The notes below the pieces were generated by a model that was not told the origin of the DNA, made no database searches, and worked only from the letters and a program-made list of their open reading frames with translations. From IMG/VR virus record IMGVR_UViG_3300032093_000206, positions 1-49,241 of that record: a stretch of DNA of 49,241 nucleotides; one strand, 5' to 3'. Positions 1 to 49,241 of this stretch are shown in pieces. Every line of letters begins with the position of its first letter. The first letter of the stretch is position 1. The translations under genes were made by a program, and so were the position numbers. Origin of the DNA: a virus.

Positions 1-1
1 C

Positions 2-1831
2 AAAAAGGACAATTACAATTACGAAGGTCTTGCTTTTAGACTAAGTTCTAAGGAGCCTTTTATTTGGAACCCAGAAGAGGAAACCTACATATGCTTTGCA
101 CAAGAATATGAATACACTTTTGGCACTATTATACAAGGAGGAAAAGCAAACACAACAACGGGAATACCGCTTAAAGAGTATAAGATAGACAGCTATGACG
201 GAACCTATTTTTATGTTAGAAGGCCAAATGCAGACAATAAAAGCAGTGTTGTAAGCAGAAGAGGAAACAGAGTTGTTAGAAAAGAAGACAGCACACAAAT
301 TCTTTCAACATTTGTATGTAGCGAGCCTCCTAAAAATAGCTATCTTAGAAACGAAAACGAAGATGCATTTGTTTTGTCCAGACAAAATTTTCAGTATCAG
401 GTTTATATTTACAGCAAAAAAAGGCAATCTGAAGAAATTTATTATCAAAACGAAAACACATTTGTTGTTCCCGGAACTTACGACTACACAACACCTTTTG
501 TGACAAAAGGCATCCTGCGAGGAGATTGCTACATAACAGAATACAAAAAAATGTTTGGTGGCACATCATTAACCGAAGCAAAGTTTTATTTTGATGGAGC
601 AGTAAATAACAATTACACAAACCCCAATAATGTATACACGTTGTCTGCAAATAAACCAGAAAATGGAAATACATACGAATACAGAGATGTTACCGTAAAT
701 GGATGGGGCATTTCAATGAACCCGTGCGACATATATAGCACGACTTGGTCAAGCAGTATTGGTCAGCCTTCAATTGTAAACGAAAACCAAAAACAGACAA
801 TTGCTCAAAACAATATTATACCGTCAGGGCAAATAATTTTGGGCAGTCAAATTAATGCTCTTAACCGAATGAACAGCATAGACGCTCAATCTATGCCAGC
901 CGAAAATGGACCAATTACAGCAACGGCTATTACAAACACGGCACAGGATCAGCCGGGCGTTATGCTTGCCATCGGAACTCTTGGTATACAATCTATATAT
1001 CTAAATGCTATACAGCAAACGGCAAACGATGGCACATCAACAATCAGTTTGTCCAAGAACGTGCTTGGAAGCAATAGGCCGTTGCGGGGGCAATATGGGG
1101 CGCAAAGGCTGAGAAACATTTCCAGTACACCAGAATCAACAATCTACTGGTGGAGCGAGGTGGTTAACGATTTTATCCGATATACAAATGCTGGAATGGA
1201 AAGACTTGGCAAAACGTATATGTTTGGCAACTACCTTAGGAACAACTACGCAAGCAATAAATCTGTTTTCACCATGTACGATCAGGTGACCGATGAGGCA
1301 TTGCTTATCCCGTCCGGGCAGCCCGCAGTGGCTTTTAACGAAAAATACAAGTCATATCAGGGTCGGCGAGAATATTCAAATCAATCCGGGCAAACGCCGG
1401 AACTCGGAGCCAGTCTTGCGTTGAAGCATTATATGTTCTTGAACGGCGAGGTGTGGGTAACACAAGTCGGAAACCCGGACAATAGTTTCTTTGGAAGCGA
1501 CAAGGCTCCTGAGTTGACAATCGTAACCAACGAGTCTCCAGCAGTGGTTAAAAACTGGAACACTATAAAAGTGTATGGCCCGGTCCCGGCAAGCACAGAC
1601 TGCAAAACAGAAACAACCGCAAACAGAGAAACAGATATCCTAAGAGATTGGTACATTCAGCGAAAAGATAATTACGAAGCTGCCATTAGACGAGACACAA
1701 AAAGCGGAACTGTCTTTTCAGGCAAAGCTATGGAAAGTAGGATATTATATTCTACTTTTGTATTTAGCATTACTGGTTTTGATAAATTGAACTTCATTGA
1801 AGTAAAAAGTAATAAGTCGGTTGTCCAATAA
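2..1831 (+). CDS. Large virion structural protein, 5' end cut by window
   Basis: The frame is open from base 2, so the gene begins upstream of the window; 609 residues are visible before the TAA. Internal TTG or ATG codons are not needed as starts. The protein is rich in Asn, Thr, Tyr and Ser, has no membrane segment and looks beta-rich, as expected for a tail, ring or neck component. A segment near the middle (VAFNEKYKSYQGRREY) recalls the 'stabilization' proteins of crAss-like phages, but that is a resemblance from memory only. It lies directly upstream of a likely internal protein and the portal, with a 12-base gap, which supports a head-tail or tail role. Confident as a coding region; the function is inferred. 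Confidence 0.8.
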   Translation, partial: KKDNYNYEGLAFRLSSKEPFIWNPEEETYICFAQEYEYTFGTIIQGGKANTTTGIPLKEYKIDSYDGTYFYVRRPNADNKSSVVSRRGNRVVRKEDSTQILSTFVCSEPPKNSYLRNENEDAFVLSRQNFQYQVYIYSKKRQSEEIYYQNENTFVVPGTYDYTTPFVTKGILRGDCYITEYKKMFGGTSLTEAKFYFDGAVNNNYTNPNNVYTLSANKPENGNTYEYRDVTVNGWGISMNPCDIYSTTWSSSIGQPSIVNENQKQTIAQNNIIPSGQIILGSQINALNRMNSIDAQSMPAENGPITATAITNTAQDQPGVMLAIGTLGIQSIYLNAIQQTANDGTSTISLSKNVLGSNRPLRGQYGAQRLRNISSTPESTIYWWSEVVNDFIRYTNAGMERLGKTYMFGNYLRNNYASNKSVFTMYDQVTDEALLIPSGQPAVAFNEKYKSYQGRREYSNQSGQTPELGASLALKHYMFLNGEVWVTQVGNPDNSFFGSDKAPELTIVTNESPAVVKNWNTIKVYGPVPASTDCKTETTANRETDILRDWYIQRKDNYEAAIRRDTKSGTVFSGKAMESRILYSTFVFSITGFDKLNFIEVKSNKSVVQ

Positions 1832-1843
1832 AAATATTGCGTT

Positions 1844-2776
1844 ATGGCTGTAATACCTCCTGAAAAAAAATATACTCTTCAAGAAATACAAGCCCTTATG
1901 GGCGCATCTGGGACAGATGGCATTGACCCAAATTTAGCCGCATTGCTTGCTGGTAAAGGGGGGACATTTTCAAGTAAGTCAGACCTTGCTGCGTTAACCA
2001 ACAAAGACATGGGGTTGGATTATGGAATGGGTGCTGCTGCGTTAGGCGGTGCTGCAATTCCTTTTATACAAGCCATGCGTCTTAGGAAGGAGGCAAGAAA
2101 CTATAAGCCTACAGACCTTGTCCCGCAGCAATCGCGTGATATTGTACAAACCCTTGGACAGCAGCTTAATGCACCGGCTACTAATTACGGGCAAAAGGTT
2201 CAAAACCTTAATGATGCAAGAGCGGCAAGAATGGCTTATGCTAAAAGGGCTGGAAACTCGTCTGATTATTTAAGGGCATTATACGGTTCTGAAGATATGT
2301 ATAACAAGGGTATGAGACAAGTTGATGCTGAGGGGGCTGCCGAACAAATTAATAGACGCGCAGCGTATAATGCAGCATTAGGAAAACTTGGCTCTGAAGA
2401 GGCTTTTTCTGCTCAGAAAAACAGAGAAGCATTGGCTGCTCTTAAGCAAGCCCGCGACATCAATTTTGCCAAGTCTGGAGAGTCTCTTATTAGCGGATTG
2501 GTTAACTCTGTTGTTTTGCAAAATCCAAAAGAAAAGCCAGACAAGGGCAGTCGGTCTTCAACGCCACCATCTTCCGTTGCTCCTTATAAAATGAGCAATC
2601 CTATGGGAAAGCCGCAATTTTACACTCCTTTTAAACTTGACCCGGCATTTCCAAAATATGAGAAGCCAAAATTTGTCACGGGTTACGACCCTACATTGTT
2701 AGACCCGCCTACAGAGTTAGACAACGGAATTTTGACAAGAAAATATAACTTATTGTACCCGACTCTTACGCCTTAA
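1844..2776 (+). CDS. Probable internal or ejected virion protein
   Basis: 310 residues; ATG start 12 bases after the upstream stop. Residues about 60-80 form a Gly/Ala-rich weakly hydrophobic stretch (GMGAAALGGAAIPF), followed by a long helical, Ala/Gln/Arg-rich region and a Pro/Lys-rich C-terminus. This composition is typical of phage internal or ejection proteins. It sits between a large structural gene and the portal gene. No catalytic motif is seen and no family is recognised with certainty. Confidence 0.7.
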   Translation: MAVIPPEKKYTLQEIQALMGASGTDGIDPNLAALLAGKGGTFSSKSDLAALTNKDMGLDYGMGAAALGGAAIPFIQAMRLRKEARNYKPTDLVPQQSRDIVQTLGQQLNAPATNYGQKVQNLNDARAARMAYAKRAGNSSDYLRALYGSEDMYNKGMRQVDAEGAAEQINRRAAYNAALGKLGSEEAFSAQKNREALAALKQARDINFAKSGESLISGLVNSVVLQNPKEKPDKGSRSSTPPSSVAPYKMSNPMGKPQFYTPFKLDPAFPKYEKPKFVTGYDPTLLDPPTELDNGILTRKYNLLYPTLTP

Positions 2777-2782
2777 AAGCAA

Positions 2783-5284
2783 ATGTATTCACCCGACCTT
2801 ACCGTTCCGTTTGAGGAAAAGAAAGACCCGGATTATGGGTTAAGATTTGCAAGGGGTCTGGAGATGATGCATCTTCAGCAAGTTGCTTTGTTTAACAGTC
2901 CGCGCAGACGGTGGGCTGAGAACTATCAATACGCTCTTGCCAATCAATCTGTATTACGGACAATCAGGCCGATTGAAAACATCTCAGGCAATGACGCATT
3001 CACTTTGCCCGGAGCCGATTTAAGGAATGTCCATGTGGCTCCATCTATGGTGGATGCGATTAACGGCAAGATGAACAAAATGCAATTCAAGCCAAATGTT
3101 ACAATGATTGACGCGTTTTCTATGGATAAACGTGACCAGTTAAAGTACAAGATGGAATACTTGATGGAGATGAAAAAGTTCGGTGCTGAAATTGAACCTT
3201 TCTTAAGTCAATTCGGAGTAACGCCTGAAGACATTCCAATTGACACAACAGACCTTGAATTGAAGATGGCAATGATGCCTCAGTTCAACGAAGAGATGGC
3301 TCTTGAGTTGGGCATTGAAGGAGTGTCGAACGACAGTAAATTGGATGTGTTAGCCAAGATGGTTGACAACGATTTAATCATTACATCTACTGGAGGATAT
3401 TGGATAGACCGCACTGGTGGCAAACGAGTTATTAAAAGACTTGACCCGCTCAATTCCGGGTGGAGTTTTTCAATGGTAGAAGATGCCAGAGATGTGGTGT
3501 TTGCGTATACAATAGAGCCTGTTCCAATTACCAAAATCATGTACGATGCCGCAGGGTATATGGATGAGGAGGAAATGAAGAAAATCCGTGGCGGTAGGTT
3601 TGACATGATGTACAACTGGTTGTATACATGGAGTGCGTTTAGCGAAGGCAGCACTCCAATATACAGCAGCACATATGTTGACTACGCGTTGGTGATGTAT
3701 TTTGAATTTATTAGTGTTGACGATTTATTTGGTCACACTGATGAAGAAGGAAATTTTACCACTTCTTATCAAGAAGATATTGAAAGCGGTAAGCCTCCTG
3801 TTCTTAGAACTAAGGTGGAGAATGTCTTTGGCGGCAAGTACATCTGCGGAACTGGTCAGATTTACGATTATGGCGTTAAAGAATCTATACGCCAACCAAT
3901 CACCTCTGATCCTAAGAACGTATACAGAAGCAACCCGGCCAAGACATACGGCAGTTTTATTATGTACCAAGCCAACATGGTACAGGGGCAAAGCAAATCT
4001 GTAATCGACCGGGCAAAAAAGCACTTAGACATTATACAGCAAACGGTAGAAAAGATAGACACCTATACAAAGGAGTTTTTGCCGTGGATTACTGTTATTG
4101 ACAAAGCCGCTCTTGCAGATTTTGCAATGGAAGAAGGAGAGAGCGACATCACTCAAGACGACCTTATCACAACAGCCCTTACAAAGGGATTGATTACGGT
4201 AGATAGCGGAATGCTCAGAGGCATTAACACATCTTCCGGCAAATCAATTGTTCAGATTATTGCCAACCAAGGAGGCCAGAACTTGCAATTGCTGTTTAGT
4301 ATGCTAACGCAGCACATTGCATTCTTGCGTGATTTGATTGGTATACCAAACGTAGAACTGGGAGCCGCTCCGGGAGCAGAGCAGGGTAAATTTGTTACGC
4401 AATCACAAATGTCTGGAAGCGACAATGTGCTTCGCGGGCTAATGTTTGCCAAGCTACAGTTATACCAGAATCTTTGGGAGAACATAATGTTCGACCTAAT
4501 AATGAATGGCGGGCAAGGCGTTAATGGAAATCGCATATACAACATTGAGTCAGGGAATCCAAAAGAGCATATTCCTAACCTTAAAGTAACTCCGCTTCCA
4601 GCTGAAAGAGATTGGCAAGAACTATATGCTTTAGCTAATCAAGCATTGGCTGCCGGAACAATAACTCTTGACCAGATAGCCTATCTAAAAATGATAGACA
4701 ACCTCAAGCAAGCTTGGGGATATCTGTCTATACAGGAGAGGAAGGGCAAGATGCAGCAGCAGAACAATGCTATGCAGCAAATGGAGATGAATGCAAAAGT
4801 GCAGCAGGATAGTAACTCTATGGCACAACAAGGCAAAGAGACGCTTGAAAAGCTTCGTATACAAGGCGACATTGCCAAGGAGATTACCAAAGCAATCGTT
4901 TCTGCTCCTGCTAATAAAAAGTTTGACTTTTCTTCTATACAGCCTCTTATGCTTATGTTTGCAACTCCTGAGCAAATGCAACAAATGCAACAAATGATGC
5001 AACCACAAAATGGTGAGCCTGTTGCTCCGGGCGGTCAGCAACAAATGTCCCCAGAAGAACAAGCCATGATGGAGCAACAACAAGGAGGAGGCCAGCAAAT
5101 GTCTCCAGAAGAACAAGCTATGATGGAAGAACAAGCCATGATGGAACAGCAAGGTGGCGAACAGATGTCTCCAGAAGAGCAAGCTATGATGGAGGAGCAA
5201 GCCATGATGGAACAGCAAGAAGGTGGTCAGCAAATGTCTCCCGAAGAAGAGGCAATGATGGCACAACAACAAATGGAAATGTAA
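2783..5284 (+). CDS. Portal protein
   Basis: 833 residues, consistent with the large portals of crAss-like and other Bacteroidota phages. It forms the dodecameric ring at the capsid vertex through which DNA is packaged and released. Support: its length, the charged and aromatic N-terminal region, a long helical C-terminal half, and its place just before a scaffold-like protein and the major capsid protein. The last 80 or so residues are an unusual low-complexity tail of Met, Gln and Glu repeats (listed separately). The start ATG lies 6 bases after the previous stop, with no Shine-Dalgarno sequence. Identification is by context and general resemblance. Confidence 0.8.
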   Translation: MYSPDLTVPFEEKKDPDYGLRFARGLEMMHLQQVALFNSPRRRWAENYQYALANQSVLRTIRPIENISGNDAFTLPGADLRNVHVAPSMVDAINGKMNKMQFKPNVTMIDAFSMDKRDQLKYKMEYLMEMKKFGAEIEPFLSQFGVTPEDIPIDTTDLELKMAMMPQFNEEMALELGIEGVSNDSKLDVLAKMVDNDLIITSTGGYWIDRTGGKRVIKRLDPLNSGWSFSMVEDARDVVFAYTIEPVPITKIMYDAAGYMDEEEMKKIRGGRFDMMYNWLYTWSAFSEGSTPIYSSTYVDYALVMYFEFISVDDLFGHTDEEGNFTTSYQEDIESGKPPVLRTKVENVFGGKYICGTGQIYDYGVKESIRQPITSDPKNVYRSNPAKTYGSFIMYQANMVQGQSKSVIDRAKKHLDIIQQTVEKIDTYTKEFLPWITVIDKAALADFAMEEGESDITQDDLITTALTKGLITVDSGMLRGINTSSGKSIVQIIANQGGQNLQLLFSMLTQHIAFLRDLIGIPNVELGAAPGAEQGKFVTQSQMSGSDNVLRGLMFAKLQLYQNLWENIMFDLIMNGGQGVNGNRIYNIESGNPKEHIPNLKVTPLPAERDWQELYALANQALAAGTITLDQIAYLKMIDNLKQAWGYLSIQERKGKMQQQNNAMQQMEMNAKVQQDSNSMAQQGKETLEKLRIQGDIAKEITKAIVSAPANKKFDFSSIQPLMLMFATPEQMQQMQQMMQPQNGEPVAPGGQQQMSPEEQAMMEQQQGGGQQMSPEEQAMMEEQAMMEQQGGEQMSPEEQAMMEEQAMMEQQEGGQQMSPEEEAMMAQQQMEM
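5045..5281 (+). repeat. Coding repeats in portal C-terminus (MSPEEQAMMEQQ)
   Basis: Four in-frame units starting at 5045, 5099, 5165 and 5234 each begin MSPEE(Q/E)AMM and continue into Gln/Gly-rich linkers; the two middle units contain a second AMMEQQ block. Unit spacings of 54, 66 and 69 bases are all multiples of three, so selection acts on protein. The DNA is purine-rich (CAA, GAA, ATG codons) and prone to slippage. Such tails are probably flexible in the capsid interior. Confidence 0.9.
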
Positions 5285-5296
5285 ATAAATAAATAT

Positions 5297-6301
5297 ATGT
5301 CACAGGAACAGGATAACAATTTTGACCTTATTACAGGGTTTAGATTTGGAAACGAACCGGAAAACGAAACCCCGGTTGACGAAACCGCCACGACTGACAC
5401 AACAGCCGAAGGAGAGGAATCACAAGACGCGCCAGCAGAAGTTGTACCAGATATAAACGAACTGCTTGCCAAGATTCAAGAACTTGAGCAAAAAGTAGCA
5501 CAGCCAAACAACGAAGCAATACATTTGCTTCAAGACCGTCAGGTGCTGCAAAACCTTGCAAAGGATTACGAGCAGATGCCTCTTCTTGATCTTTTGCGTG
5601 AAGAATTTGACGACAAGCACGAAGGTTTCTTTGAGAAAAATCCAAACTTGGATAGAGACCTTGCCTTTAGAAAATATTTACAACGGTCCTACAATTCAGA
5701 AATTGAGCCGTTGATTGAAGATACCCTTGGGTTGGATGATTATGACCTTGCCATTTTGGAGGCGCAAGTTTCACAGCTGCGTCTGGATAAAATGGAGAAA
5801 CAGGCCAGTATACAACAAACTATAAGCGGCAAGTCTGTCCAGAAAGAGAGTGTTCAAGGAAATGATGGACCGGAACCCGGTTCAATTGCCGAATATGAAC
5901 AGCGTCTCTTTAACCACATAGAGTCAAGCTTGAAAGGAATCAAGCCGACTGCGAAGGAATTTGATGGTTTTCAGATACCTTCTGTTGGGGAAGACAAGCT
6001 TAAAGAACTTGTTAATACTCTTACAATAGAGGAAATGCCGTTAATGGTTGCAGCAGACAACAATGTATATCCGCATCTCGGACTTCTAAAAGAGATTGCC
6101 GATTACAGAGAATTGTCTAAAAACTTGCCCGATATGCTCAAAGCATTTAAGGAAAAAGTTGTAGCCGAAACTGTAGAGAATCTAAAGAAAAATGTTTCAA
6201 ACAAGTCAGACTTCAACCAATCTCCAGCTAATCCGTATACGGGGGATGTTATCTCGCCACGAAATATTGGCGACTACAACATTACAGGATTAAAACTTTA
6301 A
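5297..6301 (+). CDS. Scaffold-like acidic protein between portal and capsid
   Basis: 334 residues. The N-terminal 50 residues are strongly acidic and low-complexity (ETPVDETATTDTTAEG), followed by a coiled-coil-like stretch (NELLAKIQELEQKVAQ) and a mostly helical remainder. Position between portal and major capsid genes, acidity and helix content match capsid assembly scaffolds. A protease domain is not evident. The C-terminal segment ends in basic and Asn/Pro-rich residues that could contact the capsid protein. Role inferred from position and composition. Confidence 0.65.
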   Translation: MSQEQDNNFDLITGFRFGNEPENETPVDETATTDTTAEGEESQDAPAEVVPDINELLAKIQELEQKVAQPNNEAIHLLQDRQVLQNLAKDYEQMPLLDLLREEFDDKHEGFFEKNPNLDRDLAFRKYLQRSYNSEIEPLIEDTLGLDDYDLAILEAQVSQLRLDKMEKQASIQQTISGKSVQKESVQGNDGPEPGSIAEYEQRLFNHIESSLKGIKPTAKEFDGFQIPSVGEDKLKELVNTLTIEEMPLMVAADNNVYPHLGLLKEIADYRELSKNLPDMLKAFKEKVVAETVENLKKNVSNKSDFNQSPANPYTGDVISPRNIGDYNITGLKL

Positions 6302-6302
6302 T

Positions 6303-6310
6303 TATATTTG
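6303..6310 (+). promoter_or_regulatory. -7-like box upstream of the capsid gene
   Basis: TATATTTG matches the Bacteroidota TAnnTTTG box and lies 27 bases before the capsid ATG in a 36-base gap. No clear TTG box is seen 19-21 bases upstream, so this is a partial match. Confidence 0.35.
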
Positions 6311-6337
6311 TCCATCATTTAAACTACTCAAGAAAAA

Positions 6338-7789
6338 ATGGTTCAGAATTTTCCCGGCGCGGGGCAATTTTCTGGTGCAGTATCACCGGGAAGTAACGCA
6401 GCCGATCAAACCTTTAGTATCTTCGCTGATACCGTAGCCCTTACCCGTAAGTTTCACCGGCAAATCATGGAGCAGATTCCTGATGCCAATTACCTGAAAG
6501 ACGGCCTTCTTGAAGACCTGATTGCTGGTGGTGGCCTCCTTGGTGTTGCCTCTGACACTGTTAACGTGTACCATGCAGAACAAGATTCTGTTGTAGCAAA
6601 TGTTTCAGTTATTAGCGTTACTCCGGGTTCTCCAACAAACATTGCTGTGCTTGACATTACGCCAACCACTTTGTCTGATGGAACAACTACAAAATACTTT
6701 AACTACGCAACTGTTGGTCAGATTTTTTCTACCAATGACCCCGGAGTTCAAGCAGTAGTAACGGCTACATCAACAAGTCCAAGTGCTTCTTCTCACACTA
6801 TTACTGTAAGATTAAAGACCGGTCTTGTTGCAGCCAATTACATTACTGCTGGAGATATTCTTCGTCCTCTTGGTAACGTGGTTGGTCCAAACCAAACCTT
6901 TGGTACTGGCTCAATGCGTGGCTGGAGCCGTTTTGGTGTAGAGTTCCAGACAATGGAAACTGTTGCCGGTCCGCTTCCTACCAACGCGTACAACCAAACT
7001 TTTGAGTTTACGCTGGCTAATGGTCAAAACATCATCGCTCCACGCGTTTTGCTTGATGCATATGTTCAGGATGACTTAAAGAAAATGGCTCAGGTTCTCA
7101 CCGGTACTGGGGAATCATTGTTTGCTTCAGACGGAACTGCCGCCCAAACAACTATGGGTATCTTCAAGACCATTCAAACATTTGGTCTTACTGCTGATTA
7201 CGCTCCGGGCGCACTTCAGTGGAATGATTTCATCACTATCAACGACCAACTGCGTAACCGTGGTGCTGGTACTGATCGTGACCTTTGGATGGGTGCTAAA
7301 GTATTTGATACTATCCAGAACAATTTCTCAAGCAAATTTGCTTATGGAATTCGTTACTTCCAGCAAGCTGACGAGAAAGCCCGTCTTGGCGTAGGTTTTG
7401 CTGAGTTTGCTAGTAGTGAGGCCACTTATACAATGAAGAAAATTAACGAGTTGAACCACCCTCGTATTTTCTCCAACTCTGGTGCTTCTACCTCGCAACT
7501 TCAGAACAACTACTACGCTAACTGCTTTATGGTTGTTCCAAACACCAAAGTAAGAGTTCAGAATGGCCTTAACAGCCGCACTCAATCAGTTGAGGCTCCA
7601 ATGTTCCGCGTTCTTCAACTTGAGGCTCCTGTAACTGTAGGAGGTCCAAAAGTAATGAAGCGTGTATACAATCAGGCCGGTGCTGAGTTAAGCAAAGAAA
7701 ACTATCAGGTGACAATGCGTCAGGACTTTGCAGTTCAAGTGATGCTTGCTTTCAAGTGTTTCTTTGGAGGTACTACCTCAATCAGCTAA
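6338..7789 (+). CDS. Major capsid protein (HK97-fold candidate)
   Basis: 483 residues. Support: order portal, scaffold-like, capsid; the size; and composition rich in small and polar residues with many Asn, Thr and Gly. Codon use is the cleanest in the window (GGT, GCT, ACC, AAC and CGT favoured), as expected for a highly expressed gene. It is followed by a strong terminator, so it ends a transcription unit. No cleaved N-terminal scaffold domain is apparent; scaffolding is probably supplied by the upstream gene. A domain of about 100 residues with many Thr and Val (about residues 85-185) may be an inserted surface domain. Confidence 0.85.
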   Translation: MVQNFPGAGQFSGAVSPGSNAADQTFSIFADTVALTRKFHRQIMEQIPDANYLKDGLLEDLIAGGGLLGVASDTVNVYHAEQDSVVANVSVISVTPGSPTNIAVLDITPTTLSDGTTTKYFNYATVGQIFSTNDPGVQAVVTATSTSPSASSHTITVRLKTGLVAANYITAGDILRPLGNVVGPNQTFGTGSMRGWSRFGVEFQTMETVAGPLPTNAYNQTFEFTLANGQNIIAPRVLLDAYVQDDLKKMAQVLTGTGESLFASDGTAAQTTMGIFKTIQTFGLTADYAPGALQWNDFITINDQLRNRGAGTDRDLWMGAKVFDTIQNNFSSKFAYGIRYFQQADEKARLGVGFAEFASSEATYTMKKINELNHPRIFSNSGASTSQLQNNYYANCFMVVPNTKVRVQNGLNSRTQSVEAPMFRVLQLEAPVTVGGPKVMKRVYNQAGAELSKENYQVTMRQDFAVQVMLAFKCFFGGTTSIS

Positions 7790-7811
7790 AAATAGCTTAG
7801 GTTTTTCACAG

Positions 7812-7849
7812 AAAGGGAGTGGCATATTTGTTGCTCCCTTTTATTTTTG
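7812..7849 (+). terminator. Intrinsic terminator after capsid gene
   Basis: AAAGGGAG (7812-7819) pairs perfectly with CTCCCTTT (7834-7841) across a 14-base loop and is followed by TATTTTTG. It lies just downstream of the capsid stop. Confidence 0.85.
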
Positions 7850-7867
7850 TAAGCAATTAATAAATAT

Positions 7868-8833
7868 ATGATAGGCACTCAAGTACTTGTTCGGGAATAC
7901 AATAACTTCCCCGCTGAATTCAAGGCAAAGTTAAGAACGCTTGGCCCTGATGAAATTGTAAGACTTAAGCTTAACCCGTCTTTATGGGGAAGCGTAAAAG
8001 AAACTCAGTTCCCATCAATGGACGCATCTACTCCTATTGCAGGAAGAGTGAATGTTGTCACAGAGCGAACTGCAACAAGATGGCTTCCATCTCCGTGGAG
8101 CGTAAACACCGGCAATGGAATTATACAAGCCGGTTTTCTTCAAGGGTACAACACTGTAGACAACACTCCAATTTGGCGTGACCGTTTTTTCATTGGCGGA
8201 GAAATGGTTTTTGACGGAAGCAATCCTTCTGATGTGGAAGATTTTTACGCTATTCAAGTTCACCCGGAAGTAAAACGTGAAAACGCTCCGAACAAGCCTT
8301 GGAAGTTTTTAATTGAAAATCCTGAAGAGAATGCCGACAACAGCATTGCCAAAATTGAATGGAGAAACAACATTCAAAGCAAGGTGCTGGCTCTTACGGA
8401 CGATCAACTGAAGCGTCTTGCTTTGCCAACCTTATACAACCGGGCATTGCTTAATAAGCCGACACACGCTACGGCAAAATCAATGCGTGGGTATGTTGCT
8501 AACCTTTTGAGCAATGATGCGGGTTTTTCTTATGTAAACACCTTGCTACAGCGTCTTGCTGAGACATACGAAATTGAACTGATTGAAAAAGCGTTGAACA
8601 CCGGGAAACTGATTTGCAGTGACTTCAATCTCAAGCGAAGCGACAACTTCACGCTTGGTTCGTTCACAGAACCGCTGGCCGGGAGCAACACTAATAAAGC
8701 ATTGCAGATTTTTGATCTATACAAAACCAATCCAAACTGGAAGAACGACATTAGCCAGTGGTTGATTGACGATGAGAAGAAATCTCCATCAGGTGGTCGC
8801 CGTGCCGGGAAACTGGAAAATATCTCTGAGTAG
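7868..8833 (+). CDS. Conserved-looking hypothetical protein after capsid
   Basis: 321 residues; ATG chosen because the sequence upstream of it is the capsid terminator. The sequence is soluble, aromatic-rich and mixed alpha/beta, and ends in a Ser/Gly/Arg-rich tail (KSPSGGRRAGK). It is isolated between two terminators (7812-7849 and 8858-8884), suggesting its own expression control. Possible roles are head completion or capsid accessory, but no family is recognised. Confidence 0.75.
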   Translation: MIGTQVLVREYNNFPAEFKAKLRTLGPDEIVRLKLNPSLWGSVKETQFPSMDASTPIAGRVNVVTERTATRWLPSPWSVNTGNGIIQAGFLQGYNTVDNTPIWRDRFFIGGEMVFDGSNPSDVEDFYAIQVHPEVKRENAPNKPWKFLIENPEENADNSIAKIEWRNNIQSKVLALTDDQLKRLALPTLYNRALLNKPTHATAKSMRGYVANLLSNDAGFSYVNTLLQRLAETYEIELIEKALNTGKLICSDFNLKRSDNFTLGSFTEPLAGSNTNKALQIFDLYKTNPNWKNDISQWLIDDEKKSPSGGRRAGKLENISE

Positions 8834-8857
8834 ATATTATAATTAAAATGTAAATTT

Positions 8858-8884
8858 GCCCTGCACCTTGTGTGGGGCTTTTTT
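8858..8884 (+). terminator. Intrinsic terminator
   Basis: GCCCTGCAC (8858-8866) pairs with GTGTGGGGC (870-878 of this kilobase) with two G-U wobbles over a 3-base loop, followed by six T. Its presence shows that the next gene must start downstream, at 8889, rather than at the in-frame TTG at 8856. Confidence 0.85.
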
Positions 8885-8888
8885 GTTT

Positions 8889-9284
8889 ATGGAAGAGAGA
8901 TTACTTTGTCATATCATTATACAGCCAGAAATTGGAGCAATTGCTGGCAAAAAAATCGCCAAGCAAATTGTTTCGGCCTACAAGTGGGACAATGAAAAAG
9001 GCCCGGTAATATGCTTTTGCAACGAAAATGCGTATGAATATTTGGTCAGAAACGGTCTTGATGAAAAGCTGTATCTTGATGTAATTGTTACAAGCGACAA
9101 GATTAACGAGGAGAAAGCAAAAGAATTAATTGGAGGTGATGACAACATTGAATTCCAATATCCCTTTTTGGCCCCGTTTTGGGATAAGGAAGAAATAGAT
9201 TCTAAGATCAATGATCTTCCAGAAAACTACCAAGAACTATGCAGGGAAGCCATTTCAAAAGAACTTAACCTATCTGCTTTATAA
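8889..9284 (+). CDS. Hypothetical protein, 131 aa
   Basis: ATG at 8889 is preferred over an upstream in-frame TTG because that codon lies inside the terminator hairpin. Small acidic soluble protein starting MEERLLCHIIIQPEIG; alternating hydrophobic strands and a Glu/Asp-rich C-terminal helix. The stop overlaps the ATG of the next gene (TAATG), implying translational coupling. By position it may be a head-tail connector component, but the sequence gives no direct sign of this. Confidence 0.65.
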   Translation: MEERLLCHIIIQPEIGAIAGKKIAKQIVSAYKWDNEKGPVICFCNENAYEYLVRNGLDEKLYLDVIVTSDKINEEKAKELIGGDDNIEFQYPFLAPFWDKEEIDSKINDLPENYQELCREAISKELNLSAL

Positions 9285-9481
9285 TGGACACTGTACAATC
9301 TTTATACGAAAAATACCTGAACAGTCAGGCTCACGACATCCAAAATGGATGCGCTACCAATAGTATAAGAACACAAACTCTGTTAGCTTTTTATCAAGAA
9401 GTTTTATACAGGCTAAGTGCTGCTGTAAATGACACACTAACGGCAAATCAATTATTAACCTATACGCATCAAAATTACTAA
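9284..9481 (+). CDS. Small hypothetical protein, 65 aa
   Basis: Starts inside the stop codon of the preceding gene (TAATG), so it is coupled to it. Helical, polar, no membrane segment, no recognised motif. Likely a small virion morphogenesis protein from its place between capsid and tail genes. Confidence 0.6.
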   Translation: MDTVQSLYEKYLNSQAHDIQNGCATNSIRTQTLLAFYQEVLYRLSAAVNDTLTANQLLTYTHQNY

Positions 9482-9499
9482 AATGTATAGCAGATTTTG

Positions 9500-9508
9500 T
9501 AGATTTGC
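9500..9508 (+). promoter_or_regulatory. -7-like box TAGATTTGC
   Basis: Exact match to TAnnTTTGC, 35 bases before the ATG at 9544, in a 62-base intergenic gap. No good TTG box upstream. Confidence 0.4.
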
Positions 9509-9543
9509 AAAAAGCTTTTCGTTAACATTCCAAACAAAATAAC

Positions 9544-10380
9544 ATGGCAACATACGCAGCTTCAGGCATTATTTATGCAAAAGCAACTCCAGCGAACCTT
9601 GCTGTTGCAAAAAGTCCGTTGGGCGGTATAGATGAAGATATTACTGATAGAATTAATCCGCCGACTTTGGAGACGGGTAAAATCACGGCTTCTGTTTCAT
9701 CTGCTGTTGTCACTGGAGTTGATACTGATTTTGAAACAGATTGCAATGTTGGCGAATATATTTTTGCATATGGCGCATCAGCGGTTCCGGTTTTAGTTGG
9801 TAGGATTTTAAGTATTGACAGCCAATTTCAGATTACCTTAACAGAGGACGCGTCAAGCGATGCTGATAGTACACCGTATGGAGTGATGAAAACATTGTTG
9901 ACCACTAACGAAAACATCCTTATTAGGGTTCCAAGAATTCCATTGAATGAAAAAGACTCATGGATTCCAAATTGGTCTGCTATGAGGGTTAGGCCGTTTG
10001 ATGCCAACCAATACAACGACCCAGCAACATACACCTCTCTTACGCAATACAGTGCAACGGGAGTGCCGGTAATAATAGATAGTGGCACAAACATTCCGTT
10101 TCTGATTCAGCCGTCTAATAGGTTTACTGTCTATACAAGCGGCAACTTTAAATTTTGCTGGCGAGAACTGAGAGAACTTCCAAACTTTATTTTTGCTGTG
10201 TACAATCCATTTGGAGTCAGTTCTCAGCAAAACCTAAGCGGATCAACAATGTACAAGCTATTTACAACCGAGCAGATACCGGGTCTTTTAGTTACAACAA
10301 ACTTTTCTGCATCAACATTGGCTGCTGCTGGTTATTCTATTGCAGATGATGCTACTCCACCGCCTCCGCCAACTGAATAA
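9544..10380 (+). CDS. Virion structural protein, paralog 1
   Basis: 278 residues. Begins MATYAASGIIYA and is paralogous to the next gene, which begins MATYDASGIIYA. Residues about 50-105 have the pattern VTGVDTDFETDCNVGEYI, then VGRILSIDSQ and ITL, a beta-rich layout common in phage tail and neck proteins (a 'V-x-G-x-x-T-x-F ... G-[DE]-x-I' motif). The C-terminus is a proline tract. Probably a tail-tube-like, collar or appendage subunit; exact role not determined. Confidence 0.75.
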   Translation: MATYAASGIIYAKATPANLAVAKSPLGGIDEDITDRINPPTLETGKITASVSSAVVTGVDTDFETDCNVGEYIFAYGASAVPVLVGRILSIDSQFQITLTEDASSDADSTPYGVMKTLLTTNENILIRVPRIPLNEKDSWIPNWSAMRVRPFDANQYNDPATYTSLTQYSATGVPVIIDSGTNIPFLIQPSNRFTVYTSGNFKFCWRELRELPNFIFAVYNPFGVSSQQNLSGSTMYKLFTTEQIPGLLVTTNFSASTLAAAGYSIADDATPPPPPTE

Positions 10381-10412
10381 AAAAGACTTTTTAAAAAATA
10401 AATTTTAAAAAC

Positions 10413-11225
10413 ATGGCAACATACGATGCTTCGGGCATAATTTACGCAAGGGTAAACGCTAACAACACCCAGATTGCAACATCGCCTGATGGTTACAATA
10501 ATAATCAGGCCATTACTGATGCAATTGAAGCCCCAACAATTGCCGATGGTACGTTTGGGTCTATGACAACGGTTGGCACTCAAACCGAAATAACCGGAAC
10601 AAACAGTCCAGCATTTAACACTGATTTTAATATTAGTGATTATGTGTATTGGATTGACAACACTGGAACACCAATCCTTCTTGGACAAGTAGCATCATTT
10701 GTTGTTGGATATGAATCAAGCAAAATGCTCCTTACGGGGATTGCGTCTTCAACACCGGTTGGGAACCCATTGCTTGGCGGAAGCAACTACCTGATTACGG
10801 CAAGCGAGTCTGTATACATCCGTATACCAACAGTTGCTGCATCAAGCACTGCCACGCAGATTCCAAACTTTGCTTTCTGGAGACAGTCAAATGGATACAA
10901 CATAACTTCTGTAAGCAAGCTGGAACAGTATAGCACAATTGGTAGCCCGCTTCAGATATTTACTCCGGCTCCACAAAACGTAAGTTTTACGATTCAGGTA
11001 ATGAACGTGTTTGTGCCTATAACATCGGCAAACAATACATATTGGAGCAGCGCAGATGCGTTTCCTCAATACATCTGGGCAAGACTTACTCCCGTTAGCA
11101 ATTCTTCCTCTGCTTTAAGTAGCCAAACAATGTATAAGTGGTCAACTCAGGAATTGCTTGAGGGCATCACTATTACAGCAAACTTTCCGCAAGCGTCTTT
11201 GGTTGCAGCTGGATATTCATTTTAA
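10413..11225 (+). CDS. Virion structural protein, paralog 2
   Basis: 270 residues, tandem paralog of the preceding gene: the same N-terminal signature, the same beta-rich core (ITGTNSPAFNTDFNISDYVY then LLGQVASFVVG), and matching C-termini ending in AAGYS. It lacks the polyproline tail. Sequence divergence is considerable, so the duplication is old and the two copies probably have separate places in the particle, for example heteromeric rings. Confidence 0.75.
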   Translation: MATYDASGIIYARVNANNTQIATSPDGYNNNQAITDAIEAPTIADGTFGSMTTVGTQTEITGTNSPAFNTDFNISDYVYWIDNTGTPILLGQVASFVVGYESSKMLLTGIASSTPVGNPLLGGSNYLITASESVYIRIPTVAASSTATQIPNFAFWRQSNGYNITSVSKLEQYSTIGSPLQIFTPAPQNVSFTIQVMNVFVPITSANNTYWSSADAFPQYIWARLTPVSNSSSALSSQTMYKWSTQELLEGITITANFPQASLVAAGYSF

Positions 11226-11232
11226 GTAAAAC

Positions 11233-12126
11233 ATGGCTTGGTATTCCGCATTTACACGAACCGGAGGAATAAGCAACGCCTTTATTTCGACAACCGGGAG
11301 ACAAACATTATTTGTATGTGGAGGCACTTATAGTGCTTTCACTGCAATAACTGGTGGTCAAGTATACTTTAACTCGGCAGGAATTGCTGTGGTATTTGCT
11401 GCAACAACTCAAAATGCTGTATACCCGGTAACTGGCGGCATAAGCAATGCTTTTACAACCACCGTCCAGCCGCCTCCTGCTAAACTGCTACGCCTTCAAA
11501 TTGGAGATTTTGTCCTTAACACGGACTACACATCAATAGATATAGCAGACATTACGGGAGAATATAACGCAACAACAAATCCTTATGGCTATACGCCAGC
11601 GGGAGACCCGTATGATCCAAATCGTCCTCGCAGAAGCGACCTAAGACTTTGGACTATCTATCGCATTATAACATCTACTACATCAACAGATTTCCAGTTT
11701 CCTACTTCTCAAGCAGAACAATCTGATCCTGTGTATGTATATTCTCTTACCATCCCGGAAAGCGGTGTATACGATTTGGTAATGATTGGTGCGCCAGATG
11801 CCGAAGACTATGCAAATTGGCAACAACCCAATTTGTTTGATTATGCCAATAGTCAGGACAACTGGTTTGCGACATCTCAATGGATGACCATTGACCCAGT
11901 TCTTGATGTTTGTCTTATTAACTACAGATGGGCGTTTTTAGAAAGTGTTATGTGCGGCAATTGCGACACTTCATACTTGGCTTTCTATGCCGACTACGTT
12001 GCGTTGTTTTATGCCAATCAAGTTCAAAACCAAGCAGTATCTGATGCTTTGTATAAAAAGTTAACGGCATTCTGTAGTGGAAGCAATTGCGGCTGCTGCG
12101 GGTGCTATTCACAATATTCCTGTTAA
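11233..12126 (+). CDS. Structural protein with internal repeats and Cys-rich end
   Basis: 297 residues. The N-terminal 80 residues contain imperfect repeats of a Gly/Ser/Ala-Phe-Thr-Thr unit (GGISNAF occurs twice, about residues 11 and 68), probably a beta-solenoid-like or adhesive element. The central part (about 85-200) is a mixed beta domain. The last 25 residues hold six cysteines (CSGSNCGCCGCYSQYSC), which could bind metal or form disulfides. The next gene starts 2 bases after the stop. Probably a neck or fibre-attachment protein. Confidence 0.7.
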   Translation: MAWYSAFTRTGGISNAFISTTGRQTLFVCGGTYSAFTAITGGQVYFNSAGIAVVFAATTQNAVYPVTGGISNAFTTTVQPPPAKLLRLQIGDFVLNTDYTSIDIADITGEYNATTNPYGYTPAGDPYDPNRPRRSDLRLWTIYRIITSTTSTDFQFPTSQAEQSDPVYVYSLTIPESGVYDLVMIGAPDAEDYANWQQPNLFDYANSQDNWFATSQWMTIDPVLDVCLINYRWAFLESVMCGNCDTSYLAFYADYVALFYANQVQNQAVSDALYKKLTAFCSGSNCGCCGCYSQYSC

Positions 12127-12128
12127 CT

Positions 12129-15100
12129 ATGTCATTTTTAGATAATCTTCCCGTCTACAGTGGTCGTGCAGCCGATGCAATCATAGAGGCATCGTTGTGC
12201 TGTGATTTTGAAAAGGTGAATCTGTATTCATCCTTGCTTGCCACGGCTGAAGACACAACTCTTAGCAATGACATAAGACTATTTGCACTCACCGCTCTTA
12301 TTAACGCGGCTGATTTGCTGCGTGAGGCTGCTGGGCCAATAATGCTCAGGTCGATATCGTACAGTCCAACGGTTGCGTATACAGGGTTTCACAATGACCT
12401 TGATGGGCTGAACGATGGAACAACATATCTCCATGTAACCTCTGGGCAAATATCATATTGGGACAGCAAGGCAGACAGCAGCGGTGTTTCGTTTGCTTTG
12501 TTGCAGGGCTTACCAAGCGACAACGCACTATTGCAAGCGGCTTTGGATGCGAAACAGAATCTGCTTCCAAACGGGGTCGGCTTTATAAAGGTGAATGGAA
12601 CAGCGGTAAGTGTTGACACCAATACATACCTCACTTCTGTTACCGGGGCTGCGGGTGGCGATCTTACAGGAACCTACCCCAACCCAACCATTACATCCAC
12701 AACCATCCTGTCCAAGGTTCTTACGGGATTTAATCCGAGTGCCGCTGCCGGGTCTATTACATCAAGCAGCACAATACTAAGTGCGCTTGAAAAGCTAAAC
12801 GCAAACATCAATGCCGTAAGCGCATCTGCTGGCACGGTTACGAGTGTGAGCCTTACGTTGCCAACAAGCGTATTCTCTGCTGCGGTGGGGCCGTATACAA
12901 CAACTGCCGCATTAAGCTTAAGCTTTATTAGCCAAACTCAGGGCAGGGTGTTTGCCGCTCCAAGTGGTAGCAATGGAACTCCTTCGTTTAGGGCTTTGGC
13001 CGCAACAGACCTCCCGGTTGTTGGCTCTGTAACGCCCGGAACATATTCTTTGTCTACGGTAACTGTAGATGCATATGGCCGGGTTACAGGAATTGCTTCA
13101 GGGTCTGTTGTTGGAACAGGCACTGTGACAAGCGTTGGTATCAGCCCTCCGGTACAGTTTTCAGCCGGGAGCGCGGTTACAACTGCTGGCAATCTAAGCT
13201 TTGCATGGGCCTCAAATGCAACCCCTAATCTTGTATTTGCTACACCAGCATCTGCTGGAGGTGTACCTACTTTTCGTGCGCTTACTTCTGCGGACATCCC
13301 AGATATAGCTATTAGTCAAGTAACAAATCTGTCTAATGTATTAGGCGGATATTTACCAAATGCTTTGGCTAATAATATGCTTTTTATAGGCAATACAGGA
13401 AGTAATGTTCCGGTAAATGCAATTGTAACAGGCGACCTTACCGCTCTCTATGTAGACAACAACGGAACCAACGAAGCGGAGTTTACGATAGCAAACGAAG
13501 CGGTAACCTATGCTAAAATACAGAATGTTACCGCTCAAACCCTGCTTGGTCGTTTTGCTTTAACTGATGGAGTAATACAGCAACTCACTCTAAATGCTTC
13601 TGATTTTACCATTAATAGCGGGAATGGGGAGATAGGTCTTGTAACACCTAATTCTCCCATTTTAACAACCAAGGGCGATTTATTAACCTATACGGGGGCA
13701 GCACAAACCCGCCTTGGAATTGGGGCAAACGCCACTTTGTTTATGGCCGATGCAACAACTGCAACAGGAAACAAATGGGTGGCTATGTCGGGTGATGCAA
13801 CAATTGCAACATCTGGCGCAATCACTATTGCCAACAATGCTGTAACGCTGGGCAAAATGGCTACAGTTACCGGGCCGACAATTTTGGGTAACCAAAACTC
13901 CGGTGCTGGGCTAGGTGTTTTGGCAATGACCGGCACTCAAGCCGCCACTATACTTCCTACTTTTTCAACAGCAAACACTGACAAGGGGTTAGTAGTTGGT
14001 AGCAATGGTGTTGGGGCTACATACTTCTTAAATGCGACAGGCGGCTGGTCCATCCCGGCAGGAGGTGGTGGCGGAGGCGGAACCGTTACATCGGCCAGTC
14101 AGTATAGCATTCCGTATTACTCAGTAAGCCCAACTGGCACGACAGTAATTGGTCTTGCCCCGCAAACAACTAACGGCATATATTTCCTTCGGGCAAATGT
14201 AACGGCAAGTGCGGCTGTTGCTCCTTCATGGATTGGAAGTACAGGAAGCGGGGATGTTGTACTTGCTACAAGTCCTACGCTTGTTACGCCTACATTAGGA
14301 GCGGCATTAGCCACTTCAATCAATAAGGTGGCAATAACAGCTCCTGCGACAAGTGCTACGCTTACACTTGCCGATGGTTCTACGCTTGCCACATCAGGAG
14401 CGTTCAGCACCACGCTGACAGCAACAGCAACAACGACATTAACGCTTCCTCCATTAACGGCCACCCTTGCCACGCTTGCATTAACGGAAACCCTGTCTAA
14501 CAAAACTTTACTCACTCCCGTAATAGGAGACGGGGGGACTAATGGACACGCTCACTTCCGCAAGTCCTCAGGTGCTGTTGGTATAAACAATTATGCCACA
14601 TTGTTCTTTCAGGAATCGGGCGGAGATAGAAGGATGTCTGTGATTTGGGATAATGATGGATACCAGTCAGAGTTCCTTTTTAAAGCCACGACATCAACAA
14701 AAACTTATACGCTCCCTGACGCAAGCGGTACGGTGACATTGAACCCAATGACCGCAGTGGGGGATATTATATACGGAGGAACTGTTACGGGAGGAGTTGC
14801 TGCTCCAACAACGCTTCCAATAGGTACTGCCAACGAAGTGCTTGCTGTGTCTGCTGGTGGCCTCCCAGAGTGGAAGACAATAGCGGCAGGAGGAGATGTA
14901 ACAGGCCCATCAAGTTCCGTGGATGGCAACTTTGCCGTATTTGATAGCACAACAGGAAAGATAATTAAGGAAAGTGCTGGTGCGTCCCTATCAGCAGCAG
15001 GAGCGGCAGTGTTCAACACTTCCGTTTCCGTGGGGGTGTCAGGCGCAACAACTGGGCAATTGATTTTCTTTAATGCAACAACTTCCGCCACAACAACATT

Positions 15101-16385
15101 TCAGGCTTCCACGTCACAATCAGCAAATATTAATTACACTTGGCCCATATTGGCCCCAACGGCGGCCCAGATATTAAGCAGCGATGCAAGCGGAAATCTT
15201 TCGTGGACGGCAGCAGGGGCCGGAGATATGACACTTGCTGGCACTCAAACAGTAACAGGAACAAAAACATTTAATGCAGGTGCTATAAGAATAAATAATG
15301 CCACAAACAATGGCTATCATATATTAGCATCACTTGCTGGTGCGGCAGGGACTCTTACGGCTACATTCCCAGCAGCAACAGGAACAGTTGCACTTCTAAG
15401 TCTTGCTCAAACATGGACTGGGGCGCAAACTTTTGGAACAGGAGCGTTTGCGGTGACAAGTGCTGCTACATTTAGTTCAAGTCCTGCTGCCGCAACAACG
15501 GTTTCCATATCCCCTACAGCGGGTAGCCTAACAAATGCTCAGTTAACAATAGGCGGGACTACAATCCAATGGATGCTTTTTGGTGTAAACACTGCCAATA
15601 CTCCAGCTGTAGGGACCAGAAGTTCCGGGACAAAAATTGTTTTTGCAAACGCTATATCTGCAACATACCCAGACACTTCGATTGGTTACGGCCAAACCAG
15701 CGGGGGAACAAATTTTGGCTACATTTGGCATTCTGCGTCCCAAGGGCATAGGTTTTGGGCTGGCAATAATTCAACAGGAACTTTTGCAAATGTTGTCAAC
15801 ATTGTCAACGACTCAAGTGTTGCTGGACTTGCTTTCCAGCCAGCCTTTTCTGCCACTGTTCCTATCGTTCTCGCCAACAATGGCTGGATGAGCCTAAGCG
15901 GTGCGCCCGGCACTTTTGGGGGGGCGGTTCCAACATACACAAATAGGAGTGCTGGGACGAGAATAGTTACGTCCCCAACCTTATCAGCAACCACTTTAGA
16001 TACAGGGATTGGTTTTGCTCAGGTTGGCGGAGCCGGGGCAAATTTTAGTATCCAATGGTATTCTGCTCCCCGTGCGCATCATTTTTATGCCGGGGTGACA
16101 ACGCTTGTTAACTCGGTTATAATTGACAGCACATCGCTACAGCTTGCCACGGCAGTTAATCTTGTCCTTGCGTCATCCGGTGCTGGGACGAAAATAGGAA
16201 CAGGGACAAACCAATTGCTTGCCTTTTGGAATAAAACACCAATAAGTCAGCCAACTAATGCAATTGCAGAAGCGGCTTTTGTTGCCAATTCAGGCGGAAC
16301 AGCAGTAACCGATGATTCTACTTTTGGAACTTATACATTGCAACAAATTGCACAGGCTCTTATCAACATAGGAATTTTAGCATAA
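12129..16385 (+). CDS. Long tail fibre protein
   Basis: 1,418 residues; ATG at 12129 is chosen over one at 12087 because it lies directly after the upstream stop and avoids overlap. An N-terminal helical region of about 75 residues is probably virion-attached. Then come fibre repeats with the GTVTSV ... FRALTxxDIP signature at about residues 235 and 331, and motifs such as LTETLSNKTLLTPV, typical of trimeric tail fibres. The rest is very rich in Ala, Thr, Gly and Ser. It probably makes first contact with host surface glycans. No S74-type intramolecular chaperone is obvious at the C-terminus. Confidence 0.9.
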   Translation: MSFLDNLPVYSGRAADAIIEASLCCDFEKVNLYSSLLATAEDTTLSNDIRLFALTALINAADLLREAAGPIMLRSISYSPTVAYTGFHNDLDGLNDGTTYLHVTSGQISYWDSKADSSGVSFALLQGLPSDNALLQAALDAKQNLLPNGVGFIKVNGTAVSVDTNTYLTSVTGAAGGDLTGTYPNPTITSTTILSKVLTGFNPSAAAGSITSSSTILSALEKLNANINAVSASAGTVTSVSLTLPTSVFSAAVGPYTTTAALSLSFISQTQGRVFAAPSGSNGTPSFRALAATDLPVVGSVTPGTYSLSTVTVDAYGRVTGIASGSVVGTGTVTSVGISPPVQFSAGSAVTTAGNLSFAWASNATPNLVFATPASAGGVPTFRALTSADIPDIAISQVTNLSNVLGGYLPNALANNMLFIGNTGSNVPVNAIVTGDLTALYVDNNGTNEAEFTIANEAVTYAKIQNVTAQTLLGRFALTDGVIQQLTLNASDFTINSGNGEIGLVTPNSPILTTKGDLLTYTGAAQTRLGIGANATLFMADATTATGNKWVAMSGDATIATSGAITIANNAVTLGKMATVTGPTILGNQNSGAGLGVLAMTGTQAATILPTFSTANTDKGLVVGSNGVGATYFLNATGGWSIPAGGGGGGGTVTSASQYSIPYYSVSPTGTTVIGLAPQTTNGIYFLRANVTASAAVAPSWIGSTGSGDVVLATSPTLVTPTLGAALATSINKVAITAPATSATLTLADGSTLATSGAFSTTLTATATTTLTLPPLTATLATLALTETLSNKTLLTPVIGDGGTNGHAHFRKSSGAVGINNYATLFFQESGGDRRMSVIWDNDGYQSEFLFKATTSTKTYTLPDASGTVTLNPMTAVGDIIYGGTVTGGVAAPTTLPIGTANEVLAVSAGGLPEWKTIAAGGDVTGPSSSVDGNFAVFDSTTGKIIKESAGASLSAAGAAVFNTSVSVGVSGATTGQLIFFNATTSATTTFQASTSQSANINYTWPILAPTAAQILSSDASGNLSWTAAGAGDMTLAGTQTVTGTKTFNAGAIRINNATNNGYHILASLAGAAGTLTATFPAATGTVALLSLAQTWTGAQTFGTGAFAVTSAATFSSSPAAATTVSISPTAGSLTNAQLTIGGTTIQWMLFGVNTANTPAVGTRSSGTKIVFANAISATYPDTSIGYGQTSGGTNFGYIWHSASQGHRFWAGNNSTGTFANVVNIVNDSSVAGLAFQPAFSATVPIVLANNGWMSLSGAPGTFGGAVPTYTNRSAGTRIVTSPTLSATTLDTGIGFAQVGGAGANFSIQWYSAPRAHHFYAGVTTLVNSVIIDSTSLQLATAVNLVLASSGAGTKIGTGTNQLLAFWNKTPISQPTNAIAEAAFVANSGGTAVTDDSTFGTYTLQQIAQALINIGILA

Positions 16386-16387
16386 AC

Positions 16388-16762
16388 ATGAGCAACTACA
16401 ATATCATCGTACCAATTTCAGACGAACCTATATACGGGTTTAAAAGAACCGTAACTATGGCTGCCCTTCTGATAAACGCACTTCCGTCCGCTGGCGAGAA
16501 TATAGTCTTGCTATGCCAAGTGGACTACTTTGAAGCAACAACAGACGCTCCCATCACCATAATACCACCAAAAATTGTTCCGCTCATTGCGGACAAAACA
16601 ACCTGCGTAGATATAAATGGAATGATAGTGCCATGCGGAAGCCCGGAGGCTGCGATGAATGAATTTGACTTCTTCATGCAAATGCTCTTCGAATCAGTGA
16701 TTATTGCGGACATGGTTGAACAAAAAATTAATTGGGCTGACTCAGAAGGTAGATTCAACTAA
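16388..16762 (+). CDS. Hypothetical protein, fibre-linked
   Basis: 124 residues, 2 bases after the fibre stop. Soluble, hydrophobic, with four cysteines and a proline-rich middle (PITIIPPKIVP). Position suggests a fibre assembly or adaptor role. No family recognised. Confidence 0.6.
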   Translation: MSNYNIIVPISDEPIYGFKRTVTMAALLINALPSAGENIVLLCQVDYFEATTDAPITIIPPKIVPLIADKTTCVDINGMIVPCGSPEAAMNEFDFFMQMLFESVIIADMVEQKINWADSEGRFN

Positions 16763-16765
16763 CTC

Positions 16766-17212
16766 ATGCAGGACTGGAGCATCATACTTGTCAGGAACGA
16801 AAAAGGAACGTGGCTTCAGCGGGTATACTGGAGCCTCATTCGCTATTTCACCAACAGCAGATACAATCATTGCCAGCTTGTCCGCAGCTTCAACAACCGG
16901 CTGTACATTTGCGAGAGCGATGTGTCCGGGTTCCGGGTGACAAAGACTCTTACCAGATGGAAGCAAGAGCAGGAGGAGAAGCAAAGGGATTTTTTGGTCA
17001 TCAATATTCCCGGGTATAGCGAAAGGCGGTTCACCTTCATTCTGGGCAATAAATACGATGCCGGATATTGGACATACCTGACAAGGAGATACAGCAGCAT
17101 GAAATCCTCCAATTGCTTCCAGAGCGTTGCATACATTTTTGACTTTCCAAAATACTGGGTAGCCACAGCCAACACACTTATACACCACGACAGAAAAAAA
17201 TCATACGAATAG
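16766..17212 (+). CDS. Papain-fold hydrolase candidate (permuted NlpC/P60-like)
   Basis: 148 residues. A histidine at residue 35 (SRYNHCQLV) and a cysteine at residue 116 (SSNCFQSVAYIF) fit the permuted His-then-Cys order of YiiX/LRAT-like NlpC/P60 proteins. An early beta strand, a central LVINIPGY strand and an RRY-SSMKSSNC helix start agree with that fold. It could cut peptidoglycan during entry or process another substrate. It follows the fibre genes closely (3-base gap) and precedes a promoter-like box. Assignment rests on motif order and spacing only. Confidence 0.5.
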   Translation: MQDWSIILVRNEKGTWLQRVYWSLIRYFTNSRYNHCQLVRSFNNRLYICESDVSGFRVTKTLTRWKQEQEEKQRDFLVINIPGYSERRFTFILGNKYDAGYWTYLTRRYSSMKSSNCFQSVAYIFDFPKYWVATANTLIHHDRKKSYE

Positions 17213-17235
17213 ACAATTTGATTATACTACCGGTT

Positions 17236-17244
17236 TATATTTGC
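17236..17244 (+). promoter_or_regulatory. -7-like box TATATTTGC
   Basis: Exact TAnnTTTGC match 17 bases before the ATG at 17262. A TTTG lies at 17217-17220, but the 15-base gap is short for Bacteroidota promoters. Confidence 0.5.
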
Positions 17245-17261
17245 ATAAATATTTATATAAA

Positions 17262-17684
17262 ATGAAAACCGTAGTTACTTACAAAAAGCTGTTACAGCTA
17301 AAAACATTTGCCAATTCTGTGGCAAACATTCAAAATCTTGGAGACGATGTTGTATTCGTCCTTAAATTGCAAAAGCTTGCTAAAAAGGCTTGCAAACCCC
17401 TTGAAGATTTTGAGGAAAAAACTGAAGACTTGCGCCTTGACAATTGCTTCAAAGAAAATGGTCGCATTGTTCGTCAAAACGGAGAGTTCCAATGGACCGC
17501 AGAAGGAGAGAAAGCTTTTCGTCAGGCGTATAAAGCATTGGCCCTTGAAGAAGTGGAGACGCATTTTGATTACACCCTGTCTTATAAAGACTTCTTAGCA
17601 ATCCTGCCAGAAAGAGACCAAAAACTGGCTGCTGATTGGGAGGACATGGAAGAAGTTCTTTCTCCATTCTTTGTCGAAAAATAG
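17262..17684 (+). CDS. Hypothetical helical protein (DUF1617-like layout)
   Basis: 140 residues; ATG at 17262 is preferred to an in-frame TTG at 17241, which overlaps the promoter-like box. Starts MKTVVTYKKLLQLKTF, then helical with many Glu and Lys. The layout (short strand, long helix pair, acidic C-terminus) resembles small phage chaperone-like proteins such as DUF1617, but this is weak. It appears to head a transcription unit. Confidence 0.6.
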   Translation: MKTVVTYKKLLQLKTFANSVANIQNLGDDVVFVLKLQKLAKKACKPLEDFEEKTEDLRLDNCFKENGRIVRQNGEFQWTAEGEKAFRQAYKALALEEVETHFDYTLSYKDFLAILPERDQKLAADWEDMEEVLSPFFVEK

Positions 17685-17758
17685 GACAAAAGGTGTTTGA
17701 AAATATCTTATTTTTACAAGCACAAGTTATACACATTTTACACAATTAGTCTAACAAC

Positions 17759-18010
17759 ATGAACTCAATAGACATCGTAGACTTTAAGATATCAGCTGTT
17801 GAATTAGTAAAAGACAGTCCGATTTTTTTGTACGCTGCCTTTTATGATCCTCTTCATTCTTGGCTATACAACTTAGCCGTTGAAATGAATCCAATTATCG
17901 AGTTTTTGTTAAACTGTCTGGCCCTTGCATACGGGGTCTACCGTGTATACAGGATATACCTTCGCTGGAAGAATAAAGATAAAGACGACAACCACAATTC
18001 ATTTTTTTAA
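17759..18010 (+). CDS. Small single-pass membrane protein
   Basis: 83 residues. One probable membrane helix at about 44-64 (IIEFLLNCLALAYGVYRVY), followed by a basic then polar cytoplasmic tail (RWKNKDKDD). It could be a holin-like or membrane-anchoring factor, but lies far from the lysin gene at 23083. The coding start follows a 74-base gap with no recognised signal. Confidence 0.6.
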   Translation: MNSIDIVDFKISAVELVKDSPIFLYAAFYDPLHSWLYNLAVEMNPIIEFLLNCLALAYGVYRVYRIYLRWKNKDKDDNHNSFF

Positions 18011-18015
18011 TTGTT

Positions 18016-19164
18016 ATGGCCGGGATATTTAACAATCTGGCTCAATACAATTCGTATAGAGATACCATGACCGGTCGTGTTCCTATGGCCGGTCATGGCG
18101 CGTCTTGGGGTGGTAGTAGTAGTGGTAACATTACTCCATCAAGGTCTTGGGAGTTGGTCAAAGAATTCAAAGGCAAGTCTCACAAAGAAGGTGGGATAGA
18201 CATTGAAATTGGCGAAGGATATGTAAGACACCTAAATGGTAAAGGTATACAACCAGATGACATTGCTAAGAATGGCAGGGTCTGGAAGAATATTGGAGCC
18301 GGGGCTTACGGCTTTGGAGAAGGGGTTCTTGACACGGTTACAATGGGCGCAACCGATCAGCTTACGGATGCCGGCTACAATGCCTTGCAAAAAGCGGGCG
18401 GCAGCAGCGAAGATGAAATGCGTGAGCAAAACTCTGTACGCGGGTATAGCACTGCTGCTGGAGCCATTGGTACTGCGGTATTTACTGGAGGAGCCACTAC
18501 AGGAACAGCTATACAACAAAGCGCAAAAGGCATAGGAGCAGGAGTGTCTGCCGGGTCTCCCGACAGTAAATTTGCCCAACAAGTTGGCACATACCTTCCT
18601 ATGGCGGGCAGTATTGCCGGGATGGCTGTTGGTAATGCCGGATTTAGTGGCGGGGTGAAAGAAGCCCAAGCAGCGGCAGGAGCGGCAACTAAAGCGGGAG
18701 ACGCTTTAAAAGCTTCCAACAACACGGCAGGAGCGGCAGCTAAAGCAGCGGAGGCCGCCAAGTATACAGCAAAAGCAGACAGGCTTGCGGCAATGGGCAA
18801 TGTGGCATCCACTGCTAACAAATACAACAAGTATATGCCATATGCCGCACAAGGGCTAAACATGGCCGCTGGCACTGGCAAATCTGTAATCCCAGAAATG
18901 GGGCGGCAATTGTCTATCCCTCAAAACATCAACGCTGGATTGGAGACAATTCAAATGATGAACAGAATGCGTAAGGGGTATGGCAAGGGAGCGACAAATT
19001 CTATGCAATCTCAGGCTCCACAAAACACGCCTGTTGCCCCGGAACCCCAAACAACATATAGCGCACAGCCTGTAGAGCAAACCTCTCAGGATATGGGCGG
19101 CTCTATATCTCCTTCTCAATATCAATTTCTAAATGATTTAAGAACATATGGAATCAATGTCTAA
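18016..19164 (+). CDS. Ala/Gly-rich virion protein (internal cargo candidate)
   Basis: 382 residues, 5 bases after the previous stop. Residues about 55-70 contain KSHKEGGIDIEIGEG, similar to a His-x-x-Gly-Gly motif I associate with crAss-like and other Bacteroidota phage virion proteins. Residues about 140-300 are Ala/Gly-rich and could insert in membranes or form helices; the C-terminus is Gln/Pro-rich. Suggests a DNA-ejection or internal protein. Confidence 0.65.
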   Translation: MAGIFNNLAQYNSYRDTMTGRVPMAGHGASWGGSSSGNITPSRSWELVKEFKGKSHKEGGIDIEIGEGYVRHLNGKGIQPDDIAKNGRVWKNIGAGAYGFGEGVLDTVTMGATDQLTDAGYNALQKAGGSSEDEMREQNSVRGYSTAAGAIGTAVFTGGATTGTAIQQSAKGIGAGVSAGSPDSKFAQQVGTYLPMAGSIAGMAVGNAGFSGGVKEAQAAAGAATKAGDALKASNNTAGAAAKAAEAAKYTAKADRLAAMGNVASTANKYNKYMPYAAQGLNMAAGTGKSVIPEMGRQLSIPQNINAGLETIQMMNRMRKGYGKGATNSMQSQAPQNTPVAPEPQTTYSAQPVEQTSQDMGGSISPSQYQFLNDLRTYGINV

Positions 19165-19321
19165 AAAAATTGAAGTAGAGGGTAAGGAGATAATGATTAA
19201 ATCTTCTGACGGGTATAACGCCATCATCCCTAAAGACAAAGTAGCATCTGTCAAGCAGATGTTGGACGCAAAGGATTACGCTTCTATTGACAAGTTTGTC
19301 AAAAACCTTCCCCGGCTATGA
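19148..19321 (+). CDS. Small conserved-looking protein, 57 aa
   Basis: A short gene that a length filter would miss. It overlaps the preceding gene by 17 bases and its stop (TGA) overlaps the next ATG (ATGA). ATG at 19157 (MSKKIEVEGKEIMIKS) may be the true start. The pattern, with a basic N-terminus, a G-x-x-AIIPK core and a C-terminal ID-x-x-VKNLP, matches small proteins I recall from crAss-like and related phages. Function unknown; tight coupling suggests a virion or assembly role. Confidence 0.7.
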   Translation: MESMSKKIEVEGKEIMIKSSDGYNAIIPKDKVASVKQMLDAKDYASIDKFVKNLPRL

Positions 19322-19902
19322 ACCTTCAGCCATACATACTCACCGTTGTTGTTTTGACGCTGCTGTATTTTTCAGTCAGTTTCATGCGATTGCGAGAAGA
19401 GAATGATAGGCTTAAGGGAGATGTGTCTGGCTTGTCTGTTGCTTTAGGCAATACAGTTACAGTGGTGCGTTCTGAATCCGGGAAGGTTATGGCTGAAGCT
19501 AAAACCATCAAACTGTCTCAGGATGCGGCGAACGATTATCTACAACAAGACATTAAAAATCTCAGAGAAGAGTTTCGTGTTAGAATAAAAGACCTTAAAA
19601 CGTATACGCAAATTGGAACCTCGTATGTTGCTGCGGTGCAAGCGAAAGGCCGCGACACGATTATTTTTCAAACGATTGAAAAGGTATACAGCCTTAACGG
19701 AAATGTATCTGGTAGTGTATACACCAAGGGCGACAGCCTTTTTGGAAAGGTTGTTATAGAAGACACGGTGCGTATAACTGTAAGCAAGGGCAAGCGTAAG
19801 CAATGGTGGAAGGTGTGGGAGAAACGCCCTTTGGTTACAAATGCATTTATGAGCAATAAGTCCGGGACGGTGACAGACCTTAAATCAGTAGTTGTAGAAT
19901 AG
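19318..19902 (+). CDS. Membrane-anchored coiled-coil protein (DUF6549-like)
   Basis: 194 residues. N-terminal membrane anchor at about 5-23 (YILTVVVLTLLYFSVSF), a coiled coil at about 25-110 (LREENDRLKGDVSGL, then LREEFRVRIKDLK), and a beta-rich C-terminal domain. This is the layout of spanin-like or DUF6549-like proteins of Bacteroidota phages. A spanin role in envelope disruption is possible because the holin-like and lysin genes lie downstream. Confidence 0.6.
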   Translation: MNLQPYILTVVVLTLLYFSVSFMRLREENDRLKGDVSGLSVALGNTVTVVRSESGKVMAEAKTIKLSQDAANDYLQQDIKNLREEFRVRIKDLKTYTQIGTSYVAAVQAKGRDTIIFQTIEKVYSLNGNVSGSVYTKGDSLFGKVVIEDTVRITVSKGKRKQWWKVWEKRPLVTNAFMSNKSGTVTDLKSVVVE

Positions 19903-19904
19903 AT

Positions 19905-20327
19905 ATGGGAGAGAAATCTGCAAAAGAAATATTGCTGGCACTCAATGCCGCAAGACAGAAGCTGCTGATGGAAAGGCAGGATAACGAATTGTATAACAAC
20001 TTTGTACAATCGGCTCCTTCAAACTTAAGAAATCCCAACCCGCAGGGACCGCAAAATTATAATATGCGCGGCTATTGGGAATCACTTGGGAAGCCTCAAA
20101 GCTTTGATTACTCTCAGCCATTAGAGGACGATGGTCGTTATCATGCAACTAGCAGAAACCCTCAGACCGGGGAAATTCTTAAATTTCCAAATCACCCCAC
20201 TTTCAAAATAGCTTTGATGGATGATATTAAAATGGGCTACAACCCATACATTTCTCCACAAGGTAAAATTTATACAATCAAAAAGGGCGATGCAATCCCT
20301 CAAGGGTTTGTGCCGTATATGTTTTAA
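19905..20327 (+). CDS. Conserved-looking phage structural accessory protein
   Basis: 140 residues, 2 bases after the upstream stop. N-terminal helix, then a Pro/Gln/Asn linker and a motif RYHATSRNPQTGEILK followed by NHPTF, of a kind I recall from crAss-like phage virion proteins. The C-terminal part is a short beta segment ending FVPYMF. No enzymatic residues stand out. Confidence 0.6.
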   Translation: MGEKSAKEILLALNAARQKLLMERQDNELYNNFVQSAPSNLRNPNPQGPQNYNMRGYWESLGKPQSFDYSQPLEDDGRYHATSRNPQTGEILKFPNHPTFKIALMDDIKMGYNPYISPQGKIYTIKKGDAIPQGFVPYMF

Positions 20328-20331
20328 CGCT

Positions 20332-21600
20332 ATGAATACTTTACAAAACCTTGCCAACATCAACAGCAGACGAGATAAAGGTGTGTTTGTTGCAAAGAAT
20401 GGTTTATACGCCAACATCCACGCAAAACGGGAGCGTATAGCTGCTGGTAGCGGAGAGCGTATGAGAAGCCCCGGCGAAGCGGGTGCGCCAACAGCAAGCC
20501 AATTCAGGCAAGCTGCTAGGACAGCCAAGGCCGAAGAAGGAATGCTCATTGAGCCTCCAGAAATGGCCGACCCTCCTGTAAAAAAAATACCTCCGCCCGT
20601 TAGAAGTGGGGGTACAACGGCTGACTCTTTATTTTTGTATAACCAAGCCAAAAAAATTGCAAATTTTTATGATACAAATAAAAACTATGTAAAAGATGGA
20701 GAGGAGAAGTTTAATGATTATTTAAATACGATTGGAACAGACTATAATAATATATTGTCTGCAGCAAATGCCCATAATCTTGGGAATATGGCAAGTGGTA
20801 TAGGGATTTTAAATAAAGCATTTGGAACAAATTTTTCTAAAGAGCAAATTCTTGAAAAGTTTAAAAATACAGGAAAATATAAAACTTTCCCCAATTTACT
20901 AATGGGTGGGTATGATATTTATTCAAATCCGGCTGTGCCGCCAATTTACCTACATCCGTCTATTAAGCCTCAATTTATAAATAAGTATAACGCAAATAAG
21001 TATGGAGATATTGCTGATGTTCCTATGTACGACCCAATTGCTATAAAGCCAATAAGTACAATGACTCCTGAAGAAAGATTGGAAAGGGAACGAAAATATT
21101 ATCCAGACGGAACCCCAAAACCAATCCAGCCTCAGCCTCCAAAGGCAATTTTTATTCCAAAGAAAAAGCCCGTTCCGGTTAAACCGGAAATCATTGTACC
21201 TGAACTTTTAGAACCTAAAGATGCAAGCTACCAACTTTCTAATCCAGAAATAGCTTATGATAGAAAAGTTAAAATGCGACCAGTTCCAATTCCTGCTCAA
21301 AAACCACCGCCAGCATTGCAATATCCTGCAATGAATCAAAGTTTATTAGAAAAAATAAAATCTTTTTTTACCGGAAAAGCCCCAATGCCATATTGGACAG
21401 ACAAGCAGGGCGAAAAGCATTACCCACATCTTGGTGAAAGTAATGCAGAAGATGTTAAGCAAATAAAAATGCTCAAGAGCGGCCTTAATCCATTAATTCC
21501 AGAAGATGCTGCCGAGTTGAGAAGAATAAATATGCTTTTGAAAATGGGTAGAAAAGAAAGATTAAACAACATCTTAAAAGAAATAGGTGATGGATACTGA
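20332..21600 (+). CDS. Virion-associated protein with AKRERI motif, duplicate 1
   Basis: 422 residues; ATG at 20332 is chosen because it follows the previous stop by 4 bases, whereas an upstream in-frame start would overlap. Residues about 22-62 carry the basic YANIHAKRERIAAGSGERM segment, a motif seen in many phage head or tail proteins. The middle is Lys/Asn/Tyr-rich, and the C-terminal 183 residues are Pro/Lys-rich and nearly duplicated in the next gene. The DNA is more AT-rich than neighbouring genes, suggesting separate ancestry. Confidence 0.65.
   Translation: MNTLQNLANINSRRDKGVFVAKNGLYANIHAKRERIAAGSGERMRSPGEAGAPTASQFRQAARTAKAEEGMLIEPPEMADPPVKKIPPPVRSGGTTADSLFLYNQAKKIANFYDTNKNYVKDGEEKFNDYLNTIGTDYNNILSAANAHNLGNMASGIGILNKAFGTNFSKEQILEKFKNTGKYKTFPNLLMGGYDIYSNPAVPPIYLHPSIKPQFINKYNANKYGDIADVPMYDPIAIKPISTMTPEERLERERKYYPDGTPKPIQPQPPKAIFIPKKKPVPVKPEIIVPELLEPKDASYQLSNPEIAYDRKVKMRPVPIPAQKPPPALQYPAMNQSLLEKIKSFFTGKAPMPYWTDKQGEKHYPHLGESNAEDVKQIKMLKSGLNPLIPEDAAELRRINMLLKMGRKERLNNILKEIGDGY
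21025..21573 (+). repeat. Direct repeat copy 1 (about 549 bp)
   Basis: Codes for the C-terminal part of the first duplicate gene. The second copy lies at 22100-22648. Both copies span 549 bases by my alignment and differ mostly at scattered codons. Confidence 0.85.
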
Positions 21601-22669
21601 TCAAATTAAAAAGGCTCTTGCGGCGGCAAACAAAATCAAACAATCACAGGGGAATTTAATTTTTAATCCTCCTGTTTCGAATAGAGCCACAACTCAAGAT
21701 AGTATTGATGTATATAACAATGCACTTAAAGTGTATAATTATTATAAAAACAAAAAATATTCAGAAGAGTTATATACGGATTTGGTTAATAATGGTAGAG
21801 ATAATGCTATTTCAGCATTAAATAATATAAATGATATGTACCAAGAAAAAGCTAAAAAAAATGTTTACCCTTGGTCAGACAAGGTGTGGACTAATAAAGG
21901 GATGATGTATTTTGATGATATTGCATATCGCAAAAACATTGATAAAAATAAATTTATGCAAAGAGAAACTGCATATGGTCAATTAGACTTAAATTCTCCT
22001 ATGCAATTATTTGATAAAAGAATACTACCAACCAAAAGAGCTGAGTTTATAAATAAAGACAAAAACGACAGTATGTATGGAGATCATGTTGGTATGGAAA
22101 TGTACGACCCAATTGCGGTCAAGCCAATAAGCATAATGACTCCTGAGGAAAGATTGGAGAGGGAGCGAAAGTATCCCGGCTCAATCCCAAAAACAATACA
22201 GCCTGAGCCTCCAAAAACAATTTTGATTCCAAAGAAAAAGCCAATTCCGGTAAAGCCAAAGATTGTTGTGCCAGAAAAATTAGAGCCAAAAGATGCAAGC
22301 TATCAACTCTCTAATCCAGAAATAGCTTATGATAGAAAGGTTAAAATGCGACCAGTTCCAATGCCTGTTGAAAAAACATCTTATCCAGCATTGCAATATC
22401 CTGCAACCAATCAGAACTTATTAGAAAAAATAAAATCTTTTTTTACCGGAAAAAACCCAATGCCATATTGGACAGACAAGCAGGGTGAAAAGCATTACGG
22501 ACATTTAGGGGAAAGCAATCCTGAAGCGGTAAAGCAAATAAAAATGCTAAAGAGCGGCCTTAATCCATTAATTCCAGAGGATGCTGCCGAGTTAAGAAGA
22601 ATAAATATGCTTTTGAAAATGGGTAGAAAAGAAAGATTAAACAACATCAGAAATGCAAAAGAAGGGTAA
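21590..22669 (+). CDS. Duplicate 2 of the preceding protein
   Basis: 359 residues, overlapping the previous gene's stop. It lacks the AKRERI segment but shares weak N-terminal similarity (PPVSNRATTQDSIDVYNN against PPVRSGGTTADSLFLYNQ) and a C-terminal region of 183 residues with very high identity to its neighbour. A recent partial tandem duplication is the simplest explanation. AT-rich like its partner. Confidence 0.65.
   Translation: MDTDQIKKALAAANKIKQSQGNLIFNPPVSNRATTQDSIDVYNNALKVYNYYKNKKYSEELYTDLVNNGRDNAISALNNINDMYQEKAKKNVYPWSDKVWTNKGMMYFDDIAYRKNIDKNKFMQRETAYGQLDLNSPMQLFDKRILPTKRAEFINKDKNDSMYGDHVGMEMYDPIAVKPISIMTPEERLERERKYPGSIPKTIQPEPPKTILIPKKKPIPVKPKIVVPEKLEPKDASYQLSNPEIAYDRKVKMRPVPMPVEKTSYPALQYPATNQNLLEKIKSFFTGKNPMPYWTDKQGEKHYGHLGESNPEAVKQIKMLKSGLNPLIPEDAAELRRINMLLKMGRKERLNNIRNAKEG
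22100..22648 (+). repeat. Direct repeat copy 2 (about 549 bp)
   Basis: Second copy of the duplicated segment, offset 1,075 bases from the first. Long near-identical direct repeats in tandem could recombine and delete one gene. Confidence 0.85.
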
Positions 22670-22778
22670 GGAACTAACCGCCAAAATAACCTTCGGAAGA
22701 AGAAGAAAGGGCAAGGCTTGTAAAAGAGGTGGGCCAAAGAATAGTAATTCAAAAAAATACAGAGGCCAAGGAAGATGA
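22653..22778 (+). CDS. Tiny basic protein, 41 aa
   Basis: A short gene easily missed. Overlaps the preceding gene by 17 bases, and its stop overlaps the next ATG (ATGATGA). Very basic: FGRRRKGKACKRGGPK and KKYRGQGR. Tiny proteins ending in KYRGQGR are familiar to me from Bacteroidota phages; the charge suggests nucleic acid binding, perhaps inside the capsid. Function not known. Confidence 0.7.
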   Translation: MQKKGKELTAKITFGRRRKGKACKRGGPKNSNSKKYRGQGR

Positions 22779-23146
22779 TGATTAAAATGAAAGACATTTG
22801 GGTAGAGTGGCATGAAGTAATTCTTGCCCCGGTGTACTACTTTGGGTTTCTGTTGATATACAACACCATCGGATCGTGGTTGCATGACGAGGCAGCTGCA
22901 TTATACCCCATTGGCCGCTATGTTGATATGTTAGCCATCCCGTCACGGTATTACATTGTAGTGGTGATTGGTACGCTTGGTTTCCGGGTCAACACTCCGG
23001 CTTTATTCAAAGCTGTGTTTGGCGACAGGGAAAATGGTAGATATAGGGGAAACATCATTAAAGACAATCACTTTCAAACATTATGGTTGGCATTGTTTTC
23101 TTATGGCTTGCACTTATTAATAGCAGCCCTCTGCTCAATAAAGTAG
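22775..23146 (+). CDS. Three-TM membrane protein, holin candidate
   Basis: 123 residues with three hydrophobic stretches at about 14-36, 59-76 and 101-121. Its end overlaps the hydrolase gene by 64 bases. Membrane protein next to an endolysin-like gene is the usual holin-endolysin arrangement. There is no sequence motif that proves holin function. Confidence 0.6.
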   Translation: MMIKMKDIWVEWHEVILAPVYYFGFLLIYNTIGSWLHDEAAALYPIGRYVDMLAIPSRYYIVVVIGTLGFRVNTPALFKAVFGDRENGRYRGNIIKDNHFQTLWLALFSYGLHLLIAALCSIK

Positions 23147-23631
23147 TAGCTACGCCTACAAATAAATCAAATACAAGCCCGTATACTGCTTGTATAAAGG
23201 CTCAAGCAAGGCGCATAATCGGGACGCGTGAGGTAGGCGGCAATAACCGTGGGCCTCGCGTGGACAGTATCATACGCCTTGCTGGAGGCAAACCCGGTCA
23301 AGCTTGGTGCAGCTATACGCTCATATACTTGTGGCGTAAATGCAACGCTCCTCACGAAGGCACATCTGGCATGGCTATGTCGTGGGCCAAACAGTCTAAG
23401 GCAATACAAGCAAGAAATGTAAATGTCACAGACGTGTTTACCGTATTTAACAAATATTTGGGTCGTATAGGCCATGTCGGAATGGTGTATGAGGTATACC
23501 CGGAAGAGCCGTTTTTTAAATCCTTTGAAGGCAACATCAATTCACGGGGCGACCGGGAAAGCAATCAGTCTATGGCTGGGTGCTTGATGCGGGAATATTC
23601 GGTGGTGAATGGCTTTTATAGGTGGTTATAA
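23083..23631 (+). CDS. CHAP-type peptidoglycan hydrolase (endolysin)
   Basis: 182 residues. N-terminal hydrophobic signal-like segment (about 3-16), then a catalytic domain. Candidate active-site residues are Cys76 (PGQAWCSY), His131 (GRIGHVGMV) and Glu149/Asn151 (FEGN), in the Cys-His-acid order of CHAP amidases/endopeptidases. The segment REVGGNNRGPRVD before the Cys is typical of this phage subtype. The N-terminal segment implies export or a signal-anchor-release route. It ends the late plus-strand unit at a terminator. Confidence 0.8.
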   Translation: MVGIVFLWLALINSSPLLNKVVATPTNKSNTSPYTACIKAQARRIIGTREVGGNNRGPRVDSIIRLAGGKPGQAWCSYTLIYLWRKCNAPHEGTSGMAMSWAKQSKAIQARNVNVTDVFTVFNKYLGRIGHVGMVYEVYPEEPFFKSFEGNINSRGDRESNQSMAGCLMREYSVVNGFYRWL

Positions 23632-23634
23632 ATA

Positions 23635-23664
23635 AAAAAGGGAAGCAAAGCCTCCCCCTTTTAT
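23635..23664. terminator. Bidirectional terminator between convergent genes
   Basis: AAAAGGGAAG and CCTCCCCCTTTT around a short AT loop form an imperfect GC stem flanked by A-run and T-run, usable from both sides. It separates the plus-strand lysis unit from the minus-strand early operon. Confidence 0.7.
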
Positions 23665-23679
23665 GTGCATATAATCAAC

Positions 23680-23895
23680 TTATTTGTGTTGCTGAGTCTC
23701 TCCCCCCAACAACTCCCGTATTTTGTGCAAAGTTAAACTTGATCCAGAATCTATGCTTAAAAGTTTTTCATGTTGCTCAGATTCTGTGTTAAGAAGTTCT
23801 TTAGCCTTCTTGTATACAATGTTCAGCGGAGCCTGATTGTTTACCTCGATAAAGTCAATCAGCTGCTGCATGGCTGTTTTTTCAAAGTGTTTCAT
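23680..23895 (-). CDS. Small helical protein, 71 aa
   Basis: Helical, charged, ends in a Gln/His tail. It is the last gene of the minus operon, 4 bases after the LytTR gene's stop, so co-expressed with it. No recognised family. Confidence 0.55.
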   Translation of the reverse strand: MKHFEKTAMQQLIDFIEVNNQAPLNIVYKKAKELLNTESEQHEKLLSIDSGSSLTLHKIRELLGGETQQHK

Positions 23896-23899
23896 ATTA

Positions 23900-24445
23900 T
23901 TAGGATTCGTAAGACAGTAATTTTTTAAGTCGTTGTCTAATATAAACGGTGGTGACCTTTTCGCCTAAATCCTCTCTAATTTTCTTTTTGGCTTGCATTG
24001 CATTGGGGTATTCCAAAATGATTTCGTCTTTTCTTATGGAATCAATTGCTGTCCGGGGCAAGGAGGCGATTGAAGAGCCTTTCTTGTCTGCTGACCTCAA
24101 TATCTTTTGAGCGTACAAATGGGACAGCCGTAGGGAGGCTTTGTGGTTGCCCTTCATTTCCAAACTTACATACCCGTTTCTTGGCCTTGTTGAACCAACT
24201 ATATAATTGATGTTTACAATGTATTCCGGCGAGGCTCGTATAAATTCATCAGCCCGTGTGAAATACTTGACATAGCAATCAGATATTGAAACCGTTGATT
24301 TAACCTTGATTACATCCTGACCAGATATGAGGTAAAAAAATGATGACGGACCGTTAGCTTGTACCATGATTACGTTTTCAAAGTTCACTTTAATATATGG
24401 AAGCCTTGCTTCGTCATTTTTTAAATAGAAGTGTTCTGTTACCAT
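23900..24445 (-). CDS. LytTR-domain DNA-binding regulator
   Basis: 181 residues from ATG at 24445. Residues about 15-110 match LytTR DNA-binding domains: ENVIMVQANGPSSFFYL, VKSTVSISDC, FIRASPEYIVNINYIV, then SLEMKGNHKASLRLSHLYA. LytTR domains bind DNA as beta-rich folds and normally follow a response-regulator receiver; here there is none. The C-terminal 70 residues are charged and helical, possibly for dimerisation. A very good promoter abuts the start codon. An upstream in-frame ATG at 24478 would add a hydrophobic segment but lies across this promoter. Confidence 0.75.
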   Translation of the reverse strand: MVTEHFYLKNDEARLPYIKVNFENVIMVQANGPSSFFYLISGQDVIKVKSTVSISDCYVKYFTRADEFIRASPEYIVNINYIVGSTRPRNGYVSLEMKGNHKASLRLSHLYAQKILRSADKKGSSIASLPRTAIDSIRKDEIILEYPNAMQAKKKIREDLGEKVTTVYIRQRLKKLLSYES

Positions 24446-24448
24446 ATT

Positions 24449-24479
24449 CAAAAGTAAACAAAATAAAACATAAAACAAA
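24449..24479 (-). promoter_or_regulatory. Bacteroidota-type promoter for LytTR gene
   Basis: On the minus strand TTTG (24476-24479) is followed after exactly 19 bases by TACTTTTG (24449-24456), a full match to TTTG-N19-21-TAnnTTTG. The box ends 3 bases before the ATG, so transcription would begin at or within the start codon: a leaderless or very short leader. Confidence 0.75.
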
Positions 24480-24485
24480 AACGCC

Positions 24486-24728
24486 TTAAGGAAACGACCA
24501 AATGGGAGTTCTTTCTCCTACATACGCTCCTGCTACGTTGTAGTCAAAATAGTCTTCAGCATCTTCTTCGGTCATTCCTTCGGCTATTAGAATGTCAACG
24601 CACTTTGCCATGCTGTATATTATACGCATACTAACTTCGTCAACGCCAATTATGGCCTGATCAAATCCGGTGGCTATTGTGAATTCTTCTTCTGGATATT
24701 GAAGAATAATTATGTCCAATACTTTCAT
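24486..24728 (-). CDS. Small acidic protein, 80 aa
   Basis: Acidic (EEDAEDYFDY), mixed alpha/beta, ATG overlapping the stop of the preceding gene (24725). No recognised family. Acidic small early proteins can be inhibitors or DNA mimics, but nothing here shows that. Confidence 0.55.
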   Translation of the reverse strand: MKVLDIIILQYPEEEFTIATGFDQAIIGVDEVSMRIIYSMAKCVDILIAEGMTEEDAEDYFDYNVAGAYVGERTPIWSFP

Positions 24729-24913
24729 ATTGTTTTCCTGTCTTCTTTAAATGAAAAATCACATTTCTTCAAAATGAATTCCGGGTCTTCCATTAATGCG
24801 GCTATCAAATCCAGTTTTACATCTGGGTCTAAAAGGCTGCGGCCATCAACTATTTTGTCAATATCCCAATCTTCATCAAATGCAGTGAAGGTGATGGTTA
24901 CTTGAATGTTCAT
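24725..24913 (-). CDS. Small protein, 62 aa
   Basis: Start placed at ATG 24913 (MNIQVTITF) because an in-frame ATG at 24979 would put the coding sequence across a strong terminator hairpin and give an odd hydrophobic leader. Acidic, with DEDWDIDKIVDG. Partner of the following 80-aa gene by overlap. Unknown function. Confidence 0.55.
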   Translation of the reverse strand: MNIQVTITFTAFDEDWDIDKIVDGRSLLDPDVKLDLIAALMEDPEFILKKCDFSFKEDRKTI

Positions 24914-24931
24914 GCTTTGAATGTTTTTGAA

Positions 24932-24965
24932 CAAAAATAAAAAAAGCCACTGGAACCCAATGGCT
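24932..24965 (-). terminator. Intrinsic terminator inside the early operon
   Basis: On the minus strand AGCCA-TTGG-GTT-CCAG-TGGCT forms a stem with one mismatch, followed by TTTTTTTATTTTTG. It lies after the Gp157-like gene and before the next start at 24913, and a promoter-like box sits just upstream (24986-24993). Confidence 0.75.
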
Positions 24966-24985
24966 ATTTTATTTTTCATTTAACA

Positions 24986-24993
24986 CAAATATA
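24986..24993 (-). promoter_or_regulatory. -7-like box TATATTTG
   Basis: Minus-strand TATATTTG just downstream of the Gp157-like gene stop and about 20 bases upstream of the terminator hairpin. No clear TTG box. Could start a short attenuated transcript. Confidence 0.35.
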
Positions 24994-25004
24994 TATAATC
25001 CAAC

Positions 25005-25505
25005 TTAACGTATAACTACTGAGTAGTTTGTTTTTATTTCCGCTCCCTCAATCACAGACCCCGTTTCAATCAGGGTTTTGATTAGGGTTTTAGACACCTC
25101 GTGTTTTACGACAAAGCAAGATGATGGTAATGCTTTTTCGTCAGTGATTTCAACGCTTTGAGATTTGCGTGTAGACAACTTAAGAATTGGAGTTTCAAAA
25201 CGCCTGATGCCCTTGCTGTCTTCTTTTCCGAAAAGCATAAGAGCGTTTTTAAGAGCCTCTTTAAGGCGGTCAACCATATTGCTTTTTGCCTTTTTAATGG
25301 CTTGCAGTCGTTTGATTTCCAAGTCTACAAACTCAATGTCCGAGTCCATGTCAAGGATGATGTGCGAATATGCTTCTGCTTTCATCTCAAACGCCTCTCT
25401 GGTCACTTCAAGATATTGAAGTAGTTCTTCCGTTGCTTCACCTCCAGACTCTTCAAGGTGGGAGATGATTTCTTTTTGCTGCTGGGTGATGTTGTATAGT
25501 GTCAT
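25005..25505 (-). CDS. Siphovirus Gp157-like protein
   Basis: 166 residues. Long N-terminal helical region with a coiled coil (about 40-85, IEFVDLEIKRLQAIKKAKSN), then a basic beta region (ETPILKLSTRKSQSVEI) and the C-terminal KTLIKTLIETGSVIEGAE. This order matches the Gp157 family (PF05565), early phage proteins usually next to recombination or SSB genes. Four bases downstream of the SSB-like gene, so co-transcribed. Known members are poorly characterised. Confidence 0.75.
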   Translation of the reverse strand: MTLYNITQQQKEIISHLEESGGEATEELLQYLEVTREAFEMKAEAYSHIILDMDSDIEFVDLEIKRLQAIKKAKSNMVDRLKEALKNALMLFGKEDSKGIRRFETPILKLSTRKSQSVEITDEKALPSSCFVVKHEVSKTLIKTLIETGSVIEGAEIKTNYSVVIR

Positions 25506-25508
25506 AAA

Positions 25509-26288
25509 TTAAAAAGGTAAATCGTCTTCTGGTTCGTCAAAATTAAATGGGGCTGGGGCTAATGCTGCTTTTTCAAACTTGTTTACATCAGCATTAAATG
25601 ACTCCATTTTAGGCGGAGTAAGGTGAGCAGACTTGTCCACTTCTGGAGCAACAGCTGCTGCTTCTTCAAAAGCTTCTTCTTCAGCCGCCTTGCTAAGGTA
25701 GCCCTTAAAGTAGTCAGACAATGCGTTGTATGCACTATCGGCTTTTTCTGCAAACCCATCGTCAAGAGTTCTGTCAAATTCAAACACCGGAATGGTGTAT
25801 TTAACACTTCCGTTCTTCTCTTCCTTAGAACCTTTAACAACCACCCATTCATCAGGCAAGCGGGACATTTGCTTTTTGATAAAGTCTCCCCATGCTGCTA
25901 CTACTGCACCTTTAATAGCAATGTTTGCAATACTGCCGTCTTGCAGCATTACGTATATTGATTTGAAATACACGCCTCCTGACAGCCGGTCTTTGATTTC
26001 TTTATACATACCGCTGACAATTGGCCCGCCTTTAAATGATTTGACATGGAGCATCTCTGCCATATTCTCTATTTCATTAGAGAATATGCCCGACTCTGAT
26101 TTGCCATGCCATCCTTTGACGGTGTGCATTTGTTTCAAAACAACAAAGCGAAACGGGGACTTGACCACCACGTTTTCGCCTTTGTCTTTTGAGTAAAACT
26201 TAAAGCAGCCCTGATTGGAATCCCATTCCAAGAAGCGGGTTGCTGGGTTTGGATTTGACGATTTGAACTCGTCTCTTCTATTGGACAT
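25509..26288 (-). CDS. Single-stranded-DNA-binding-like protein
   Basis: 259 residues ending EPEDDLPF, the acidic-hydrophobic tail characteristic of SSB proteins that recruits partner enzymes. The N-terminal 170 residues contain alternating strands (FRFVVLKQMHTVKGW, SIYVMLQDGSIANIAI), plausibly an OB fold, and the 180-240 segment is an Ala/Glu-rich linker. First gene of the minus early operon with Gp157. Role: coat single-stranded DNA during phage replication and recombination. Tail is direct evidence; the fold is inferred. Confidence 0.7.
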   Translation of the reverse strand: MSNRRDEFKSSNPNPATRFLEWDSNQGCFKFYSKDKGENVVVKSPFRFVVLKQMHTVKGWHGKSESGIFSNEIENMAEMLHVKSFKGGPIVSGMYKEIKDRLSGGVYFKSIYVMLQDGSIANIAIKGAVVAAWGDFIKKQMSRLPDEWVVVKGSKEEKNGSVKYTIPVFEFDRTLDDGFAEKADSAYNALSDYFKGYLSKAAEEEAFEEAAAVAPEVDKSAHLTPPKMESFNADVNKFEKAALAPAPFNFDEPEDDLPF

Positions 26289-26363
26289 AATTAATGTGTT
26301 TTATTTACTGGGACAAAGATTACATTTTGTCAACAAAATACCAAAAAAAGTATGAATATTTTT

Positions 26364-26372
26364 TAGCTTTGC
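26364..26372 (+). promoter_or_regulatory. -7-like box TAGCTTTGC abutting start codon
   Basis: Exact TAnnTTTGC match ending 3 bases before the ATG at 26376. No TTG box at the usual distance. The 87-base gap 26289-26375 separates divergent genes and probably holds promoters for both. Confidence 0.5.
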
Positions 26373-26375
26373 CAA

Positions 26376-27050
26376 ATGAAAACATCAATCATCCCGGCAG
26401 AAATTAAAAATGATGAGTTGTATAACCGCATCATCAACACGATTCTACTCTTCAACGAAGAGATAGAAACCGTGTTGGAAGTGGGAGCGTCTTCAGGAGA
26501 CGGCAGCACAGAGGCTATTGTGAGAGCCATGTCTCAACTGGAAGACAAAGAACTGTATACGCTGGAAGTGGACTTGGCAAGGTTTGCTGCGCTACAGGAG
26601 CGGTATAAAGATTTAGACTGGGTAATTCCGGTGAACAAATCTGCGGTACACCTGAATGAATATCCAACCAAGGGTCAGGTGGAGGATTTTTACAATACTA
26701 TAAAGACGCAACTCAACCAATACCCAATTGAATTTGTGCTATCTTGGTATGACACCGAAATTGAGAAGGTGGAATATCTGGGCGACAAGATTGGCGGTAT
26801 AGATCAGATTAAGAAAGACAACAACATTGAGAACTTTGACATGGTGATTCTTGACGGGTCTCCGTTTACCGGGTATCAGGAGTTTTTGAAAATTGTTGGA
26901 GCCAAGATTATAGTGCTTGACGACATCATTGACATCAAGCATCATTTCACGCAATTGGCGTTGCGAGAAAATGAGGAATACGAATGTATATTCTGCAATG
27001 CTGCCTTAAGAAACGGATATGCCATTTGGGTAAAACGCGACATTATATAA
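26376..27050 (+). CDS. Rossmann-fold methyltransferase-like protein
   Basis: 224 residues. VLEVGASSGDGSTEAI (about 34-49) is a class I SAM-binding loop; LEVDLARF supplies the acidic strand-2 residue; FDMVILDGSP (about 153) gives the strand-4 motif. Similar layouts occur in small-molecule and sugar methyltransferases. Phages use such enzymes to modify DNA, glycans or host metabolites; the substrate here cannot be read from sequence. Its stop overlaps the next ATG. Confidence 0.65.
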   Translation: MKTSIIPAEIKNDELYNRIINTILLFNEEIETVLEVGASSGDGSTEAIVRAMSQLEDKELYTLEVDLARFAALQERYKDLDWVIPVNKSAVHLNEYPTKGQVEDFYNTIKTQLNQYPIEFVLSWYDTEIEKVEYLGDKIGGIDQIKKDNNIENFDMVILDGSPFTGYQEFLKIVGAKIIVLDDIIDIKHHFTQLALRENEEYECIFCNAALRNGYAIWVKRDII

Positions 27051-27592
27051 TGGCAAAGCACACATCTCTCCCTTTCCATTTCTATGTGAATGTGGACAAT
27101 ATGTTCCTTGGTCCAGATATGCCTTCGGGTCACACAAAGGCCATCTGGCACGGCGTATACTGCCGGGAGTATCAAACTATGTCTTGCCACGTTTTGCTTG
27201 AATCTGGGGCGCATTGGAGCGGTCTACCGATACAAGCAATATCTACCACCGATGACTTCACATATAATTATGGTGCTTTGATGCCTTGGGCCGGAATGGG
27301 CGAAGACATCGAGGCCGTCTTTATGCCGTTTCTTGAGGGGCTTCGGGCAAATGTCCTTCAGCCAATTGAAAGACTTGGAAGACACACGGGGATTGTTATT
27401 GATTGGAAAGATGGCTATTCACGCTACCCAGCAGAGCATAAGCCCCTTTCTTTGATAGTTTTAGATTCGGGTCAGTTTGCCCTGCTCCCTAACAATTATG
27501 TTGTATACGAAGAGAAGCATTTTGTAAATGAATCGTCAGCGGAGAATCTCAAGCATTACAGACGAGGCGAAAGAGTTTACTGGGAAAAATAA
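27050..27592 (+). CDS. Hypothetical protein coupled to methyltransferase-like gene
   Basis: 180 residues; ATG shares a base with the preceding stop (TAATG). Starts MAKHTSLPFHFYVNVDN; rich in His, Trp and Tyr (SGAHWSG, NYGALMPWAGMG). Soluble, mixed fold. No family recognised; tight coupling suggests it works with the methyltransferase-like protein. Confidence 0.6.
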   Translation: MAKHTSLPFHFYVNVDNMFLGPDMPSGHTKAIWHGVYCREYQTMSCHVLLESGAHWSGLPIQAISTTDDFTYNYGALMPWAGMGEDIEAVFMPFLEGLRANVLQPIERLGRHTGIVIDWKDGYSRYPAEHKPLSLIVLDSGQFALLPNNYVVYEEKHFVNESSAENLKHYRRGERVYWEK

Positions 27593-27593
27593 T

Positions 27594-27627
27594 TTTGGAG
27601 TTGTAAAATAACCTTTCATAACTTTGC
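27594..27627 (+). promoter_or_regulatory. Strong Bacteroidota-type promoter
   Basis: TTTG (27594-27597), 21 bases, then TAACTTTGC (27619-27627): a full consensus match. It lies just after the preceding stop and expects transcription to start near 27634. Confidence 0.85.
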
Positions 27628-27633
27628 GGTGTC

Positions 27634-27733
27634 GAAAGACGGGAGAGTAGAGGCTCCGGGTTGTTAAAAATATTATGTCCTTTGTTTGCTGAGTACGGTC
27701 CTCTACCCGGAAAAGCAAACAAAGGATTTTTTA
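27634..27733 (+). ncRNA. Structured leader RNA or small RNA, about 100 nt
   Basis: Runs from the promoter at 27594-27627 to a perfect 13-bp terminator hairpin (27678-27690 with 27714-27726) and six T. The 23-base loop of that hairpin holds CCTCTACCCGG (27700-27710). Two upstream blocks can pair with it: GTAGAGG (27647-27653) with CCTCTAC (27700-27706), and TCCGGGT (27655-27661) with ACCCGGA (27705-27711). They share bases 27705-27706, so only one can form at a time. This predicts a bistable or pseudoknotted RNA. It ends directly before the initiator-like gene's ATG (27738), so it may be an attenuator or a free small RNA. Start point is inferred. Confidence 0.7.
27678..27732 (+). terminator. 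Perfect 13-bp intrinsic terminator before replication gene
   Basis: TCCTTTGTTTGCT pairs exactly with AGCAAACAAAGGA, followed by TTTTTT, ending 5 bases before the ATG of the initiator-like gene. Termination here would block that gene, so antitermination or the alternative pairings may control it. Confidence 0.85.
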
Positions 27734-27737
27734 TTTT

Positions 27738-28628
27738 ATGCAAATCATATCGTTAAGTAATCACATTATTCGTAAGGCTTTATGCCTTTCATTGAATGAA
27801 ATGGCTGTGCTGTGCGACATCAAACAAATGAGCCAGAACCCAGAGTATGGGTACACTTGTGTTAAAAGCAAAGACAAGATTGCAGAGTGGTTAGACCTTT
27901 CAAGAGCAACGGTTTTTAATGCTATAAAAGCTTTGGAGTTGAAAGGGTATGTTGAGCGAAATGATATTGGAGTTCGGCCTACACAATTTATTTACGATCT
28001 TGATTTGGCTCAGGACGAAATTGGGATTTACATACAAAAGGGAGACCTTACTTTCATTACAAAAAAAGTCGAATCACTGTTAGACGGACCGTCTAAAATT
28101 TATACTCAGACAGTCCAAAATTTAGACGGTGACAGTCTAAAATTTAGACTCGGACAGTCTAAAATTTATACTCAAGATATACATATAGATATACATAAAG
28201 AAAAGAAAGAAGATAATACAAGCAACGGGCAAATTGAATTGCTTGTAAATCGAATTAATGAGATTGCTGGAACAGCCTTTAAGGCGACCAACAAAGAGAC
28301 GAGTGGCCTTATCAATGCTCGCCTAAAAGAATACTCCGTTGAAGACCTATTGCTTGTTGTCGAACACAAATCTGCGTGGCTAAAGGATATCAAAATGAAA
28401 GAGTACTACCGGCCATCGACTTTGTTCCGGCCTACACATTTTGAGAACTATTTAAACGCTGCCAAACAAGGCACATTGTCTGAAGGCAGTCACAAGAACA
28501 ACCCAGATTTTAAACTGGGTGCAAAAAGATACAGACCTCTTGACGAATTTGCTACTTACAAGCAGTATGTAGAGAATTGCATGAAATACGGACACACACC
28601 ACAACAATATGAAGGTAACAGCATTTAA
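27738..28628 (+). CDS. Replication initiator-like protein (winged helix + phage C-terminal domain)
   Basis: 296 residues. N-terminal winged helix (about 15-85) with a recognition region KIAEWLDLSRATVFNAIK. Middle segment (about 117-145) is encoded by four DNA iterons. C-terminal domain (about 165-235) matches the conserved phage replication C-terminal family (Phg_2220_C): VNRINEIAGTAFKA, RLKEYSVEDLLLVVEHKS, YYRPSTLFRPTHFENYL. Architecture parallels lambda O and DnaD-like initiators that bind the origin and load the helicase; the primase-helicase gene follows and overlaps by 20 bases. Controlled by the upstream promoter and terminator. Confidence 0.8.
   Translation: MQIISLSNHIIRKALCLSLNEMAVLCDIKQMSQNPEYGYTCVKSKDKIAEWLDLSRATVFNAIKALELKGYVERNDIGVRPTQFIYDLDLAQDEIGIYIQKGDLTFITKKVESLLDGPSKIYTQTVQNLDGDSLKFRLGQSKIYTQDIHIDIHKEKKEDNTSNGQIELLVNRINEIAGTAFKATNKETSGLINARLKEYSVEDLLLVVEHKSAWLKDIKMKEYYRPSTLFRPTHFENYLNAAKQGTLSEGSHKNNPDFKLGAKRYRPLDEFATYKQYVENCMKYGHTPQQYEGNSI
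28080..28225 (+). repeat. Candidate replication origin: four 22-bp-spaced iterons plus AT-rich tract
   Basis: A perfect inverted repeat TTAGACGGaCCGTCTAA at 28080-28096 leads into four 17-bp iterons at 28091, 28113, 28135 and 28157, exactly 22 bases apart. Consensus GTCTAAAATTTAGACTC is itself an inverted repeat (AGTCTAAA-A-TTTAGACT). Because 22 is not a multiple of three, the repeat is kept at DNA level, not for protein. An AT-rich, A-rich tract follows (28174-28225). This is the layout of the lambda origin inside gene O. Confidence 0.85.
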
Positions 28629-30528
28629 GGACATCTACACAAAACGTGATGGCCATACCATGTCCGTTCAGAAAGCCTTGTTCCGAATACAGCAGGGCAA
28701 GAGCAAGGACAAGATAGAAGCTATACGTTGCACGTTGGACGAGAGTTTGCAAAACGAGATGAAGAAGCATCTGCCTTGCATTTGCTTTAGCGGTACGTTT
28801 AAAGAGCGGTTTGACAATTGCCTGATTGAACACAGCGGCTTTATCTGCTGCGATGTGGACAAGGTTCCCAACGAGGAATTGGACGGCTTAAAGAAGAAAC
28901 TATACGAACTTTCCTTTGTCTACGCTGTTTGGGTGTCTCCACGCGGAAACGGGCTGAAGTTTCTGGTGCGTATAGCCGATCCTGCGAAACACAGGCAACA
29001 CTTTCAAGCCCTCACCGAGCAAATGAGTGGCGTTCCGGGCGAGTGGGATACATCAAGCATTAATGAAAGCCGGGTGTGCTTCGAAAGCTATGACCCGGAT
29101 ATTCAAATTAAGGCTCTTAGCGAAGTGGCTCCGTATACAGCATTACTGTCTACAGAAAAGGTTGTGGAGCGGGAGTATGCTGACAGTGATGCCACATTCA
29201 AGAAGCTGCTCACATGGATGAGTAACAAAGGGCGGGCCTTTGCTCAGGGAGAACGTAATAACTTTCTCTTTCGCTTGGCGGGTGCTTGCTGTAGGTTTGG
29301 CATCAGCGAGGAAAACTGCTTCTACTACTTTGAGAACAACTTCATCTCTGGACAGCGGGACTTCACCAAGCGGGAGTGCAAAGTGGTTATACAGAGTGCG
29401 TATAGAATCAATCGCAAAGATTTTTCTTCGGCAACATTTGACAAAGATGTGCTGGTGGACAAGACCAGCAGAGGAGAGGTTGATATTGATGTGCCTGAGT
29501 CCATCTTTGACGAGAACATCAAGCCCATAGATGTAATCTTTGCAGACGACATCCATGACGACATTTTAAGGCTATACAACAGCGGGTACGAGCAAGTTGA
29601 CAGCATTGGGGTTGAGCAGATAGACACCTACTTCAAGCTGAAGCGTGGAGAACTCACGCTGCTTTCTGGTATAGGCAACACAGGCAAGAGCCAGATTGAA
29701 AAGTGGATGCTGCTTATGCATTCCATTCTTTACGGGCGAAAGTTTGCCGTATACGCCCCTGAAGACAATCCTGCCGCTGAATTCTACAACGATTACATCG
29801 AGATATTGCTTGGGGCTAACTGTGTATACGACCCCGCATATCCTTCCGCCATCAGGCCGTCAATTGAGGTGTACACCAAGGCCCGTGATTTTATCAACGA
29901 GCATTTCATATTTATACACCCAGAGCGCAGCAGCCCGACACCAGAATATGTGCGGGAGCGGTTCTTGGAACTCATCATCAAGAAGCAAGTGGACGGCTGT
30001 ATAGTTGACCCGTGGAACCAACTTACCAACAACTATGAACTTGTCGGTGGTAGGGATGATAAGTATTTGGAGATACACCTTGCAGAGTTCAGTAGGTTCG
30101 CACAACGCAATGATGTTTTTATGATGATTATAGCCCATCCTAAAGCTTTAAAAAAGGTTGGTGATGATTATCCTTGTCCAGATGTATTTGACCTCGCTGG
30201 CGGGGCTATGTGGAACAATAAATGCTCAAACATTCTCATGTATCACAGACCCACAAACAGCAGCGACCCGACCAACCCTGCTTGCGAGTTTCATTCCAAG
30301 AAAATTAAGAAGCAAAAGATAGTTGGGAAGAAAGGCAGCAGCGAGTTTATTTTTGACATACGGTCTCGCAGATATATTTTTGACGGCAGAGACCCGATAG
30401 ACGAAGCGATTAAAAAGAAGGGCATGGATTGGGCCTTGTGGAGGCTCATCCCGCTTTCCTCAATACAATCTGGCATTGTTGGCACTAAGTCAATTATGAA
30501 CGGGCGTAACGAAACTCCATTCAAATGA
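28609..30528 (+). CDS. Primase-helicase (BT4734/VirE-N-like + RecA-like)
   Basis: 639 residues. N-terminal 170 residues resemble the BT4734-like/VirE-N domain: CICFSGTF, GFICCDVDKVP, VYAVWVSPRGNGLKFLVRI. The middle (about 200-270) is helical like PriCT domains. A RecA-type ATPase begins at about residue 345, with Walker A GIGNTGKS at about 354-361, an acidic strand (DGCIVDPWNQL) and IIAHPKALKK, as in DnaB-like phage helicases. It should prime and unwind DNA at the origin next door. Overlaps the initiator-like gene and the following gene, showing one operon. Confidence 0.8.
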   Translation: MKVTAFKDIYTKRDGHTMSVQKALFRIQQGKSKDKIEAIRCTLDESLQNEMKKHLPCICFSGTFKERFDNCLIEHSGFICCDVDKVPNEELDGLKKKLYELSFVYAVWVSPRGNGLKFLVRIADPAKHRQHFQALTEQMSGVPGEWDTSSINESRVCFESYDPDIQIKALSEVAPYTALLSTEKVVEREYADSDATFKKLLTWMSNKGRAFAQGERNNFLFRLAGACCRFGISEENCFYYFENNFISGQRDFTKRECKVVIQSAYRINRKDFSSATFDKDVLVDKTSRGEVDIDVPESIFDENIKPIDVIFADDIHDDILRLYNSGYEQVDSIGVEQIDTYFKLKRGELTLLSGIGNTGKSQIEKWMLLMHSILYGRKFAVYAPEDNPAAEFYNDYIEILLGANCVYDPAYPSAIRPSIEVYTKARDFINEHFIFIHPERSSPTPEYVRERFLELIIKKQVDGCIVDPWNQLTNNYELVGGRDDKYLEIHLAEFSRFAQRNDVFMMIIAHPKALKKVGDDYPCPDVFDLAGGAMWNNKCSNILMYHRPTNSSDPTNPACEFHSKKIKKQKIVGKKGSSEFIFDIRSRRYIFDGRDPIDEAIKKKGMDWALWRLIPLSSIQSGIVGTKSIMNGRNETPFK

Positions 30529-30899
30529 AATTAGACCCCCTATACACCACCCCCAGAAGCAAATGGCACTTATGTTTTTGCTGTCTCTGGACAAGATGTT
30601 GCGTTCCTCCTAAATATTCAAACGACCCTGAACTTATGGAAGAATACAAATACCTTAACGAGTCTACTGGAAGCTTCTTCCATACCACCGACTGGGAGAT
30701 TTTATATCCTGCTTTGCGAGGATTTAAACTTGTCAAAGAAGCCGAAGATGAGGCCGGGTTGATATACCAAGCGTATACAACCGGGCAGCTTGATGAGTTG
30801 ATAGCAGGTGATACAATTCCCAGTATACAACAAGTTTTAAAGTCGTGGAGATGGCTGAACAGTCAGAAGGAGCATAGTTATCTTCACGGTCAATTTTAA
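30525..30899 (+). CDS. Hypothetical protein, 124 aa
   Basis: ATG overlaps the upstream stop (ATGA). N-terminal segment has a cluster of cysteines (CFCCLWTRCC, about 17-26) that may bind zinc, then a helical acidic part. Found in a replication operon, so a DNA-related role is likely but not shown. Confidence 0.55.
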   Translation: MKLDPLYTTPRSKWHLCFCCLWTRCCVPPKYSNDPELMEEYKYLNESTGSFFHTTDWEILYPALRGFKLVKEAEDEAGLIYQAYTTGQLDELIAGDTIPSIQQVLKSWRWLNSQKEHSYLHGQF

Positions 30900-30904
30900 C
30901 AGCG

Positions 30905-31297
30905 ATGGAACTGATATACAATTCACAAGAAGACGCAGACAAAAAACGCCTTTATCAGGTGCTGAAGAATCTGAAGAATGGCGTATACAAAATCAACATC
31001 CAGAAGGTTAAGAATATCAGAAGCTTGAGTCAAAACAAATACTACTGGGCCGTGGTAGTAGCTGTGCTTGCGTCCGAGGTTGGTTATTACCGAGACGAGA
31101 TGCATATGCTTTTGAGACGCAAGTTTTTGGGGTATACAAAGACAAATCCGATAACAGGCGAAGAGGATGTATTCGCCAAAAGCACTACAGACCTAAACAC
31201 TCAGGAAATGGAAATGTACTTGGAAAGTATAAGGATATGGGCAATTAGTGAGTTAGACATATACATTCCGTTGCCAAATGAATTTACAAGTATTTAG
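30905..31297 (+). CDS. NinB/Orf-like recombination protein
   Basis: 130 residues with the features of NinB-type proteins: SLSQNKYYWAVVVAVLA (about 40-56), DEMHMLLRRKFLG, and a C-terminal STTDLNTQEMEMYLESI. Lambda NinB (Orf) binds single-stranded DNA and SSB and helps load recombinase. It sits in the replication block, agreeing with that role. Start ATG 5 bases after the previous stop. Confidence 0.7.
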   Translation: MELIYNSQEDADKKRLYQVLKNLKNGVYKINIQKVKNIRSLSQNKYYWAVVVAVLASEVGYYRDEMHMLLRRKFLGYTKTNPITGEEDVFAKSTTDLNTQEMEMYLESIRIWAISELDIYIPLPNEFTSI

Positions 31298-31314
31298 ATT
31301 TTTTTAACAAAATA

Positions 31315-31596
31315 ATGTCAGACATAACTTTTTTTCAAGGAGGTGTTGAGGGTTTGCAGGGTGCTAACCTTCAATGGGTGCGGTTTATAAAAGACATCCC
31401 GTCCAGAAATATTGAGGCGGGGCGTATTTCAAAAGCACACATACAAAAGATGTGCTTTAAGAAAAGCGGTATACAAGTGTATCCTGTATACGGGGAACCG
31501 GGGTATTTCTTCAGCGTCACCGGGGAACAGGAACTGCGTGAAATACTGGAACCGCTTACTGATGAGCAAGCTGTCATTTTAACGACACCAGAATGA
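31315..31596 (+). CDS. Hypothetical protein, 93 aa
   Basis: Soluble small protein with Gly-rich N-terminus and GEPGYFFSVTGEQELREIL at its C-terminal part. Its stop overlaps the next ATG. No family recognised. Confidence 0.5.
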   Translation: MSDITFFQGGVEGLQGANLQWVRFIKDIPSRNIEAGRISKAHIQKMCFKKSGIQVYPVYGEPGYFFSVTGEQELREILEPLTDEQAVILTTPE

Positions 31597-31775
31597 CATT
31601 AGAGGAACAAGAAATGAAAGCGGCCATATCCGCTATTGCCGACAAGCACAAAGAAGCCATCGACAACGCTCACTTTAATATAATGGCCTTAAATGAAGCG
31701 AAGGTTGTGGTGAAGAATGGAAAATTGGTTTGTGAACGGGCGAAGTTTGAGCAGAGTAACAACGAAAAGAAATGA
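31593..31775 (+). CDS. Small helical protein, 60 aa
   Basis: Overlaps the previous gene by 4 bases (ATGA). Highly charged, probably one long helix pair (MTLEEQEMKAAISAIADKHK). Function unknown. Confidence 0.5.
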   Translation: MTLEEQEMKAAISAIADKHKEAIDNAHFNIMALNEAKVVVKNGKLVCERAKFEQSNNEKK

Positions 31776-31833
31776 AAACATAAATTATAGACAGAACTAA
31801 AAAACGGAATTCATAAATTATTTTGGAAGTGTT

Positions 31834-31842
31834 TAGTTTTGC
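31834..31842 (+). promoter_or_regulatory. -7-like box TAGTTTTGC
   Basis: Exact TAnnTTTGC match 8 bases before ATG 31851, in a 75-base gap after 31775. No TTG box at 19-21 bases. Confidence 0.45.
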
Positions 31843-31850
31843 ATTTAAAA

Positions 31851-32090
31851 ATGACCGAAGTCCCTATGAAGAACATCCCTTCGCACATCTACCTTATAAT
31901 TGACACGGACGGGGAACCCGTTGATGACTTTCAAGAAATAGACGAAGTCACTTGGTGGCATGAAAAAATTAACCCCACCGATTTGGTCTATGTTGACCCT
32001 ATACGTTTTTACGAATGGGTTAAAGTGCATGGTCATAAACTTGTGGGTTTATCGACTGAGCAAAAAGTAGAAGTTTACCTAAAAACTTAA
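31851..32090 (+). CDS. Hypothetical protein, 79 aa
   Basis: ATG at 31851 is preferred to an upstream TTG that overlaps the -7 box. Acidic with a DTDGEPVDDFQEID segment; mixed fold. No family recognised. Confidence 0.55.
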   Translation: MTEVPMKNIPSHIYLIIDTDGEPVDDFQEIDEVTWWHEKINPTDLVYVDPIRFYEWVKVHGHKLVGLSTEQKVEVYLKT

Positions 32091-32094
32091 GTGT

Positions 32095-32367
32095 ATGTCA
32101 AACAGCGAGCAAGCTGACAAGTTGTATCACGAATGGAAAAAGGCCAACATCAAATGGCCTTACCATTACGATGATTTGATTTCATTTGGGGCGTTCTGTA
32201 TAGAGGCTGAAGCCAATAAGTTTATGGCCTTAGAAAAGATGTCCAACAACCTTTGGTGGGCCGAAATGCAGAGAATTCTTCTTGTCAACTTTCTTAAGAT
32301 GCCAATTGAGAGCCAAAAAGAATTACTAAAAGAAATAAAGGAAAGGAGGCCAGACATAATAAAATGA
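32095..32367 (+). CDS. Hypothetical protein, 90 aa
   Basis: Starts 4 bases after the previous stop. Helical, Trp- and Lys-rich (WKKANIKWPYHYDDL). No motif recognised. Confidence 0.55.
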   Translation: MSNSEQADKLYHEWKKANIKWPYHYDDLISFGAFCIEAEANKFMALEKMSNNLWWAEMQRILLVNFLKMPIESQKELLKEIKERRPDIIK

Positions 32368-32428
32368 CAGAAGGAATTTTATCATTATTTTTGATATTCT
32401 AATTTTAGGGATTTAGAGAAACGTGATA

Positions 32429-32459
32429 AAACGCCTTCGCTTTTGGCGGGGGCTTTTTT
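32429..32459 (+). terminator. Weak terminator-like hairpin
   Basis: CGCC (32432-32435) with GGCG (32445-32448) and a T6 run a few bases later. The spacer between stem and T-run makes it weak. It places the next gene's start at 32465. Confidence 0.4.
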
Positions 32460-32464
32460 GTAAT

Positions 32465-32863
32465 ATGAAAAAAACGCGTGTTATACGGGTGGCAAGAACC
32501 CGCAACGGAAATACAGAAACCGAAGCACAGCACTTCGGAAAGATTAGGGCTGCTCTTAGAGGGCTAACCCGCTTTTCTTGGCAACCAAAGAAGGATGCCC
32601 TTAAGAAGGCCCAATGCATCACACATATTGGCAGCAGGAAATTAATGTTATACAAGTGCGCCATGTGCAGCAATCTGTATAAGGCGAAGGAAGTAGAGGT
32701 GGACCACATCATTCCCGTGGGTAGCCTGAAATCGTATACAGACCTTGCTGGTTTCTGCGAAAGGCTATTCGTAGAAGACTCGTCTTTATTAAGGGTGGTG
32801 TGTGAGGGCTGTCACCAGATGATAACCAACGAGGCTAGAGGAAATAAAAAACAAACTTTTTAG
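32465..32863 (+). CDS. HNH endonuclease
   Basis: 132 residues from ATG 32465. Zinc-binding pairs CAMC (about residue 61) and C-x2-CH (CEGCHQM) surround the catalytic VDHIIPVGS strand, the ββα-metal signature. The N-terminus is basic (VIRVARTRNG). Phage HNH proteins nick or cut DNA, often as homing enzymes or packaging helpers. This one stands alone, far from the terminase, so a homing or recombination role is more likely than packaging. Confidence 0.8.
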   Translation: MKKTRVIRVARTRNGNTETEAQHFGKIRAALRGLTRFSWQPKKDALKKAQCITHIGSRKLMLYKCAMCSNLYKAKEVEVDHIIPVGSLKSYTDLAGFCERLFVEDSSLLRVVCEGCHQMITNEARGNKKQTF

Positions 32864-32870
32864 AATACAT

Positions 32871-33059
32871 ATGCAAGAACAAATTGAGCATTTCATTTCT
32901 TGGGCAAAACCAAGCGGTAAAGAGTCAATAAATTATCCAGATGGTTTAATTATAATTGACGAGGGGGTGTTGGAAGGGTTGCCGCCAAGCATCAAAACTG
33001 ATTTGATTAAATATTTACGGGATTTTCTTAACAAGGAGGATTCGGGACATTTTTTATAG
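32871..33059 (+). CDS. Small hypothetical protein, 62 aa
   Basis: Starts 7 bases after the nuclease stop. Mixed hydrophobic/acidic sequence (GLIIIDEGVLEGLPPS). Last gene before a terminator. Confidence 0.5.
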   Translation: MQEQIEHFISWAKPSGKESINYPDGLIIIDEGVLEGLPPSIKTDLIKYLRDFLNKEDSGHFL

Positions 33060-33069
33060 GGGCAAAAAG

Positions 33070-33100
33070 AAAGGGGCAAGGAAACAAATCCCGCCCCTTT
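33070..33100. terminator. Bidirectional terminator between convergent operons
   Basis: AAAGGGGC (33070-33077) pairs perfectly with GCCCCTTT (33093-33100) over a 15-base loop. On the minus strand the stem is followed by a T-rich run (TTTCTTTTTG). Confidence 0.75.
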
Positions 33101-33129
33101 ATGGCATAGCTTAAAAAGTTGCTCTACAC

Positions 33130-33279
33130 CTACTTTAACAGCTTATCGGCATAGTCCATTGCAAACTTTTTGTAGGCATAGAAAAATCCAAAGGATATTA
33201 TTGCCAACACATACCAGTTGCCCCAGAACAAATAGAACAGCACGGCGTTTACAACGCCTAAAAACAAGAGTCCTTTCAT
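33130..33279 (-). CDS. Small two-TM membrane protein, 49 aa
   Basis: Short gene easily missed. Starts MKGLLFLGVVNAVLFYLFWG, with two adjoining hydrophobic helices (about 3-18 and 20-36) and a basic/polar C-terminus (YKKFAMDYADK). Its ATG overlaps the upstream stop (ATGA), implying coupling. Last gene of the minus operon. Could be a membrane-acting accessory such as superinfection exclusion, but nothing proves it. Confidence 0.7.
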   Translation of the reverse strand: MKGLLFLGVVNAVLFYLFWGNWYVLAIISFGFFYAYKKFAMDYADKLLK

Positions 33280-33590
33280 GGCTGTACGGGGCTTAATTTA
33301 AGCTGTTTCACAAATTCATGTCTACACTTATAGCACAAGAAATTTGCTTCAACATATGCGGGATATTGCAGCACTTGCAATGCGTCCTTTTTTACAAAAT
33401 TATTCATTACAACGGATGAGGTGTTACACTTCGGACATTGCACCAAATCAGAGTCTGGTTCCAACATTTGGACCGCCTGATTGAAGCCCTCTACAAAGCT
33501 TTCTTCGCTCCAGACTGCACCCCCGACAGAATGGTTTTTGGAGAGGTTTTTTGAAACCTCCCCGTATTTGCTTATTTCCCGCTTAGTCAT
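33276..33590 (-). CDS. Zinc-ribbon protein, 104 aa
   Basis: Two CxxC pairs, QCPKCN (about 50) and LCYKCR (about 86), make a probable zinc ribbon, with a helical N-terminus (FVEGFNQAVQMLE). Overlaps the next upstream gene by 8 bases. Likely nucleic acid or protein binding. Family not identified. Confidence 0.6.
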   Translation of the reverse strand: MTKREISKYGEVSKNLSKNHSVGGAVWSEESFVEGFNQAVQMLEPDSDLVQCPKCNTSSVVMNNFVKKDALQVLQYPAYVEANFLCYKCRHEFVKQLKLSPVQP

Positions 33591-33978
33591 TGTCTTTAAA
33601 GAAAATTATTGCGGGTGGTCTGGATAGGGCTTCTGATGCCCACGCAACGGCATCCTGCGGGCTTATCCATTTAACTAAGGCTTCTACATCGGCCACAGCC
33701 GAAACAGCATCAACACTTTCGCCCTCTTCGTCAGAATTGATTAACACGACATTCCCGCATAACGGGTAGTCCCAGTCTGGCATAATGAATGCACCTTTTA
33801 TTTCGTCTTGCAAAAGGGCTTCATCATCTGCAAACATCATGTCCCCGTTCGGCAAAGCCACGGGGCAGCAAAAGGTTGTGCATCCATTCCCGATCAGCGG
33901 GTAGATTTCACGAAAATCTTTCCCGATCTGGGTTTCGTATACGGTTTGTTTTTCAGAGTCGATTACAATTACTCTCAT
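33583..33978 (-). CDS. DUF3846-like protein, 131 aa
   Basis: MRVIVIDSEKQTVYETQIG start, a hydrophobic segment around CTTFCCPVALPNGDMMF, and PLCGNVVLINSDEEG resemble DUF3846 proteins found near plasmid and phage accessory genes. Acidic overall. It is preceded by tRNA-like element A with an A-rich leader. Role unknown. Confidence 0.55.
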   Translation of the reverse strand: MRVIVIDSEKQTVYETQIGKDFREIYPLIGNGCTTFCCPVALPNGDMMFADDEALLQDEIKGAFIMPDWDYPLCGNVVLINSDEEGESVDAVSAVADVEALVKWISPQDAVAWASEALSRPPAIIFFKDND

Positions 33979-33999
33979 TTTACATTTGTTTTAAAAATC

Positions 34000-34064
34000 T
34001 ACGCATTATTGCGTATTGAAGCACGGGTGGGAGTCGAACCCACCCTACGACCATTATTCGTGCC
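34000..34064 (-). ncRNA. tRNA-like RNA element A
   Basis: On the minus strand: a stem GCACG...CGTGC, a T-arm-like hairpin with loop TTCGACT (stem 34025-34031 with 34039-34045, 7 bp), then the hairpin ACGCA-ATAA-TGCGT (34001-34014). The element begins at the stop codon of the upstream gene and its hairpin ends 22 bases before the ATG at 33978. It lacks D and anticodon arms, so it is not a normal tRNA. Sister elements are at 35138, 35970 and 37486. Confidence 0.7.
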
Positions 34065-34327
34065 TATTCGCTCACCAGAACGGCATCACGCCCGTCCTGA
34101 TGGTCACTTTCATACCATTCATCATCATCTTCGATTTCCTCCCATTCGGTCCAATAGATTGCGTCTTCATCCAATGCATCTTCAATGTTGGCATATCCGT
34201 TTTCGATTGCCCATTTTTCGGCTTCGGTTTCGCTTTTGATATACATGACACCGTCACCTATTACCCACCCCTCATTCATGCCCTCATTGCTTACATCGCA
34301 CCTACGGGCAAATTTGAATTTTTTCAT
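34064..34327 (-). CDS. Acidic small protein, 87 aa (ARRCD family type)
   Basis: ATG at 34327. Begins KKFKFARRCDVSNEGMNEGW, which I recognise from a small protein common in Bacteroidota phages and mobile elements, followed by a strongly acidic half (WEEIEDDDEWYESD). An anti-defence DNA-mimic role is possible on charge grounds but unproven. Confidence 0.6.
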   Translation of the reverse strand: MKKFKFARRCDVSNEGMNEGWVIGDGVMYIKSETEAEKWAIENGYANIEDALDEDAIYWTEWEEIEDDDEWYESDHQDGRDAVLVSE

Positions 34328-34340
34328 TTTACGTTTTGTT

Positions 34341-34841
34341 TTATGATTTAAAAAAGTCTGTATACAAAGTTTTGTCTTCCACCCATTTGGACGGGGCAGG
34401 GAATACAAGCCATTCAAGAGCATTTTCAATTGCTTCCTGAACCGTGGGTGTTTTTTCCCAGTCTTTAAAATATACTTTGCCTTCAGCAAGCTGTTCCCAG
34501 ATGTCCTTATCCGTATCGCATTCATTCAGGCTTTTGCAGAAAAAATTTGTTACAAAATTTTCTGGGGTTTTGTAGCACGATGCAACCCCGCCCTTTTCCG
34601 TAATGATTTCGAATGAGTCGGTATTGTATACAACCCTATATTTCAGGGTGTCCCCGTATTCCTTAACATTTAAGTCTATTGAGTGCAAAACGGTTTCCCC
34701 GTTTTTTTGGTCTGAAAAATGGTCCACCAAGTTGATGTCCAATCTTTCGTGATTCATGAATACGGAAACTGGCACATTTTCAAGAGAGCCATAAAGGTCT
34801 CTGAGGGCCAGTAGTTCGTTGAATAATTCTTCTGCTGTCAT
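34341..34841 (-). CDS. Hypothetical protein, 166 aa
   Basis: ATG at 34841 is chosen because it follows the stop of the preceding gene (34843) almost at once; upstream in-frame starts would overlap it heavily. Starts MTAEELFNELLALRDLYG, mixed fold, ends near a Trp/Pro segment. No family recognised. Confidence 0.55.
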   Translation of the reverse strand: MTAEELFNELLALRDLYGSLENVPVSVFMNHERLDINLVDHFSDQKNGETVLHSIDLNVKEYGDTLKYRVVYNTDSFEIITEKGGVASCYKTPENFVTNFFCKSLNECDTDKDIWEQLAEGKVYFKDWEKTPTVQEAIENALEWLVFPAPSKWVEDKTLYTDFFKS

Positions 34842-34842
34842 T

Positions 34843-35118
34843 TTAGTAATTGAATAAAGGTGCTGATACAAGTTTAAATTCTTCAAAGACATCAGATTCG
34901 GGCGTTTCTCCGTATAAGACAAACGTATACGACCTTTCTTCTTCAAGAGGGTGGTCAAAATCCTGCGGGTTTGTTAACGAGCAAGCGCAATCAAAATATT
35001 CAGAGACGGCTTTTTCCATTGCAAAACTTGCAAGTTCAGTTGAATAAAATGTGCCAATTACTTCGCCAAATTCGGTTTTCAAAACCGCCACATAATTTTC
35101 TTTCAAAACTATTTTCAT
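34843..35118 (-). CDS. Hypothetical protein, 91 aa
   Basis: Preceded by tRNA-like element B. Starts MKIVLKENYVAVLKTEFG, mixed alpha/beta. No family recognised. Confidence 0.55.
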   Translation of the reverse strand: MKIVLKENYVAVLKTEFGEVIGTFYSTELASFAMEKAVSEYFDCACSLTNPQDFDHPLEEERSYTFVLYGETPESDVFEEFKLVSAPLFNY

Positions 35119-35137
35119 AAAATTGATTATATAATTC

Positions 35138-35200
35138 TACGCATTATTGCGTATTGCAGCACGGACGGGATTCGAACCCGCCCTTTCGACCTTCATGCTG
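35138..35200 (-). ncRNA. tRNA-like RNA element B
   Basis: Minus-strand 7-bp acceptor-like stem CAGCAUG/CGUGCUG (35194-35200 with 35157-35163, one wobble), a linker AAGGTCGAAAG, a T-arm-like hairpin with loop TTCGAAT (35163-35169 with 35177-35183), then hairpin TACGCA-ATAA-TGCGTA (35138-35153). It begins 9 bases after the upstream stop (35210) and ends 19 bases before the ATG at 35118. Confidence 0.7.
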
Positions 35201-35209
35201 TTTAGTTGT

Positions 35210-35488
35210 TTAGCGGACAACCACCGCCTTTATCATGGTTCCAGATACTGGAGATAATATTACAATCGTATCAGAGGGTTTGTATGTGGTATCCAGTTCT
35301 GCAACGTATACCAAGCTAACCCCAGACAAGGGGCGTATAACCCGCCTTGCAATCGCAGAGGTAGTGTCTACTTTGGTGGTGGTCACCTTGGTTTCTCTGG
35401 ATGAAACAAACTTACTCACGCCCCTAATTAAGAGGCAAATCGAAAGGGTTGCCGTAAAAACGGCTAACCCTATACCTAAATCTTTCAT
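35210..35488 (-). CDS. Single-pass membrane protein, 92 aa
   Basis: N-terminal membrane helix (about 5-24, IGLAVFTATLSICLLIRGV), then a Thr/Val-rich beta domain. Its start overlaps the next upstream gene's stop. An inner membrane or secreted accessory role is likely. Confidence 0.55.
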   Translation of the reverse strand: MKDLGIGLAVFTATLSICLLIRGVSKFVSSRETKVTTTKVDTTSAIARRVIRPLSGVSLVYVAELDTTYKPSDTIVILSPVSGTMIKAVVVR

Positions 35489-35949
35489 GCGTTGTTTTCG
35501 GTTTTAGCGGCCTCTCTTTTTGCTTTCCATTCCTCTGAGTTCTTCAGAGACTTTTCCCTTGTGAAAGCAAAGTATATTGCCTTGTGTTCATCCAGAAACG
35601 AATAGCGATTGCCTTCGCCAATATCTGTCATTGCATCGTATTCCGCTTCGGTAATCCACTTTACTGGGAATTCTGTATACGCATAGTGGTCATGCGGCTG
35701 TCCGTCTGGGCTAACCCCTATAACCTTATACACCACCCCAGAATGAAACCCGCCATGTTTATAGTGTTGGGTTGCTGTGGCTTTATAGCTACGGCTGTTG
35801 GTCACCTCATTAAACTTGTCCGCAAGTGCTACGGCTTCTTCCAAGGTCTGGCAGAAACCTTCACGGTTTGTGAGAACAAAGAACCCCAATCCGTCAGCTA
35901 CGTTGTGACAGATTGAATAAGAGTAAGTGCTGTTTTTGTCTGTTGACAT
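35485..35949 (-). CDS. Hypothetical protein, 154 aa
   Basis: ATG at 35949 (MSTDKNSTYSYSICHN) is preferred because an upstream in-frame start falls inside tRNA-like element C. Tyr/His-rich centre (HGGFHSGVVYKVIG) and a basic C-terminus. No family recognised. Confidence 0.55.
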   Translation of the reverse strand: MSTDKNSTYSYSICHNVADGLGFFVLTNREGFCQTLEEAVALADKFNEVTNSRSYKATATQHYKHGGFHSGVVYKVIGVSPDGQPHDHYAYTEFPVKWITEAEYDAMTDIGEGNRYSFLDEHKAIYFAFTREKSLKNSEEWKAKREAAKTENNA

Positions 35950-35969
35950 TTTTTTGTTGATTAAAACTC

Positions 35970-36032
35970 TGCGGGATATTCCGCATTGCAGCACGGACGG
36001 GAGTCGGACCCGTCCTTACGACCTTCGTGCTA
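35970..36032 (-). ncRNA. tRNA-like RNA element C
   Basis: Stem AGCACG/CGTGCT, linker AAGGTCGTAAG, perfect 7-bp T-arm-like stem (35995-36001 with 36009-36015) with loop TCCGACT, then the hairpin TGCGG-...-CCGCA (35970-35985). This last stem differs in sequence from the other copies but keeps pairing (compensatory change). Abuts the upstream stop at 36033; the hairpin ends 20 bases before ATG 35949. Confidence 0.7.
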
Positions 36033-36290
36033 TTAAATCCTGACAATAACTACTTTCACATATTCCCCTCTTCTTTTTGAGGGGTATGAATGCGGGTGGT
36101 TTGGCATATTGTTATATGTAATTGTTATGGTGTCACCCGCCTTAAACAAATGTTTGTGCAGGATTTCTGCGTAGTAGTTACTACCACTCTCACGCACTAC
36201 CACCCCTGAATAATTTGGGGCTATCGGCTCTTCATATTTTGAGCATGAAAACAACCCGATTGAGAATAAGACAAATAGTATTTTTTTCAT
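36033..36290 (-). CDS. Small lipoprotein, 85 aa
   Basis: Signal peptide MKKILFVLFSIGLFSCS with a lipobox cysteine at residue 16 (LFSC), so processed and lipid-anchored. The mature part is a Tyr/His-rich beta segment with a basic C-terminus. Phage lipoproteins often block superinfection or mask receptors; here this is a suggestion only. Confidence 0.7.
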   Translation of the reverse strand: MKKILFVLFSIGLFSCSKYEEPIAPNYSGVVVRESGSNYYAEILHKHLFKAGDTITITYNNMPNHPHSYPSKRRGEYVKVVIVRI

Positions 36291-36295
36291 TTTTT

Positions 36296-36526
36296 CTATG
36301 GTTTAAAAGATTTCATTTCTTTGATGCTCTGACCTGCATACTCTGGCCTTGTATACCTTTCGCCTTGGATTGTATACAAAGGATGCAACCCGATGTGGGT
36401 GCGAACAAATGCCGCCCCCGCAGGAGCCGTCTCTGGATAAAACCCCTCAGCAAAGTAGGTGTTGATTGGCGGGAATCCGTATAGTTCTCTTTTGCCGTCA
36501 ATCATGGCATAAAATTTCATTTTCAT
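36296..36526 (-). CDS. Hypothetical protein, 76 aa
   Basis: Soluble, Gly/Pro/Tyr-rich (GFPPINTYFAEGFYPETA). Overlaps its upstream neighbour by 4 bases. Unknown. Confidence 0.5.
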   Translation of the reverse strand: MKMKFYAMIDGKRELYGFPPINTYFAEGFYPETAPAGAAFVRTHIGLHPLYTIQGERYTRPEYAGQSIKEMKSFKP

Positions 36527-36804
36527 ACAATTGCTATTTTTTTGATATAATTCTTTACTTCATTTGGCAGCACCTTAAACGGGATTTCTTTGCCTAAATG
36601 GCCCTGCATTCTGGCTTCCCAACAGAACTCAAATTGAGTTTTGCCCCGCAAATCGGTGGTTGTTCCCGCATATATACCAAAGCCCTTTGCGGGGTCTGTG
36701 GGGGTTTCATTTGCTCCATACACAGAACCGTCCGTAAGGATGATAGTATAGCGGTCAATTGTTTGACCGCCATTGTCGAAAATTGTTGCTCCCAGTCTTT
36801 TCAT
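36523..36804 (-). CDS. Hypothetical protein, 93 aa
   Basis: ATG at 36804 (MKRLGATIFDNGGQT) is used because the upstream in-frame start runs into the preceding gene. Beta-rich, with GSVYGANETPTDPAKGFG. Unknown function. Confidence 0.5.
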   Translation of the reverse strand: MKRLGATIFDNGGQTIDRYTIILTDGSVYGANETPTDPAKGFGIYAGTTTDLRGKTQFEFCWEARMQGHLGKEIPFKVLPNEVKNYIKKIAIV

Positions 36805-36805
36805 G

Positions 36806-37033
36806 TTAATTATAGTTAATATGATGATCTGCAATTAGCCATGCAGCTGCATTGCTAACAGCCACCTGACAGCCCACAATCTGAATGAGTTGATATGTAG
36901 ACATTCCGTCTTCTTTGTACGCCTCAAAAAAGGCATCTGCCTCAATTAGGGTTTCCAAAAAACCGCTGCCTTTTGGCAATGCTTCTTTTTTGATTCTACT
37001 TACGTGGAAGTCACTAAATCTTTTCTGTACCAT
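36806..37033 (-). CDS. Hypothetical protein, 75 aa
   Basis: Helical, basic N-terminus (MVQKRFSDFHVSRIKKEA), alanine-rich end. First gene after the 37,034-37,257 control gap, so likely the first gene of a sub-operon. Unknown function. Confidence 0.5.
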   Translation of the reverse strand: MVQKRFSDFHVSRIKKEALPKGSGFLETLIEADAFFEAYKEDGMSTYQLIQIVGCQVAVSNAAAWLIADHHINYN

Positions 37034-37077
37034 TTTTTTGATTTGTGTTAAATGTTTTTTGCAATATCATTTGTTTA

Positions 37078-37085
37078 CAAAATTA
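37078..37085 (-). promoter_or_regulatory. -7-like box TAATTTTG
   Basis: Minus-strand TAATTTTG, 44 bases upstream of ATG 37033, with no clear TTG box. The gap 37034-37257 also holds a 7-bp inverted repeat ATAAGAC-gaaag-GTCTTAT at 37118-37136, possibly an operator, and a terminator. Confidence 0.4.
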
Positions 37086-37191
37086 CAGACCATGTTATTG
37101 GATAAACGGTTAATTTAATAAGACGAAAGGTCTTATGATTAATGCGAAAGGCTAAATTTAAGGATAATGGTTTTCACAATTGGATGTATAC

Positions 37192-37214
37192 AAAAAACCC
37201 CGCAAAAAGCGGGG
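37192..37214 (-). terminator. Strong intrinsic terminator flanked by GTATAC
   Basis: CCCCGC (37198-37203) pairs with GCGGGG (37209-37214); on the minus strand a T6 run follows. Both sides carry a GTATAC palindrome, extending possible pairing. It ends the 39,647-37,258 unit. Confidence 0.85.
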
Positions 37215-37257
37215 CTGTATACACGGGGGTGCGGGGTGCTATAGGTTTTCAGAAAGA

Positions 37258-37449
37258 TTATTTCTTTTCTTGTTGAATTGTCAATTCAGCTAATAGCAAA
37301 CTGATAATAGGCATTAAGGCGTTTGCTGTTTGAATGCAGCCGGTTTCGTAATCGTTTTTATCTGTTTGTTCCATTCCGTAATATTCACGAAATGCTTTGA
37401 ATTGAGGGTCAGCTAAAATTAAATCGACCGGAATACTGATATTTGTCAT
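37258..37449 (-). CDS. Small hypothetical protein, 63 aa
   Basis: Preceded by tRNA-like element D. Helical C-terminus (ALMPIISLLLAELTIQ) and an acidic middle. Unknown function. Confidence 0.5.
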   Translation of the reverse strand: MTNISIPVDLILADPQFKAFREYYGMEQTDKNDYETGCIQTANALMPIISLLLAELTIQQEKK

Positions 37450-37485
37450 GTTATTAATGGTTTAAAAATTTGTTAAAATAAAACT

Positions 37486-37566
37486 ATACGCATCATTGCG
37501 TATTGCACCCGCCAAGGGATTCGAACCCTCTTTGCCATGTATCTGGCAAACCACCAAGGAGCGGGC
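37486..37566 (-). ncRNA. tRNA-like RNA element D (D-arm-less)
   Basis: Minus-strand 7-bp acceptor-like stem GCCCGCT/GGCGGGT (37560-37566 with 37507-37513), a 9-base linker CCTTGGTGG in place of a D arm, an anticodon-like arm TTTGCC-AGATACAT-GGCAAA (8-base loop), essentially no variable loop, a 5-bp T arm with loop TTCGAAT (37514-37530), then hairpin ATACGCA-ATGA-TGCGTAT (37486-37503). The closest of the four to a tRNA, but lacking a usual D arm and CCA. Confidence 0.7.
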
Positions 37567-37571
37567 TTTTT

Positions 37572-37600
37572 GGGGGCTATACAGCAGCCCCCAGTTTTTT
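37572..37600 (+). terminator. Antisense terminator-like hairpin at 3' end of minus gene
   Basis: GGGGGCT (37572-37578) pairs with AGCCCCC (37586-37592) and is followed by T6 on the plus strand, within the minus-strand coding end. May stop antisense transcription. Confidence 0.4.
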
Positions 37601-38368
37601 CCTCAATCCCTCTTTGACAAATTCAGATACATTCTGGCCTTTCGGCATGAATTCTACAGAGGGAATAACAAGTCTTTTCCCGTCATCAACATACTCTGGC
37701 GGGCGTTGGGAGCAGCCACAGCTATTGAAATGCAATGTGGCCCAACTGAACCAACATACACGGTAAAAGCAAAGGTGAAACCTTGCACCAAGTGTTGCAG
37801 CCGACAACACCTGACCCTCTTTTAAAATTTCAACTTGCAGGGTTTCGTATTTGCCCCCAGAAAAGCTATTGTAAAAGAGGGCCGTCAGGGTCACTTGGTT
37901 TCCCGCATTCTGCAACGCCCTTATACAATTATACACCTCATCCGCGTGTTTCTGCTGACTTTCGGCAGATATCCCGCCAGTAACATTCATCATAGCTGCC
38001 AAATGCACCGTAGGTGTTGGTTGTGGGTCGAATACCATGTTGTACATGGATTCGGGTTCGCCTCTTAAAAATGCCGCCACATCAGGAAACTGGCCCACCA
38101 CAGCACGTTCCATGTATACGGTGTTGGTGTCTGCCATGAATGTCGGCATTTTGACAAGTCCTGCGGGTGGGATGTAGCCTTCTTTCTGGATTTTCAAGGC
38201 TTCAGCAACAGAACCAACGGAATAGAACCGTTGGTCACTTTCTGGCTTCTGTAAGTGCGAACCTTGCTGCATGGCAATCCGCAGAAAGTCTGCTGTAGAC
38301 ACCTTTGCGGTATACATCGTAGTATATCCGTCTGGCTGTGCTGCTTTGAAATGTTTGTGCTTTTCCAT
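37577..38368 (-). CDS. Hypothetical protein linked to AAA+ ATPase
   Basis: 263 residues, starting 4 bases after the ATPase gene. Segment FYSVGSVAEALKIQKEGY recalls a domain seen next to CobS-like ATPases in phages (possibly DUF7192). A cysteine-rich patch (CFYRVCW ... NSCGCSQ) lies at about 200-220. The pairing suggests an ATPase-partner system. Assignment is weak. Confidence 0.55.
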   Translation of the reverse strand: MEKHKHFKAAQPDGYTTMYTAKVSTADFLRIAMQQGSHLQKPESDQRFYSVGSVAEALKIQKEGYIPPAGLVKMPTFMADTNTVYMERAVVGQFPDVAAFLRGEPESMYNMVFDPQPTPTVHLAAMMNVTGGISAESQQKHADEVYNCIRALQNAGNQVTLTALFYNSFSGGKYETLQVEILKEGQVLSAATLGARFHLCFYRVCWFSWATLHFNSCGCSQRPPEYVDDGKRLVIPSVEFMPKGQNVSEFVKEGLRKKLGAAV

Positions 38369-38372
38369 ATTA

Positions 38373-39647
38373 CTAAATGCGGGATAAGATTTGGTATTTC
38401 ACATCCTCTGAAACCGCCCCACGAAAGAGCAACATATCTAGCACATCCGATTCGCTGAAACCTGCTGCAAGCATCTTTTCGCCTTTAATAGACAAACGGG
38501 GTGTCACAGCCAGTTCATCCAATCCCAGTTCTGCAACAGCGGCCCGTATACGTTGAACCTTTGCGGTCCAATCCCGATTGGATGTTATATTACGTTCGAA
38601 GTCTTCATCGATAGGCCAATGCATAAAAGCAAACCTATCTTGGAAAGCACTATCCATTCGAACCCGCCCGCCAAACTGGGCTGTTCCACCTTTCCCGTTT
38701 GTGTTGCCCGCTGCAACAGCTACGAAGTCGGGATGTGCTTTGAATACGCCGTCAGGAAATGCACAAATGCCGTTTTCGATAGCCGTGTTAAGGGCTATAC
38801 CAACATTGGCGTTCGCACTATCTGCTTCATCGATGAAGTATACACCTCCATTCAGGAATGCCCTTTTGAAGTTCGTTTCGGTACATTTACCACCCGCGTC
38901 AACAAAGCCCAAAAAGTCTGTTTTGGTGGATGTAAGGCCAACTACCTCCAGAACGAATGGCAAGCCTAGTGCTTCGGCTGCTTTCATAGCTGAGGTTGTT
39001 TTTGATGTACCCGCAGGACCGTATAGGTATACGGATTGTCTCATCGAAAGGGCTTTCAGCAAATCTGGAAATTTACGGTGAAACTGGCCCTCCATAGTGC
39101 GGGTTGGCATTTCAGGTATAGTGATCTCAATACCCCGATAAAAGCCACCCGCACCAATCACCTCTGCCACTATACGCCTTACAGCATCTTCATCGACACC
39201 TTGTTTCGGCATCAGAGCAGAAAGGGCTGCCAGAGCAGCAGAAAGTGCTGCTGTGTCTGGTGTTGGTTGTGCGGGTTGTGCTGCTGCTGCTTCTGTATAC
39301 GTTGGTTCTGCTGTATACGTTGGTGTTTCTGCTGCGGGCCTTGTTGGTTGTGACCCCGTCACAACATTAAAGCCCCCTCTGGCAATATGTCTTTCCAGAC
39401 ATACAGACCCAGACTGGGTTGCAGGGCATGTAATCAATTGCCGCCCCTCTTTGTCAGGTGCTATCCATTTGCTGTAATAAGCATTAATGTGGGCTATCAG
39501 ACTTCTGTAGTCTGAAGGGCTAGACAACCTTTTGTCAAGAATGTCTCTGGCATCTGGACTTGCTGCTTCATACATACGTGACCAGTAATCTGCTGCGGAT
39601 TCACCCTTAAGGGGTGCTGAGAAATGATATAAGGGATTGATTCCCAT
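38373..39647 (-). CDS. MoxR/CobS-type AAA+ ATPase
   Basis: 424 residues. N-terminal 100 residues form an accessory domain, then an Ala/Pro/Thr-rich linker (about 100-145). Walker A GPAGTSKTT at about 210-218, Walker B VYFIDEADSAN at about 270, a GNTNGKGG loop and DSAFQDRF follow the CobS/MoxR chaperone pattern. Such ATPases remodel partner proteins, often a vWA or CobT-like protein; here the co-transcribed 37577 protein is the only candidate. First gene of its minus operon. Confidence 0.8.
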   Translation of the reverse strand: MGINPLYHFSAPLKGESAADYWSRMYEAASPDARDILDKRLSSPSDYRSLIAHINAYYSKWIAPDKEGRQLITCPATQSGSVCLERHIARGGFNVVTGSQPTRPAAETPTYTAEPTYTEAAAAQPAQPTPDTAALSAALAALSALMPKQGVDEDAVRRIVAEVIGAGGFYRGIEITIPEMPTRTMEGQFHRKFPDLLKALSMRQSVYLYGPAGTSKTTSAMKAAEALGLPFVLEVVGLTSTKTDFLGFVDAGGKCTETNFKRAFLNGGVYFIDEADSANANVGIALNTAIENGICAFPDGVFKAHPDFVAVAAGNTNGKGGTAQFGGRVRMDSAFQDRFAFMHWPIDEDFERNITSNRDWTAKVQRIRAAVAELGLDELAVTPRLSIKGEKMLAAGFSESDVLDMLLFRGAVSEDVKYQILSRI

Positions 39648-40289
39648 AGCTTTACGTGTTCAGAATGCGCTGTCCCCCGTGTTGATTATATACATGCAAT
39701 TCTATACTAATCAGGTGAATATACAATACATTCCCGAAAAAATATTGCAATACATTGATATTCAATAGGTTGTGCTGTATAGGAATGCTGTTAGGTAAAT
39801 AGCTGACAATCAGAGGGGTTGGGGTGATGAGGGGAGGGTAATTTCCTTATACTCAACAAGTTAACAAGCTTTCCCTTTTGGCAGCATTCCTCTGCCATGT
39901 ATACACCTTCTCTGGGTGCTGCTGTTGCGGGTGTCGATGTCCAGAGGAAACCCCTCATCGGGATGCTGCTGCTGTATACTCTGCTGCATGGATGTTGCTG
40001 CTGCGGGGTGCTGCTGCAAGGTATACACCTTTGCGGGATAGCTGTATAGCATATGCTGCTGAGGGGCTAACGTGCTGAGGGTCAGCCGTATACGGGTCTG
40101 GTTTCGGTGGTATAGGCTCAAAGGTGTATACGGTTTCGGTGTGCTGTTTCAATTGCAACGTGCTGACAATCAGGTGGTTAGCAGGGGTATAGGGGTGCAT
40201 GGGGCAACAGGCCACCCCGTCACGGGAATCGCGTTTCGGGGGCCGCCGCGGGCCGGGGGGTCGTTTTGCGGGAACCCTCATTCCGTATT

Positions 40290-40350
40290 CTTTTACACAT
40301 TTCCCCTTTTACACATTCCCCCTTTTACACATTCTCCCTTTTACACAAAG
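40290..40350 (+). repeat. Four 16-bp iterons (CTTTTACACATTCCCC)
   Basis: Copies start at 40290, 40306, 40322 and 40338, exactly 16 bases apart, with core TTTTACACA; the last is cut after CTTTTACACA. They lie about 300 bases upstream of a RepL-like gene, a typical place for initiator-binding iterons of a plasmid-type origin. Confidence 0.8.
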
Positions 40351-40620
40351 ACCCCCTACCCGGTACAGGGCAAAAAGTTTCCGCACATACAAACAGGGGG
40401 GGGGGATGGTAAAACAGCCCCCATGTAAGGCAACCACCGAAAAGCAAGAAAAATTCCGTATGAAAGAATAGATAGAGAGGTGCTTGTAAATGCGTGATTC
40501 AGAAGGACATGTACTAAAAAAAGTACTATCCTACGAGTACTTAACGCTAGTGTACGAGTAGTCCGTTATCACAGGATAGGACATTCTACTATTTCCGTTA
40601 GTACTTTGTAGAAAAGCCTG

Positions 40621-40628
40621 TATATTTG
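40621..40628 (+). promoter_or_regulatory. -7-like box TATATTTG for RepL-like gene
   Basis: TAnnTTTG match 19 bases before ATG 40648. The upstream TTTG at 40605 is too near for a standard promoter. Confidence 0.45.
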
Positions 40629-40647
40629 TCGCATATTTTTAAGACGA

Positions 40648-41154
40648 ATGGCAACAAAGAAAAATCTAAAGATTATGTCCTTTGAGGACGACAATGGCAA
40701 AAAGAGGTTTCAAACAGAGACACAGTATTACAGCATTCCTTTTAAGGGGGACGAGTTTTACATGACCTATTACAAGTATATGGCTCCCTTGTTCCGTATA
40801 AAAAGCTTGCAGGATGTAAAGGTGTTGTGGCAGCTGACACAGTATGCTGAGTTTGCTACAGGCATTGTAGTGCTGTCTCCAGAGAGGCGCAGACACATTG
40901 CTAGTATAACGGGGGTGAGTTTGAATAACCTTCCCAAGCATTTAAAGAGTTTGAGCAATCTGGGATTGATATACGGGGTTAGGAACGATTATGTCCTTAG
41001 CCCGGTGGTGTTCTGGAGAGGGAGCAATAAAGATAGGGTTGATTTCTTGGAGACGGACGAGGGACGCAGGGTAGTGCTTGAGTTTAGAAAAGTGACAGAG
41101 GACGGGGAGGAATTGCCTGAAGAAGCAAAAACATTTTTTGCCGATGAGTTATAA
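40648..41154 (+). CDS. RepL-like winged-helix replication protein
   Basis: 168 residues. Basic start (MATKKNLKIM), then VKVLWQLTQYAEFATG and a winged helix (about 85-110: HIASITGVSLNNLPKHLKSL), ending in YVLSPVVFWRGSNKDR, the type of 'NPxxFxKG' C-terminal signature of RepL proteins (PF05732). RepL initiates plasmid rolling or theta replication in other bacteria. Iterons lie upstream. Alternatively it is a transcription regulator with the same fold. Ends at a strong terminator, so monocistronic. Confidence 0.65.
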   Translation: MATKKNLKIMSFEDDNGKKRFQTETQYYSIPFKGDEFYMTYYKYMAPLFRIKSLQDVKVLWQLTQYAEFATGIVVLSPERRRHIASITGVSLNNLPKHLKSLSNLGLIYGVRNDYVLSPVVFWRGSNKDRVDFLETDEGRRVVLEFRKVTEDGEELPEEAKTFFADEL

Positions 41155-41207
41155 TTTTATAGAATTGCATTTCCTATATTTTTTTGTCATATTTTGAAAA
41201 AGGAAAG

Positions 41208-41235
41208 GAGACCCTCACTGGGGTCTCTTTTTTTG
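41208..41235 (+). terminator. Strong intrinsic terminator
   Basis: GAGACCC (41208-41214) pairs with GGGTCTC (41221-41227) over a 6-base loop, followed by eight T. Ends the RepL-like unit. Confidence 0.9.
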
Positions 41236-41261
41236 TTTACTTTGCCTGAAAATAAAAAACA

Positions 41262-41822
41262 ATGGAATCAATAGGACAAACAATTTGCGGGCATAACGCA
41301 ATGCAATCTTTGGAAACAATAGCTGGATTGGTTAAACAATTAGAAGGCGATGTTGCAGAGGTGGGGGTGTATAAGGGAGGATCAGCAGTTCTTCTTAATC
41401 AGATATTGCCAGATGACAATATTTATTTGTTTGACACATTTGAAGGGCTTCCTCCAACAGGAGATTTTGATAATTACCACAAGACAGGGGATTTTTCAGA
41501 CACTTCGTTTGAAGAGGTTTCTGCCATTTTTGAACCTTTCCCAAATGTGTCTGTATACAAAGGATGTTTCCCGGAGGAAAACTCAGAAGCAATTGCCGGA
41601 AAAAAATTTAAGCTTGTTCATCTTGATGTTGATACATACCAGTCACACATAGAATGCTTGGAGTTTTTTCACGACAAAATGGTTTCTTCCGGGGTGATAG
41701 TGTTTGATGATTATACAGCACCAACTTGTTTGGGAGCCAAAAAAGCAATTGATGAATATGTTGAAAAACACAAAATGCTTATACAGAAAGGAGGTGACCA
41801 TCAAGTGTATATTGTTTACTAA
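41262..41822 (+). CDS. TylF-type O-methyltransferase
   Basis: 186 residues. GDVAEVGVYKGGSAVLL (about 29-45) SAM loop, YLFDTFEGLPP (about 55) and FKLVHLDVDTYQSH (about 113) followed by SSGVIVFDDY match the TylF/MycF sugar O-methyltransferase family. These methylate sugar hydroxyls, so this enzyme may decorate a glycan, perhaps with the glycosyltransferase-like genes at 47,798-49,142. Own terminator upstream, so separately expressed. Confidence 0.85.
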   Translation: MESIGQTICGHNAMQSLETIAGLVKQLEGDVAEVGVYKGGSAVLLNQILPDDNIYLFDTFEGLPPTGDFDNYHKTGDFSDTSFEEVSAIFEPFPNVSVYKGCFPEENSEAIAGKKFKLVHLDVDTYQSHIECLEFFHDKMVSSGVIVFDDYTAPTCLGAKKAIDEYVEKHKMLIQKGGDHQVYIVY

Positions 41823-41841
41823 CTATAAATGTTTACTTTTG
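41812..41841 (+). promoter_or_regulatory. Bacteroidota-type promoter
   Basis: TTG (41812-41814), 19 bases, then TACTTTTG (41834-41841), 13 bases before ATG 41855. It overlaps the end of the TylF gene. Confidence 0.65.
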
Positions 41842-41854
41842 TGTTGACAAAATT

Positions 41855-42082
41855 ATGAATTCAGGCATAAGCAAATGTTACGGCAGGGATTGCCCGATAA
41901 AAGAGAGTTGTATTAGGTTTACAACTCCAGCCAATCCAAACAAGAATTTTCAGTCATACATTGCCTCTCCCGGCAATTTTGATGAGCAGGGCGTGTATAG
42001 CTGTGAAATGCTTTGGCCTATGGCTACAATGGAAGAAATTATGAATCAATTAAAAGACATTATTGAAGGTGGGGAATCTTAG
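41855..42082 (+). CDS. Small Cys-rich protein, 75 aa
   Basis: CYGRDCPIKESC at about 8-19 and a later SCEM supply a probable four-Cys metal site; FQSYIASPGNF follows. Similar small zinc proteins occur in many phages. Ends 7 bases before the next ATG. Function unknown. Confidence 0.65.
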   Translation: MNSGISKCYGRDCPIKESCIRFTTPANPNKNFQSYIASPGNFDEQGVYSCEMLWPMATMEEIMNQLKDIIEGGES

Positions 42083-42089
42083 ACAAAGC

Positions 42090-42410
42090 ATGACGAACGA
42101 GGAGTGGGCTGAAATGCAGCCTTCTCGCACCAAAACATTGCTGGACATTATAGAGCCTTTAGAGGGCGAGCCAGACATTCTTTCTGACTTGGTGGACCAT
42201 GTACATCACCCGCGTCATTACGGAGGCTCAGACAGCCCGTATGAGGCCATTAAGGTGATAGATGCGTGGAAGCTGGACTTTGCGCTGGGAAATGTGGTAA
42301 AATACATTTCAAGAGCCGGGAAAAAGGGCAGTGAGTTGGAAGATTTGAAAAAGGCGGCTTGGTATTTAAACCACAAAATTGAAAGTCTTACAAATGATAT
42401 ACCAATTTGA
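42090..42410 (+). CDS. DUF3310-like protein
   Basis: 106 residues from ATG 42090. HHPRHYGGSDSPYEAIKVI followed by LGNVVKYISRAGKKG and a helix ending in YLNHKI are hallmark DUF3310 elements. DUF3310 members are phage proteins thought to act in nucleotide metabolism. High-confidence family call; exact role unknown. Confidence 0.85.
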   Translation: MTNEEWAEMQPSRTKTLLDIIEPLEGEPDILSDLVDHVHHPRHYGGSDSPYEAIKVIDAWKLDFALGNVVKYISRAGKKGSELEDLKKAAWYLNHKIESLTNDIPI

Positions 42411-42738
42411 CACCAATTTAGTGTTGGTTGCACAATACGACACCATCGTTGCGGCAAGCAAAGCCCTTTTAATTCCTGCGGCCACTATTAGTAATGCTTG
42501 TAAAGAAAAACAAATCTGTCGAGGCCAGCACTATTTTAGCAAAGAGCCAATAATGGTAAAAAAGGAGCCAAAAGTCAGGATTGACGGCAGGAAATTTTCC
42601 GTTATGGTGAATATTGAAACTTGGGAAGACTTTTTATCCTGTATAGGCCAGCGAAACAAACAAGACATCTTCAGAGAATTACTTAAAAACTGGATAGAAT
42701 CAGAAAATGACAAGCATAGAGTATCAGCCGGGCATTAG
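42394..42738 (+). CDS. NUMOD1-containing protein
   Basis: 114 residues from ATG 42394, overlapping the previous stop. Residues 10-45 (YDTIVAASKALLIPAATIS) match NUMOD1, a helix-turn-helix DNA-binding module often attached to homing nucleases. No nuclease part is present, so it is a stand-alone DNA binder. The C-terminal half is charged and beta/helix mixed. Confidence 0.65.
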   Translation: MIYQFDTNLVLVAQYDTIVAASKALLIPAATISNACKEKQICRGQHYFSKEPIMVKKEPKVRIDGRKFSVMVNIETWEDFLSCIGQRNKQDIFRELLKNWIESENDKHRVSAGH

Positions 42739-43333
42739 AACTTGCAAGTATTACATTGTTGAGGTAGAGCAAATGCGTGAAACCGAAATTTCCATTAAAG
42801 GGGAGGGCGGAAAGAAGATTACGTTGCTATTGCCTGACAAAAGAAACAATGACACGGACGGCCTTGCCGAGGTTGGCATAGTAAAAAGTGTCCCTGTTGG
42901 TCATTCTGAAGAATTGATTGGCAAAAAAATCAGATTTTGGTTTCTAAACACGGATTTTACCATGAAATCCGGGATAGAAATTGAAGGCCATGTGCTTGTG
43001 CCTGAGTATGACATAATTCAGGTGGAAGATAAAATGTATGGAGATTGGGTGTATTGCAAAACAATCCCTAAAAAGCATGGAATTGTATACGCTCCCACTA
43101 TACAGCAAATAAGTTATGACAGCATGGAGAAGCCGGTGGAAGAATGGAGCAGCCATTACATTGACAAAGGGGTGGTTGACCGGGAAAACAAGCACTATCC
43201 CGTAGGAACGCCCATATTTTGGGGCAATCCAGCCAATGTCAGGCAAAAGTGGGACAACGGTTTTCTGTTGCGTACCAGATATATACAGGCCACCGGAGAA
43301 GGAGTTTTAAACGTAAACTATATAAGAAATTGA
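42707..43333 (+). CDS. Possible GroES-like or beta-barrel protein, 208 aa
   Basis: ATG overlaps the previous gene by 32 bases. The segment LAEVGIVKSVPVGHSEELIGKK recalls co-chaperonin (GroES) barrels, followed by beta segments and a C-terminal region of about 80 residues of unknown fold. Phages encode GroES analogues for capsid folding. The resemblance is weak. Confidence 0.4.
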   Translation: MTSIEYQPGIRTCKYYIVEVEQMRETEISIKGEGGKKITLLLPDKRNNDTDGLAEVGIVKSVPVGHSEELIGKKIRFWFLNTDFTMKSGIEIEGHVLVPEYDIIQVEDKMYGDWVYCKTIPKKHGIVYAPTIQQISYDSMEKPVEEWSSHYIDKGVVDRENKHYPVGTPIFWGNPANVRQKWDNGFLLRTRYIQATGEGVLNVNYIRN

Positions 43334-43575
43334 TGAGCAGTCTTAAAGAGGTTCCAGTTTTTTTGCCAAAGGGCAGACCTAAAATGTATGTGTTTAGCGA
43401 TTTTTTATTGAGCAACACTACGCATATACGAATTCCGTGTAAGCCAACCATTGGCATATACAATTCCGTTAAAAGCAGTTTTCACCGGTGGCGTAAAGCA
43501 AACAATATTGAAAAAGGGTTTGTCTTTGATGTATACCCAAATGAGATTGTGATTTGGCGAAGATTAAAAGCGTAA
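43333..43575 (+). CDS. Small basic protein, 80 aa
   Basis: ATG at 43333 coincides with the end of the preceding gene. Basic and aromatic-rich (SSFHRWRKANNIEKGFVF). Unknown. Confidence 0.55.
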   Translation: MSSLKEVPVFLPKGRPKMYVFSDFLLSNTTHIRIPCKPTIGIYNSVKSSFHRWRKANNIEKGFVFDVYPNEIVIWRRLKA

Positions 43576-43880
43576 ACATTGAAGAGTTTCAGCGTTTTGG
43601 GGAATACAAAAAAGGCAGACTTAGGTTTTATGGGATTGACCATTACCTTTTGCACGGCTGGCAATTCTTTCCAAACGAGTATACAGCAACAGTGGCACGA
43701 TCATGGAAAATAATGAGGAAGATAAAACGCATCAGGGCCAGAGTGATGATACGCACTGCGAGCATGAACAACTGCCGGGGAGTAATTCTATACAGGCGTT
43801 CAAAAAGGTTTGGAGACGAGTCATTAACAAACGCCTTGGCTGCTACGAAATTTATGTCGGAGACAGTAACTATCTTGTAG
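43554..43880 (+). CDS. Possible overlapping gene, 108 aa
   Basis: TTG start (MAKIKSVNIEEFQRFGE) overlapping the previous gene by 22 bases. The first 48 residues fill a gap with coding-like codons. The part after 43703 overlaps another gene in a different frame by 178 bases, so either the two truly overlap or this one is truncated. Confidence 0.4.
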   Translation: MAKIKSVNIEEFQRFGEYKKGRLRFYGIDHYLLHGWQFFPNEYTATVARSWKIMRKIKRIRARVMIRTASMNNCRGVILYRRSKRFGDESLTNALAATKFMSETVTIL

Positions 43881-44191
43881 CAACCGGTATAGGTGAACGG
43901 TCTGACAGTTTTCTTATAGGAGCCATTCCAGTGATGGTAAAACTTTTGCAAGATTTTTGCAAGCAAACAAAACAAGGAAAAATAGAACACGAAACATATG
44001 AAGAAGCAAGAAGTGTTATTGACAGATGGAGAAACCAGCAAACATTCGCCGTTAGGACAGGACTTAAAAAGCCAACAGTCAAAGGAGCAGCAGTGGATAA
44101 AGTTGATTTACAGCAATTATATTCCTCTGAGTGTGAGTTGGTCAAAACGGGTGGAGGAAGTTACGATGAAGACCGGTGTTTCCCTGAGTGA
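43703..44191 (+). CDS. Hypothetical protein, 162 aa
   Basis: Acidic, Gln/His/Glu-rich N-terminus, then SIQAFKKVWRRVINKRLG and strand-rich core. No family recognised. Overlaps its neighbours in other frames. Confidence 0.5.
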   Translation: MENNEEDKTHQGQSDDTHCEHEQLPGSNSIQAFKKVWRRVINKRLGCYEIYVGDSNYLVATGIGERSDSFLIGAIPVMVKLLQDFCKQTKQGKIEHETYEEARSVIDRWRNQQTFAVRTGLKKPTVKGAAVDKVDLQQLYSSECELVKTGGGSYDEDRCFPE

Positions 44192-44540
44192 AGAAGAGTT
44201 TGTTGTCCTTAGTAAAGAATACTTTCTGAACAATCGAAAGTTTGAAACGTATTGGTCTATGGTTATTATGAAGCACAATGTCTGCAATAGTTTGCGTGAA
44301 CTGGAGCAGGGAGAAGATGTTAATGAAAACAATAGCTACAAGACAAAAATTGAAAACGCCATGAAAATTGCCGCTTTAGAGCAGGAAATAGAAAGGCGTG
44401 AGCAGGAATTGTTTAAAGGCAATGAAGAAATTAAAGACTCGGTGATTAGAGAAATTGGCAAGCAAAAGTCTAAATACGAAGGCGCAAGCTTGCACGATCA
44501 ACTTATTACAGGGAGGAAAAACGAAATATGGGAGCAATAG
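44166..44540 (+). CDS. Coiled-coil protein upstream of terminase
   Basis: 124 residues from ATG 44166 (MKTGVSLSEEEFVVLS); an in-frame ATG at 43998 would overlap the previous gene by 194 bases. Helical with a Glu/Lys coiled coil (about 70-105, IAALEQEIERREQELFK). Position just before the terminase large subunit makes a small-terminase role conceivable, but no HTH is clear. Confidence 0.5.
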   Translation: MKTGVSLSEEEFVVLSKEYFLNNRKFETYWSMVIMKHNVCNSLRELEQGEDVNENNSYKTKIENAMKIAALEQEIERREQELFKGNEEIKDSVIREIGKQKSKYEGASLHDQLITGRKNEIWEQ

Positions 44541-44782
44541 AGATTATATATAACGGTCCCAAAAGGGTGTATAGAAAACATCACCCTTTTTACTTTCGTT
44601 GTTTAAAAAAATTGCGTCCCGGTCAAATTTTAAAAATATTGAAAAAAAGCTGGTATGCGGCTTGTTCTACAAGTCCGCGCAGCTACATTAATGTTGCATA
44701 CAAGGGGTATTTTAGGGTTATACAGGAAGACAGCAAAAGCTTTATTGTTCAGTGCGTAGAAATAAGAAAACGGTTTTGCTAA
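44528..44782 (+). CDS. Small basic protein, 84 aa
   Basis: Overlaps the previous gene by 13 bases. Basic and Cys/Arg-rich (RVYRKHHPFYFRCLKKLRPG). Unknown. Confidence 0.5.
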   Translation: MGAIEIIYNGPKRVYRKHHPFYFRCLKKLRPGQILKILKKSWYAACSTSPRSYINVAYKGYFRVIQEDSKSFIVQCVEIRKRFC

Positions 44783-45171
44783 ATCAGGGCGATTGCCTGA
44801 TTGGTTTTGGACACCGAACCGCCATTAAATATGTTGCGTATCAGCCGCACGAAAATGGCGGATGGGTTATAAAGACTGTAGACGAAAAACCCAAAATACA
44901 ATTTCACTATAAAAGCAATACATTTACAGATGGCTCTACGTTGTATAAAAATGGCTTAAGGTGTTATTTGTATAACAAGGTTAAAGACAGGCAATGGATG
45001 GCTATTAAATCGCGGCAGCGCGTACATCAAAAGCTTGTTAAAATATCGGAGATAGTAGACTGGTCTAAAAAAGCTTCTGATGCCAGAATATTGGACATAG
45101 ACATTTTGCTGGACAATTTTATTGAAGGATACAAACAGCTAAGAAGAAGAAAAAATGGAAAGACGAATTGA
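44752..45171 (+). CDS. Hypothetical protein, 139 aa (GTG start)
   Basis: Opens with GTG at 44752 inside the previous gene; no suitable ATG until much later. Mixed fold with basic ends; overlaps the terminase start by 17 bases. May be a small terminase partner by position. Unknown. Confidence 0.5.
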   Translation: MRRNKKTVLLNQGDCLIGFGHRTAIKYVAYQPHENGGWVIKTVDEKPKIQFHYKSNTFTDGSTLYKNGLRCYLYNKVKDRQWMAIKSRQRVHQKLVKISEIVDWSKKASDARILDIDILLDNFIEGYKQLRRRKNGKTN

Positions 45172-47395
45172 GAACAACCGGATTGTTGAAACCGTATACA
45201 ATCTGGAATGCATAAGTCCTGAAATTCCAAAAGACCTCACTCAAGTTCCGGGCTATGGCAATCCTACTGCTAAGTTTCAACGCACACAATTGCCAGCGTT
45301 TATGCATGATCGCAAATACATTAAAGATGAAAAAGGACGCGATACGGAAATTGTTGATTGGACGGACGCTCAAAAACGCTGGGCGATGGAAGAGTTTAAC
45401 AAAATATATCAAGACGGCAGTTTTTGCTACATAAGAGGCGAACTTACTTGGATTACCCCTTGGATGTATTTTGGTTTGAACTATTGGTTTCCGGCTACCG
45501 AAACATCTACCGGCCATCTTGAATACAGGGATAGACAGCGGCGTATACTGCTGTATATGTGGCAAGTATACAGCAAGCAAAGGGAACTTGGCGTAATATA
45601 CTTAAAAGGCAGACGAGATGGTGCTACAATGTGGATGCACTTAATGGCGTTCTGGTTTGTGAGCCGGGAGAACGACCAGTTTGTCGGGTTGTCTGCGTCC
45701 GATTTGAGATTGTCCGAAGAGAACTTTGACGAGTTTTTGTCTGATCCAATTAAACGGTTACCAGACTGGTTGCTGCCTATCTATACGCTCAACAAAACCG
45801 ACCTGACGCTACGCAAGAAAGAAACTGGTGGCGGAATTGCTACCACAATAGAAAACGGTAAAGGAGGTCGGGTGAGGCTTCGTGCTTTGACGCGCAGGGG
45901 CTTTGATGGTAAGCGAGTAAACTTTTTGTTTCCCGATGAATCTGGTAAGTGGACCGCTGTAGATGTATGGCCGTGGTGGCTAAAACAGCAAAAGACACTA
46001 ATGTCAAAAGGTAAACGCGTAGGATTTGCTGTCTTCCCAACCACCACCGAAGAAATTGACGAAGGAGGAAAAGAGTTTAAAAGACTCTGGGACAACTCAG
46101 ACATTGCCACAAAAAAGGACGGAAAGTTTCCAACAACATTTTCAAAGTTGATGGCTTTATTCATCCCAGCCTACGATGGTTTGCCCGGATGGATAGGCCC
46201 GTATGGGGAATCTATTATTGATGCCCCGGACGAAGAGCAATGGGAGTATATGCAAAGCGAAAACCCTAAAGACGCAGAGCGTATAGGGGCTAAAGAATAT
46301 TTGGAACGCGAAGCAGCACAATGTTTGGATGCCGGAGATGAGTCTGCATATTGGGAATTGAAACGGCAAAACCCATTCAACCCAAGCGAGGCGTTTAGCA
46401 GTTTAAATCAAAACTGCCCGTTTGATACCACCATTCTTCAGAACTTAAAAATGATGGCTGATTCCCCGGAAATACAGGGGCTAATTAGGCGTGGGTATTT
46501 TTATTGGCGAGATGTAAAGACCAAGACGGAGGTTGCGTGGATGGATGATCGCAACGGGCCAATTGAGCGAACATGGGAACCAAACCCGGATATGCTTAAT
46601 AAAGTTAGAAACGTAAGAGGCATTAAGCATCCAGTTAATAGCAAAGTGGGCGTGTTTGGAGTTGACCCCTACAACAAAGCCAACATCAAAAGCAAGGGGT
46701 CTAAAATGGCTGTACATGGAAAACTTTTTTTCAACTACGATTACGAGCGGCTTAACGCCACACACAAAACCAAGTATCACGTTAATATGCCCGGATATTG
46801 GCCTACGCCAAGCGTCTTTTTCAGGTATGTATACAGGAGTACAGATATGGGATATGACCTTGACCAGCTTCTCATGGCCGCGCATTATTACTCCATCCCG
46901 ATTGCCATTGAAAACAATACTTCCGAAAACCTGAAGAATCATTTTATTCAGAGAAACATGAGCGGGTTTCTTCTTACTGAGGCGCAGATTCTAAACGAAG
47001 CAAGCCCTAACAGTAGCCAGATGGAAACCATTGGTATTTTTACCGGAAACGATGCTCAGGGAAACGATGTGCCACGGTTGGGCAGTAGCTATCATAACGA
47101 CTTTCTTCGCGGCACAGGCATCTATTTGCATGAATTTACATACAATATTTGGGAGCAGCCTCAGCGATACCCATTTCTGGAAAGCATACAAGACAATCTT
47201 AGCTTTAACATTGGCGAGAGAACCCAGTATGACTCTACCATGAGCCAGTTGATAATGAGTATAGCTGAATTCAATATGAATGATTACGGAAACCCGTTGG
47301 CGTATATTCAACAAATAAAAGCCAAAGCCAGAAGATTTTTTCCACCGGGCTATATCGTAAGAAATTTCGGCACAAAATTATCAACAATGAGATAG
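45155..47395 (+). CDS. Terminase large subunit
   Basis: 746 residues. A Walker A-like loop KGRRDGAT at about 151-158 in a strand-helix context (GVIYLKGRRDGATMWMH), Walker B VNFLFPDE at about 255-262, an SGKWTAVD stretch after it, and a nuclease strand VGVFGVDPYN at about 500, with DLDQLL and NNTSENL later. This is the two-domain ATPase-nuclease that packages DNA through the portal. Long for the family, with an extended N-terminus. Next neighbours (portal, capsid) lie at the other window end, suggesting the ends join. Confidence 0.85.
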   Translation: MERRIENNRIVETVYNLECISPEIPKDLTQVPGYGNPTAKFQRTQLPAFMHDRKYIKDEKGRDTEIVDWTDAQKRWAMEEFNKIYQDGSFCYIRGELTWITPWMYFGLNYWFPATETSTGHLEYRDRQRRILLYMWQVYSKQRELGVIYLKGRRDGATMWMHLMAFWFVSRENDQFVGLSASDLRLSEENFDEFLSDPIKRLPDWLLPIYTLNKTDLTLRKKETGGGIATTIENGKGGRVRLRALTRRGFDGKRVNFLFPDESGKWTAVDVWPWWLKQQKTLMSKGKRVGFAVFPTTTEEIDEGGKEFKRLWDNSDIATKKDGKFPTTFSKLMALFIPAYDGLPGWIGPYGESIIDAPDEEQWEYMQSENPKDAERIGAKEYLEREAAQCLDAGDESAYWELKRQNPFNPSEAFSSLNQNCPFDTTILQNLKMMADSPEIQGLIRRGYFYWRDVKTKTEVAWMDDRNGPIERTWEPNPDMLNKVRNVRGIKHPVNSKVGVFGVDPYNKANIKSKGSKMAVHGKLFFNYDYERLNATHKTKYHVNMPGYWPTPSVFFRYVYRSTDMGYDLDQLLMAAHYYSIPIAIENNTSENLKNHFIQRNMSGFLLTEAQILNEASPNSSQMETIGIFTGNDAQGNDVPRLGSSYHNDFLRGTGIYLHEFTYNIWEQPQRYPFLESIQDNLSFNIGERTQYDSTMSQLIMSIAEFNMNDYGNPLAYIQQIKAKARRFFPPGYIVRNFGTKLSTMR

Positions 47396-47404
47396 CATAT
47401 TTTG

Positions 47405-47441
47405 TATATTTGTGCTGACATTTACTGTCATAAAATTTTTG
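47405..47441 (+). promoter_or_regulatory. Promoter region with palindromic operator candidate
   Basis: TATATTTG at 47405 and a second -7-like stretch TAAAATTTTTGC at 47431, with the 5-bp inverted repeat TGACA-tttac-TGTCA (47416-47430) in between. The downstream gene 47467 is a single-gene unit. Confidence 0.5.
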
Positions 47442-47466
47442 CAAAAATTTAAACTTACTCGCAAAC

Positions 47467-47742
47467 ATGGCTATTCTCCAGCTAAAAACCCGCGTTAGCC
47501 CAACCAGTGGTAGCGCAATTATGTTGAACGCCTCTACGGCTTCAACAATCAATTTTTATTACGATACTAACAACATCGTTTGGCCTACGCTTGCTGCCGC
47601 TTCTGGTAGCTTAATTAATAGCGCATTTGTCTACGACATGGGTCCAAACAATGGACAGCAAAGAGTGTTGGTGCAAAATGCCGTTGCAAGCATTGTTGCT
47701 TTTGCAAACTCTTCTGCTGCTTCTGCTGTTGTAGTTCCTTAG
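47467..47742 (+). CDS. Small Ala/Ser-rich protein, virion decoration candidate
   Basis: 91 residues, rich in Ala, Ser, Val and Asn (SPTSGSAIMLNASTAST), no membrane segment, typical of small structural or decoration proteins. It has its own promoter and terminator and capsid-like codon use (GCT, ATC, AAC), implying high separate expression. It stands between terminase and, across the ends, virion genes. Role inferred. Confidence 0.65.
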   Translation: MAILQLKTRVSPTSGSAIMLNASTASTINFYYDTNNIVWPTLAAASGSLINSAFVYDMGPNNGQQRVLVQNAVASIVAFANSSAASAVVVP

Positions 47743-47763
47743 TAGGCATTGTTTTTAAAAGTT

Positions 47764-47795
47764 AAGGCCGGGCTAACACACCCGGCCTTTTCTTT
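47764..47795. terminator. Strong bidirectional terminator
   Basis: AAGGCCGGG (47764-47772) pairs perfectly with CCCGGCCTT (47781-47789) over an 8-base loop, then TTCTTTG. It separates the plus gene from the convergent glycosyltransferase-like gene. Confidence 0.9.
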
Positions 47796-47797
47796 GT

Positions 47798-48844
47798 TTA
47801 TAAAGGAATTGGAGCGTATAATTCTCCTTTATTTCCGTATTTCATTCTGAGTTCAGGAGCGGCACATAATACATTTTGTATATTAAGTTTAGTTGTGTCG
47901 TCTTCTATTGCTTGCCAAGTAGTTCCGTGTATAGGGTGATATGATACGGAGCATGGAAGTTCGTTAACAACTTCATGCATCCACAAGCTATCCCACAACA
48001 CTCTTCCGATGTATAAATCAACGGGCAGTATTTTTTCAAGGCAGGCAGCGTTTTTGCGAAAAGCAAACAAATCGGCTCCCCCTCCTTTTGGGTATTTTTC
48101 TAAGTCTTTTTGGTCAAAAATATTTAACCCTTGGACATCGCGTCTACGGGAGTATACAGCATCAATATGGTTAGTGTCCATGTAGTTGCGTATAATTGTC
48201 GTAGATTCTTTTGTTAGACAAATGTCCCGGTTGATGAAAATGATAATGTCGTCCGGGTGCGTAAGCATCTCAAGCCCTTCAGCAAGAATGCGGTTTACCA
48301 TTGGCAGTTCTTTATCCTTAGACTGATGAAACAATACTTTTACATGGATGTCCCAAGCAGTTAGTAAATCCCAAGAAATAGCCGCCACTCCGTGTCTTGC
48401 CATTACGCCTAAATCATCTGTAGGGTAATCATTTGTTATAATGTATGTGTGCGTAGCGGTGTTGTCAAACGGTTGCCTTACCGGGGTATTTTTTGCTATA
48501 CAGGCAATAAGTTCTGCCGGGCCGTTTTCAAGACGCTCCTGAGTAAATATTCCAATAGTGTTTGGTTTAGGGTTTGATTGAACCCAAAAAGGCGTTCTTG
48601 TAATAAACACATTTGGTTGGTCACACAAATGATACGATGCACTGTCGTTAAGAATGTATAGCGTATCCGGCTCATTCATATCCTGCTTAAGTTTTACAAA
48701 TCCCATTTTGGGAGCATTGTAAAAGCTATACGGAATATTTAATGCCCGCAGTGCTTGGCAAATAGATTGCATAACCTCTTCGGTTTTAACTTGAGAGGAA
48801 ACGCCGTCTAAGTATATGATTGCTTTTTTATAGGGTAGATGCAT
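47798..48844 (-). CDS. Glycosyltransferase-like protein
   Basis: 348 residues from ATG 48844 (an upstream in-frame start would overlap its neighbour by about 170 bases). The stretch HPDDIIIFINRDICLT looks like the metal/nucleotide-binding strand of a GT-A glycosyltransferase, and KYPKGGGADLFAFRK recalls an acceptor loop. Overlaps the 48828 gene by 17 bases, so they form a pair. Could transfer sugar to a host or phage surface glycan. Family uncertain. Confidence 0.55.
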   Translation of the reverse strand: MHLPYKKAIIYLDGVSSQVKTEEVMQSICQALRALNIPYSFYNAPKMGFVKLKQDMNEPDTLYILNDSASYHLCDQPNVFITRTPFWVQSNPKPNTIGIFTQERLENGPAELIACIAKNTPVRQPFDNTATHTYIITNDYPTDDLGVMARHGVAAISWDLLTAWDIHVKVLFHQSKDKELPMVNRILAEGLEMLTHPDDIIIFINRDICLTKESTTIIRNYMDTNHIDAVYSRRRDVQGLNIFDQKDLEKYPKGGGADLFAFRKNAACLEKILPVDLYIGRVLWDSLWMHEVVNELPCSVSYHPIHGTTWQAIEDDTTKLNIQNVLCAAPELRMKYGNKGELYAPIPL

Positions 48845-49142
48845 GGTATTCTTGATATGATTGAAAGTTTCTAAAGCCAATGTATTCATCCAGCGTTGTG
48901 CCGTCTTGCTGGGCAGCAACAATTTTGTGGTCTGGATATTTGACTGTGCAAAAATGTGCCGCCATTTTAGGGTTGTATTTTGGGATGCCTTCAATAATTA
49001 TAACCTCATGTTGAGGAAATAATTCGTATACAATTTGGCTAAACTCCGGGGCGCAAGCAATTTTGCACGGTTCTTTTAACTGTTTAGCCGCCATGTATAT
49101 ATCTCCAAAACGGCCTAAAACAACAAGTATTTTCTTTTCCAT
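48828..49142 (-). CDS. GT9-like glycosyltransferase N-terminal part
   Basis: 104 residues starting MEKKILVVLGRFGDIYMAAK, the 'LGRxGD' start of GT9/heptosyltransferase-like enzymes; then KIACAPEFSQIVYELFPQHEV. It ends early and the next gene begins in another frame within 17 bases, so the two may be halves of one ancestral enzyme. Confidence 0.55.
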   Translation of the reverse strand: MEKKILVVLGRFGDIYMAAKQLKEPCKIACAPEFSQIVYELFPQHEVIIIEGIPKYNPKMAAHFCTVKYPDHKIVAAQQDGTTLDEYIGFRNFQSYQEYHASTL

Positions 49143-49148
49143 ATAGAT

Positions 49149-49157
49149 GCAAAAGTA
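49149..49157 (-). promoter_or_regulatory. -7-like box TACTTTTGC
   Basis: Minus-strand TACTTTTGC 6 bases before ATG 49142, with TTTG 16 bases upstream (49174-49177), slightly short. Likely drives the glycosyltransferase-like pair. Confidence 0.55.
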
Positions 49158-49222
49158 AACAAAAGATTGATTTCAAAAAGTCCTGTATAATTTGTTTCTT
49201 TGTAATCTAAAAATTCATCACT

Positions 49223-49241
49223 ATGCCCCCATTGTTATATC
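49223..49241 (+). CDS. Start of a new gene, cut by window end
   Basis: ATG at 49223 opens MPPLLY and runs off the end. A-rich leader precedes it. It may be the first codons of the structural gene seen at 2-1831 if the ends are neighbours (see finding). Confidence 0.35.

Follow-up and report, generated by a model that had tools for sequence, protein, structure and literature searches.

The window analysed here is the whole stretch of 49,241 nt from a virus that infects Bacteroidota-type bacteria. Its minus strand carries an operon of small genes in which neighbours without an intervening element mostly overlap or sit a few nucleotides apart, and four structured elements (E1-E4) occupy all gaps longer than 40 nt but one. 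Inspection of the gaps thus agrees with a preliminary description of this DNA, in which every such gap except 37,034-37,257 was said to be filled. The operon DNA gave no match to named phages.

33,130-38,368, minus strand: host operon of small genes
37,577-38,368, minus strand: gene of 263 aa upstream of E1
37,571-37,593, minus strand: hairpin enclosing the upstream stop codon (TGGGGGCT..TAG..CCCCCA), directly ahead of E1; fold z -6.1
37,487-37,566, minus strand: E1, recognised from its sequence; fold z -3.17; 3' half matched by covariance model R1
37,034-37,257, minus strand: long gap without an element, terminator-like by sequence (GCCCCGCTTTTTGCGGGGTTTTTT)
35,968-36,031, minus strand: E2, matched by R1; fold z -2.45
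35,136-35,199, minus strand: E3, matched by R1; fold z -2.26
34,064-34,327, minus strand: gene of 87 aa upstream of E4
33,998-34,064, minus strand: E4, matched by R1; fold z -2.35

All four elements share one plan: an acceptor-like stem of 6-7 bp, a D-loop-like linker that contains GG and lacks a D stem, and a T-arm with a tRNA-type T-loop, followed by one discriminator-like base and then by CAA, a hairpin and GA about 20 nt ahead of an ATG. In E1 the acceptor-like stem is formed by GCCCGCT (37560-37566) and GGCGGGT (37507-37513), and a middle part of 29 nt holds GG and an extra arm of 7 bp; the T-arm (37514-37530, loop TTCGAAT), the single base (37506), CAA (37503-37505) and the hairpin (37487-37502) complete the element. 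The remaining acceptors are 6 bp long, namely AGCACG/CGTGCT in E2, AGCATG/CGTGCT in E3 and GGCACG/CGTGCT in E4, the latter two including one G-U pair each, and the linkers are AAGGTCGTAAGG, AAGGTCGAAAGG and AATAATGGTCGTAGG, respectively. T-arm, single base, CAA and hairpin, the last followed by GA, lie at 35997-36013 (loop TCCGACT), 35989, 35986-35988 and 35970-35985 in E2, at 35165-35181 (loop TTCGAAT), 35157, 35154-35156 and 35138-35153 in E3, and at 34027-34043 (loop TTCGACT), 34019, 34016-34018 and 34000-34015 in E4. Every element is shorter than 85 nt. E1, E2 and E3 start 10, 1 and 10 nt behind the upstream stop codon, E4 shares one base with the upstream TAG, and the hairpins of E1-E4 end 37, 20, 19 and 21 nt before the start ATG. 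The positions, the three T-loop sequences, the start at or within about 10 bases of a stop codon, the spacing of 20-37 bases to the next ATG and the lack of a normal D arm and of CCA had all been described beforehand, and each is found in the sequence; the linkers form no D stem and CCA is not encoded. As the GG of the linker sits where G18-G19 of a D-loop would be, the tRNA elbow contact could form in spite of the missing D stem.

The complete composite of T-arm, complementary acceptor and N-CAAT occurs four times in the window, whereas 50 simulated ones contain 11 in total, or about 0.2 per window. Without N-CAAT the count is six versus a mean of 3 and a maximum of 10, which is not above chance, so the whole composite is needed. 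E1-E4 also fold more stably than shuffled sequences (z -3.2 to -2.3). ARAGORN reported zero tRNAs and no tmRNA in the window, and an Rfam scan of the window gave no family at gathering score, the best tRNA-type signal being a weak 21-bit match to tRNA-Sec. Together with the lack of an anticodon arm in E2-E4, this upholds the earlier view that the elements are not ordinary tRNAs. The set of features that defines a tRNA gene (cloverleaf, D arm, 7-nt anticodon loop, T arm) is not complete in any of them; their T-arm region is tRNA-like, some relatives carry a D-arm-like hairpin (GCCGAGAGGC), and the window copies are too reduced to be assigned to a specific tRNA gene.

A family of covarying tRNA-like elements

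The elements form a real family. The 13 elements used to train covariance model R1 all came from contigs other than the window, and R1 was built from minimal copies only, because the variable arm had misaligned the 5' acceptor in a MAFFT alignment of all 21 first elements, which was set aside. Its top four matches in the window are E4, E2, E3 and E1 (E 8e-7, 1.7e-5, 7.9e-5 and 0.043); the match to E1, whose extra arm the model lacks, covers its 3' half. Compensatory changes affect six of six acceptor pairs among the 13 copies from diverse contigs, 96.9% of cells are paired (matched by 0 of 500 shuffles), and RNAalifold gives the identical structure unprompted. A model made from other contigs thus recovers all four elements, and homologues keep the pairing through compensatory change, in line with the recurring design of the preliminary description. 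Such strong compensatory evolution argues against the idea that the elements are decaying tRNA genes. That idea and the related one of decoys against host tRNA-cutting defences would fit the graded series seen among the copies, which runs from complete tRNAs via copies with reduced arms to armless ones, but the missing anticodon arm speaks against a decoy for anticodon nucleases, the fixed placement ahead of ATGs is unexplained, and we regard both as very unlikely.

Roughly 50 different copies came to light, up to nine per phage, and most of them lie between co-directional genes in phages of the Bacteroidota type; R1 adds about 20 copies in related phages. Among 296 Bacteroidota genomes just 2 had an R1 match, so the element does not belong to the housekeeping features of the hosts. 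DNA similarity searches queried with single elements revealed no close copy in any cultured phage. They gave weak tRNA-like matches in phages of Streptococcus, Mycobacterium and others, and for the element of locus L043 a relative at 95% in a human gut contig that lacks annotation. Two loci initially collected (L005 and L006) were rejected as members, being ordinary tRNA-Lys genes and chance matches to the pattern. Across the copies, tRNA-like elements lie between co-directional genes in 53 of 81 cases versus 12% of random positions, and the hairpin is 17-26 nt from the ATG in 79% versus 12% of shuffled cases. The CAA-hairpin itself belonged to the search pattern, and its conservation among the found loci is not independent.

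Copies within one phage share their acceptor sequence (TCCGGA in contigs G002 and G003, for example), as after duplication, and small variable genes separate the elements there. This could point to attachment or shuffling sites that spread gene cassettes as DNA, comparable to integron attC or tRNA attB. We consider this highly improbable, since it does not account for the fixed distance to start codons, the co-directional gaps or the fact that hammerheads and true tRNAs, as described below, take the same role; the same gene, moreover, precedes an element in phages with protein identities of 26-46%, and attC cores (RYYYAAC / GTTRRRY) were not seen in the four elements on inspection by eye.

While the anticodon arm and the D stem are dispensable across copies, the T-loop, the GG, a stack of about 12 bp and the single base before CAA are kept in lineages with unrelated stem sequences. 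A generic stem would not preserve these parts, which argues against elements that are stability caps only, that is, structured gaps blocking exonucleases or internal cuts in the manner of REP-type sequences, with the tRNA look as a convenient stable fold. Many elements are indeed flanked by hairpins on both sides, but a self-cleaving ribozyme would be a poor replacement for a pure cap, and this reading appears quite unlikely. Of the stability-cap option raised previously, the cap-only version is disfavoured, and a cap as the second half of a processing device probably stands: the downstream mRNA would start with the CAA-hairpin. On the other side, the hairpin at 37571-37593 is proposed to cap the 3' end of the upstream mRNA. 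Comparable stop-codon hairpins precede many elements of G002 and G003, where relatives of the 263-aa gene likewise precede an element; such hairpins are missing at many copies, and one class of elements (L043, L099, L101, L126) sits behind a terminator-like hairpin.

Hammerhead ribozymes and genuine tRNAs in equivalent gaps

No hammerhead (CUGAUGA...GAAA core, three stems) was found in the window; hammerheads do occur in relatives, in the same operons as tRNA-like elements, in the same type of gap and on the same strand (nine same-strand pairs, zero opposite-strand). Their occupancy of these gaps was unexpected. They likewise begin at the upstream stop codon, with a predicted cut about 21 nt (mostly 19-23 nt) before the ATG. 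Related loci match Hammerhead_3 at E 3e-6, below gathering, and relatives match Hammerhead_1 above gathering. A scan for perfect cores in loci collected via tRNA-like elements gave 17 matches versus 0 in five shuffles, and reciprocally R1 matched in 3 of 19 contigs chosen solely for hammerheads. Hammerheads lie between co-directional genes in 30 of 35 cases versus 8% of random positions.

Genuine tRNAs, which need excision to function, use the same position. In L053 a genuine tRNA-Arg with the same 3' module occupies the slot of the tRNA-like elements, two of which lie in the same contig. Cellulophaga phage phi38:1 has two identical tRNA-Glu genes in an operon, 20-27 nt before ATGs; its remaining tRNAs, including another tRNA-Glu, are clustered elsewhere. 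The 87-aa gene ahead of E4 has relatives with other occupants behind them, a hammerhead in L136 and tRNA-Glu in phi38:1. This is only suggestive of a three-way replacement, an argument weakened by most relatives of this gene: a search for them gave 18 further loci in which no element comes after it. The pair L136/L042 was dropped as evidence for replacement, the upstream genes being homologous only N-terminally.

These occupants also bear on an uncut tRNA-mimic leader, in which the element would act in cis to raise or time downstream translation, for instance by recruiting a tRNA-binding protein or by holding the start region accessible. The tight 20-nt spacing between hairpin and ATG and the joint conservation of hairpin and tRNA-like part would favour it, as would the fact that hosts of the Bacteroidota type rely little on Shine-Dalgarno sequences. 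Such a leader nevertheless leaves hammerheads and complete tRNAs in equivalent gaps unexplained, and both the hammerheads and the phi38:1 operon tRNAs lie at a short, constant distance from the ATG without any CAA-hairpin; we judge it unlikely. Since genuine tRNAs share the slot and self-cleaving hammerheads share the gap type, the option of processing signals similar to organellar tRNA punctuation, one of those considered at the outset, is favoured.

Probable cleavage punctuation of phage mRNA

Taken together, the elements probably serve as cleavage punctuation in polycistronic phage mRNA. In the nascent RNA, each gap would fold into a minimal tRNA that lacks any decoding part, its acceptor stacked on the T-arm and the GG of its D-loop remnant making the elbow. 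Two host enzymes would cut there, RNase P on the 5' side of the acceptor stem and RNase Z on the 3' side of the discriminator-like base, since both recognise acceptor, T-arm and elbow and not the anticodon. The T-loop, GG and stack of about 12 bp are established as parts read by tRNA-end enzymes. Excision would break the message into short mRNAs, each with a single gene or a few genes coupled in translation. The downstream mRNA would begin with 5'-CAA-hairpin-GA and have its start codon some 20 nt later, and the upstream mRNA would end just past the stop codon, often within the hairpin around it. In related phages, a self-cleaving hammerhead or a complete tRNA would fill the equivalent gap. 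Structure, covariation, placement, spacing and the use of such gaps by ribozymes and tRNAs are observed directly; we infer the cuts and enzymes as well as the benefit, which could be end protection, or independent translation or decay of each segment. Against this reading stand the lack of an encoded CCA, which assists many bacterial RNase P enzymes, and the acceptors of just 6 bp in E2-E4. With somewhat less confidence, we lean towards a dedicated punctuation system of Bacteroidota phages, in which armless pseudo-tRNAs are excised and are exchangeable in evolution with hammerheads and real tRNAs; the pseudo-tRNAs would have evolved for reading by tRNA-end-processing enzymes only, and each mRNA would be left with hairpins capping its ends and with a standard leader some 36 nt long.

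In animal mitochondrial polycistrons, excisable functional tRNAs between genes define mRNA ends. The phage operons resemble them in having tRNA-type units between genes, but would punctuate mostly with non-decoding look-alikes and occasional real tRNAs. The tRNA-like domain of tmRNA also combines acceptor and T-arm with a stemless D-loop, and the T-arms of the elements match the tmRNA model weakly; unlike tmRNA, the elements have no tag-encoding messenger part and no encoded CCA, and are placed in operon gaps. Plant mitochondrial t-elements, according to PMC11658184 (citing Forner 2007 and Hanic-Joyce 1990), are tRNA-like sequences at mRNA ends that are not aminoacylated; they are tRNA homologues in an organelle, few per genome, with eight annotated in Arabidopsis. 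The phage elements are alike in being tRNA-like, adjoining mRNA ends and not encoding CCA, and they show an acceptor stacked on a T-arm with covariation at the boundary of mRNA coding units. They differ in being mostly armless minihelices, in numbering up to nine per phage, in each having a 3' CAA-hairpin at a fixed distance from the next start codon, and in that we infer their cleavage. RNase P cuts E. coli operon mRNAs and the C4 antisense RNA of phages P1/P7, as listed in PMC11143913. These substrates likewise are non-tRNA RNAs that resemble tRNA, but they are single cases, whereas a repeated dedicated element is present here. Hammerheads occur in phage and prophage intergenic regions, in halovirus HF2 a transcript 5' end was mapped no more than 3 nt from the site where a hammerhead cleaves, and tandem hammerheads are active in native polycistronic RNA (PMC3088659). 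They share with the window elements the role, proposed for the latter, of a cleavage module between phage genes, but are self-cleaving and not tRNA-like. In the open-access literature, no description was found of hammerheads alternating with tRNA-like elements within one operon, nor anything matching phage tRNA-like punctuation.

Most likely, the elements are cut sites at which a long viral transcript is divided into separate mRNAs with hairpin caps. Organelles are known to use tRNAs as punctuation; if phage operons have a dedicated and repeated version of this, the same solution would have arisen in bacterial viruses, built from minimal tRNA mimics. For phage hammerheads, whose purpose has been described as unknown, it would suggest a role open to testing, that of an equivalent cutting module, and it would allow direct tests of the minimal substrates that RNase P and RNase Z of Bacteroidota accept in vivo. 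For the real-tRNA version, phi38:1, which is cultured with Cellulophaga baltica, offers a laboratory system.

Architecture and conservation of the tRNA-like elements

The window (49,241 bases, from IMG/VR) is a tailed phage marked by portal, terminase and primase/helicase families. Because distant relatives of its primase/helicase occur mainly in phages of Flavobacterium, Cellulophaga, Maribacter and Tenacibaculum, its host is probably a member of the Bacteroidota. The four elements of the preliminary description are present between genes of the operon at 33130-38368 (minus strand), each beginning close to the upstream stop codon as originally claimed:

E1, 37487-37566, minus strand: tRNA-like element, 7-bp acceptor pairing, 10 nt after the stop codon
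E2, 35968-36031, minus strand: tRNA-like element, 6-bp acceptor pairing, 1 nt after the stop codon
E3, 35136-35199, minus strand: tRNA-like element, 6-bp acceptor pairing, 10 nt after the stop codon
E4, 33998-34064, minus strand: tRNA-like element, 6-bp acceptor pairing, overlapping the stop codon by one base

From 5' to 3', each opens with an acceptor-like stem, followed by a linker and a T-arm whose T-loop has 7 nt; next come the 3' acceptor strand, a single base, CAA and a hairpin. GA mostly follows the hairpin, and an A/T-rich stretch then leads to an ATG. In E4 the first ATG runs directly into a stop, and the real start codon lies 21 nt past the hairpin. Acceptor and T-stem stack to about 12 bp, as in tRNA. 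The linker has no D stem and retains GG, a pair that in tRNA contacts the T-loop from the D-loop side. ARAGORN reported no tRNA at these sites, in line with the claim that they are not ordinary tRNAs, and an Rfam search there returned neither tRNA nor any other known RNA.

The sole long operon gap without an element (37034-37257) contains the terminator-like hairpin described earlier and also a TAATTTTG box similar to promoters of Bacteroidota; transcription may therefore stop and resume in this gap. At 37577-39647 an AAA ATPase (phrog_249) adjoins a 263-aa protein (phrog_1909), a pair that also heads the operon in phages G002 and G003.

Homologues of E1-E4 retain the pairing. In a set of 13 minimal copies taken entirely from outside the window, 96.9% of cells paired in the proposed structure and 39-55% in slid versions. 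Both sides had changed in each of the six acceptor pairs and in three of the five T-stem pairs. No shuffle reached the covariation score of the real alignment, and RNAalifold gave the same fold without a supplied structure. A covariance model (R1) trained on these copies recovered E4 (E 8e-7), E2 (E 1.7e-5) and E3 (E 7.9e-5), and the 3' half only of E1 (E 0.043). On related contigs it matched 24 places at E <0.02, including some of its own training copies, and it matched in only 2 of 296 Bacteroidota genomes.

Distribution and placement between genes

Pattern scans identified a near-identical phage (a 59,181-base contig) and four clearly different phages carrying nine (G002), eight (G003), two (G004) and three (G005) elements. 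A generic pattern (T-arm, 7-11 nt, CAATGC...GCAGA) matched 66 viral and 32 genome stretches, and a structure filter left 51 distinct copies with a T-arm, a few of them genuine tRNAs. As T-arm and CAA-hairpin are part of this pattern, they provide no independent evidence; acceptor complementarity, GG linker, ATG spacing and gene context do, since they are absent from it.

The first ATG lay 17-26 nt from the hairpin in 79% of 47 non-tRNA copies versus 12% when shuffled. Under a strict test (ORFs of at least 40 codons up- and downstream, each within 70 nt of the element and on the same strand), 53 of 81 tRNA-like copies were situated between co-directional genes versus 12% of random positions. 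In three phages an element follows the same gene (the window 263-aa protein, G002_2 and G003_3; proteins 26-46% identical). The stop codon 5' of many copies is enclosed by a hairpin, as at E1 of the window (z -6.1) and at several G002 and G003 copies; other copies have no such hairpin upstream, and the mean z is -1.6.

Several variants were also observed. A contig binned as Clostridia carries two minimal tRNA-likes with CAA-hairpins (L082:3508-4087); it either comes from a phage of a different phylum or was binned wrongly. A tRNA-like class GGGCACT...AGTGCCC occurs in gut contigs and genomes of Bacteroides type (L043, L099, L101, L126), directly behind a strong terminator-like hairpin that carries a T run. 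A tRNA-Leu-like RNA from Bacteroides ihuae and viral contigs (L128:1420-1560; also L015, L036, L077) has an apparent 8-nt anticodon loop CCTAGTGC, an odd extra arm and the same CAA-hairpin 3', and is possibly an expanded-loop tRNA.

Complete tRNAs and hammerhead ribozymes in equivalent gaps

Locus L053 combines two tRNA-likes with a tRNA-Arg(TCT) (70.9 bits), all three with the same CAA-hairpin 3' and an ATG 20-21 nt further on. The cultured Cellulophaga phage phi38:1 has a relative of the E4-upstream gene, with 51% identity across 59 aa; 7 nt past its stop lies a tRNA-Glu(TTC), with the next ATG 20 nt after the tRNA. A second, identical tRNA-Glu precedes another gene of the same operon, and the remaining tRNAs, another tRNA-Glu included, are clustered elsewhere. 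ARAGORN also predicts a tmRNA with an unusual long tag in this phage (L167:26805-27164, minus strand). Contig L136 has a hammerhead after a more remote relative of the E4-upstream gene (28%, E 2e-8). Mutual replacement of tRNA-like, tRNA-Glu and hammerhead after this gene is suggestive and falls short of proof, because 18 other relatives have no element 3'.

In the G005 operon, hammerhead ribozymes occupy the same series of gaps as tRNA-likes. One is of type III and matches Rfam Hammerhead_3 below gathering (42 bits, E 3e-6); another is a type I whose core is perfect. A perfect-core scan gave 17 matches in 1.24 Mb of loci, gathered mainly for tRNA-likes or as their neighbours, and none in five shuffles; Rfam Hammerhead_1 scored above gathering at three loci. 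Selection by hammerhead alone yielded 30 stretches. The tRNA-like set had already included 11 of these, and R1 matched in 3 of the 19 new contigs. Hammerheads start at or adjoining the upstream stop codon, often GGTTAACTGATGAG, and their cut site lies 15-35 nt (mostly 19-23 nt) from the ATG. In all 9 pairs of a hammerhead and a tRNA-like within one locus, the two lie on the same strand.

In L129, L132, L135, L136 and L146, a single phage operon has two or three type I hammerheads arrayed in consecutive gene gaps; every one begins at a stop codon and has its cut site 15-35 nt ahead of an ATG. The G005 operon (L119) holds other closed gap structures, either divergent tRNA-likes or unclassified RNAs, with outer stems of 6-9 bp, non-standard T-like loops (CCGG-AGCGATR-CCGG; GCC-TTCGAT-GGC; TCCA-TCGAA-TGGA) and a CAA-hairpin in some only.

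L129:2409, 2812 and 3048: hammerhead array
L119:10499-10570, 10950-11007, 11600-11660, 11945-12000 and 12400-12460: closed gap structures

Proposed excision punctuation

Enzymes that process tRNA 5' and 3' ends read the acceptor/T-arm stack, the T-loop, the GG and the single base before the 3' flank, while the anticodon and D stem are parts needed for translation. The elements keep the former features and have lost the latter, and self-cutting ribozymes occur in the same kind of gap; excision punctuation is therefore the simplest reading. Cleavage by RNase Z would leave the CAA-hairpin as the 5' end of the downstream mRNA, and cleavage by RNase P would end the upstream mRNA near its own stop codon, often in a hairpin. 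Such terminal hairpins may be protective.

The punctuation principle is already known in organelles. Phage hammerheads are known as well, and an HF2 transcript end has been mapped near one (PMC3088659). Among the open-access papers searched, we found none describing armless tRNA-likes that recur along phage operons, or that alternate with hammerheads. The novel aspect would be this repeated use of armless tRNA-likes in phage operons, alternating with hammerheads, with transcript cleavage as their candidate role.
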